From contig CAMWTI010000007.1 in assembly GCA_947177135.1 (NCBI GenBank), positions 1 through 45,009 of the forward strand: 45,009 nucleotides of DNA, given 5' to 3'. This stretch comes from an uncultured Porphyromonadaceae bacterium (GTDB lineage: Bacteria; Bacteroidota; Bacteroidia; Bacteroidales; Muribaculaceae). Positions 1 through 45,009 of the stretch are shown piece after piece; position 1 is the first letter of the stretch, and each line of letters begins with the position of its first letter. A program made the translations under genes and the position numbers. The notes beneath the pieces are model-generated. The model saw only the letters and a list, made by a program, of their open reading frames with translations. It had not been told where the DNA came from and made no database searches.

Positions 1-2
1 TT

Positions 3-125
3 GAGGAAGCTACAGCCGCCGACTCCACTGCCATGACGCTCTATGATCTTACCGGTCGCCGTGTGTCGGATCCGCGTCCGGGTCAGATCTGCATCACGTC
101 CGACGGCCGCAAAGTCCGCTTCTGA
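3..125 (+). CDS. C-terminal end of a protein with a short T9SS-type-A-like/secretion C-terminal segment (partial, 5' end off window)
   Basis: Frame 3 reads EEATAADSTAMTLYDLTGRRVSDPRPGQICITSDGRKVRF* ; 'YDLTGRRV..P..GQ..I..DGRKV' resembles the end of Bacteroidetes secreted-protein C-terminal segments. Confidence 0.55.
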   Translation, partial: EEATAADSTAMTLYDLTGRRVSDPRPGQICITSDGRKVRF

Positions 126-150
126 CCGACAGGGGCGGATCGGTGCCGGA

Positions 151-1197
151 TCAGTACATCGGAGAAAACGGAGCTGACTGCCGCAGATGGCCGTTGGCAC
201 AGCCCACCCAGTCGGTTGATTTTGAGGTGTCGAGCTTGAGCACCGGCGCACCGGGCTGCAGTTGCAGTTTGCCAAGGTCCACATAAAACATGCCCGGATT
301 GGTGGCGATGTCGAAATAGTAACGCAGGTCACGGTTGTTGGCAAACGATCTCCATTGTGTCGACGACACATTGGGTTCGGTCTCGACTTCATATTGATAG
401 GGCACCGACACGTTCATCAGCAGACTGCGGCATATGCTCAGTCCGAGGTCTGCATTGCCGGTCTTCTCCACGTGCCGGAGGAAATAGGCGGCTCGGACAA
501 AGCGGTCAGGGCTTTTCACTGTGCCTGGCAACATGTCGGCTCCTCCTATTTTGGTCCAGTATTCGTTTATTGCGAGCATTTTGGGGTATACTGGATCATT
601 TGTGAGCACCGGCAGCGAGTCGGCATCGAATATATTTATAGTGCCATGATCAAATTCCACCACTGCGGTGTGGCCGGCGGCGTCGGTGATGGCCCAGTGG
701 AGGGTAGGGGCCGTGCCGCTGTCGAACGTGGCGCCGCTGATCGAGAAGTCATGTCGCCGGATCACGTCGACAGCCTCCTGCGTGGTGGCGTTCTGATCCA
801 GCAGCCACGCCACGAAGACCGACAGCGACATTGGTGAGCGACCTTTGGTGTCGGTGTTTTCATAGACTGTTCCTTTGCAGAACAGACTGTTGACCACCAG
901 CCCCTTCTCGTTCATGCCCTCCGTCACTCCTCCGTCATAGCCGACGGCATATATGGCGCCGTATCGGCTGGTCCATCGTATGGCGTCAGGCTCGGGCGAA
1001 CTGACTTTGTCCATGCCGCGTGGATAGACATAGAGATTGGTCGGAATCGGAGTCTTCCAGTCGAGTGACCGACCCACTATGTGGAGGCTGTCGGGACCTG
1101 AATATGCGATCATTGAGCAGGCTTCGGCGTCAGTGGCTGAGGCGAGTCCGGCTGCTGCGGTAATGACGGCACCGGCCAGAAAGGAGTTGAATTTCAT
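151..1197 (-). CDS. Choloylglycine hydrolase / linear amide C-N hydrolase family protein (bile salt hydrolase or penicillin V acylase-like), secreted
   Basis: Signal-peptide-like N-terminus, then Cys nucleophile context ACSMIAYSG, GRSLDW, GMNEKGLVVNSLFC; Ntn-hydrolase pattern. Confidence 0.85.
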   Translation of the reverse strand: MKFNSFLAGAVITAAAGLASATDAEACSMIAYSGPDSLHIVGRSLDWKTPIPTNLYVYPRGMDKVSSPEPDAIRWTSRYGAIYAVGYDGGVTEGMNEKGLVVNSLFCKGTVYENTDTKGRSPMSLSVFVAWLLDQNATTQEAVDVIRRHDFSISGATFDSGTAPTLHWAITDAAGHTAVVEFDHGTINIFDADSLPVLTNDPVYPKMLAINEYWTKIGGADMLPGTVKSPDRFVRAAYFLRHVEKTGNADLGLSICRSLLMNVSVPYQYEVETEPNVSSTQWRSFANNRDLRYYFDIATNPGMFYVDLGKLQLQPGAPVLKLDTSKSTDWVGCANGHLRQSAPFSPMY

Positions 1198-1264
1198 GAG
1201 GCTTCAAAGTTTGTTATGCGGGTTCGTTCATACATTGAATCAACGCCGCTGAAGCCGGGAAAGT

Positions 1265-2266
1265 TCACAGAGAGGACGGAATTGTAAGGCACTTGCGTGC
1301 GGCAAACACATCGGGCGAAAACAGCCCGGTCAGTTCATCGGGCCGGCATGGAGCCGGTTCGGGAATCAGCCCGGCCAGATGGGCGCAGATGCCGATGATC
1401 TCACCCGGGCCGTGGGTTTCGCGCAACCGCTCCATGGAGAGGCTGCTGTCGCGCTTGCTCAGGCGCTGGCCGGCCGCATTGCAAATCAGCGGCACGTGCA
1501 TGAACTCCGGCGTATCGAAGCCGAGCAGCCCGTAAAGATATATCTGCTGCGCGGCCGACAGCAGCAGGTCGCATCCGCGCACCACTTCCGTCACTCCCAT
1601 CAATGCGTCGTCAGCCACCACCGCCAACTGATAGGCCCAGGCGCCGTCGGCGCGGCGCACCACAAAGTCGCCGCAGTGACTCGTCAGATTGACGCACTGC
1701 GGGCCATAGACGCCGTCGACAAACCGGATTTCGCGGTCGGGCACCCACAGACGCACGGCGTGCGGACCGGCCGGCTCCGGGCCATGATGCGGCATGGTGG
1801 CCGGCCGGCAGCGGCCGCCATAGATGATCCTCCCGTCGGACTGATGCGGAGCCTGCGTGGCCATGATGTCGGCGCGGCTGCACACGCATCCGTAGGTAAG
1901 TCCCGTGGCTCGCAGACGCTCGAGCACCGATTCATATATCGGGCCGCGGAGGCTCTGGCAATATGGGCCACGCTCGCCGATGCCGTCCACCCCGCCTTCG
2001 TCCCAGTCCAGCCCCAGCCAGTGCAGATCGTCTTCGATCAGCCGGGCATACTCCATTCTGGAGCGCTGCGGGTCCAGATCTTCGATGCGCAGAATCCAGC
2101 GTTTGCCGGAGCGGCGTGCCGACAGCCAAGAAATCAAGGCCGCGAAAACGTTGCCCAGATGCATTCTGCCGGTAGGCGACGGCGCAAACCGTCCCGCCCC
2201 GCGCTGAAAAAAGGAATCGGACGGCAGGCCGCCCGATTCCATGGTTTCACTGGATAACATCGGCAT
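1265..2266 (-). CDS. gluQ: Glutamyl-Q tRNA(Asp) synthetase / glutamyl-tRNA synthetase-like
   Basis: RFAPSPTGRMHLGNVFAALISWLSAR (HIGH-like), RIEDLDPQRS, GQRLSKRDSS (KMSKS-like); about 330 aa without the anticodon-binding domain. Confidence 0.85.
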   Translation of the reverse strand: MPMLSSETMESGGLPSDSFFQRGAGRFAPSPTGRMHLGNVFAALISWLSARRSGKRWILRIEDLDPQRSRMEYARLIEDDLHWLGLDWDEGGVDGIGERGPYCQSLRGPIYESVLERLRATGLTYGCVCSRADIMATQAPHQSDGRIIYGGRCRPATMPHHGPEPAGPHAVRLWVPDREIRFVDGVYGPQCVNLTSHCGDFVVRRADGAWAYQLAVVADDALMGVTEVVRGCDLLLSAAQQIYLYGLLGFDTPEFMHVPLICNAAGQRLSKRDSSLSMERLRETHGPGEIIGICAHLAGLIPEPAPCRPDELTGLFSPDVFAARKCLTIPSSL

Positions 2267-2267
2267 A

Positions 2268-3305
2268 TTACATTATGCCGCGTTCGCGGAGCTTGCACTG
2301 CCAGGCCCAGGCCGAACGCATGGTATCGGCCAGAGGAGTGTCGGCCACCCAGCCGAGCACCTGATTGGCATGCGAGGGATTGCCCCACACTTTTTCAATG
2401 TCGCCTGCGCGGCGGCCGACGATCTTATAAGGCACTTTCACGCCTGTGGCCTCTTCAAACGTGTTGATCAGTTCAAGCACGCTGACTCCGTTGCCGGTGC
2501 CGAGATTGAAGATTTCGATCTTGTCCGATTCGGGATTCTCGAGCATGCGGTCCATGGCCTTGACATGGGCTTTGGCCAGGTCGACCACGTTGATGAAGTC
2601 GCGGATGCATGAACCGTCGGGTGTGGGATAGTCGTTGCCAAACACACTCAGTTCCTTGCGGATGCCGATGGCGGTCTGTGTGATGTAGGGGATCAGGTTC
2701 TGGGGCACACCGTTGGGCAGTTCGCCGATCTCGGCCGAAGGATGCGCGCCGACCGGATTGAAATAGCGCAGGATCACGGATTTGAACGGAGCGCCGGCGT
2801 TGATCACGTCGGTGATGATCTCTTCCGAAATCTGCTTTGTGTTGCCATAGGGCGAAGTGGCCTTCTTGATGGGGGCCTGTTCGGTCACCGGATTCTCGTC
2901 AGGCTCGCCATAGACGGTGCATGAGGAGGAGAACACGATGCCCTTCACGTCATACTGCGCCATGCAGTCGAGCAGGTTCATCAGAGTGTTGAGGTTGTTG
3001 CGGTAGTAAAGCACAGGCTTCTCCATCGACTCGCCCACGGCTTTCGAGGCGGCGAAGTTGATGATGCCTTTGATGCCGGGGTATTCCTTGAAGAGCTTCT
3101 GCAGCGCATCCATGTCGGTGCAGTCGGCCTCGACAAAAGCAGGGCGGATGCCCGAGATGCGCTCGATGCCGTCGAGCACCTCTTTGTTTGAGTTCGACAG
3201 ATTGTCAATGATCACGACCGAATATCCGGCGGCCTGCAGCTCGACAGTTGTGTGCGAGCCGATATAGCCGGTTCCTCCGGTCACCAGAATAGTGCCTTTG
3301 TTCAT
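2268..3305 (-). CDS. galE: UDP-glucose 4-epimerase
   Basis: MNKGTILVTGGTGYIGSHTTVELQ, SSSCTVYGEP, YGNTKQISEE (YxxxK), YFNPVGAHPS; start placed at the internal Met, 16 codons into the listed ORF. Confidence 0.93.
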   Translation of the reverse strand: MNKGTILVTGGTGYIGSHTTVELQAAGYSVVIIDNLSNSNKEVLDGIERISGIRPAFVEADCTDMDALQKLFKEYPGIKGIINFAASKAVGESMEKPVLYYRNNLNTLMNLLDCMAQYDVKGIVFSSSCTVYGEPDENPVTEQAPIKKATSPYGNTKQISEEIITDVINAGAPFKSVILRYFNPVGAHPSAEIGELPNGVPQNLIPYITQTAIGIRKELSVFGNDYPTPDGSCIRDFINVVDLAKAHVKAMDRMLENPESDKIEIFNLGTGNGVSVLELINTFEEATGVKVPYKIVGRRAGDIEKVWGNPSHANQVLGWVADTPLADTMRSAWAWQCKLRERGIM

Positions 3306-3450
3306 GATTACAATATATGAATGAATTGATAAAATTTCATAGATGACACGCAAAGATACTGCTTTTTTCCGGAATCAGTCAGTATAATTGCCATAATTAT
3401 TATAAAAACCTGTAAAATTTTGGCCAGAAAAGTTGTAACTTTGCAGGCAT

Positions 3451-4101
3451 ATGATTGAAGTTTCGGATGTGAGAAAGCGATATGGCGACCTCGAAGTGCT
3501 CCGCAGAGTCAGTCTCAAGGTGGAGCGTGGAGAGATTGTCTGCATTGTCGGGCCGAGCGGAGCCGGCAAGTCCACTCTGTTGCAGATCATCGGATCGCTC
3601 GAGCGTCCTGACTCAGGCAGAGTGGTCATTGACGGGCAAGATGTGTTTGCCCTGTCGGACAGTCGCCTGGCAGCTTTCCGCAACCGGCGCATCGGTTTCG
3701 TGTTTCAGGCCCACAGGCTGCTGCCGGAATTCACCATGACAGAAAACGTGGCGCTACCGGCCATGATAGGCGGCGCGTCACACGCCGACGCCATGGCTCG
3801 CGCGCGCACTCTGATCGACAGGCTCGGGCTCGGACACAGGGCCGGTCACAGACCGGCCGAACTGAGCGGCGGCGAATGCCAGCGGGCAGCGGTGGCGCGT
3901 GCGCTGATCAATAATCCGTCGGTGATTCTGGCCGATGAACCGTCGGGTGCGCTTGACTCCAGAAACCGGGCCGAGCTGCATCGCCTGCTCTTTGATCTGA
4001 GGCGTGACCTCGGCCATACGTTTCTGATTGTGACTCATGACGAGGGACTGGCCGAAGGATCAGACCGGATAATCCGCATGGCCGACGGTCTCACGCAATA
4101 A
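3451..4101 (+). CDS. ABC transporter ATP-binding protein, LolD-like
   Basis: Walker A GPSGAGKSTLL, signature LSGGECQRAAVARAL, Walker B VILADEPSGALD. Confidence 0.9.
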   Translation: MIEVSDVRKRYGDLEVLRRVSLKVERGEIVCIVGPSGAGKSTLLQIIGSLERPDSGRVVIDGQDVFALSDSRLAAFRNRRIGFVFQAHRLLPEFTMTENVALPAMIGGASHADAMARARTLIDRLGLGHRAGHRPAELSGGECQRAAVARALINNPSVILADEPSGALDSRNRAELHRLLFDLRRDLGHTFLIVTHDEGLAEGSDRIIRMADGLTQ

Positions 4102-4130
4102 TCAGACAGCCATTTACGTTATCCGATAGT

Positions 4131-7100
4131 ATGAAAAAGGCTCTCCATATTATTGCCACAATGTGTCTGTTGGCTGTTCTGGCGTGGTCCGCGCCTGAAG
4201 CGCTGGCCTTTGCCCCCGAAATCTATACGCAGGAATCGGTGCTCGCCTCGGGACGTTGGGTGCAGATTTCGGTCGGTTCGACAGGCCCTCACCGCATCCC
4301 TGCCCGCAAACTGGCAGAATGGGGCTTCCGCAATCCGCAGTCCGTTAGGGTTTTCGGCTATGGAGCCGCCACGATTTCAGATCACTTGTCGGCAGAAACG
4401 TATATCGACGATCTTCCGCCGGTGCCCGCCCTTTATGGTTCCGACGGCATAACTTTCTATGCTGTCGGCCCGGTCACGACTGAAATCAGCGGCACCGGCG
4501 ACCTTGTCCATAATGTCAATCCTTACACAACCACAGGTTATTACTATCTCACGGAAATCGACGAAGCGCTGCCCGACGCCCACATCATCGCCCAGGGCGG
4601 CGACCCGGTCGATAATTCGTCCGCATCGGCCGAAGCCATGTCGCTGCTGCTGCATGAAGAAGATCTCGTCTCGCCGTCCAACATGGGCCGTCTGCTCGTC
4701 GGCGAAGACTTTGTCTATGTCCGCAGCCAGAATTTCACGTTCAATATGTCCGACCGCGTGGAATCGACGCCCGTCAGACTCGTCTGCTCGTTCATGGCCG
4801 GAGCGCCGTCATCAAGCTCGATCGTCCTGAGTGCCAACGACACAGAACTGCCATACACGATATCTGACAGGATTCCGGCGGCCTCCGGCACGGAAATTTA
4901 CGGTGCTCTGGCCAACACTGTCAAGCGTTTTGTCCCCAACGGCGAACGTCTCACCATAAACGTGACCCACCAGCCGACAGGCGTTGTGAACCGCGCGAAT
5001 CTCGACTATCTTGAGGTGAGCTACACACGCACGCTTCGGGCGCCAGCGGCCTCGGATCTGCTTTCATTCAGCACCGACAACGCCGAGACCAGGATTGAAA
5101 ACGGCGCCGGACTCATCATCTGGGACGTGACCGATCCGCTCTCCGTCCGCTCCATGAGCCAGAGCGCCGGCGGGGCCTGGCGCAACAGATATGCGGGTCA
5201 GAGACTGTATGTGGCCTTCAGTCCGTCGGCCACTTTGCCGCAACCCGAATATCGCGGCACCGTGGCCAACCAGAACCTTCACGCCACTCCGACTCCCGAC
5301 ATGGTCATAATCACGCCGTCGGCCTATGCCGAAGCAGCCGAAAGGCTCGCAAAGTTTCACCGCGAAAACGAAGTGGAGCCGCTGACGGTCGAGGTGCTCA
5401 GACTCGACAAGGTGCTTCATGAATTCGGTTCCGGATCATTCGATCCAGGCGCGCTGCGACGCTGTCTCAAGATGCTCTATGACCGCGGACCGCTGCGGTT
5501 TGCCCTGATGATGGGAAAAGGCACGTTCGACAACCGCTGCGTCACTTCGGTCGGCAAGGCCATGCGCTCGCCGATGCCCATCTGGGTCAGTGAGGCGAGC
5601 CTGACAGAAAGCTCCGCATATTCCACCGATGACTATCTGGCGTATCTTGAAGATAATTCCGGTCTGCGCCCGTCGCAGGACAAACTGAGCATAGCTCTCG
5701 GGCGCATACCATGCACAACCCCCGCCGAGGCTGCTCTTGCAGTTGATAAGATCGAACAATATCATTCGCGCCTGCCCCGCTCCGACTGGCGGAACAAAGT
5801 GCTGATCCTTGCCGATGACGGCAACCGCGGAGTCCACATGACGCAATCGGAGAGCCTTTTTAAAAACGCCGTTAAGGCCAGCGGCGACAAATCGCTGCTG
5901 TTTGATAAAATATATATCGACGCGTATGACTGGCAGAACGGATCATATCCGATAGCCCGTTCTGAATTCTACCGCAGGCTTAACGACGGCACTATGCTAT
6001 GGGTTTACGTGGGACACGGATCGCCCACGGCCCTGTGTGGCGACAATATGGTCACATATCTCGATATGTCGACACAGTTTTTTCTTCGTCACTGGCCTTT
6101 CTGCTATGCGGCTACCTGCTCATTCCTGAAATGGGACACCGACATAACCTCGGCTGCCGAAATGCTGTATTTCACCTCCGAAGGAGGCATTATCGGCGCA
6201 GTGTCGGCGCTACGTCCCGTCTATATTTCTTATAATGGCGACTTTACTGCCGCTTTCGGCACAGAACTGGCTACCCGTAATCCCGACGGACTTTTTCCCA
6301 CGATGGGCGAAGTCTACCAGCGGGCCAAAAACAGATTGACAGACGATAACCGCCTGCGGTTCGTCTATATGGGTGATCCGGCGCTACGCACCGTGCTCCC
6401 GTCGGCTACTGTCAGGCTCGACAGCGTCAACGGCATAGCGGTGACTCCCGACGCACAGGTGACATTGCCTGCACGCGGACGCCTGACCCTGTCGGGTACG
6501 GTGCTCACCCCGACCGGGAAGATCGACACCGGTTTTAACGGCAGGATCAGCGCCACTCTTTTCGATGCAGACCGATCGGTTGTGTCGATGGGGCATGGCG
6601 AAGATGGCGAACAGGTGCCTTTCGACGTGCACGGCGACATGCTTCTGATGGCCGGAGGCAGTGTCAGCGAAGGTGAATTCTCCTTCAGCGTGCAGATGCC
6701 CTCGGATGTGGCCGACAATTTCAGGCCAGCCACTCTCAACCTTTATGCATGGTCGGAACAGACCGATGCTTCGGGCGTGTGTCGCGATCTGTATGTCTAT
6801 GGATATGATGCCGAAACTCCGGCCGACGACACCGCTCCGGTGATACACTCTATGGCGCTCAATCATGAAAGTTTCAGCGACGGTGACCGAGTCAACACCG
6901 CTCCGATGCTATTGGCGTCGATAAGCGATGATTGCGGCATCAACCTGTCGGGCGCCGGTGTCGGACACCAGATAACCGTGACCGTCGACGGGGTAACGCA
7001 GTATTCCGGCGTATCGGGCTACTTCACGCCTGACGCCGAGCCTGTGGCCGGCGCCATGTCAGGCACCATCGCCTATCCGGTTCCTGAAATGGCCCCCGGT

Positions 7101-7505
7101 CGCCACTCCCTGAAGCTCCGTGTGTGGGATATTTCCGGCAATTACGCCGAACGCACCATTGAGTGCGTGGCCGAAGCGGGAATAGCACCCAAAATATTCG
7201 ACGTATACACAGACACGAACCCCGCATCTGTGTCCGCGTCATTCTATGTCACCCACAACAGGCCCGACGAGCGCCTGACGGTGGAGGTGACAGTCTACAA
7301 CCTGCTCGGACAGCCGGTGTGGAGCGCATCGGCCACAGGGCGCAGCGACATGCACACCTCCGCACCATTGCGCTGGGATCTCACCGACAATGCCGGACGC
7401 AGGGTCAACCGGGGAATCTATCTTTACAGAGCGACCGTAACCGAAGCCGACGGCAGCAGACACTCCACGGCCTCGCGGAAAATAGCAGTGACATCAGAAC
7501 CATGA
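4131..7505 (+). CDS. porU: Type IX secretion system sortase PorU (C25 gingipain-like)
   Basis: 1124 aa; signal peptide; C25-type YVGHGSPTALCGDN...CYAATCSFLKWD; C-terminal T9SS-type domain ending NRGIYLYRATVTEADG. Confidence 0.88.
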   Translation: MKKALHIIATMCLLAVLAWSAPEALAFAPEIYTQESVLASGRWVQISVGSTGPHRIPARKLAEWGFRNPQSVRVFGYGAATISDHLSAETYIDDLPPVPALYGSDGITFYAVGPVTTEISGTGDLVHNVNPYTTTGYYYLTEIDEALPDAHIIAQGGDPVDNSSASAEAMSLLLHEEDLVSPSNMGRLLVGEDFVYVRSQNFTFNMSDRVESTPVRLVCSFMAGAPSSSSIVLSANDTELPYTISDRIPAASGTEIYGALANTVKRFVPNGERLTINVTHQPTGVVNRANLDYLEVSYTRTLRAPAASDLLSFSTDNAETRIENGAGLIIWDVTDPLSVRSMSQSAGGAWRNRYAGQRLYVAFSPSATLPQPEYRGTVANQNLHATPTPDMVIITPSAYAEAAERLAKFHRENEVEPLTVEVLRLDKVLHEFGSGSFDPGALRRCLKMLYDRGPLRFALMMGKGTFDNRCVTSVGKAMRSPMPIWVSEASLTESSAYSTDDYLAYLEDNSGLRPSQDKLSIALGRIPCTTPAEAALAVDKIEQYHSRLPRSDWRNKVLILADDGNRGVHMTQSESLFKNAVKASGDKSLLFDKIYIDAYDWQNGSYPIARSEFYRRLNDGTMLWVYVGHGSPTALCGDNMVTYLDMSTQFFLRHWPFCYAATCSFLKWDTDITSAAEMLYFTSEGGIIGAVSALRPVYISYNGDFTAAFGTELATRNPDGLFPTMGEVYQRAKNRLTDDNRLRFVYMGDPALRTVLPSATVRLDSVNGIAVTPDAQVTLPARGRLTLSGTVLTPTGKIDTGFNGRISATLFDADRSVVSMGHGEDGEQVPFDVHGDMLLMAGGSVSEGEFSFSVQMPSDVADNFRPATLNLYAWSEQTDASGVCRDLYVYGYDAETPADDTAPVIHSMALNHESFSDGDRVNTAPMLLASISDDCGINLSGAGVGHQITVTVDGVTQYSGVSGYFTPDAEPVAGAMSGTIAYPVPEMAPGRHSLKLRVWDISGNYAERTIECVAEAGIAPKIFDVYTDTNPASVSASFYVTHNRPDERLTVEVTVYNLLGQPVWSASATGRSDMHTSAPLRWDLTDNAGRRVNRGIYLYRATVTEADGSRHSTASRKIAVTSEP

Positions 7506-8080
7506 GCATAGAAAAACAGCAGGCAGTGACAATCTACTGCGCGTCATCGCCCGACGCGCCGGCACGCTTCATCCAAGCTGCCGAAGAACTGGGGCGCCTG
7601 TGTGCCGGCGCTGGTTTTGCCACCGTGACAGGCGCCGGATCCAACGGCCTGATGGGCGCGGTGGTCAAAGGAACGCTCGAAGCCGGCGGACGCGCCATCG
7701 GTGTCATACCGCAGTTCATGGTGGACCGCGGTTGGGCCAATCCGCACATGACCGAAATCCATGTGACCGATGGAATGCATGCCCGCAAGCGGATGCTTTC
7801 CGACCTGGGATGCGGGGCTATAGCCCTGCCCGGCGGAATCGGCACTATGGACGAGCTGATGGATCTGCTGACGGCCCGGCAGCTCGGCCTCTGCCGTAAG
7901 CCTGTGGTGATACTTGACGTTGACGGATTCTGGGACGGACTTCTCCGGCAGTTTGACCATGCGGACCTGACCGGAATGATGCGCCACAGCGGAATGGACG
8001 GAAATCTCTGGCAAGTGGCCAAGACGCCGACCGAAGCCATAAACATAATTATTGACAATACGGAATGTCGCTACTGCTGA
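7502..8080 (+). CDS. LOG family (TIGR00730-like) Rossmann-fold protein
   Basis: MSIEKQQAVTIYCASSPDAPARF...GAGSNGLMGAVVKGTLEAGGRAIGVIP...LPGGIGTMDELMDLLTARQLG; ATGA overlap with porU stop. Confidence 0.88.
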   Translation: MSIEKQQAVTIYCASSPDAPARFIQAAEELGRLCAGAGFATVTGAGSNGLMGAVVKGTLEAGGRAIGVIPQFMVDRGWANPHMTEIHVTDGMHARKRMLSDLGCGAIALPGGIGTMDELMDLLTARQLGLCRKPVVILDVDGFWDGLLRQFDHADLTGMMRHSGMDGNLWQVAKTPTEAINIIIDNTECRYC

Positions 8081-8832
8081 CGACCACATCATCAATCGCT
8101 GCAAATGGTGTCGATGTGCTCATGTCTGGCCTGATGCCGTCGCCGCGTCAGATCCTGCCGGGCTATGACTCCGGGGTGCTTGCCATGGCCATCGGGGCTT
8201 TTCTGCTCGCGACTATAGGGCTGGGTGGAGCCGGTAGGATATGGTCGATATTTTTTCACGATCTCACCCACGGCGGTCCGCGATCATCGATGGCGGCGAC
8301 TGCCGAGCCGACCACCGGTGAACGATGGTCTGTCATTGTCATGCTTGTCCAGACGTTTGTGTGCGAGGGCCTTCTGATATTTTCCGCTGTGCATTACACA
8401 AGCAGCGTGCCTCTCTCCCCCCAGGCTTACTTCCGGTGTGCCGCTCTCTGTATGGCATGCTGTGCCATGCTATACTTCATGCAATGGCTCGGATATCGCA
8501 TCGTGGCGTTCGCATTTGCCCCGCATCCCTCGTCCGACACCAAGATATGGCTCAGGGCGTTTGCCGCTACTCAGTCTATGCTCGGCCTCGGACTGCTCTT
8601 TCCTGCCATGGGGGCGCTGTTCTATCCTGCCGCGGCTACATTGCTGATATGCTGTGGCGCCGTCATGTATGTCGGTGCGCGAATCCTCTTTATCATTAAG
8701 GGCTTTAGGATTTTTTATGTTAATCCGTTTTCCCTGTTTCACTTTTTTTTGTACCTTTGCACCCTGGAAATTCTACCGTTGTGTGCTACAACGCACTTTG
8801 TCGTAGAATTTTCACGCTATGTTATAACATGA
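8065..8832 (+). CDS. DUF4271 domain-containing membrane protein
   Basis: Multi-TM protein ending NPFSLFHFFLYLCTLEILPL, positioned before hemD as in other Bacteroidetes. Confidence 0.75.
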   Translation: MSLLLTTTSSIAANGVDVLMSGLMPSPRQILPGYDSGVLAMAIGAFLLATIGLGGAGRIWSIFFHDLTHGGPRSSMAATAEPTTGERWSVIVMLVQTFVCEGLLIFSAVHYTSSVPLSPQAYFRCAALCMACCAMLYFMQWLGYRIVAFAFAPHPSSDTKIWLRAFAATQSMLGLGLLFPAMGALFYPAAATLLICCGAVMYVGARILFIIKGFRIFYVNPFSLFHFFLYLCTLEILPLCATTHFVVEFSRYVIT

Positions 8833-8884
8833 ATATCCAGCCTTGTGGCTGGTCTAAAACTGACGAAACAAACCTGACACAGTA

Positions 8885-9649
8885 GTGGATATTAGAAAGA
8901 TTTTGGTTTCACAGCCGAAGCCCGCTTCAGACAAGTCTCCCTATTTTGACATCGCCGCAAAATACGGCGTAGAACTCCATTTTTTGCCGCTCATCAGAGT
9001 GGAGGGCTTGTCGGCTAAGGAATTCCGCCAGCAAAAAATCTCGCTGCCCGATTTCAGCGCTGTGATTTTCACTTCCCGTGGCGCCGTTGATCACTTTTTC
9101 CGTCTTTGTGAAGAAATGCGCTATCAGGTGCCCGACACATTTAAGTATTTTTGCTCGTCGGAATCCATTGCGCTCTATCTGCAAAAATACACTCTTTATC
9201 GCAAACGTAAAATCTTCCACGGCCCGACAGGCAAGTTCGAGGATCTCATACCGATCCTTCAGAAACACCACAAAGAGAATTACATCTTTGCCGTCAGTGA
9301 TGTCAGCAAAGACAATCTTGCAGGATTGGAAAAAAGCAAGCTGCGCTACACGCGTGCCATCATGTACCGCACGGTGGCCAACGAAATTTCTAAAGAAGAG
9401 ATCGATGGTGATGACATGATCATCTTCTTCAGCCCCGAAGGCATCAAGGCTCTGCTCAAAAATTTCCCTGACTTCGTTCAGGGAGACAAGCGCATAGGAT
9501 GCTTCGGCGCCGTAACCGCCCAGGCTATCCGGGACGCAGGTCTGCGTCTTGACATGGAAGCGCCCACTGTAAAGGCTCCGTCCATCACGGCCGCTCTCGA
9601 CCAATATCTCGAGGAGGTCAACGGCCTTCCCGAAGCAAACGCCGAATGA
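8885..9649 (+). CDS. hemD: Uroporphyrinogen-III synthase (GTG start)
   Basis: (V)DIRKILVSQPKPASDKSPYFDIAAKYGVELHFLPLIRVEGLSAKEFRQQKI...FTSRGAVDHFF. Confidence 0.85.
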   Translation: MDIRKILVSQPKPASDKSPYFDIAAKYGVELHFLPLIRVEGLSAKEFRQQKISLPDFSAVIFTSRGAVDHFFRLCEEMRYQVPDTFKYFCSSESIALYLQKYTLYRKRKIFHGPTGKFEDLIPILQKHHKENYIFAVSDVSKDNLAGLEKSKLRYTRAIMYRTVANEISKEEIDGDDMIIFFSPEGIKALLKNFPDFVQGDKRIGCFGAVTAQAIRDAGLRLDMEAPTVKAPSITAALDQYLEEVNGLPEANAE

Positions 9650-10053
9650 GTCGGCTGGGACTGCATAAAGCGGAAAAACTCTGCTCTGCCACATCTATCG
9701 ACGCCCTTTTCGCTTCGCGCGGCAAGGGCGCGCTGGCATTTCCGCTGCGCATGGTCTGGCGCAGCAATCCCCGGCGCGAGAGCGGAGCCGCGGTGCAGTT
9801 TCTTATATCGGTTCCAAAAAAACGCCTGCGTCATGCCGTTGACCGCGTCAAGATGCGGCGGCGCATCCGTGAGGCATATCGGCTTAACAGGCAGTTGACC
9901 GGACCGCTGGCCGACGGTTTGTGTATTGACGTGGCGTTCATATATGTCGCTTCTGAACTGCGGCCATATCGATGTGTTGAAGCGGCAATGCGGCGCCTTC
10001 TTCCAAAACTATGCGACACCTCTTCATTATCCCCGTCCGACTCTATCAGCTGA
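9646..10053 (+). CDS. rnpA: Ribonuclease P protein component
   Basis: [28 protein letters not shown] motif; ATGA overlap with hemD. Confidence 0.9.
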
Positions 10054-10220
10054 TCATCTCCCCGATGCTGCCGCCTTCGTGCCGCTTCACGCCGACTTGC
10101 TCGCAATATGCCGTCGAAGCGCTTGAAAAGCATGGCGTAGTCAAAGGCGGATGGCTGACGCTGAAGCGCATAGCCCGCTGTCATCCGTGGGGCGGCAGCG
10201 GTTATGATCCGGTGCCATGA
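10011..10220 (+). CDS. yidD: Membrane protein insertion efficiency factor YidD
   Basis: [32 protein letters not shown]...[17 protein letters not shown]. Confidence 0.92.
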
Positions 10221-10720
10221 TTCCGAAGGTCTCTGACATACACACCCACAATCCTCTGGCGGTCGACGCCATAATCAACCTTGCTCCCGGCATGCCAATG
10301 CGCCCTGACGCGCTCTATTCCGCAGGTGTTCATCCGTGGTGGGCTGTGGCTGACTTCGGATGGGTGGAGAGTATGGCTGCCGATCCCCGGGTGGTTATGA
10401 TCGGCGAATGTGGCATAGACAGGCTTCGTGGGGCGCATTCGCCCGAAGAGCAGCTTGATATGCTTCGCCGCCACGCCGAACTGGCGGAGCGGGTGCGCAA
10501 GCCGCTGCTGCTGCACGTGGTGCGCGGCTATGGCGAGGTGATGGCCCTGCATCGCGAGATGCGCCCCAGCGTGCCATGGATAATCCACGGTTTCCGAGGC
10601 AAGCCGCAGCTGGCCAAGCAACTCACGGACATGGGAATACACATTTCGCTCGGCGCCCGGTTCAACCCCGACGTGCCAGCCGCTGTGCCTCCGTCGATGC
10701 TCCACCACGAAACCGACTGA
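10217..10720 (+). CDS. TatD-family hydrolase, short form, C-terminus apparently truncated
   Basis: [49 protein letters not shown], ends at ETD. Confidence 0.75.
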
Positions 10721-10865
10721 CGCCGCCCTGGCAATGCTGCCGAAAAAGTCTGTGGCGTTTACAAACGCAAACCATCAAAGTGCTGAGGTTCAGGGCGCCG
10801 GAGGGTGTTGATAACTTTTTTGATAAAAAATGTTCAATTTCGTAAATTATTTGCGGGATTTTTAG

Positions 10866-10873
10866 TAATTTTG
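10866..10873 (+). promoter_or_regulatory. Bacteroidetes -7 promoter element TAATTTTG upstream of the division cluster
   Basis: TAATTTTG 27 nt before rsmH ATG; matches TAnnTTTG. Confidence 0.5.
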
Positions 10874-10899
10874 AGGGCTAAAACACGAACGTCCACCAT

Positions 10900-11811
10900 A
10901 TGTCAGCCCTACAGCCATACCACATTCCGGCTCTGTTGCCTCAGGTGATCGACGCCCTCCGGGTGCGCCCCGACGGCATCTATGCCGACGCTACTTTTGG
11001 CGGCGGAGGCCACTCCCGCGCCATAATGGAACTGCTCGGACCGGAGGGACACCTGTATAGCTTCGATCAGGACGAGGAGGCTGTGGCAAACGCGTGGCCC
11101 GACGAGCGGCTCACCGTGATTCACGGCAACTTCCGCTACTTGGCCCAATATCTTCGCTTCTACGGGGCAGAGGGCGTTGACGGCATTCTGGCCGACCTGG
11201 GCGTGTCGTTCCATCACTTCGACGACCCCGGACGTGGCTTCTCGTTTCGCTTCAGCGGTCCGCTGGATATGCGCATGAACCGGCGCGCCGGAACTTCGGC
11301 CGCACAGCTTCTGGCCGAGTCCGACGAAGTGCGGCTGACGGAGATATTCCGCCTCTACGGCGAGCTGCGTCAGGCATCACGCATGGCCAGCGCCATAGTC
11401 AAGGCGCGGTCGGAGTCTCCGGTCGACACCGTTGAGCGTCTGCTTGAAATCGTGCGTCCGATGATCAATCCCAAAAACGAGAAAAAAGAACTGGCCCAGC
11501 TCTTCCAGGCGCTTCGGATCGTGGTCAATGACGAAATTGCCGCTCTGCGCAGTTTTCTGACCCAGGCGCTCAAGGCGCTCAAGCCAGGCGGACGCCTGGC
11601 TGTGATCACATATCACTCGCTTGAAGACAGGCTGGTCAAAAACTTCATGCGCACCGGCAATGTCGAAGGTCGCGAAAACAAAGACTTCTATGGACGCAAT
11701 CTTTCGCCGCTGCGGCTGCTGAACTCAAAGCCAATCGTGGCCGACGAGGCCGAAGTAGGGGCGAATCCCCGGTCGCGCAGTGCCAAACTCCGTGCTGCGG
11801 AAAAACTCTGA
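10900..11811 (+). CDS. rsmH: 16S rRNA (cytosine(1402)-N(4))-methyltransferase
   Basis: HIPALLPQVIDAL, YADATFGGGGHSRAIME, DGILADLGVSFHHFDDPGRGFSFR, VITYHSLEDRLVKNFMR. Confidence 0.96.
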   Translation: MSALQPYHIPALLPQVIDALRVRPDGIYADATFGGGGHSRAIMELLGPEGHLYSFDQDEEAVANAWPDERLTVIHGNFRYLAQYLRFYGAEGVDGILADLGVSFHHFDDPGRGFSFRFSGPLDMRMNRRAGTSAAQLLAESDEVRLTEIFRLYGELRQASRMASAIVKARSESPVDTVERLLEIVRPMINPKNEKKELAQLFQALRIVVNDEIAALRSFLTQALKALKPGGRLAVITYHSLEDRLVKNFMRTGNVEGRENKDFYGRNLSPLRLLNSKPIVADEAEVGANPRSRSAKLRAAEKL

Positions 11812-11858
11812 CCATTTCCCGTCTCCATCACCCCACCAACCCTTTAACTCCTCATCTG

Positions 11859-12188
11859 ATGGCTGAAAAAGATTCGATTTTCACACGAGCGCTCCACGGC
11901 AGGATTCTAACCGGAAAGATGTTTACCCGCTACTGGTTTCAGCTGGTGGTCATTCTTGCCATGTTGCTCGTTTATATCACCAACGTTTTTTCCGTCCGCA
12001 GCAAGATGGAACACATAGCGAGGCTCAACGACCGGCTTGCTGTGGTGCAGACCGAGAGTATACGGGTGCGCGGAGACTACATGAGCCGCATCCGCGAAAG
12101 CGAGATGCGCCATATGCTCGACTCGCTGCACATCCCGCTGGCAGTGCAGCAGCAGCCTCCGTTTCATGCCCGGTCAAAATCCAGATAG
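11859..12188 (+). CDS. FtsL-like cell division protein
   Basis: Single TM plus coiled-coil 109-aa protein between rsmH and ftsI. Confidence 0.75.
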   Translation: MAEKDSIFTRALHGRILTGKMFTRYWFQLVVILAMLLVYITNVFSVRSKMEHIARLNDRLAVVQTESIRVRGDYMSRIRESEMRHMLDSLHIPLAVQQQPPFHARSKSR

Positions 12189-12200
12189 TATAAGCCCGCC

Positions 12201-14342
12201 ATGACCACATCTCGCCACAACACCTCGCCGAAGCCAAGGAAGCGGAGCAAACACGCCAGCATCATGCTCCGCTATCTGCTCATTACCGGAGCCATACTTC
12301 TGGCTGCCAGCTATATTGCGTTCTGTCTGTTCCAGAATACGGTGCTTCATGCCGACAAGTGGAACGAAAAAGCATCGCTTGAATTGTCGCGCACCGACAA
12401 GGTGCTCTATCCCGAGCGAGGTGACATACTGGCAGACGACGGCACCGTACTCGCCACCACCATGCAATACTACACGGCACGCATTGACTTTGGCTCAGAG
12501 GCATTCCGCTGGGAGGCCTATGTCAACGCGCTCGACTCGCTGGCCGAGTCGATGCAGGCGCATTTTCCGATCAAGGGCGGCGTGGCGGCGTGGGGCGACT
12601 CTTTGCGCGCTCCGTTGCGCAGGGCCGCTCATGGCAGAAAATCGCGGTCGTGGCGGCTGGTCAAAAACATCACCAACGCCGACTACCGGCAACTTCGTGA
12701 CAGTTTTCCGTTTTTCCACTGGCTCGGAGCTGCCAAGTGCGGAATCATACGCGACAAGGTCAAGCGCCGTAAGAACCCCTATGGAGACATGGCCAAACTC
12801 AGCATCGGAGTGGTGAGCGAGCGTCGCGACGGTCAGATACACGGAATGTCCGGGCTGGAATACGCGCTTGATTCGCTGCTGTTCGGAAAGACAGGCGTCA
12901 GCAAGGTCGTGAATTTCACACGCGGGGTGGGCAACTGGACGCAGATTCCGGCTGTGAGAGGCTATGACGTAGTGTCTACGATCAATGTGCAGATGCAGGA
13001 TATTCTTGAAAACGCTCTGCTTGACCGCCTCCGGTTTTGTCGCGCCGAATGGGGCACTGCGGTGCTCATGGAGGTCGAGACCGGCGAAATCAAAGCGATT
13101 TCCAATTTCGAAGAATATCCGCTCGGATCAGGTTCGGGACGATATGTTGAAGCCCGCAACCGCGCCGTGCAGCGTTTTGAACCGGGTTCGGTCGTGAAGC
13201 CGCTGAGCATGATGATCGCCGTCGAGGACGGCATTGTGCGCGACACTGCCCAGGTGATCCCGATCGGAGCAAGCTATCGCGCCTACGGCCAGGGAAAACC
13301 GATCACCGACTCGCATTTCAACTCTGCGCTGACGGTGACGGGTATAATCGAGCAGTCATCAAACATCGGAATGGCCAAGATCATCTCCGGAGCCTATAAA
13401 GATCCGAAGGCATGGGTCGACAGGGTGAGGCAACTCGGATTTCTTGAGCGCCTCCACACCGGCATCGGCGAAGAGACTGCGGCTTATTTTCCCGTCGTGC
13501 CTATAAATGCAGGCGGGCTGGTGACTCTCTCGCGCCAGACATACGGATATGCCACAGAAATTCCGCCGATCCACACTCTGAGCATCTACAATGCTATTGC
13601 CAACGACGGCCGATACGTGCGTCCGCGCCTGATCAAAGGTCTGCGGCGCGACGGTATCGATTCTATCGTGCCGGTTGATTATGTGCGTCCGCAGGCCTGT
13701 TCGCCACAGACGGCGTCCATCATGCGCGCCATGCTCGCCAAGGTTGTCAGCGGCTCGCGGGGAACTGCCAGATCGCTTCGTAACCCCTATGTAAGCATTG
13801 CCGGCAAGACCGGAACCTGCTATAGCATCGACTCCATAACCAAGAAGTACGACACGTCGCGCAAGCGCCTGGCCTTTTGCGGATTCTTTCCTGTCGAGAA
13901 GCCCCGCTACAGTTGCGTCGTGCTGATCTATCATCCTCGCCAGGAAGCCTTCGGCGCCGCATCTACCTCAGGCATGGTTCTGAAAAACGTTGCTCTTGGC
14001 CTCTACTCACGCGGATTGCTTGACAACACCAGCGACTATCGTGCCGACTCACCTGAAAAGCCTTCGGCACCGACTTTGTTCACCACTTCCGACGGGCATC
14101 TGTCGTCGGTGTTTGAATCGCAGTTCGGCGTCAAGTCGGCCATGTTCAAGACTCCGGTGAAGACATCGGCCGGAAGTGTGCCCGACGTGCTCGGCATGGG
14201 GCTTCGTGAAGCTGTGGCCACGGTGGAGCAGGCCCGCTATAACGTCAGGTTCACCGGCTCCGGACATGTCAGCTCGCAAGATCCCGCTCCCGGCACTCCG
14301 CTGTCGCGCGGGGCAACCATTAAACTCTATCTCTCGGAATAA
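12201..14342 (+). CDS. ftsI: Penicillin-binding protein (FtsI/PBP3-like transpeptidase) with one C-terminal PASTA domain
   Basis: SxxK in FEPGSVVKPLS, SSN, KTGT in IAGKTGTCYS; PASTA VPDVLGMGLREAVATVEQ. Confidence 0.93.
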   Translation: MTTSRHNTSPKPRKRSKHASIMLRYLLITGAILLAASYIAFCLFQNTVLHADKWNEKASLELSRTDKVLYPERGDILADDGTVLATTMQYYTARIDFGSEAFRWEAYVNALDSLAESMQAHFPIKGGVAAWGDSLRAPLRRAAHGRKSRSWRLVKNITNADYRQLRDSFPFFHWLGAAKCGIIRDKVKRRKNPYGDMAKLSIGVVSERRDGQIHGMSGLEYALDSLLFGKTGVSKVVNFTRGVGNWTQIPAVRGYDVVSTINVQMQDILENALLDRLRFCRAEWGTAVLMEVETGEIKAISNFEEYPLGSGSGRYVEARNRAVQRFEPGSVVKPLSMMIAVEDGIVRDTAQVIPIGASYRAYGQGKPITDSHFNSALTVTGIIEQSSNIGMAKIISGAYKDPKAWVDRVRQLGFLERLHTGIGEETAAYFPVVPINAGGLVTLSRQTYGYATEIPPIHTLSIYNAIANDGRYVRPRLIKGLRRDGIDSIVPVDYVRPQACSPQTASIMRAMLAKVVSGSRGTARSLRNPYVSIAGKTGTCYSIDSITKKYDTSRKRLAFCGFFPVEKPRYSCVVLIYHPRQEAFGAASTSGMVLKNVALGLYSRGLLDNTSDYRADSPEKPSAPTLFTTSDGHLSSVFESQFGVKSAMFKTPVKTSAGSVPDVLGMGLREAVATVEQARYNVRFTGSGHVSSQDPAPGTPLSRGATIKLYLSE

Positions 14343-14355
14343 TGTATATATTCAT

Positions 14356-15813
14356 ATGAAACGTCTCCTTGAACTCATACGCTCAACAGCGGTAATCCGC
14401 ACCATAGGGCCGAAAAATCCGGAAATCACGGCCATAACATTTGATTCGCGCAGTGTCACCCCGGGTGCGCTGTTTGTTGCCATCTGCGGCACTTCGGTCG
14501 ACGGACACACCTTCATCCCGTTGCTCGAGCCTTCGGGCGTGGCTGCCATTGTCTGTCAGCGTCTGCCTGAAAAGCTGTCGCCGAGCATCACTTATGTGGT
14601 TGTGCCCGACTCGTCGGTGGCTCTCGGCGAAATTGCGTCAGAATGGTATGACCATCCGTCGCGAAAATTGAAACTGGTGGGTGTGACCGGCACAAACGGC
14701 AAGACCACCACCGCCACTCTCGTTTATGAAATGGCGCGTCTGCTTGGCCACAAGGCCGGATTGCTGTCTACCGTCAGAAACTATATCGACGACAAGCCGA
14801 TGCCGACAAACCAGACCACTCCCGATGCGGTCAGCATCAACCGTCTGCTCGCCGAGATGGTGGCAGAGGGATGTACATATGCCGCCATGGAGGTCAGTTC
14901 ACACGCCGCCCATCAGCACCGCATTGCGGGACTGACTTTTGCCGGAGGCATCTTTTCGAACCTGACGCGTGACCATCTGGATTATCACAAGACGGTCGAC
15001 GCATATCTCAAAGCCAAAAAATCGTTCTTTGACGGACTGCCGGCTTCGGCATTTGCCCTGACCAACATAGACGACAAGGTCGGGCTGGTGATGCTTCAGA
15101 ACTGCCAGGCGCGCCATTGCACATATTCGCTCCGCACCATGGCCGATTTCCGCGGTCAGATAATGGAAAGCCGTATCGACGGAACTCTGCTCAGCCTAAA
15201 CGGCCATGAAGTAGAGACAATGTTTACCGGGCGATTCAACGCATATAATCTGACCGCCGTCTATGGAGCCTGCCGTCTGCTCGGATGGAGTGACGAAGAT
15301 GTGCTCCGCAACATCAGTCGTCTGGTCCCTGTGGCCGGACGCTTCCAGGCTGTGCGCTCGTCACGCGGCGTCACCGCCATCGTGGACTATGCCCACACTC
15401 CTGACGCGGTGGTCAACGTTCTTACCGCGATCAGGGAAGTGAAACCCGCCCGCATCATCACTGTGGTGGGTGCCGGAGGCAACCGTGACGCCGGCAAGCG
15501 TCCGATCATGGCCTCAGAGGCCGCACGCCTGTCGGATCACGTGATTCTCACGTCAGACAATCCGCGTTTCGAGGATCCGCGTGCAATCCTGGCTGATATG
15601 GAAGCCGGGCTGGACTCGGCCGGCCTGCGCGAACGCGCCACCGTGATCGTCGACCGCCGCGAGGCCATAGCCGCGGCCGCCGCCATGGCTGAATCAGGCG
15701 ATGTTATTCTCATTGCCGGCAAGGGCCATGAAGACTATCAGGAGATACAAGGCGTGAAACATCATTTCGACGACCGCGAGGTCATCACTGAAATATTTGC
15801 AGCCCAGGCCTGA
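14356..15813 (+). CDS. murE: UDP-N-acetylmuramoyl-L-alanyl-D-glutamate ligase
   Basis: ITFDSRSVTPGALFVAICG, VTGTNGKTTTATLVYEM, HTPDAVVNVL, GKGHEDYQEIQG; start reassigned to ATG 14356 in the listed frame. Confidence 0.95.
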   Translation: MKRLLELIRSTAVIRTIGPKNPEITAITFDSRSVTPGALFVAICGTSVDGHTFIPLLEPSGVAAIVCQRLPEKLSPSITYVVVPDSSVALGEIASEWYDHPSRKLKLVGVTGTNGKTTTATLVYEMARLLGHKAGLLSTVRNYIDDKPMPTNQTTPDAVSINRLLAEMVAEGCTYAAMEVSSHAAHQHRIAGLTFAGGIFSNLTRDHLDYHKTVDAYLKAKKSFFDGLPASAFALTNIDDKVGLVMLQNCQARHCTYSLRTMADFRGQIMESRIDGTLLSLNGHEVETMFTGRFNAYNLTAVYGACRLLGWSDEDVLRNISRLVPVAGRFQAVRSSRGVTAIVDYAHTPDAVVNVLTAIREVKPARIITVVGAGGNRDAGKRPIMASEAARLSDHVILTSDNPRFEDPRAILADMEAGLDSAGLRERATVIVDRREAIAAAAAMAESGDVILIAGKGHEDYQEIQGVKHHFDDREVITEIFAAQA

Positions 15814-17108
15814 TGCTTTACTATCTGTTCACCCAGCTCGGATTGTGTGGCGAGACGTTTGCCCGCCTCACAGGCTATGTGACCGTGAGGTCTGTGGCGG
15901 CCTTTATCGTGGCGCTGCTCTGTGCCACTCTGATCGGCAAGCGCATAATCCGCCGTCTGCAGATCATGCAGATGGGCGAGATCGTGCGCAATCTCGGTCT
16001 TGCCGGCCAGACGAGCAAATCGGGTACTCCCACCATGGGCGGCATCATCATAATCCTTGCGATTGTGATTCCGTGTGTGCTCTTTGCCAATCTTGGCAAT
16101 ATATACATGATTCTCATGCTCGTTGCCACAGTGTGGCTGGGGGCGCTCGGATTCGCCGACGATTATCTGAAGTTCAAGCATCACAACAAGGACGGCATGT
16201 CGGGGCGCTTCAAGATCATCGGCCAGGTGGGACTCGGGCTGATCGTCGGTCTGACCATGATGTTAAGTCCGTCTGTGGTGATCCGCGAACACGCGCAGAC
16301 CGACAGCGTTGAAGTTGCGGCCGGAATCGGCGATGACGTAGAAGTGGCCGAAGTGGCCCGTGTGATCAGCGAGGGACATGATGTGAAGAGCACTGTCACC
16401 ACCATTCCGTTTGTCAAGGACAACAATTTTGACTATGCCATACTCACATCGTGGATGGGTGACCATGCCGAGACCGGAGGGTGGATTCTCTTCATCGTTG
16501 TGGTTATTCTGGTGGTCGCGGCAACCTCCAATGGCGCCAATCTGACCGACGGAATCGACGGCCTGGCCACCGGAGTGAGCGCCATCATAGGAGTGGCGCT
16601 GCTGATCATGGCTTATCTCGGTTCCAATATCATCTACTCCACATATCTCAACATCATGTATATTCCAGGATCGGAGGAACTGGTGGTCTACATGGCTGCA
16701 TTTATCGGCGCGTTGATCGGATTTCTGTGGTATAATGCATTTCCTGCCGAAGTTTTTATGGGCGACACCGGATCGCTCACTCTTGGCGGTATCATCGCTG
16801 TATTTGCCATACTTATCCACAAGGAACTGCTCATTCCGCTGCTGTGTGCCGTGTTTTTCGTGGAGGATCTATCGGTGATGGTCCAGACTGGCTATTTCAA
16901 ATATACGAAACGTAAATATGGCGAGGGCCACCGTGTGTTCAAGATGGCCCCGCTTCACCATCATTTTCAGAAAATGGCCCAGCCTGGCGCCAAAGTGCTC
17001 ATCAATTCGCCCGCCCGCGAGATCCATGAAGCGAAGATCACTATCAGATTCTGGATCATCTCGATAATTCTGGCGGCATTAACCTTTGCAACTTTAAAAA
17101 TACGATAA
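15813..17108 (+). CDS. mraY: Phospho-N-acetylmuramoyl-pentapeptide-transferase
   Basis: SGTPTMGGIII, NGANLTDGIDGLA, MGDTGSLTLGG, APLHHHFQKMA. Confidence 0.96.
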   Translation: MLYYLFTQLGLCGETFARLTGYVTVRSVAAFIVALLCATLIGKRIIRRLQIMQMGEIVRNLGLAGQTSKSGTPTMGGIIIILAIVIPCVLFANLGNIYMILMLVATVWLGALGFADDYLKFKHHNKDGMSGRFKIIGQVGLGLIVGLTMMLSPSVVIREHAQTDSVEVAAGIGDDVEVAEVARVISEGHDVKSTVTTIPFVKDNNFDYAILTSWMGDHAETGGWILFIVVVILVVAATSNGANLTDGIDGLATGVSAIIGVALLIMAYLGSNIIYSTYLNIMYIPGSEELVVYMAAFIGALIGFLWYNAFPAEVFMGDTGSLTLGGIIAVFAILIHKELLIPLLCAVFFVEDLSVMVQTGYFKYTKRKYGEGHRVFKMAPLHHHFQKMAQPGAKVLINSPAREIHEAKITIRFWIISIILAALTFATLKIR

Positions 17109-18472
17109 TGAAAGCAGTACAGAAGAAACGTCTTGTTGTGCTCGGCGGCGGTGAGTCCGGTGTCGGGGCCGCGATTCTCGGCAAAGTCCGGGGGTATGAC
17201 GTGTTTCTTTCCGATTCAGGCACTATCGCTCCGCATTTCCGTTCGCAACTTGAGACCGAAGGCATTGCATATGAGCATGAAGGGCACACGCCCGAACTTA
17301 TACTCAATGCCGACGAAGCAGTCAAAAGCCCGGGCATTCCGCCGACGGCGCCGATTGTCATGCAGCTCAAAGAAAAAGGAGTGCCGGTGATATCGGAGAT
17401 AGAGCTGGCCGGACGTTACACCGATTCCAAAATGGTGTGTATCACAGGTTCCAACGGCAAGACGACAACCACAATGCTCATTTATCATATTCTCCGATCG
17501 GCGGGCATTGACGCCGGACTTGCCGGAAACGTGGGCAAATCGCTCGCTCTTCAGGTGGCCCGTGATCCCCATCAGGTCTATGTGGTTGAACTCAGCTCTT
17601 TCCAGCTGGAAAATATGTATGATTTCAAGGCAAACGTGGCCGTGATGCTCAACATCACTCCCGACCATCTCGACCGATATGAGTATCATATGCAGAATTA
17701 CGTCAACGCCAAGTTCCGCATAATCCAGAACATGACTCCTCAGGATGCTTTTGTGTTCTGGCAGGATGATCCGGTGATACGCCGGCAGCTTGAGCGTGTG
17801 GAGACCGAGGCCCGCCTCATCCCGTTTGCAGAAACCGAGGAGGAAAACACAAAAGCTTATATAGATGCGGAAAACGAATTGGTGATCAACGCCGAGAACC
17901 AGCCTCTGGTGATGCCGCGCGCCGATCTGGCGCTCAATGGTCTGCATAATCTGTATAATGCCATGGCGGCCGGATTATCGGCCACGCTGCTGCATGTGAA
18001 GAACGATGACATCCGCCGGGCGCTCTCTGACTTTGAAGGCGTTGAGCACAGGCTGGAATATGTCGACACCGTCGACTCCGTGCGCTGGATCAATGATTCA
18101 AAGGCCACCAACGTCAATTCCTGCTGGTATGCGCTCGAAAGCATGCCGGAAAGCCGTTCCACGGTGCTGATTCTTGGAGGCAAGGACAAAGGGAACGATT
18201 ATTCAGAGATTTTGCCGCTGGTGCAGCGCAAAGTCAAGACAATAGTGGCCATGGGCTTGCACAACGAGAAGATAGAGGAATTTTTCGGCTCCAACGTTCC
18301 GGTCATATCCACTCACTCCCTGGCAGAAGCGGTGGACGCCGCGCGCAAGTCGGCTTCGGAGGGCGACACTGTGCTTCTCAGCCCCTGCTGCGCCAGTTTC
18401 GATCTGTTTAGTTCCTATGAAGAGCGCGGCACCCTCTTCAAGCAAGCAGTCAAAACCTTGAAACAAGTTTGA
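17108..18472 (+). CDS. murD: UDP-N-acetylmuramoylalanine--D-glutamate ligase
   Basis: LGGGESGVGAAILG, SPGIPPTAP, ITGSNGKTTTTMLIYHIL, ELSSFQLENM, NDSKATNVNSCWYALES. Confidence 0.96.
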   Translation: MKAVQKKRLVVLGGGESGVGAAILGKVRGYDVFLSDSGTIAPHFRSQLETEGIAYEHEGHTPELILNADEAVKSPGIPPTAPIVMQLKEKGVPVISEIELAGRYTDSKMVCITGSNGKTTTTMLIYHILRSAGIDAGLAGNVGKSLALQVARDPHQVYVVELSSFQLENMYDFKANVAVMLNITPDHLDRYEYHMQNYVNAKFRIIQNMTPQDAFVFWQDDPVIRRQLERVETEARLIPFAETEEENTKAYIDAENELVINAENQPLVMPRADLALNGLHNLYNAMAAGLSATLLHVKNDDIRRALSDFEGVEHRLEYVDTVDSVRWINDSKATNVNSCWYALESMPESRSTVLILGGKDKGNDYSEILPLVQRKVKTIVAMGLHNEKIEEFFGSNVPVISTHSLAEAVDAARKSASEGDTVLLSPCCASFDLFSSYEERGTLFKQAVKTLKQV

Positions 18473-18478
18473 TCGACA

Positions 18479-19792
18479 ATGCCATATCGTAAAGCCGACG
18501 GCAGCATAGCCGCACCGAAACCGACACCCGCCGCCGACCGACAGGTCCTTCCGGTGAATCCGCCCGACACTCATATCTGGGGTGTCTACGGTACCATAGT
18601 ATTTTTCTCGATCGTGGAGCTTTACAGTGCATCCTCGTTCGAGATTTCCAAGCACGGCCTTTATGGGCCGCTGCTCCGTCATGTCGGATTTCTGTTTATC
18701 GGTTTTTTGATGATTCTCGGCATCCAGCGCATCAACTACAAGCACTTCAAGCCGGTGTCGAAGGTGCTATATTGGCTCAGTGCCGTCGCCATGGTCTATG
18801 TGATGTTTTTCGGACAATATGTCAATGGCGCGCGCCGTGCCATGTCGATTGGCTTCATGTCGCTGCAACCGGCTGAGTTCATCAAGATCACCACGGTTCT
18901 GCTGCTGGCCACCATTCTCAGCGAATCCCAGCTCAAGAAGTCGGCGGTGCTTCGCAATCGCGGCATCATCTACTCGGCCGGCATAGTTCTCCTGTCCGGT
19001 TCGTTGCTGTTCAGCCAGGGCCTGACCAACACTCTGCTGCTCATGGCCATCAGTGTGTCGATGCTGCTGATCGGAGCTATCGAGTGGCGCAAGTTCTTCA
19101 TTGTGTTGCTGGTCTATGGCGTGGCCGGAGCCGGTGCTGCCGCAGTGAAGTTCGCCCTCACCAAAGATCCCGGCCCTGAGGACAAGGCGCTGGTCCTCTA
19201 TGATTCACAAGGCAATAAATTCGAGATCAAAGACGCTGTGGCCGCCGGATCCGGACCAAGCAGCCGCCTGGCCGACCAGACTTGGAAGGGGCGCATCAAC
19301 AGCTGGCTTAACGACTCGGTGCCTAAATATGAGCAGCCCCTGACTCAGCGCAACCTACAGGAGATGCGCTCATATATGGCCCAGGCTCACGGCGGTCTGT
19401 TCGGCGTGTTTCCCGGCAATTCACGTGAGACAGCCCGGTTGCCGCTGGCCTTTTCGGACTATATCTATGCCATCATTGTCGAAGACCTCGGTCTGTTCGG
19501 CGGTCTGCTGGTGATGTTGTTATATCTGTGGCTGCTTGCGCGCGCCTACTGGATCGCGGCCAAGTGCAGCGAGCCGTTTGCCGCGTTTCTGGTCACGGGC
19601 ATGGCTGTGATGATCGCTTTCCAGGCGTTGTGTCACATGGCCATCGTGTCTGGCGCCGGTCCTGTATCGGGTCAGCCTTTGCCGCTGTTTTCCAAGGGCG
19701 GCACAAGTATTCTTGTAACTTCGATCGCATTCGGCGTGATGCTCAGCGTGAGCCGCTATGCCGTGCGCGAGAAAAACACTGATAAAAAATGA
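18479..19792 (+). CDS. ftsW: SEDS-family cell division protein FtsW
   Basis: Polytopic SEDS protein between murD and murG; NGARRAMSIGFMSLQPAEFIKI, LPLFSKGGTSILVTSIAFGVMLSVSR. Confidence 0.92.
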   Translation: MPYRKADGSIAAPKPTPAADRQVLPVNPPDTHIWGVYGTIVFFSIVELYSASSFEISKHGLYGPLLRHVGFLFIGFLMILGIQRINYKHFKPVSKVLYWLSAVAMVYVMFFGQYVNGARRAMSIGFMSLQPAEFIKITTVLLLATILSESQLKKSAVLRNRGIIYSAGIVLLSGSLLFSQGLTNTLLLMAISVSMLLIGAIEWRKFFIVLLVYGVAGAGAAAVKFALTKDPGPEDKALVLYDSQGNKFEIKDAVAAGSGPSSRLADQTWKGRINSWLNDSVPKYEQPLTQRNLQEMRSYMAQAHGGLFGVFPGNSRETARLPLAFSDYIYAIIVEDLGLFGGLLVMLLYLWLLARAYWIAAKCSEPFAAFLVTGMAVMIAFQALCHMAIVSGAGPVSGQPLPLFSKGGTSILVTSIAFGVMLSVSRYAVREKNTDKK

Positions 19793-20886
19793 AATATCTG
19801 ATAAGCGGCGGCGGCACCGGCGGACACATATTTCCCGCACTTTCGATTGCCGGTGCACTGAAGCGCCGGGAGCCTGGCTGCGAGATTCTCTATGTGGGCG
19901 CTCTCGGACGCATGGAGATGGAGCGGGTGCCGGCTGCGGGCTATCGCATTGTCGGCCTGCCGGTGGCCGGATTTGACCGCCGCCGGCTTTGGCGCAATCT
20001 CGGAGTGCTGGTCAAACTCTGGAAGTCGATGCGGCTGGCCAGGCGCACACTGAAGGAATTTCGTCCTGATGCCGTGATCGGTGTGGGCGGCTATGCATCC
20101 GGCCCAGTGCTGAAGCAAGCGCAGAAAATGGGGATTCCTACGCTTATTCAGGAGCAGAATTCATATGCCGGAGTGACAAACAAGTTGCTTGGCAAAAAGG
20201 CATGCGCCATCTGCACTGCTTATGAGGGAATGGAGCGCTTTTTCCCGGCAGACCGCATTGTGCTTACCGGTAATCCGGTGAGAGCGGCGTTGTTAGCGTG
20301 CGACCGAACTCGCCAGGAGGCCAAGGCCGAGCTGGGCTTTCCGGCCAACAAGCCGCTGGTGTTGGTCGTTGGCGGATCGCTTGGAGCCCGGACCATCAAC
20401 GAAAGCATTGCCGGGGGACTGCAGCAGCTGGCCGATGCCGGCCTGAGCGTCATGTGGCAGACAGGCAGGCTGTATGCCGACGAGTTCGTTCCCAAGGCTG
20501 CCGCCTATCCGCGCATCCACGCCATGCCGTTCATTTCAGACATGGCCATGGCCTATAAAGCGGCCGATCTGGTGGTGAGCCGTGCGGGAGCGGGCACAAT
20601 TTCCGAACTGCAGTTGCTCGGCAAGGCCGCAATTCTTGTGCCGTCGCCTAATGTGGCCGAGGACCATCAGCGCAAGAATGCAGAAGCACTGGTGTGTCGT
20701 GGTGCTGCTGAAATGGTCGCCGACGTGGATGCGGCCGGCAAACTTGTTGGCGAGATCACGTCGCTGGCTGCCGACTGGCGCCGGCTCGGCGAATTGTCTG
20801 ACAATGCACGCCAGATGGCGCTGCCCGATGCCGATGAGAAGATCGTTGACAGAATTCAAGAGATAATCCGTAATGATGAACACTGA
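19789..20886 (+). CDS. murG: UDP-N-acetylglucosamine--N-acetylmuramyl-(pentapeptide) pyrophosphoryl-undecaprenol GlcNAc transferase
   Basis: ISGGGTGGHIFPALSIAGAL, GGYASGPVLKQA, QEQNSYAGVTNKLL, SRAGAGTISELQLLGKAAILVPSPN. Confidence 0.97.
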   Translation: MKYLISGGGTGGHIFPALSIAGALKRREPGCEILYVGALGRMEMERVPAAGYRIVGLPVAGFDRRRLWRNLGVLVKLWKSMRLARRTLKEFRPDAVIGVGGYASGPVLKQAQKMGIPTLIQEQNSYAGVTNKLLGKKACAICTAYEGMERFFPADRIVLTGNPVRAALLACDRTRQEAKAELGFPANKPLVLVVGGSLGARTINESIAGGLQQLADAGLSVMWQTGRLYADEFVPKAAAYPRIHAMPFISDMAMAYKAADLVVSRAGAGTISELQLLGKAAILVPSPNVAEDHQRKNAEALVCRGAAEMVADVDAAGKLVGEITSLAADWRRLGELSDNARQMALPDADEKIVDRIQEIIRNDEH

Positions 20887-22252
20887 AGAAAAGAAACATA
20901 TATATTTTGTCGGTGCCGGAGGCATCGGCATGGCGGCGCTCGAACGTTATTTTCTGGCCCGTGGCTGCAAGGTCGCTGGCTATGACCGCACTCCTTCCGA
21001 TCTCACTCTGCAGCTTGCGGCCGAAGGCGTGGCCATGGCATATGACGAGGATCCGGCGCTGATTCCATCGGACTTCCGCGATCCGTCGGCTACTCTGGTG
21101 GTCTATACTCCGGCTGTGCCCGACACCCATGCCGGCCTGCGCTATTTTCGCGATAATGGGTTTGAGACCGTCAAGCGCGCCGAGGTGCTCGGGCGGGTGA
21201 CGCGCGAGAAACAGGCCCTGTGTTTTGCCGGCACTCACGGCAAGACCACCACAAGTTCCATGGCTGCCCATCTGCTCAAGGATGCCGGGGTGGGCTGCAA
21301 TGCCTTTCTGGGCGGAGTGTTGCGCAATTACGGCACAAACTATCTGCTTGACGAAAAGTCTGACTTTGCGGTGATTGAGGCCGACGAGTATGATCGCTCT
21401 TTTCATCATCTGACTCCGTCGGTGGCTGTGATCACCAGCTCCGATCCCGACCATCTCGACATATATGGTACGGAGGAGGCCTATCTGGAGAGTTTCGCCC
21501 GCTTCACAGAGTTGATACGCCCTGGCGGCACACTGCTGATCCACACCGGTCTGAAAGTGGTTCCGCGAGTGGGCCGTGAGGTGAGCACTTTCACTTATGG
21601 CCTTGACAGCGGTGACTATCATGCCGCCAATATCGACGTGGCCAACGGACATATCACCTTCGACATGGTGACGCCTGGTTCAGTAATCCGCCACATCAGT
21701 CTCGGAGTGCCTGTGGAGATCAATATCGAGAATGCCATTGCCGCGTGTGCCGCAGTCTGCATCGCCGCCGGCACGCGCGTCAGCCCCGACGACGTGCGTC
21801 GTGCCATGGCCTCGTTTCTTGGCGCCAAGCGCCGCTTCGAGTTCTATCTCAGAGAACCCGGGCGCGCCATCATCGACGATTATGCCCATCATCCCGACGA
21901 GCTGAAGGCTTCGATCCGCTCGGTCAGGCGCCTTTATCCCGGGCGCCGGCTCACGGTTGTCTTTCAGCCCCATCTTTATTCCCGCACCCGTGATTTCGCT
22001 CCGCAGTTCGCCGAAGCGCTGTCGGAGGCCGACGAAGTTGTGTTGCTGCCGATCTATCCGGCCCGCGAGCAGCCCATGCCGGGAGTCACGTCGGAAATGA
22101 TTCTGTCGCTGGTGACGTGTGCCGTCAGCCATATTGCCGAGCGTTCCGGTCTGGCCGACATGCTTGCCGGAATGAAGCCCGAAATACTTCTGACGGCCGG
22201 GGCCGGAGACATCAACCTTCTGCTACCTGAAATAACGGCCCGACTGTCATGA
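20873..22252 (+). CDS. murC: UDP-N-acetylmuramate--L-alanine ligase
   Basis: YFVGAGGIGMAALERYF, FAGTHGKTTTSSMAAHLL, EADEYDRSF, DDYAHHPDELKASI. Confidence 0.97.
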   Translation: MMNTEEKKHIYFVGAGGIGMAALERYFLARGCKVAGYDRTPSDLTLQLAAEGVAMAYDEDPALIPSDFRDPSATLVVYTPAVPDTHAGLRYFRDNGFETVKRAEVLGRVTREKQALCFAGTHGKTTTSSMAAHLLKDAGVGCNAFLGGVLRNYGTNYLLDEKSDFAVIEADEYDRSFHHLTPSVAVITSSDPDHLDIYGTEEAYLESFARFTELIRPGGTLLIHTGLKVVPRVGREVSTFTYGLDSGDYHAANIDVANGHITFDMVTPGSVIRHISLGVPVEINIENAIAACAAVCIAAGTRVSPDDVRRAMASFLGAKRRFEFYLREPGRAIIDDYAHHPDELKASIRSVRRLYPGRRLTVVFQPHLYSRTRDFAPQFAEALSEADEVVLLPIYPAREQPMPGVTSEMILSLVTCAVSHIAERSGLADMLAGMKPEILLTAGAGDINLLLPEITARLS

Positions 22253-23103
22253 TGAACAAACAGAGCATATTCTATGCCATCGCCACGATTCTGCTGGCCG
22301 TCTATCTCGGGGTGGCGGGAGTGTGGGCGTCGCGTCAGGCCCACGCCCAGAAGTGCGGAGGCCTTGAGGGCGGTTCGGTGCAAGTGGTCACTGATTCCGA
22401 CCGGCCGGATCCGGGCTTTGTCACTCCGGAGGAGATGACCAGGCGTTTAGGCTCGTTGGCACAGACCATGCACGGCAGGCGTATCGACGACATAAACCTC
22501 GACTCGCTTGAGCGGGTTCTCAAGAGTTTTGACAAACTGGAAACCGCCATGGTGAACCGTCTGGCTAACAGTTGCATCCGCATTCAGGTGTGGCCGCTGG
22601 AACCGGTGGCCCGAGTGTGGAGCAAGGACGGTTCCCGCAGTCGCTACATAAACCGCGAAGGCAAGCAGATGGAGGCTGATGCCAGGTTCACGATCGACGT
22701 GCCCCAGGTGAGCGGCGAGTTTTCCGGTGACTTCGGTCCCGAACGCCTCATTCCGCTCTTCGACTGGCTCAGCATACACCCCGAATGGAGCCGCCTGATC
22801 ACTATGGTGACAGTGCCCGACAGCTCGAACGTGATACTTGTGCCTGCCGTGCGCGGCCATGTCGTCAACTTCGGAGAGATCAGAGACATTGCCGGCAAAT
22901 TCGACAGGCTCAAGACGTTTTATTCCGATGTTATGCCAGTGAAGGGGTGGGAGTATTACGACACGGTCTCAGTGAAATGGGATGGCCAGATTGTCGCTAC
23001 ACGACGCAAAAACAAGCTTCCGGAGAGCAAGCTGGAGATCATCGACGAACTGGAGAACGAAGGTGACACCCAGGACACGATGGACACCGGCGCCGAAGTC
23101 TGA
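22249..23103 (+). CDS. ftsQ: FtsQ-like cell division protein
   Basis: Single N-terminal TM, 284 aa, between murC and ftsA; Bacteroidetes FtsQ-like pattern. Confidence 0.82.
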   Translation: MMNKQSIFYAIATILLAVYLGVAGVWASRQAHAQKCGGLEGGSVQVVTDSDRPDPGFVTPEEMTRRLGSLAQTMHGRRIDDINLDSLERVLKSFDKLETAMVNRLANSCIRIQVWPLEPVARVWSKDGSRSRYINREGKQMEADARFTIDVPQVSGEFSGDFGPERLIPLFDWLSIHPEWSRLITMVTVPDSSNVILVPAVRGHVVNFGEIRDIAGKFDRLKTFYSDVMPVKGWEYYDTVSVKWDGQIVATRRKNKLPESKLEIIDELENEGDTQDTMDTGAEV

Positions 23104-23192
23104 ATATAACGAGCAACACCGAACGAAATCAACACATATCTCTAAAATAGTCAAAAGTCAGGACAATTGTCAGTCCAGCAGCAACAGAATAT

Positions 23193-24539
23193 ATGAGCAG
23201 CAGAACTATCGTGGCCGTTGAAATCGGCAGCAGCAAGATCAAGGCGGCAGTCGGCGAGGTGGCCGACAACGGCACTCTGACCGTGTGTCACATCGAAGAG
23301 GAGCGCCAGTCGCCGAACTTCGTGCGTTACGGCATGGTACAGAACATCAAGGAAGTGTCAAATTCCCTTAACCGCATCATCTTCAAACTCACCAACCGCA
23401 TTTCGCCTGCCCGCATTTCGGCTGTCTACGCCGGAGTCGGCGGCCGTTCGATGATGGCGCTGAAGCACCATGTCAGCGCCACTCAGCCTGACGACACTGA
23501 AATTACGTCGGAGATCATCGGCGAGATTCTCGGCCGAGCTGAGAATATAATCGATCCGGAGCGCAAGGTGGTGGAGGTTCTGCCTGGAGAGTTCATGGTC
23601 GACAACATGAAGGTGGCTGATCCGGTCGGTACAATCGGTAACAGCATATCCACCGAGGCCATGGTGGTGAGTTGCCGCCAGCAGATGCTCCGCAATCTGC
23701 AGCTGGCAGTCAACGATAAACTGAACATCAAGATACACAATTTTGTGGTGCGCCACACCGCCATCGCAGGCATGGTGCTGACCGACGATGAGCGTCAGCT
23801 TGGCGTCATGCTTGTGGATTTCGGCGCAGAAACCACGGCCGTCTCCATTTATAAAGACGGATTCCTGAAACTGTTCGTGACGATTCCGCTCGGTTCGCGC
23901 CACATCACGCGCGACATCATGAGCCGCGGATATTCCGAGGAGCGTGCCGACGAAATCAAGCGCACGGTCGGCAACGCCATGCCCGAACCCGCCGAGAGCA
24001 ACCGCCTGCGCCACGAAGGACTGATCGACGATTCAGAGATCAACAATCTGGTCGCCGCCCGTGCCGGCGAAATCGTGATCAACATTCTGGAGCGCGTCAA
24101 GGATGCCGGCCTGAGATCGGCCGAAGAACTGTTGCGCGGCATTGTCGTGACCGGTCTCGGCGCCAATCTCAACGGTTTCACCACGCTGCTCGAGAACCAG
24201 TCGGGAGTCACGGTGCGCCGCGCCGCCATGCCTGCCACGGTGCGCCGCGGCAATTCGCGCATCCGCCTGTCGTCCGACGACATTGACGTTGTGGCGCTGC
24301 TGCATCATCTCGCCTCGCAACCCACGCGCGAATGCGTGGTGGTGCCTCCGCCGGTTGTCGAGGAGCCTGAAGTTCACGACACGGCCGCCAATGGCAATGA
24401 CAGCGACAATTTTGACGATGATGATGTGGAGGCCGTCGGCGGCAAGCGCCGCAGATTCTTCTCAGGTTGGAAAGAGAAGATCAGAAATATCATCGATCCG
24501 CAGGACATCGACACCTCTGACGAGAGTTTCGACGACTGA
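23193..24539 (+). CDS. ftsA: Cell division protein FtsA
   Basis: TIVAVEIGSSKIKAAVGEV, MLVDFGAETTAVSIYKDG, GIVVTGLGANLNGF. Confidence 0.95.
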   Translation: MSSRTIVAVEIGSSKIKAAVGEVADNGTLTVCHIEEERQSPNFVRYGMVQNIKEVSNSLNRIIFKLTNRISPARISAVYAGVGGRSMMALKHHVSATQPDDTEITSEIIGEILGRAENIIDPERKVVEVLPGEFMVDNMKVADPVGTIGNSISTEAMVVSCRQQMLRNLQLAVNDKLNIKIHNFVVRHTAIAGMVLTDDERQLGVMLVDFGAETTAVSIYKDGFLKLFVTIPLGSRHITRDIMSRGYSEERADEIKRTVGNAMPEPAESNRLRHEGLIDDSEINNLVAARAGEIVINILERVKDAGLRSAEELLRGIVVTGLGANLNGFTTLLENQSGVTVRRAAMPATVRRGNSRIRLSSDDIDVVALLHHLASQPTRECVVVPPPVVEEPEVHDTAANGNDSDNFDDDDVEAVGGKRRRFFSGWKEKIRNIIDPQDIDTSDESFDD

Positions 24540-24585
24540 CCACATCTCACACATCCCCCTTTTTCACCGATCTAAATTCTGAAAT

Positions 24586-25929
24586 ATGAGCGACGAACAG
24601 ATAGACAGCGAAACCGGTTTCATCATCAATAACGGCATCAACACCAACACGACACCTATCATCAAGGTGGTGGGCGTTGGCGGCGGCGGCGGAAATGCCG
24701 TCGGATATATGTATAACCAGGGCGTAGAGAATGTGAAATTCGTGGTGGCCAACACTGACCGTCAGGCACTTGAGAATTCTCCAGTGCCGGAGCGTCTGCT
24801 GCTCGGCCACACCGGACTCGGTGCGGGCAATGATCCAAAGGTGGCCTTCGAAGCCGCTCAGGAGAGCATTGAACAGATCAATCGCATTTTCGACGACACG
24901 ACCAAGATGACTTTCATAACCGCCGGACTCGGCGGCGGCACCGGCACCGGCGCAGGTCCTGTGGTGGCCCGTGTGGCCAAGGAGCGTGGCGTGCTCACCA
25001 TCGGCATCGTCACGATCCCGTTCTTTTTTGAGGGCATGAAGAAGATCACCAAGGCCTTCAAAGGCGCGATGGAGATGCGCAAATATGTCGACGCCCTGCT
25101 GCTGATCAACAACGAGCAGCTTCTGAAGATATATCCTGATCTCGACCTGGACTCATGCTTCGACAAGGCCGATGATGTGCTCGCCACGGCCGCGCGGTCG
25201 ATTTCCGAACTGATAACCACGCGCGACGCCCGTATCAATCTTGACTTCAATGACGTCGACACCACTTTGCGCGAAGGCGGCACCGCCATCATCTCCTGTG
25301 GATACGGCGAGGGCGAAAACCGCGTGGAGATGGCGATTCAGGATGCGCTTAACTCTCCGCTGCTGAGCAACCGCGATATTCTCGGATCGCAGCGTCTGCT
25401 CTTTAACCTCTATTATTCGCGCTCGGCCGAACACCGCTTCCAGGCCAAGGAGATGACCGCATTCACCGAGTTTGTGAACCACCTGCCAGGTGTGGACGTG
25501 ATCTATGGCGTGGCTTATGACGAGTCGCTGGGCGATCGCGTGAAGGTGACTATCCTTGCCGCCGGATTCGAGATGAGCAATGCCATCGGCACTGACGTGA
25601 TCGAAGACGAGTCCTATCAGCCTGTGGCTGACCGCCAGCCGGCTGAACCGCAGGCCGATGATCCCAACATCATCAAGGCCATGGCCGAACAGTACGGTTC
25701 TGACCGCGTGGCCGACATGGAGGCGCAGAAGGCACGCAATCTCTATGCGGTGCTGTCGGTGAATCAGCTTGACGACGATCATATCATCGAGGCTCTCGAG
25801 AAATCGCCGGCCTATAAGCGCACCAAGGAGGACAAAGCCCGCATCTTCAGATCGGCTCCGCGCACCGCTGCCGAGCAGGCTGCGGCTCCGCAGCGCGGCA
25901 CCGCCACCACCATTAATATCTCCGACTGA
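24586..25929 (+). CDS. ftsZ: Cell division protein FtsZ
   Basis: [38 protein letters not shown]. Confidence 0.98.
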
Positions 25930-25953
25930 TTTTCTCGACACCTATAATAATAT

Positions 25954-25984
25954 AACGGGGCCGCGCATATCGCGTGGCCCCGTT
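25954..25984. terminator. Bidirectional rho-independent-like terminator between convergent ftsZ and mdh
   Basis: aacggggcc(25954-25962)...ggccccgtt(25976-25984), 9-bp perfect outer stem, T-rich tracts on both exit sides. Confidence 0.8.
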
Positions 25985-26005
25985 GTTGTTTTGATTCGGG
26001 TGAAA

Positions 26006-26935
26006 TCAGAGGGCGAGGGCGCCGTTGGTCTTGCGCACTGCCTCGGCGCTCTTGGCGAAGAGAGCCTTTTCGTCGTCGTTGAGGTCGAATTCAACAACCT
26101 TCTCGATGCCGTTCTTGCCGAGAATACAGGGCACACCGATGCAGATGTCGCTCTGGCCGTATTCACCTTCGAGGTAGGCCGAGCAGGAGATCATGCGCTT
26201 GGTGTCGTGGAGCACTGCGTCAACCACCGATGCTGCGGCAGCGCCGGGAGCATACCATGCGCTGGTGCCGAGCAGACCGGTGAGGGTTGCGCCGCCAACC
26301 ATGGTGTCGGCAGCCACCTTGGCCAGAGTTTCGGCGGGCAGCAGGGTTGAAGCGGGGATGCCGCGGTGAGCAGCATAGCGGGTCAGAGGAATCATGGTTG
26401 TGTCGCCATGTCCGCCGATCACGATGCCTTCCACTTCAGCGGGGTTTGCGCCGAGAGCGATGCTGAGGAAATACTGGAAGCGAGCGCTGTCTAGAGCGCC
26501 GCCCATGCCGATGATGCGGTTTTTGGGCAGACCGGAGGTCTTGTGGATCAGATAGGTCATAGTGTCCATGGGGTTGGAAACGCAGACAATCACGGCGTTG
26601 GGGCTGTGGGCCAGAACCTGGTCGGTCACCGACTTGACGATGCCAGCGTTTACGCCGATCAGCTCTTCGCGGGTCATGCCGGGCTTGCGGGGAATACCGC
26701 TGGTGATCACAACGACATCGCTGCCTTCGGTTGCGGCATAGTCGTTGGTCACGCCTGTAGCACGGGTCTTCACGCCGAGAATGTTGGCGGTCTGCATGAT
26801 GTCCATCACTTTGCCTTCCGAGAGGCCCTGCTTGATGTCGATGAGCACTACTTCATCGGCAATGCCGGTGGTTATGAGGACGTTGGCGCAAGTAGCGCCG
26901 ACGTTTCCGGCTCCTACAACTGTTACTTTTGACAT
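26006..26935 (-). CDS. mdh: Malate dehydrogenase
   Basis: KVTVVGAGNVGATCANVLI, ITSGIPRKPGMTREELIGVN, VSNPMDTMTYL, VIGGHGDTTMIPLTRYA. Confidence 0.95.
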   Translation of the reverse strand: MSKVTVVGAGNVGATCANVLITTGIADEVVLIDIKQGLSEGKVMDIMQTANILGVKTRATGVTNDYAATEGSDVVVITSGIPRKPGMTREELIGVNAGIVKSVTDQVLAHSPNAVIVCVSNPMDTMTYLIHKTSGLPKNRIIGMGGALDSARFQYFLSIALGANPAEVEGIVIGGHGDTTMIPLTRYAAHRGIPASTLLPAETLAKVAADTMVGGATLTGLLGTSAWYAPGAAAASVVDAVLHDTKRMISCSAYLEGEYGQSDICIGVPCILGKNGIEKVVEFDLNDDEKALFAKSAEAVRKTNGALAL

Positions 26936-26965
26936 ATCTTGAAATTTAGTTTAGTTTCTGTCCAA

Positions 26966-26973
26966 CAAAGATA
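26966..26973 (-). promoter_or_regulatory. -7 promoter element (TATCTTTG on minus) for mdh
   Basis: CAAAGATA on plus = TATCTTTG on minus, 31 nt upstream of mdh start. Confidence 0.45.
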
Positions 26974-27013
26974 GTAAACAGCAATCGCATTTTGCCACGA
27001 ATTAACACAGATT

Positions 27014-27148
27014 AACTTAATGAAGCAGCTTTGCCGAAAGGCGTCGGCGCAGCGGTTCGTCGTAGAAGCGGAGCGAGAGCCAAGCCATGGCGATGATCAG
27101 GACGAAAAGGCCGATGCACACGGGCCATGCCTGGGCGAGGGTGACGCC
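27014..27148 (-). repeat. Partial copy (last 43 codons plus stop) of the acyltransferase gene; direct repeat copy A of 28495-28629
   Basis: 131/135 identical to 28495-28629; differences at 27044, 27110, 27119 and 27122, all third-codon-position synonymous. Confidence 0.95.
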
Positions 27149-27174
27149 ACACTCATGCATATAGCTATATAACT

Positions 27175-27398
27175 CTAGCAATAAAACACTCCATAAACCA
27201 GATCATTAGGTAAATATATATAAGTAATAGATCCAATTGTGTCGGTTGTAATTTTATTGCATTTTACATATAAAGTAAATACAACGTAAACTTCTATATC
27301 GTCTTTTTAGAGAAATAATCAATTAACAATTCTCGATATGTACATATTCCATTGTTTTCATTTGGAGTATATGCATCAATAAAAAACAATGTTATCAT
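27175..27398 (-). pseudogene. Frameshifted, truncated N-terminus of a glycosyltransferase-like gene (tentative)
   Basis: Minus strand 27398-27294: MITLFFIDAYTPNENNGICTYRELLIDYFSKKTI*, continued in another frame 27294-27175: EVYVVFTLYVKCNKITTDTIGSITYIYLPNDLVYGVFYC*; resembles the first Rossmann half of GT4-type enzymes. Confidence 0.45.
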
Positions 27399-27404
27399 TT
27401 ATAT

Positions 27405-28082
27405 TTAGTTGCGTATTCCTTCGTATTTTTCTCCTCCGACAACAGTAAACCAACGAGCGAAAGAAGTTTTACCCCAAAAATTAGCAAAGGCTTCACTCAT
27501 AAGTTGCGCGCCATGACGATAGCCGGCATTAATCATAGCTGTGCGCAATTCGCTAAAGGCTTTGTATCCAGATGGCTTATCGACAGTATTTGACCAATAG
27601 AATTGCCAAAACATAAGTTGATCTGGAGTTGATAGTGTAGAAACAAGACGCAGCATTGTATCGCCTCGAGATCCATTAACTGCGCGGTGCATAACATCAC
27701 GTAGCAATCCTGAAATCTCATCGTCCATTCTATATGTTGCTCCAACCGCAAGGTTTATCAAACGATCGCAATATGTTGAATCATCTATAAGATAAAGCTT
27801 GTCCTGTAATGCGTTCAGATGTGAGGCGACGTTTTGATTCAAATTCGATATTCCCTGTGGAATTATTTCAGCCTCATAGGCCGTAGAACAATAAGTATTA
27901 AAAAAACCAATCCAGTTATTAGGAAACGCATTAAGAAAACTTTTCTGCGCCTCATAACTATCAGGTGTCTCCAGCAACTTTTTGAAAGATATATTTAGTT
28001 GAACTGTATCGGCAATAACATATTGAGCATCTGCAAATTTAAAGATACTCAACATAATAACTGCAAAGATTAATTTTCGCAT
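27405..28082 (-). CDS. Secreted hypothetical protein (225 aa), no family recognised
   Basis: Start placed at MRKLIFAVIMLSIFKFADAQ (signal peptide); 10 nt after the 93-aa ORF; AT-rich. Confidence 0.7.
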   Translation of the reverse strand: MRKLIFAVIMLSIFKFADAQYVIADTVQLNISFKKLLETPDSYEAQKSFLNAFPNNWIGFFNTYCSTAYEAEIIPQGISNLNQNVASHLNALQDKLYLIDDSTYCDRLINLAVGATYRMDDEISGLLRDVMHRAVNGSRGDTMLRLVSTLSTPDQLMFWQFYWSNTVDKPSGYKAFSELRTAMINAGYRHGAQLMSEAFANFWGKTSFARWFTVVGGEKYEGIRN

Positions 28083-28092
28083 AATTAGACGT

Positions 28093-28374
28093 TTATGGCC
28101 GAATCGAGATCGTCGCGTACCCTGAGCCATTCCTATTCATGAATGACCTAAACTTGTTCATTTCAGATCCTGTATGCCCACCAGCTGGAATACTATACTC
28201 ATTAGTTGCAGAATTATATTCATAAATTTTAATGCGCTCATAATTAGGTCCCCCACTATTTACGCCAGAGCTCATAATACTTTCAACATCAACTGCAACG
28301 ACATCCTGATTAGATAAAGATTCGTATTCATCGTTTAATTCTGATAGCACTTGCCTTAAATTGGTTCTGTCCAT
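28093..28374 (-). CDS. Small hypothetical protein (93 aa), no family recognised
   Basis: Intact ORF MDRTNLRQVLSELNDEYESLSNQDVVAVDVESIMSSGVNSGGPN..., first gene of the AT-rich island. Confidence 0.6.
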   Translation of the reverse strand: MDRTNLRQVLSELNDEYESLSNQDVVAVDVESIMSSGVNSGGPNYERIKIYEYNSATNEYSIPAGGHTGSEMNKFRSFMNRNGSGYATISIRP

Positions 28375-28494
28375 AGTCTATGTTTAAATGTTTTTATTGC
28401 GAAATTACAATAAATAAGTAAATCCGAGCATATGTTCATGTTATTTTTTTTCAGCTGTATATTGTTGTTTCAATTAATTGGTAAATATGTTAAG

Positions 28495-28629
28495 AACTTA
28501 ATGAAGCAGCTTTGCCGAAAGGCGGCGGCGCAGCGGTTCGTCGTAGAAGCGGAGCGAGAGCCAAGCCATGGCGATGATCAGGACGAAAAGTCCGATGCAG
28601 ACTGGCCATGCCTGGGCGAGGGTGACGCC
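28495..28629 (-). repeat. Direct repeat copy B (genuine 3' end of the acyltransferase gene)
   Basis: See 27014-27148; offset exactly 1481 bp. Confidence 0.95.
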
Positions 28630-29628
28630 GTTGGTCCACACCCAGGCATAGAACAGATACATGACCGGATAGTGGATAATGTAGACCGGATATGAGAGGC
28701 GGCCAAGGAATTCGCAGAGTCCGGTCGAGAGGCGGTCGGTGGTGAATCCGCAGGCGCCGATATAGACGATGGCGGGGAAGAGCAGGAAGGTGCAGGCAAG
28801 GTCGTAGGCGGCATTGGGCAGTGCGGGCTGGCCGTCAGCCGCGCCGACATAGGGGCAGGCGAGGGCCGCGGCTATGAGCGCCGAGCAGATCCAGAAGGCG
28901 CCGCGGATGCGCCGCGCCCTGAATGTGCGGCAGAGCAGTAGTCCTGCCGAAAACGAGAAGCTGAGACGGAAGAAGCCGCCGAGGAAACCCAGTCCGCCGG
29001 CCGACCATCCGAAGCCGATGTGGAAGGCGCCGGAGCTGTTGCCCAGAGCAAGGGCGGAAAGTCCGATGGCCGACAGGCCGACAACCCAGCGGAGGGCGCG
29101 CACCGATAGGCGGTGGAGCCAGACGGCATAGAGAATGCTGCCTATATATTCAAAGAACAGCGACCATGAAGGACCGTTGAGCGGAAACATCTCGCCGTTG
29201 CCGCGCACTTCGGCGCCCATGCCTGGCAGCACCGGAATCAGCAGCATGCCGAGCAGCAGGGCCACCAGGAGCCAATGAAGCGGAACGGGGGTGCCGTCCC
29301 ACTGCACGCCGCCCTGGATCAGATAGGCCACGGCGCCGAGCGCCACGCTGAGTATGACCATCGGGTGGAGGCGGATCACGCGGCGCAGCATGAAGCGGGA
29401 GGCGGTCATGTCTTTGCGCCAGCGGTCGTCGTAGGCATAACCGAGAACGAAGCCGGAGAGCACGAAAAAGAAGTCGACGGCAAGATAACCATGGTTCAGC
29501 ATCTGGTCGACGGGAGAATTGGCGAATCCTTCGCCGAAATGGTAGAAGATCACGAGAATGGCCGCGACTCCGCGCAGGCCGTCGAGCAGGTCATATCGCG
29601 GCCTGCTCTGGAGGTTATGATTGTCCAT
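28498..29628 (-). CDS. Acyltransferase family 3 (OafA/YrhL-like) membrane protein
   Basis: YDLLDGLRGVAAILVIFYHF, GYLAVDFFFVLSGFVLGYAYDDR, polytopic. Confidence 0.92.
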   Translation of the reverse strand: MDNHNLQSRPRYDLLDGLRGVAAILVIFYHFGEGFANSPVDQMLNHGYLAVDFFFVLSGFVLGYAYDDRWRKDMTASRFMLRRVIRLHPMVILSVALGAVAYLIQGGVQWDGTPVPLHWLLVALLLGMLLIPVLPGMGAEVRGNGEMFPLNGPSWSLFFEYIGSILYAVWLHRLSVRALRWVVGLSAIGLSALALGNSSGAFHIGFGWSAGGLGFLGGFFRLSFSFSAGLLLCRTFRARRIRGAFWICSALIAAALACPYVGAADGQPALPNAAYDLACTFLLFPAIVYIGACGFTTDRLSTGLCEFLGRLSYPVYIIHYPVMYLFYAWVWTNGVTLAQAWPVCIGLFVLIIAMAWLSLRFYDEPLRRRLSAKLLH

Positions 29629-29659
29629 AGGGCTGAGAAATAGATTTTGTTTGGCGTTG

Positions 29660-29667
29660 CAAAGTTA
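29660..29667 (-). promoter_or_regulatory. -7 promoter element TAACTTTG (minus) for the acyltransferase
   Basis: CAAAGTTA on plus, 32 nt upstream of start. Confidence 0.5.
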
Positions 29668-29707
29668 CGCCTTAAGCGGTTGTTTTCTTTTGCCCTATGT
29701 CAAAAAA

Positions 29708-30313
29708 TCATTTGGCGCGGATGCGGCTGAGGGTGGATGAAGTGATGCCGAGGTAGGAGGCGATGTCGGTGAGGCGCGCGCGGCGGCACACTGAGGGAAA
29801 CTGTGCGGCAAAGGCTTCGTAGCGTTCGCGGGCGGGCAGTGTGAGCTGCTCTTTGTGGCTGCGGTGGATGCGCCGGTATTCGTTCTGGTGGATCACGCGC
29901 ATCCAGTTGGTCAGTTCGAGGTTGCCGCATGTGAGGCGGCGTAGGTCGTCGACGGTGATGGCGAAAGCTTCGACCGGCTCGACTGTCTCGACGTATTCCT
30001 GGCTGGCCAGTCCGTAATACAGTTCGTCCATGCTGAACACCAGGCCGCCTTCGGTGGAAAAAGATGTCGTGACCTCCTGCCCGTCGACGATCCAGTAGCT
30101 TCGGGTCATTCCACGGTTCAGGAAATAGGCTTTTCCGAGCGCTGCTCCTTCTCTGATCAGAAGGTGTCGTTTCCTGAATCGGCATGGGGCCAGACATGCG
30201 CGCAGTTCGGCCAGAGCGCTGTCGGACACAGGCCATGCCTGCCGCATTCCTACGGCGACTTCGGCGAAGTCTTCGGCCGACACTGTTGTGGTCGGAAGGG
30301 CCGACGATGTCAT
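29708..30313 (-). CDS. Crp/Fnr family transcriptional regulator / cyclic-nucleotide-binding-domain protein
   Basis: LIREGAALGKAYFLNRGMTRSYWIVDGQEVTTSF (cNMP fold), C-terminal HTH RARLTDIASYLGITSSTLSRIRAK; start at MTSSALP overlapping the upstream gene by ATGA. Confidence 0.85.
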   Translation of the reverse strand: MTSSALPTTTVSAEDFAEVAVGMRQAWPVSDSALAELRACLAPCRFRKRHLLIREGAALGKAYFLNRGMTRSYWIVDGQEVTTSFSTEGGLVFSMDELYYGLASQEYVETVEPVEAFAITVDDLRRLTCGNLELTNWMRVIHQNEYRRIHRSHKEQLTLPARERYEAFAAQFPSVCRRARLTDIASYLGITSSTLSRIRAK

Positions 30314-30900
30314 AAGAGGCTCAGCAGCATCTGGAAAGGCCAGAGCACCAGTCCGAGGGTGAAGGCGATGATGAAGCACCATGCGGCGCGTTCGGAAGCC
30401 TGGCGTGCGCCTTCGATGTCGCCGCGCTCATATTTGCGGCTGACCTGTGACGAGAAGATCACTCCGGCAATGCCCACCGGGATGCAGCAGCAGATGGTGA
30501 CGAGCACGTTCCAGGGCAGATATGTCGGCGGCATCGGCTCATAGACCGGCTGTGGGCCGTGGCTGGCAGAGGAGGCTCCCCATGAGGCAGTGGCGGCGGC
30601 TTGAGGCTGTTGCCAGAGAGTCTGCTGCCGGGGCTGTTCGGGTGCGGCGGCGGTTGCCGAGGCGGGGTCGTTGACGGTGGCGTCGGTCTCTTCGTCTGCC
30701 AGGGTGGCGGGTTCTTCGGTCACTCCCAGCCGGCCGGCAAGTTCGGGCAGCTGAGGCAGCGGCATCCATTCCGGCAAGCCCTTGCGCCAGACCCTGAGCG
30801 TTGGCGAGGCCACACCCAGGGCGGCGATTTCGTCGGGCGTGAACGGGCCGCGCGGCTGCCCGTTCACAATGATCCAGTATATTTTGTCGTTTGTGCCCAT
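30310..30900 (-). CDS. GYF_2-domain plus CD225/dispanin-like membrane protein
   Basis: IYWIIVNGQPRGPFTPDEIAALGVASPTLRVWRKGLPEW (GYF_2) and PPTYLPWNVLVTICCCIPVGIAGVIFSSQVSRKYERGDIEGARQASERAAWC (CD225-like). Confidence 0.82.
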   Translation of the reverse strand: MGTNDKIYWIIVNGQPRGPFTPDEIAALGVASPTLRVWRKGLPEWMPLPQLPELAGRLGVTEEPATLADEETDATVNDPASATAAAPEQPRQQTLWQQPQAAATASWGASSASHGPQPVYEPMPPTYLPWNVLVTICCCIPVGIAGVIFSSQVSRKYERGDIEGARQASERAAWCFIIAFTLGLVLWPFQMLLSLL

Positions 30901-31793
30901 CAGAAGAATTTCACGTCGGGCTGTCCGATGATTTTGCCCAGCAGATTGTTGGCCAGACCGCTTGCTCCGATGCGGAACAGGTCGTTTGTGAGCCACTGTT
31001 CGCCAAGCACTTCCTTGATGACGGTGTAGTATTTGACGGCGTCTTCGGCGGTGCGTACTCCTCCGGCGGCCTTGAAGCCGACCTTGCGGCCGGTCTTTTC
31101 ATGATATTCTTTGATGCATTGGGCCATTACATATGCTGCTTCGAGCGATGCGCCGGGGTAGCCCTTGCCTGTCGACGTTTTCAGGAAGTCTGCGCCAGCA
31201 TAGAGCGAGAGCACTGATGCAGCCTTGATGTTTTCAGCGGTCTGGAGCGCTCCGGTCTCGAGGATCACTTTCAGGCGTCCGTCGCGGGTGGCCTCCTTGA
31301 GTTCTGCGATTTCGTCGGTCACCGATTCATAGTCGCCGTCGAGGAAGTCTCCGAGATTGATCACGATGTCGATCTCGTCGGCACCTGAACTGACGGCAAG
31401 CGCTGTTTCCGCCACCTTCACTTCGGCAAAAGTCTGGCTGGAAGGGAATCCACCGCTCACGGCCGCGATCTCCACGGAGCTGACGTCAAGCACCGTGCGC
31501 ACCACCTGGACCATGTTGGGGTAGACACAGATGGCGGCGACAGGGGGCAGGTCGGGATATTCGTTTTCAAACGCGTTGACGCGGTCGGTGAAACGCGCCA
31601 CCGATGCCGGGGAGTCGGTTGAGTTCAAAGTGGTGAGGTCGATGCAGTTGAAGATGAAGCGATAGACTTCGTCGTTCATGTTTTCGGCAGTGTGCTTTGC
31701 CAGCAGATCGTCCACAGCGGCCTTGACGGCGGCGTCGTCGGCAGAGACCTTTGAATCGGCCACAGCCTGATGATATTTGTCTATTTGTTCCAT
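30900..31793 (-). CDS. deoC: Deoxyribose-phosphate aldolase
   Basis: KVILETGAL, DFLKTSTGKGYPGAS, GFKAAGGVRTAEDA. Confidence 0.93.
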   Translation of the reverse strand: MEQIDKYHQAVADSKVSADDAAVKAAVDDLLAKHTAENMNDEVYRFIFNCIDLTTLNSTDSPASVARFTDRVNAFENEYPDLPPVAAICVYPNMVQVVRTVLDVSSVEIAAVSGGFPSSQTFAEVKVAETALAVSSGADEIDIVINLGDFLDGDYESVTDEIAELKEATRDGRLKVILETGALQTAENIKAASVLSLYAGADFLKTSTGKGYPGASLEAAYVMAQCIKEYHEKTGRKVGFKAAGGVRTAEDAVKYYTVIKEVLGEQWLTNDLFRIGASGLANNLLGKIIGQPDVKFF

Positions 31794-31811
31794 TATCAAA
31801 TATATTTTTTG

Positions 31812-31819
31812 CAAAGTTA
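31812..31819 (-). promoter_or_regulatory. -7 promoter element TAACTTTG (minus) for deoC
   Basis: CAAAGTTA on plus 19 nt before the deoC ATG; implies a very short leader. Confidence 0.5.
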
Positions 31820-31840
31820 CAAAATAATCGTGAATTATTA

Positions 31841-32983
31841 TTAACCTCTGTCTGTCGTTGATCCGGAGCTGTCGGGCAGTCCGGTGACCTGTTGCACCGT
31901 GTCGCGCGACGCTTTGCGCAGTATGTAGCGCTCATAGTAGCTCAGCAACAAGGTTGTAAGCGGCAGGGCTATGATCATTCCGAGTAATCCGAGCAGGGTG
32001 CCCCAGACCGAGAGAGAGAGCAGTATGATGGCAGGATTCAGTCCCATTGCCTTGCCCATTATTTTCGGCGTAAGAAACAGATCCTGGATTCCCTGCACCA
32101 CGCAGTAGACGAGCATGGCTTCGCCGAATATCACCCAGAACGAGGCTCCGGAATCGACTGCATAGACCAGACAGAGCATTCCGGTCAAGGGAATGGAGAC
32201 AAGCTGGAGATAAGGAACCATGTTGAGCAGGCCGATGAAGAGCCCGAGCACCACGGCCAGCGGCAGCCCCATTATCAGGAATCCGATGCTGAACAGCACT
32301 CCGACGCAGAAGGCCACCAGGGCCTGTCCGCGGAAATAATGGTTCATGCTCTCCTTGATGTCGCGGGCCACTGTGAACGCGCGGTGGCGGTATCTTGGCG
32401 GCACCATCGCCCTGATGCCGGCGCCGAGCCGGTCGTAGTCGATCATAATGAACACCATGTAGAGCAGCGAGAGCATCCAGTTGAAAACGCTCAGCAGGAT
32501 GTCGAATCCGCCCTGCACCACCCGCATTGCCCCGGAGCCGATCGAGAGCCAGTCGGCTCCTGAGAGCATGGCCGCAATGTGGTTGAAGTCAATGTTTTCT
32601 TTGAGGAACGTGTTGAGCCACTCCGGGATGAAGTCGACCTGCCGGTCGGAGTTGACATACAGGCTGATCATCGCTCCCACCTGCTTCATCTCGCCGATTA
32701 TCGAGGGCATGAACAGGGAGATGAGCAGCGAGACGACTGCCACTGCCGCAATCAGGGTGATCAGCACCGCCAGAGTGCGTCCGCGCAGACGGAATATCCG
32801 GCGCACATATTGCACGAACGGTTCGAGCATATAGGCGGCAAGAGCCGCCACTCCGAACGGAAGCAGCACCGAGCGGAGCACGTAGACCAGGGTCACGACG
32901 ATCGCCACTGTCAGGAACGACAGCGACAGACGCACCACGCGGTCAAAGGTGAATGGCTGTCGGGGAGTTGAAGAGGTCATCAT
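31841..32983 (-). CDS. AI-2E family transporter (PerM/YdiK-like)
   Basis: Polytopic; FSIGFLIMGLPLAVVLGLFIGLLNMVPYLQLVSIPL, GLNPAIILLSLSVWGTLLGLLGMIIALPL. Confidence 0.88.
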   Translation of the reverse strand: MMTSSTPRQPFTFDRVVRLSLSFLTVAIVVTLVYVLRSVLLPFGVAALAAYMLEPFVQYVRRIFRLRGRTLAVLITLIAAVAVVSLLISLFMPSIIGEMKQVGAMISLYVNSDRQVDFIPEWLNTFLKENIDFNHIAAMLSGADWLSIGSGAMRVVQGGFDILLSVFNWMLSLLYMVFIMIDYDRLGAGIRAMVPPRYRHRAFTVARDIKESMNHYFRGQALVAFCVGVLFSIGFLIMGLPLAVVLGLFIGLLNMVPYLQLVSIPLTGMLCLVYAVDSGASFWVIFGEAMLVYCVVQGIQDLFLTPKIMGKAMGLNPAIILLSLSVWGTLLGLLGMIIALPLTTLLLSYYERYILRKASRDTVQQVTGLPDSSGSTTDRG

Positions 32984-33089
32984 AATCTGAAAAAATAACA
33001 ATAATGTGGCGGAAATTGTGCGAAAATGCGTAATTTTGCCACACGATTCATTTCGCACTGCAAAGAAACCAAAAAAACTTCAAATAACG

Positions 33090-34529
33090 ATGCAAAATTC
33101 CACTAAAACTACACCTCGTGTGACTTATCTCAACGATAAGGCATGGGCAAGATGGACGGCGCTGATACTTGTGGCGCTGATGATGTTTTTCGCTTATATG
33201 TTTGTCGACGTGATCTCGCCGATACAGACATTGATCCAGACTCAGCTTGACTGGTCGTCGGAGGCTTATGGCTATTACGGCGGCTCGGAATATATTCTCA
33301 ATATGTTCGGCTTCCTGATCCTGGCCGGCATAATTCTTGACAAGACCGGCGTCCGCTTCACCGGCACTCTCTCGGCTTCGGTGATGCTGCTCGGCGCCTG
33401 CATCAAACTCTATGCCGTCAGCTCCCTGTTCGCCGGATCGGGCCTGGACCACTGGCTCAGCTCGTGGTGGACTGCCATGCCCGGCAGCGCTAAGCTGGCA
33501 TCGCTCGGTTTCATGATTTTCGGCTGTGGCTGCGAAATGGCCGGTATCACGGTCAGCAAAGCCATTGCCAAGTGGTTTGACGGCAAGGAGATGGCGCTGG
33601 CCATGGGCCTGGAAATGGCGATTGCCCGCGTGGGCGTGTTTGCTATTTTCAGCATCTCTCCGCGTCTGGCCAACTGGATCAGCGGCGACCCCACCGTGGT
33701 GATTCCTGTGGCCTTCTGCACGGTGTTGCTGCTTATCGGCCTGATCTGCTATATTGTCTTTGACTTTTTCGATGCCAGACTCGACCGCGAGATGGGCAAG
33801 AATTCAACCGATGCCGATCCGGAAGAGGAGTTCAAGTTCTCTGACGTGAAGACCATTCTGTCGAGCCGTCTGTTCTGGGTTGTGGCCATGCTCTGCGTGC
33901 TCTACTATTCGGCCATCTTCCCGTTCCAGAAATATGCGGCCAACATGCTTCAGTGCAATCTCGGCATCTCTGAAACTCAGGCAGCCGACATATTCCGCTG
34001 GTTCCCGATCGGCGCCGCCGCTCTGACTCCGTTCCTGGGCGCGTTTCTTGACCACAAGGGCAAAGGTGCGACCATGCTCATTCTCGGTGCATTGCTGATG
34101 ATCTGCTGCCATCTGGTGTTTGCTCTTGTGCTGCCTCAGATGCAATATACATGGCTCGCTTTCTCGGCCATCATTCTTCTGGGCGTGTCTTTCTCGCTGG
34201 TTCCCGCCGCGCTGTGGCCTTCGGTCCCGAAGATCATGGACAAGCGTTTTCTCGGATCGGCCTATTCGCTGATATTCTGGGTTCAGAACATCGGCCTGGC
34301 TCTGTTTCCGATGCTCATTGGCGCGGTGCTCCAGAACTGCAACGAGGGAATCGACAATCCGCTTGATTATGACTATACGGTGCCGATGCTGCTGTTTGCC
34401 TCGCTCGGCGTGCTGGCTCTGATTTTCGGCATATACCTTAAATATCTCGACGGCAAGCATCACTATGGACTGGAGCAGCCCAACATCAAGGCCGACGAGA
34501 GCAAGGAGGAGATGCCCGTTGAGGTGTAA
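33090..34529 (+). CDS. MFS transporter
   Basis: 12-TM-like; WTALILVALMMFFAYMFVDVISPIQTLIQTQLDWSSEAYGYYGG...; start at MQNSTKTTPRV. Confidence 0.85.
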   Translation: MQNSTKTTPRVTYLNDKAWARWTALILVALMMFFAYMFVDVISPIQTLIQTQLDWSSEAYGYYGGSEYILNMFGFLILAGIILDKTGVRFTGTLSASVMLLGACIKLYAVSSLFAGSGLDHWLSSWWTAMPGSAKLASLGFMIFGCGCEMAGITVSKAIAKWFDGKEMALAMGLEMAIARVGVFAIFSISPRLANWISGDPTVVIPVAFCTVLLLIGLICYIVFDFFDARLDREMGKNSTDADPEEEFKFSDVKTILSSRLFWVVAMLCVLYYSAIFPFQKYAANMLQCNLGISETQAADIFRWFPIGAAALTPFLGAFLDHKGKGATMLILGALLMICCHLVFALVLPQMQYTWLAFSAIILLGVSFSLVPAALWPSVPKIMDKRFLGSAYSLIFWVQNIGLALFPMLIGAVLQNCNEGIDNPLDYDYTVPMLLFASLGVLALIFGIYLKYLDGKHHYGLEQPNIKADESKEEMPVEV

Positions 34530-34554
34530 GGAGGCATCTCTGTAGCAATCACTG

Positions 34555-35325
34555 ATGGATAAAACCGCTGAAATAGACGGCGTCAGAATTGCCTATACCG
34601 TCGAAGACGGAAGCGGAGCTCCGGTTGTGCTCATGCATGGCTGGGGCTGCCGCCGCTCCACTCTGGCTTCGGTCGAGAAGACGGTGAGGGAGCTGGGGCG
34701 CCCGCTGCTGAATGTGGACTTTCCCGGATTCGGCGACTCGCAGGAGCCGCCGGAGGTCTGGGGCGTGGAGCAATACACCGACGCCATGGAGCGGCTGCTC
34801 GACCTCGAAGGTATAGGAGGCGATGCTGTTTTGCTCGGCCATTCGTTTGGCGGCCGTGTCGGCATTCTGATGGCCTCACGCCGCCGTGTCGGCAAGCTGG
34901 TCCTTGTCGATGCCGCCGGAGTGAAGCCACGGCGGTCGGTCGGATACTGGCTCAAGGTCTATCGCTTCAAACTGATGAAGCGGCTGATGCGTCTGCTGCT
35001 CGGTCGGGTCAAGGCTGAAAAATGGATCGAATCGCTGCGCTCCAGGGCCGGATCGAGCGACTATGCGGCGGCTTCGCCACGCATGAGGGCTATTCTTAGC
35101 CGCGTGGTCAATGAAGATCTGACCGGAGTGATGCCCGCCATCAAGGCGCCGACGCTGCTGATATGGGGCGAAAACGACACTGCCACTCCGCTGGCCGACG
35201 CCAAGGTGATGGAGCGGCTGATCCCGGGCTCGGGGCTGGTGTGCTTTCCCGGCTGCGGCCACTATAGTTTTCTTGACAATCCGGTGCAGTTTGCAGCAGT
35301 GTTGCGCAGTTTCCTAAATTCATGA
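34555..35325 (+). CDS. Alpha/beta hydrolase
   Basis: VVLMHGWGC, LLGHSFGGRVGI (nucleophile elbow), LIWGENDTATPL, CGHYSFLDNP. Confidence 0.9.
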   Translation: MDKTAEIDGVRIAYTVEDGSGAPVVLMHGWGCRRSTLASVEKTVRELGRPLLNVDFPGFGDSQEPPEVWGVEQYTDAMERLLDLEGIGGDAVLLGHSFGGRVGILMASRRRVGKLVLVDAAGVKPRRSVGYWLKVYRFKLMKRLMRLLLGRVKAEKWIESLRSRAGSSDYAAASPRMRAILSRVVNEDLTGVMPAIKAPTLLIWGENDTATPLADAKVMERLIPGSGLVCFPGCGHYSFLDNPVQFAAVLRSFLNS

Positions 35326-35329
35326 CAAA

Positions 35330-36946
35330 ATGAATCCTATGATTATCGAACTCTCTGTTGCCGTGGTGTCGCTGGTGCTTCTGGCGTGGGCCATGGTGCT
35401 TCGCTTCAGCCGCGCGCTGATGATGCTTCAGCAGAACTCTTATCGCAATGACCGCTATATGCGTTATCTGAAGCAGTCCGGCGATACAACGTCGTTCACC
35501 ACGCTCGGCTTTATGGCGTTTTTTCTGGTGGGGTGTGTTAGAGCTGTGCCTGACGTGGCCGGACTGGCCGGCGGCGCGCTGATGTCGCTGATCACCATAG
35601 TTTCGCTTTCACGCAAAAAATACAAGAAGCCATTGGTGTGGACTCGCCGAGTGTGGCGCATCTTTTCGGTGATGAGTGTGATCACTCTGCTGGTGACGGC
35701 GCTCTTTGTCGTGACCAACGCATGGCCCGGACGGATCATGTCGGCTCTGCTGGTGATCGCTCTGCTGCTGATGCTGGCCTGCGCCTGGCCGGAAGATATG
35801 GCCATGGTGGCGAACTGGCTGCTGAAGCCGGTGGAGAAGCGGATCAACCGCGGCTATGTCGACGATGCCGCCCGCATACTGAAGTCGATGCCGCAGCTGA
35901 AAGTGGTCGGCATCACCGGCAGCTATGGCAAGACCTCGACAAAACACTATCTGACACGCATTCTGTCGGAACAATTCAGCGTCTGCATGACCCCCGGCAG
36001 CTTCAACACCACGATGGGAGTGGTGCGCACCGTGCGCGAGCATTTGAAACCATTTGACGAAGTGTTTGTTGTAGAGATGGGGGCCAAGCAGCCCGGCGAC
36101 ATCAAGGAGATCTGTGATCTTGTGCACCCGCAGGTCGGAGTGGTCACAGCAGTTGGCGAACAGCATCTCGAATCGTTCAAGAGCATCGAGAATGTGCAGC
36201 GCACCAAATTCGAGCTGATCGACGCTCTGCCGGCCACCGGACTGGCTGTGATCAACGATGACTTTCCCTATGTGGCCTCGCGTGAGGTCACAAACGTGAG
36301 AGCCGACCGCTATGGCATTGAATTCCGTCAGGAGCTGAGCTATTGGATCAAGAACCTGCGCTATTCGCCGTCGGGCACCGAGTTCACTCTGTGTGGGGCC
36401 GATGGTTCGCGTATGGACCTGCGCACGCGCCTTGTGGGCGAATGCAATGTCAGCAACCTTGTCGGCGCGATCGCCGTGGCTCTGCATCTCGGCGTGCCGG
36501 CTGAAAAAATACGTCATGCCGTGGAGCGTATCGAGCAGGTGGAACACCGCCTGAGCATCAAGCGCACGCCCGGCGGACTGACCATCATCGACGATGCGTT
36601 CAATTCCAACCCCCACGGTTCTGCCATGGCGCTCGACGTGCTCTCGGCCATGACTACGGGCAAAAGGATTGTCATCACACCCGGCATGATCGAGTTGGGC
36701 GACAAGCAATTCGACCTTAATGCCGAATTCGGGCGCAAGATCGCCGCATCGGCCGATGTGGCGATAATCGTCGGCGAATATAACCGCGAGGCAATACTCA
36801 GCGGCATAGGCGGCGACGACGGAGAGCGGCAAATCAGAGTGCTGACAGCCGACTCGTTCAATGAGGCGCAACGGATGCTCGCATCCATGGCCGAATCTGG
36901 CGATACGGTGCTTTATGAAAACGATCTTCCTGACACTTTTAAATAA
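35330..36946 (+). CDS. Mur ligase family protein with N-terminal membrane segment (MurF-like)
   Basis: About 180-aa hydrophobic N-terminus then VVGITGSYGKTSTKHYLTRIL, EMGAKQPGDI, IIDDAFNSNPHGSAMALDVL. Confidence 0.88.
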   Translation: MNPMIIELSVAVVSLVLLAWAMVLRFSRALMMLQQNSYRNDRYMRYLKQSGDTTSFTTLGFMAFFLVGCVRAVPDVAGLAGGALMSLITIVSLSRKKYKKPLVWTRRVWRIFSVMSVITLLVTALFVVTNAWPGRIMSALLVIALLLMLACAWPEDMAMVANWLLKPVEKRINRGYVDDAARILKSMPQLKVVGITGSYGKTSTKHYLTRILSEQFSVCMTPGSFNTTMGVVRTVREHLKPFDEVFVVEMGAKQPGDIKEICDLVHPQVGVVTAVGEQHLESFKSIENVQRTKFELIDALPATGLAVINDDFPYVASREVTNVRADRYGIEFRQELSYWIKNLRYSPSGTEFTLCGADGSRMDLRTRLVGECNVSNLVGAIAVALHLGVPAEKIRHAVERIEQVEHRLSIKRTPGGLTIIDDAFNSNPHGSAMALDVLSAMTTGKRIVITPGMIELGDKQFDLNAEFGRKIAASADVAIIVGEYNREAILSGIGGDDGERQIRVLTADSFNEAQRMLASMAESGDTVLYENDLPDTFK

Positions 36947-36963
36947 TCTTCCTGACTTTTTCA

Positions 36964-38148
36964 ATGAAAACCAACATAGGAGTGTTTTTCGGCGGACGTT
37001 CCACCGAACACGAAATATCAGTGATATCGGCCTGCCAGGCCATGGCCGCCATTGACCGCGACCGATATGACGTCACTCCGGTCTATATCACAAAGCAGGG
37101 CCGCTTCTATACCTCGCCCGAGTTGACCGAAGTTAAGAATTATCGCGATGTGCCCGCACTGCTGAGCCGCTGCACGGAAGTGTATATGCGACCGGTTTAT
37201 GGCGACTATAATCTGTATCCTGTCAAGACTCCGTTTTTCGGATCGGCCAGGCCGGTGTCCACTCTCGACGTGGCCATTCCGGTGCTTCACGGGTCCAACG
37301 GTGAAGACGGCATATTTGAGGGCGTGCTCGAAACAATCGGCATCCCTTATGCCGGCTGCGACACATTGTCGTCGGCAAACGGCATGGACAAAATCACCAT
37401 GAAGATGATTCTTCGTTCGGAAGGAGTGCCTGTGGTGCCTTATCTGTGGTTCACCGACAAGCAATGGTTTGGCCGCCGTGACGAACTGATCGAGCGCATC
37501 GAGCAGGAGCTGGGCTATCCGGTCATTGTCAAGCCGGCCAATCTGGGCAGCTCGGTGGGAATCGGCCGTGCCGCCGACCGCAGTCAGCTGATCGAGCGCA
37601 TCGAGGATGCCGAGCGTTATTCCACCCGCATAATCGTGGAGCATATGGTCGAACAGCTTCAGGAGATCAACTGCTCGGTGCTCGGCGATGCTGACGATTA
37701 TCGGATGTCGGTGCTGGAAGAACCTATCAAGAGCGGCGAGATCCTGTCGTATGAAGACAAATACATGGGCGGATCAAAAGGCGCCAAGGGCATGCAGGCA
37801 TCAGAGAAGCGTATTCCTGCCGATCTGCCGGATGATGTGACAAAGCGCATACAGTTCCTTGCCGGCGAAACATTCAGAGTGCTCGGCTGCCATGGCGTTA
37901 GCCGCGTGGACGTGATAGTAGATCGCGCCGACGGCCAGATCTATGTCAATGAGATCAACACCATTCCGGGTTCGCTGTCGTTCTATCTGTGGGAAGCCAC
38001 CGGACTTAAATTCGCCGATCTCATGGACACACTGGTGAAGCTGGCGCTCAAGCGTAAGCGCGAAGCCGGGCAGAAGACCGTTAGCTATGATCAGAACATT
38101 TTCGCCATGGGCGGAGGCGTCAAAGGCGTGAAAGGCATCAAAAAGTAA
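36964..38148 (+). CDS. ddl: D-alanine--D-alanine ligase
   Basis: GVFFGGRSTEHEISVISACQA, HGSNGEDGIFEGVLE, KPANLGSSVGIGRA, YVNEINTIPGSLSFYLWEA. Confidence 0.95.
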   Translation: MKTNIGVFFGGRSTEHEISVISACQAMAAIDRDRYDVTPVYITKQGRFYTSPELTEVKNYRDVPALLSRCTEVYMRPVYGDYNLYPVKTPFFGSARPVSTLDVAIPVLHGSNGEDGIFEGVLETIGIPYAGCDTLSSANGMDKITMKMILRSEGVPVVPYLWFTDKQWFGRRDELIERIEQELGYPVIVKPANLGSSVGIGRAADRSQLIERIEDAERYSTRIIVEHMVEQLQEINCSVLGDADDYRMSVLEEPIKSGEILSYEDKYMGGSKGAKGMQASEKRIPADLPDDVTKRIQFLAGETFRVLGCHGVSRVDVIVDRADGQIYVNEINTIPGSLSFYLWEATGLKFADLMDTLVKLALKRKREAGQKTVSYDQNIFAMGGGVKGVKGIKK

Positions 38149-38153
38149 AACTG

Positions 38154-39353
38154 ATGGCTGTCGCGGGCGGGAAACTGATTGTCGGTCTGAGCGGCGGCGC
38201 CGATTCCGTGGCTCTGCTGTCATTGCTGAGGAGCTTAGGCCGCGAGTGTGTGGCAGTGCACTGCCACTTCGGGCTGCGTGGCGCCGAAGCCGACCGCGAT
38301 CTGGAATTCTCGCGCGGCATGGCCCGGCGCCTTGGCGCGGAATTCGTGAGCGTCAGGTTCAACACCCGTGCCATGATGGCCGACCGCGGCATATCGGCCG
38401 AAATGGCATGTCGCGACCTGCGCTATGCTTTCTTCGAGCGGGTGCGGCGCGAGCATCATGCCGACTTCATTGCCGTGGCCCATCACAGCGACGACAATAT
38501 CGAGACCTTCTTTCTGAATCTGTTGCGTGGCTCCGGCCTGCACGGTTTGCGCGGAATGTTGCCGAAGTCAGGCCGGATTATACGCCCGCTGCTCGGATTT
38601 TCGCGCCGCCAGATTCTTCAGTATCTTCAGGAGCAGGGGCTGGATTATATCACCGATTCGACCAATGCGGAGTCTGATTTTGCCCGCAACCGTCTGCGCA
38701 ACGATGTTTTGCCGGTGCTGTATCGCCACTTTCCCGACGCATCGGCGGCAATAGCCCGCTCGATCGCACATCTGCGCGGATATGAAGCATTGTTCGATCA
38801 GTTCAGGCCGCGCGATCTCTCGCTCGAAGAAATCAGAAGCAGCGCGGCGCCATCAACGCTGATCCATGAGCAACTCGCGCCTGCGGGATTTAATTCCGCG
38901 CAGACCGAAGCAATGCTCACCGCATCGTCGGGCTCCGTGTTTCTGTCGCCGACGCACCGGGCCGAAATAGATTACGGACAACTGACGGTGACGCTGGTCG
39001 ACAACGGGTCTGCCAGGCGTCCGCGTCTGCGCGGTTCAGTCAGGCCCATCGCTGAATTCGGCGCTCCGCAATCCGGTGTGCTCTATCTCGACTCGGCGGC
39101 CATGGAGGGATCGCCCCGCTGGGAACTGCGGCCATGGCGCAAAGGCGACCGCATGCGTCCCTTCGGAATGAAAGGAAGCAAGTTGCTGAGCGATCTGTTT
39201 GCTTCGGCCAGACTCACCGCGGCGCAACGCCGGGCGCAGCATGTGCTCACCCGCAACGACGTAATAATCTGGGCCGTCGGGCTGCGCGCCTCAGCGCACT
39301 TCCCCGTAACCGCCCGCTCAACCGAATATATCGAGATTCATGCAGAAACTTAA
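38154..39353 (+). CDS. tilS: tRNA(Ile)-lysidine synthase
   Basis: LIVGLSGGADSVALLSLL (SGGxDS), VAHHSDDNIETFFLNLLRGSGLHGLRGM, RNRLRNDVLP. Confidence 0.95.
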   Translation: MAVAGGKLIVGLSGGADSVALLSLLRSLGRECVAVHCHFGLRGAEADRDLEFSRGMARRLGAEFVSVRFNTRAMMADRGISAEMACRDLRYAFFERVRREHHADFIAVAHHSDDNIETFFLNLLRGSGLHGLRGMLPKSGRIIRPLLGFSRRQILQYLQEQGLDYITDSTNAESDFARNRLRNDVLPVLYRHFPDASAAIARSIAHLRGYEALFDQFRPRDLSLEEIRSSAAPSTLIHEQLAPAGFNSAQTEAMLTASSGSVFLSPTHRAEIDYGQLTVTLVDNGSARRPRLRGSVRPIAEFGAPQSGVLYLDSAAMEGSPRWELRPWRKGDRMRPFGMKGSKLLSDLFASARLTAAQRRAQHVLTRNDVIIWAVGLRASAHFPVTARSTEYIEIHAET

Positions 39354-39813
39354 CATTGACCTCACCGTGGAGGTGCTCTCGCCCGAAGAGCTGACGCCTG
39401 AGGAAGCCTCGCTCGTCGAGCAGGCCCGCCTGTCGACCTTCCGCTCATATTGCCCTTACAGCAACTTTCATGTCGGGGCCGCAATTGCCCTTGACAACGG
39501 CGTCACGGTCTGTGGCGCAAATCAGGAAAACGTGGCTTATCCGTCGGGCACGTGTGCCGAACGCTCGGCCGCGTTCTATGCCCACGCACAATATCCCGAT
39601 GCCCGTTTTCGCGTCATCGCCATTGCGGCACGCGGCACTGACGGTAACCCTGTAGAAACCCCGGTAGCTCCCTGCGGTGCCTGTCGTCAGGCTCTGCTTG
39701 AATACGAAATGCTGGCCGGAGCGCCGGTCAAGGTGCTGCTTTGTGGCGCCGACCGCATCTATCGCCTCCCGTCTGTCAGTTCCACCCTCCCGCTCGCTTT
39801 CACCGAATTCTGA
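39340..39813 (+). CDS. cdd: Cytidine deaminase
   Basis: YCPYSNFHVGAAIAL, SGTCAERSAAF (zinc-binding CAE), PVAPCGACRQALLEYE (PCGxCRQ). Confidence 0.95.
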   Translation: MQKLNIDLTVEVLSPEELTPEEASLVEQARLSTFRSYCPYSNFHVGAAIALDNGVTVCGANQENVAYPSGTCAERSAAFYAHAQYPDARFRVIAIAARGTDGNPVETPVAPCGACRQALLEYEMLAGAPVKVLLCGADRIYRLPSVSSTLPLAFTEF

Positions 39814-39902
39814 TAATCAGAGGACAACCTGCGAGTTTTTTAGTCAGGCAGGCCTGGTAAATCCGGCTTGTCTGGTTGACTGCCAGTGATTTGCGCTAAA
39901 TA

Positions 39903-39934
39903 TTTGGTTTTGTTGCTAAAAAAGATTAACTTTG
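39903..39934 (+). promoter_or_regulatory. Bacteroidetes promoter of pnp: TTTG-N20-TAACTTTG
   Basis: TTTG 39903-39906, 20-nt spacer, TAACTTTG 39927-39934, ATG at 39984. Confidence 0.75.
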
Positions 39935-39983
39935 CGTAATTTTTAGGAAGAATATATTTTCATATCACACAACAAACATCTAC

Positions 39984-42206
39984 ATGTTGAACCCAATCAA
40001 AAAAACCATCACTCTGCCCGATGGCCGCGAGATCACACTCGAAACAGGCAAACTCGCCAAGCAGGCTGATGGAGCCGTTGAACTCCGCATGGGCAACACC
40101 ATGCTCTTGGCCACAGTGGTGTCGGCCAAGGAAGCCGGCGAGGGAGTCGATTTCATGCCCCTCACCGTGGAATATAAAGAGAAATTCTCCAGCAACGGTC
40201 GTTTCCCCGGCGGTTTCCTCAAACGCGAGGGCCGCGCAAGCGACTATGAAATCCTGACAGCCCGTCTGGTCGACCGTGTGCTCCGTCCTCTCTTCCCCGA
40301 TAATTACCATGCCGACACGATCGTGCAGGTAACAATGTATTCGGCCGACGGCGTGGATCTTCCAGACGCACTTGCCGGCCTGGCCGCATCGGCCGCACTC
40401 ACCGTCAGCGACATTCCCTTCCAAGGACCGATCTCGGAAGTGCGTGTGGCCCGCATCAACGGTGAATTTGTCATCAACCCCACTGCCGAACAGCTCGCCA
40501 AGGCCGACCTTGAACTTATGGTCGGCGCCACCTATGACAACATCATGATGGTGGAAGGTGAAATGAAGGAAGTGAGCGAGCAGGTGCTGCTCGACGCCCT
40601 CAAAGCCGCCCATGATGCCATCAAGGCACAGTGTGTGGCCCAGGAAGAATTGGCCAAGGCCCTGGGTGTCGTGAAGCGTGAATACTGCCACGAAGTCAAC
40701 GATGAGGATCTGCGCAAAGACGTGCGCGAGAAGTGCTATGACAAGGCTTATGCCATCGCACGTCAGGGATGTGCCGACAAGCACTGGCGCGCCGAGTCGT
40801 TTGGCAAGATCTGCGAGGATTATATCGAATCCCTGCCCGAAGAGGAGCGTGAAGAGAAGGCTCCGCTGGTGAAACGCTATTATCACGACGTGGAGAAAGA
40901 GGCCATGCGCCGCTGCGTTCTCGACGAAGGTGTGCGCCTTGACGGCCGCAAAACCACCGAGATCCGTCCGATCTGGTGTGAGGTGGACTATCTGCCGGGA
41001 CCTCACGGATCAGCAGTCTTCACCCGCGGCGAGACCCAGTCGCTCGCCACTGTGACACTTGGCACCAAGCTTGACGAAAAGATTGTGGACGAAGTGCTTG
41101 ACCAGAGCCGCGAGCGCTTCCTTCTGCACTATAACTTCCCTCCCTTCTCGACTGGCGAAGCACGCGCTCCGCGTGGCACAAGCCGCCGCGAAATCGGCCA
41201 TGGCAATCTTGCCCACCGTGCCCTGAAGAGCATGCTCCCCGACGATTTCCCCTATGTGACCCGCATCGTCAGCGACATTCTCGAGAGTAACGGTTCGTCG
41301 TCGATGGCCACCGTGTGTGCAGGCACTCTCGCTCTGCTTGATGCCGGCGTGCAGATGAAAAAGCCGGTTGCCGGCATCGCTATGGGTCTTATCTCCGACG
41401 GCAGCAAATGGGCCGTCCTGTCAGATATCCTCGGCGACGAGGATCATCTCGGCGACATGGACTTCAAGGTGACCGGAACGACCGAAGGCATCACCGCTAC
41501 ACAGATGGACATCAAATGCGACGGCCTGAGCTATGAAATTCTCGAGAAGGCACTGATGCAGGCCCGCGACGGACGCCTCCACATTCTCAATATCATTAAC
41601 GAGACTATTCCCGCACCGCGTGAAGACTATCGTCCGCACGTGCCCCGCATCGTCACCATGACTATTCCTAAGGAGTTGATCGGCGCTGTGATCGGCCCCG
41701 GAGGAAAGGTGATCCAGGGCATCCAGGAGGAGAGCGGAGCAACTGTTTCGATCGACGAAATCGACTCTGTCGGCTATATCGAAGTGGCAGCCGCCAACAA
41801 GGCGTCGATCGACAAGGCCCTGTCGATGATCAAGGCGATCACCGCACAGCCCGAAGAGGGAGAGGTCTATACCGGCAAGGTGATGACCATTCAGGACTTC
41901 GGCGCATTCGTGCAGTTCATGCCCAACCGCGACGGCCTGCTCCACATCTCAGAAATCTCATGGGACCGTCTGCCTGACATGGAGGCTTCCGGCATCAAGG
42001 AAGGCGACGAGGTTACTGTCAAACTCATCGAGATCGACAAGAAGACCGGCAAATACCGTCTGAGCATGCGTGCGCTGCAGCCCAAACCGGAAGGTTACGT
42101 TGAGCGCGAGCGCGCACCGCGCCGTCAGCGTGAGGACGGAGAGCGCGGACCCCGCCACGACCGTGGCGAACGTTCGCCACGCCGTCCCCGCGAAGATCGC
42201 CGCTGA
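39984..42206 (+). CDS. pnp: Polyribonucleotide nucleotidyltransferase
   Basis: [54 protein letters not shown]1 [28 protein letters not shown], Arg-rich tail. Confidence 0.97.
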
Positions 42207-42240
42207 TCTGCGGTAGGCCGCAATTCAAAATAAAAAACTG

Positions 42241-42274
42241 GGAGGCAGATACCATCACACTGGTGTCTGCCTCC
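42241..42274. terminator. Strong hairpin between convergent pnp and the flavodoxin-like gene; likely bidirectional terminator
   Basis: ggaggcagatacca / tggtgtctgcctcc, 14-bp stem with one G-U pair. Confidence 0.65.
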
Positions 42275-42297
42275 TGTGTTTCTGGGGAACGGGGGTT

Positions 42298-42858
42298 TCA
42301 GATTTTGTCGTGGATCATCCGGAGAAAAGCGGTGCGGTTTTCTGCAGGCCCATGGGCCGTCTGCGGGCAGTTGTACCATTCCAGGTTGTTCAGGCCGACG
42401 GCGTCAAGCACCATCGGCTTGAAATAGCCGGCAAAAAACGGGCGGAAGCGTTCGGTGTCTGATTGCGACGTCGTTATCATCACGGTTCTGTTCACCTGGA
42501 GTTTGTCGGGAACAAGATTGCCACCGTCGTCATAGCGGTAGGCCATGCCTGACAGCATCACCTTGTCGAAAAAGCCTTTGACGATCGCCGGTATCATTCC
42601 CCACCACACAGGGAAAACCATGATGAATTCATCGGTTCTGAGCAGTGTTCTGACATATCTCTCTACCAGCGGATCAGCGGTCTCTCCGCGGCTGTAAAGG
42701 CGCAGGCTCGCGGCCTCCAGCGCCGGATTGAATCCGTCGGCATAGAGATCAAGAATCTCGTATTCCTTATTTTCAGACGTCAGTTTACGCTCGATTTCGC
42801 TCAATATGGCATGGTTGAAACTCCCGCCATAGGGATGTGCATACAGTATCGTTGTCAT
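42298..42858 (-). CDS. NAD(P)H dehydrogenase (quinone)/flavodoxin-like-fold NADPH oxidoreductase
   Basis: TTILYAHPYGGSFNHAILSEIE, DEFIMVFPVWWGMIPAIVKGFFDKVMLSGMAYRYDDGG. Confidence 0.88.
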   Translation of the reverse strand: MTTILYAHPYGGSFNHAILSEIERKLTSENKEYEILDLYADGFNPALEAASLRLYSRGETADPLVERYVRTLLRTDEFIMVFPVWWGMIPAIVKGFFDKVMLSGMAYRYDDGGNLVPDKLQVNRTVMITTSQSDTERFRPFFAGYFKPMVLDAVGLNNLEWYNCPQTAHGPAENRTAFLRMIHDKI

Positions 42859-42920
42859 ATAATAAAACGGTTATTGGGAACTTATGTTTCAGTCGCTGAA
42901 ATGTAAACGCCCCAGCCGCT

Positions 42921-43517
42921 TTAATCGTTCAGTTCTGTCAAAAAGCCATAGTGCCGCGCCGCCCCCGGCCAGCAGACTTTTACAGCATTGGACGATATTT
43001 TCCATACGTTCAGAAACGGACGCATCTCATTGGTCAGCGCTTCCTTTAGATTTGCGAAAGAATCGCGCACGACGTTTCCGGCGTTATCGCGGATATTGAG
43101 AATCAACACAAACTCGATCTGGCTGTTGCTTACCGTCTTGTCAGGTAAATGCAGGCCGTCTTTGGCGTCCTGTCCGTGGAGGCCTTCGCGTATGGCCTTG
43201 AGAATGCTGTAGGAGTCAACGAATTTTTTTGTGATGTCGCGCAGAAAGGTGGTATAGTTGTCATATGCCGTCCAGTTGTCGGGCATTGGCTTGCCGTTGA
43301 GCGTCAGATCGTCCACTGATCCGTTTCGTCCTCTTGGTGCTGAAGACTTGGCTTCTACAAATATATGGCGGCCATTGATGTAGGATATGAATTCGCAGGC
43401 ATTGATGTTGTGGGTGCTGGTTTTGTAGCCGCGATTGGCCAGCGGATGTTGTTCGACTCTGAAGCAGTTGTCATCGTCTAACCTGAACGTCAGTCCCGAT
43501 TCCTCGAATTCGATCAT
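42921..43517 (-). CDS. Hypothetical protein with PD-(D/E)XK-like ExK motif, coupled to an AAA ATPase
   Basis: CEFISYINGRHIFVEAKSS; start overlaps ATPase stop by ATGA. Confidence 0.6.
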   Translation of the reverse strand: MIEFEESGLTFRLDDDNCFRVEQHPLANRGYKTSTHNINACEFISYINGRHIFVEAKSSAPRGRNGSVDDLTLNGKPMPDNWTAYDNYTTFLRDITKKFVDSYSILKAIREGLHGQDAKDGLHLPDKTVSNSQIEFVLILNIRDNAGNVVRDSFANLKEALTNEMRPFLNVWKISSNAVKVCWPGAARHYGFLTELND

Positions 43518-44515
43518 AGCATCAGTTCCTGTTCATAAAGTCTGACCGACTCATCAATGATCGGGTTCTCAGGCATGCCGTCGCGGAGATCGCTCACCAT
43601 GATGTCGCCGCCGAACGAGATGACCGGAATAGACATTTTCTCCTGGCTTGCTGCAACAAGTAATTTTTTGATTACGAAATAGGAGTGGCTTGCTATGAAG
43701 AACTGCATACCGTAGCGGGCCAGCGCCACTATGATGTCGAGCAGCTGGATCAGCAGTCCCGGATGCAGTCCTGATTCTGGTTCGTCGATGAAGATTATGG
43801 AATCCTTTGTCAGATAGTGGTTTGCAATCAACGTATCGAAAATCGCAATCTTCTTCGTGCCCTCGGAAGTCACGTTGATGTCAAACGACTGCTTGCCTTG
43901 ATAATACACCCATGCCTTTTTCTCCTTGGAATACTCTATCCTGCCGCCAAGGGCCTGATTCAGCTGCTCGCGCGCGTCGCGACATGGAGCGGCTATCTTT
44001 CCCTGCGTCGACGGAGAGAGCGCATTAGCCAGGTCATAGTACGTTTCGTCGAAGCCGAACTCCATCAGCACATCACGGTTGTGCTTGATGACGCCCAGCA
44101 GCGACAGCACTTCCTTTGCCGGAATGAATACCGAATTCGACTGCCGCGGCGGGCAGTCGTTGTGAATGTCGATGATCTTCTTCTCGGTGTCGGGGCCGAA
44201 CGAAAAAGAAAACGAAGTGCCACGCCGCTCGGTCATGGAGAATTCAAGCGGTCCGGCATTGGGCCGGCGCACCATGCTGCCGATTCTGTCCACCTGAAAC
44301 GTCCAATACAGCTTCTCGTTGAGAATCTCGGCGATAGTGCGTTTGTTTTTACCGCGGCCCGAAAGTTCAACGGACTTCTGGGCGCAATACAGCGCCTTTA
44401 GCAACACGGTCTTGCCCGACCTGTTGGGTCCGATGAGCAGATTTATCGCTCCGAGTCGATTGACCGGCAGCATCTTTATCGGCCCGAAATTCTTCAATTC
44501 AAATGACTGTATCAT
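43514..44515 (-). CDS. AAA family ATPase (AAA_15/AAA_21, OLD/ABC-like)
   Basis: Walker A NLLIGPNRSGKTVLLKAL, signature-like TSEGTKKIA, Walker B SIIFIDEPESGLHPGLLIQLLD, H-motif FIASHSYFVIKKLL. Confidence 0.92.
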   Translation of the reverse strand: MIQSFELKNFGPIKMLPVNRLGAINLLIGPNRSGKTVLLKALYCAQKSVELSGRGKNKRTIAEILNEKLYWTFQVDRIGSMVRRPNAGPLEFSMTERRGTSFSFSFGPDTEKKIIDIHNDCPPRQSNSVFIPAKEVLSLLGVIKHNRDVLMEFGFDETYYDLANALSPSTQGKIAAPCRDAREQLNQALGGRIEYSKEKKAWVYYQGKQSFDINVTSEGTKKIAIFDTLIANHYLTKDSIIFIDEPESGLHPGLLIQLLDIIVALARYGMQFFIASHSYFVIKKLLVAASQEKMSIPVISFGGDIMVSDLRDGMPENPIIDESVRLYEQELML

Positions 44516-44538
44516 AACGCATCAATTATTATGTACCA

Positions 44539-44546
44539 CAAAAGTA
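44539..44546 (-). promoter_or_regulatory. Candidate -7 element TACTTTTG (minus) for the AAA ATPase operon
   Basis: CAAAAGTA on plus, 24 nt upstream of the ATPase ATG. Confidence 0.4.
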
Positions 44547-44557
44547 ATCAAATTATT

Positions 44558-44731
44558 TCAGATTCCAACCATTAACAAATACCATTGAGGTAAAGGATTG
44601 TCTGTGTTCAGGCAACTGCGAAAGCAATCGTCATACACCATTTTTGATTCTTCCGTGGCCCACTTGTCTTGAAAGTATGCTATTGCTGTGTCAAGATATT
44701 CTGGAGACTGTCTCAATGATATGATTTTCAT
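44558..44731 (-). pseudogene. Truncated N-terminus of a GNAT-family N-acetyltransferase
   Basis: [54 protein letters not shown] then VGI*; acetyl-CoA-binding half absent. Confidence 0.7.
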
Positions 44732-44739
44732 ATGATGAT

Positions 44740-45009
44740 TCAAGGGAGATCAGGCGGGGCGAGGGTGACGGTGGCTGGGGTGACTGCGAGGGTGACAGTG
44801 GAGGACTCGATGAATGGGAGGTTAGTGTCGACGTGGCCGAATGGGACGTTGAAGGCCGCCGGATAGTCGTAGGGGGCGATCATGTCGGCGATCATCGCAT
44901 TCATGTCGGAGTAGTTGCGGTCTGGTTCCCATTCCGTGAACTGGCCGACTATGAGTCCGCGCAGGTTGGGGAGGATGCCGGCCAGACGCAGTTGGTGGAG
45001 TATGCGTTC
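44740..45009 (-). CDS. C-terminal part of an LD-carboxypeptidase (peptidase S66, LdcA/MccF-like), partial at window edge
   Basis: Minus-strand read to the window edge: [89 protein letters not shown]. Confidence 0.8.

Follow-up and report, generated by a model that had tools for sequence, protein, structure and literature searches.

In the window analysed here, a whole contig of 45,009 bp from the 2.2-Mb draft genome, in 144 contigs, of a gut Muribaculaceae bacterium, we found a small AT-rich stretch with two genes lying between two copies of the 3′ end of an acyltransferase gene, next to mdh. A sister genome has the same locus with a single gene end and no insert. The empty and filled sites show a clean insertion, and the gene-end copy on the mdh side resembles the empty site. 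From this pair we infer a single crossover, and our preferred reading, which we hold at a probability of roughly 60%, is that a small foreign two-gene islet inserted by one crossover and carried a replacement end for the acyltransferase gene.

Table 1. Features of the acyltransferase–mdh interval (positions in the window).
Feature	Positions	Strand	Remarks
Direct repeat D1	27014-27148 / 28495-28629		135 nt, spacing 1481, E = 1e-59
Intact acyltransferase	28498..29628	-	376 aa; PF01757 Acyl_transf_3; last 43 codons are copy B
Copy B, putative replacement 3′ end of the intact acyltransferase	28495..28629	-	private changes at 28591, 28600 and 28603
Copy A, apparent native acyltransferase 3′ end, displaced	27014..27148	-	collinear with the empty site on the mdh side; private change at 27044
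Candidate crossover stretch, copy A side	27123..27148		26 bp identical in copy A, copy B and the empty site
Candidate crossover stretch, copy B side	28604..28629		
9-bp inverted repeat	28608..28649		ATGCCTGGG (28608-28616) / CCCAGGCAT (28641-28649); straddles the inner junction
Insert end	27149..27161		ACACTCATGCATA; 11/13 identical to host ACACCCAGGCATA, which starts 8 bp past the junction
AT-rich insert	27149..28494		1,346 bp; GC 0.347; absent from the sister genome
Insert gene 1	28093..28374	-	93-aa protein; no relatives in the searches given in the text
Insert gene 2	27405..28082	-	225-aa protein; signal-peptide-like start MRKLIFAVIMLSIFKFADA (read by eye); no relatives in the searches given in the text
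Promoter-like DNA of the insert genes	28375..28418	-	TAATTTCG; near the Bacteroidetes -7 box TAnnTTTG

A duplicated gene end flanks the insert

The two copies of the repeat are identical at 131 of 135 positions (97%), with a longest exact match of 65 bp, and no other long direct repeat occurs in the window. Each takes in the last 43 acyltransferase codons with their stop and the following 3 bp; copy A translates as GVTLAQAWPVCIGLFVLIIAMAWLSLRFYDEPLRRRLSAKLLH followed by the stop. All four mismatches between copy A and copy B (27044/28525, 27110/28591, 27119/28600 and 27122/28603) fall on third codon positions and are synonymous. Recomputation thus confirmed the preliminary description of this DNA, which had reported a 131/135 repeat starting 3 bp past the stop codon with four of four differences synonymous. 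It had also called the stretch between the copies AT-rich and compositionally foreign, in agreement with the low GC content of the insert against about 0.57 in the surrounding DNA.

Two further observations concern the gene itself. A Crp-like regulator gene lies directly upstream of the acyltransferase (the pair spans 28498-30382), and the two are kept together in many Bacteroidales. An upstream ATG opens a frame that runs into copy A (27014-27163), giving a possible short membrane peptide that begins MHECGVTLAQAW; this frame is probably a product of chance.

A sister genome carries the empty site

The closest relatives in GTDB were Muribaculaceae and Bacteroidales assemblies. In the sister genome (G002), whose acyltransferase is 98% identical to that of the window, mdh adjoins the acyltransferase, the gene end is present once and the insert is missing. 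The preliminary description had proposed looking for such empty sites in relatives, and this one has the expected single copy and no island. The two genomes are collinear over 42 kb with the insert as the only large indel, and the filled site is longer than the empty one by 1,481 bp, with 0 host bases missing at either end. Eight further genomes of the genus have a different gene beside mdh, which we take from its sequence to be a riboflavin synthase, in place of the acyltransferase. The mdh–acyltransferase neighbourhood is therefore common to two genomes, on which the site comparison rests, and the filled site is known from one of them, the draft in 144 contigs. The alternative cargo that the earlier description suggested seeking at this site was not found in these two genomes.

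This clean pair of empty and filled sites allows the gene ends to be assigned as native or incoming. At 27110, 27119 and 27122, copy A has the bases of the empty site (G, C and G), unlike copy B; at 27044 it is copy A that departs from the other two, copy B and the sister genome both having G. A fifth position, 27026/28507, has C in both copies and T in the sister genome. Copy A looks like the native gene end, now displaced, because it equals the empty site at the three positions and joins the mdh side. The three private changes of copy B are synonymous and sit within 13 bp, or five codons, a clustering with P = 0.018, and we consider copy B to be probably of foreign origin.

These assignments change how the synonymous differences are read. 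The preliminary description had argued that the two copies came to differ while both belonged to functional genes, which does not hold up: only the change at 27044 is private to the displaced copy, and the other three are private to copy B. The argument loses its force because purifying selection on the intact gene accounts for those three, and the lone synonymous change in copy A is uninformative, since one would arise by chance in a dead copy with a probability of about 0.26. The suggestion of an allele imported from another strain is likely for copy B in view of its clustered changes. Copy A is unlikely to be what is left of a second full-length acyltransferase, as it joins the mdh side directly and is collinear there as in the empty site.

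Identity to the sister genome is uneven along the window, at about 98% over 26.0-30.2 kb and about 99.9% over 32.5-34.0 kb, against about 93% overall. These blocks of raised identity (26000-30200 and 32500-34000) suggest recent gene exchange between the two lineages, and given this mosaic, homologous exchange appears to be frequent in the neighbourhood of the insert.

The junction and searches for an integration system

A single crossover, if one took place, must map between 27122 and 27148, in the inner 26 bp of the repeat; it is placed to the right of 27122 because at 27110, 27119 and 27122 the empty-site bases are found in copy A and not in copy B. The 9-bp inverted repeat straddling the inner junction is the only such pair (spacer 4-34) in the acyltransferase gene, and 2.2% of gene positions lie inside a spacer of this kind. 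The 11/13 match between the insert end and the host arm would be expected by chance in about 1-3% of cases and is not independent of the inverted repeat. The insert-end version of the arm lies 8 bp nearer the junction than the host version, and this unequal spacing argues against a standard recombinase core made up of the two arms.

The insert contains only its two cargo ORFs, neither of which encodes an integrase or recombinase, so that the earlier remark that no integrase is visible was borne out. Elsewhere in the genome we found four tyrosine recombinase matches, all on other contigs. No inverted repeat was reported between the insert ends, and no tRNA or RNA family was detected at the site. 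We found no comparable duplicated 3′ end at 79 other acyltransferase loci (several of which end early at contig ends), no second islet with the same layout in a 397-kb sample of the same genome, no attachment-site patterns in IMG/VR and, by DNA comparison, no such attachment site in phages and plasmids. A transposon or insertion sequence was rejected, as the repeat is 135 bp long and imperfect and a transposase is absent. At one acyltransferase locus (L094, about 7225-7253), a 29-bp exact repeat of the gene end lies 70 bp past the stop codon.

A probable single-crossover insertion and the alternatives

In the reading that we prefer, the incoming DNA molecule would have consisted of the cargo and its own copy of the acyltransferase's last 43 codons, and one crossover with the chromosome would have occurred inside the acyltransferase 3′ end, in the candidate stretch. 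Copy B, the incoming end, would then complete the gene with its reading frame intact, and copy A, the native end, would be left 1.48 kb further downstream, adjoining mdh. The repeat runs from the crossover stretch to 3 bp past the stop codon, which is exactly what rebuilding the gene needs. The changes in copy B could be later than the insertion. The preliminary description had likened the layout to an island entering at a gene's 3′ end with a replacement end, a view that the empty site and its A-like allele strengthen. We favour a single crossover with a replacement end, and leave the enzyme at about even odds between a site-specific recombinase, either provided in trans or lost afterwards, and recombination of RecA type through the gene end, because an island-like anatomy stands against the lack of an integrase, the lack of reuse of the site and the local homologous exchange.

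The duplication could instead have come from one-sided homologous import (homology-facilitated illegitimate recombination), in which linear DNA from a donor strain, with its acyltransferase followed by the cargo, paired through the gene and was joined illegitimately at its far end within the recipient's gene end. Such an event needs no integrase, suits the recombination mosaic around the insert and could account for the 11/13 match to host DNA, yet that match is not at the join itself. Homology-facilitated illegitimate joins usually delete host DNA, whereas here it was duplicated, and the donor-like changes end at 28603, with the next 183 bp the same as in the sister genome. We consider this route unlikely, and the same holds, to a similar degree, for a simple duplication of the recipient's own gene end at insertion, with every difference between the copies arising afterwards (three in the intact gene, one in the displaced copy). 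A one-to-three split of the changes does not conflict with equal rates, both copies have C at 27026/28507 where the sister genome has T, and the 3% difference between the copies is close to the local distance to the sister genome. The clustering of the three copy B changes argues against it, as does the length of the repeat: transposon target duplications are far shorter than 135 bp.

Two further alternatives are less probable still. The insert might be ancestral and have been lost from the sister genome by recombination between the repeats, and the outgroup is thin, only two species having the mdh–acyltransferase neighbourhood. A crossover deletion, however, would join a left part with the bases of copy A to a right part with those of copy B, and the sister genome has the reverse, which makes this very improbable. 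Least probable of all is a metagenome assembly chimera of two strains. The draft is fragmented and a repeat could mislead an assembler, but the copies share no exact match longer than 65 bp, each junction is unique sequence and the flanks are collinear with the sister genome over 42 kb.

The cargo genes

The two insert genes share an orientation and are separated by about 10 bp. The frame of gene 2 extends for 241 codons from its first ATG, compared with a longest frame of 130 codons in 500 shuffles; gene 1 is less certain as a gene because 2.6% of shuffles reach its 93 codons. The 225-aa protein is predicted to be exported, and it is all-helical in a low-confidence structure model (single-sequence models of the cargo proteins gave mean pLDDT values of 40 and 50). 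We found no relatives of either gene in 396 other genomes of the family, in IMG/VR or in plasmids, and none of gene 2 in one GTDB scan or in phages. The cargo proteins had no match in Pfam, NCBIfam, PADLOC, PHROGs or PDB sequences. Two other genomes of the family have DNA similar to the promoter-like stretch in front of unrelated genes. Five genomes gave short DNA matches to the insert, which consisted of AT-rich or promoter-like stretches and were rejected as cargo.

The cargo proteins are thus orphans that might merit an assay, and a predicted exported protein with a small partner might have a role in competition or defence. An acquired interbacterial defence island of Bacteroidales, which would combine immunity-gene homologues with a recombinase, was considered and rejected, as Pfam, NCBIfam, PADLOC and PHROGs gave no homologue that passed the threshold.

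Comparison with known systems

The insertion brings an orphan two-gene unit into a core-gene neighbourhood with the reading frame unbroken and without an integrase of its own. Prophages e14 and phage 21 integrate in icd of Escherichia coli, where they supply a replacement 3′ end with mostly synonymous differences and displace the native end. On the reading preferred here, the islet shares with them a protein-gene target, a replacement 3′ end with synonymous differences and a displaced native end; they carry an integrase and phage genes, which the islet does not. Integrase-less genomic islets are exchanged when the core genes on either side recombine homologously. As in the present case, their cargo is small, foreign and of distinct composition and sits between conserved genes where recombination tracts occur, but a two-flank exchange alone creates no duplicated gene end, unlike what we see here.

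Islands in tRNA and tmRNA genes (Islander type) split their target gene and restore it, so that a regenerated gene and a displaced fragment mark their ends (PMC4383910). The islet likewise splits its target, carries the restoring sequence and has a regenerated gene and a displaced fragment at its two ends; it differs in its protein-coding target, its 135-bp repeat, its size of only 1.35 kb and its lack of an integrase. Among the features that identify islands of this type, we observed a single-copy empty site in a relative and a regenerated intact 376-aa ORF with a displaced native fragment, and observed neither an integrase gene in the element, where it usually lies near one end, nor recurrent use of the site by related elements (a comparable duplicated gene end at 0 of 79 other acyltransferase loci). 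We regard it as highly doubtful, if slightly less so than an ancestral insert, that the islet represents a class of minimal Bacteroidales elements not described before, which have no integrase, recognise protein-gene 3′ ends, are moved by a recombinase in trans and carry fast-evolving two-gene orphan cargo. The insertion is ordinary in kind and follows a known route for small genomic islands; apart from its orphan cargo, the event is ordinary genome plasticity.
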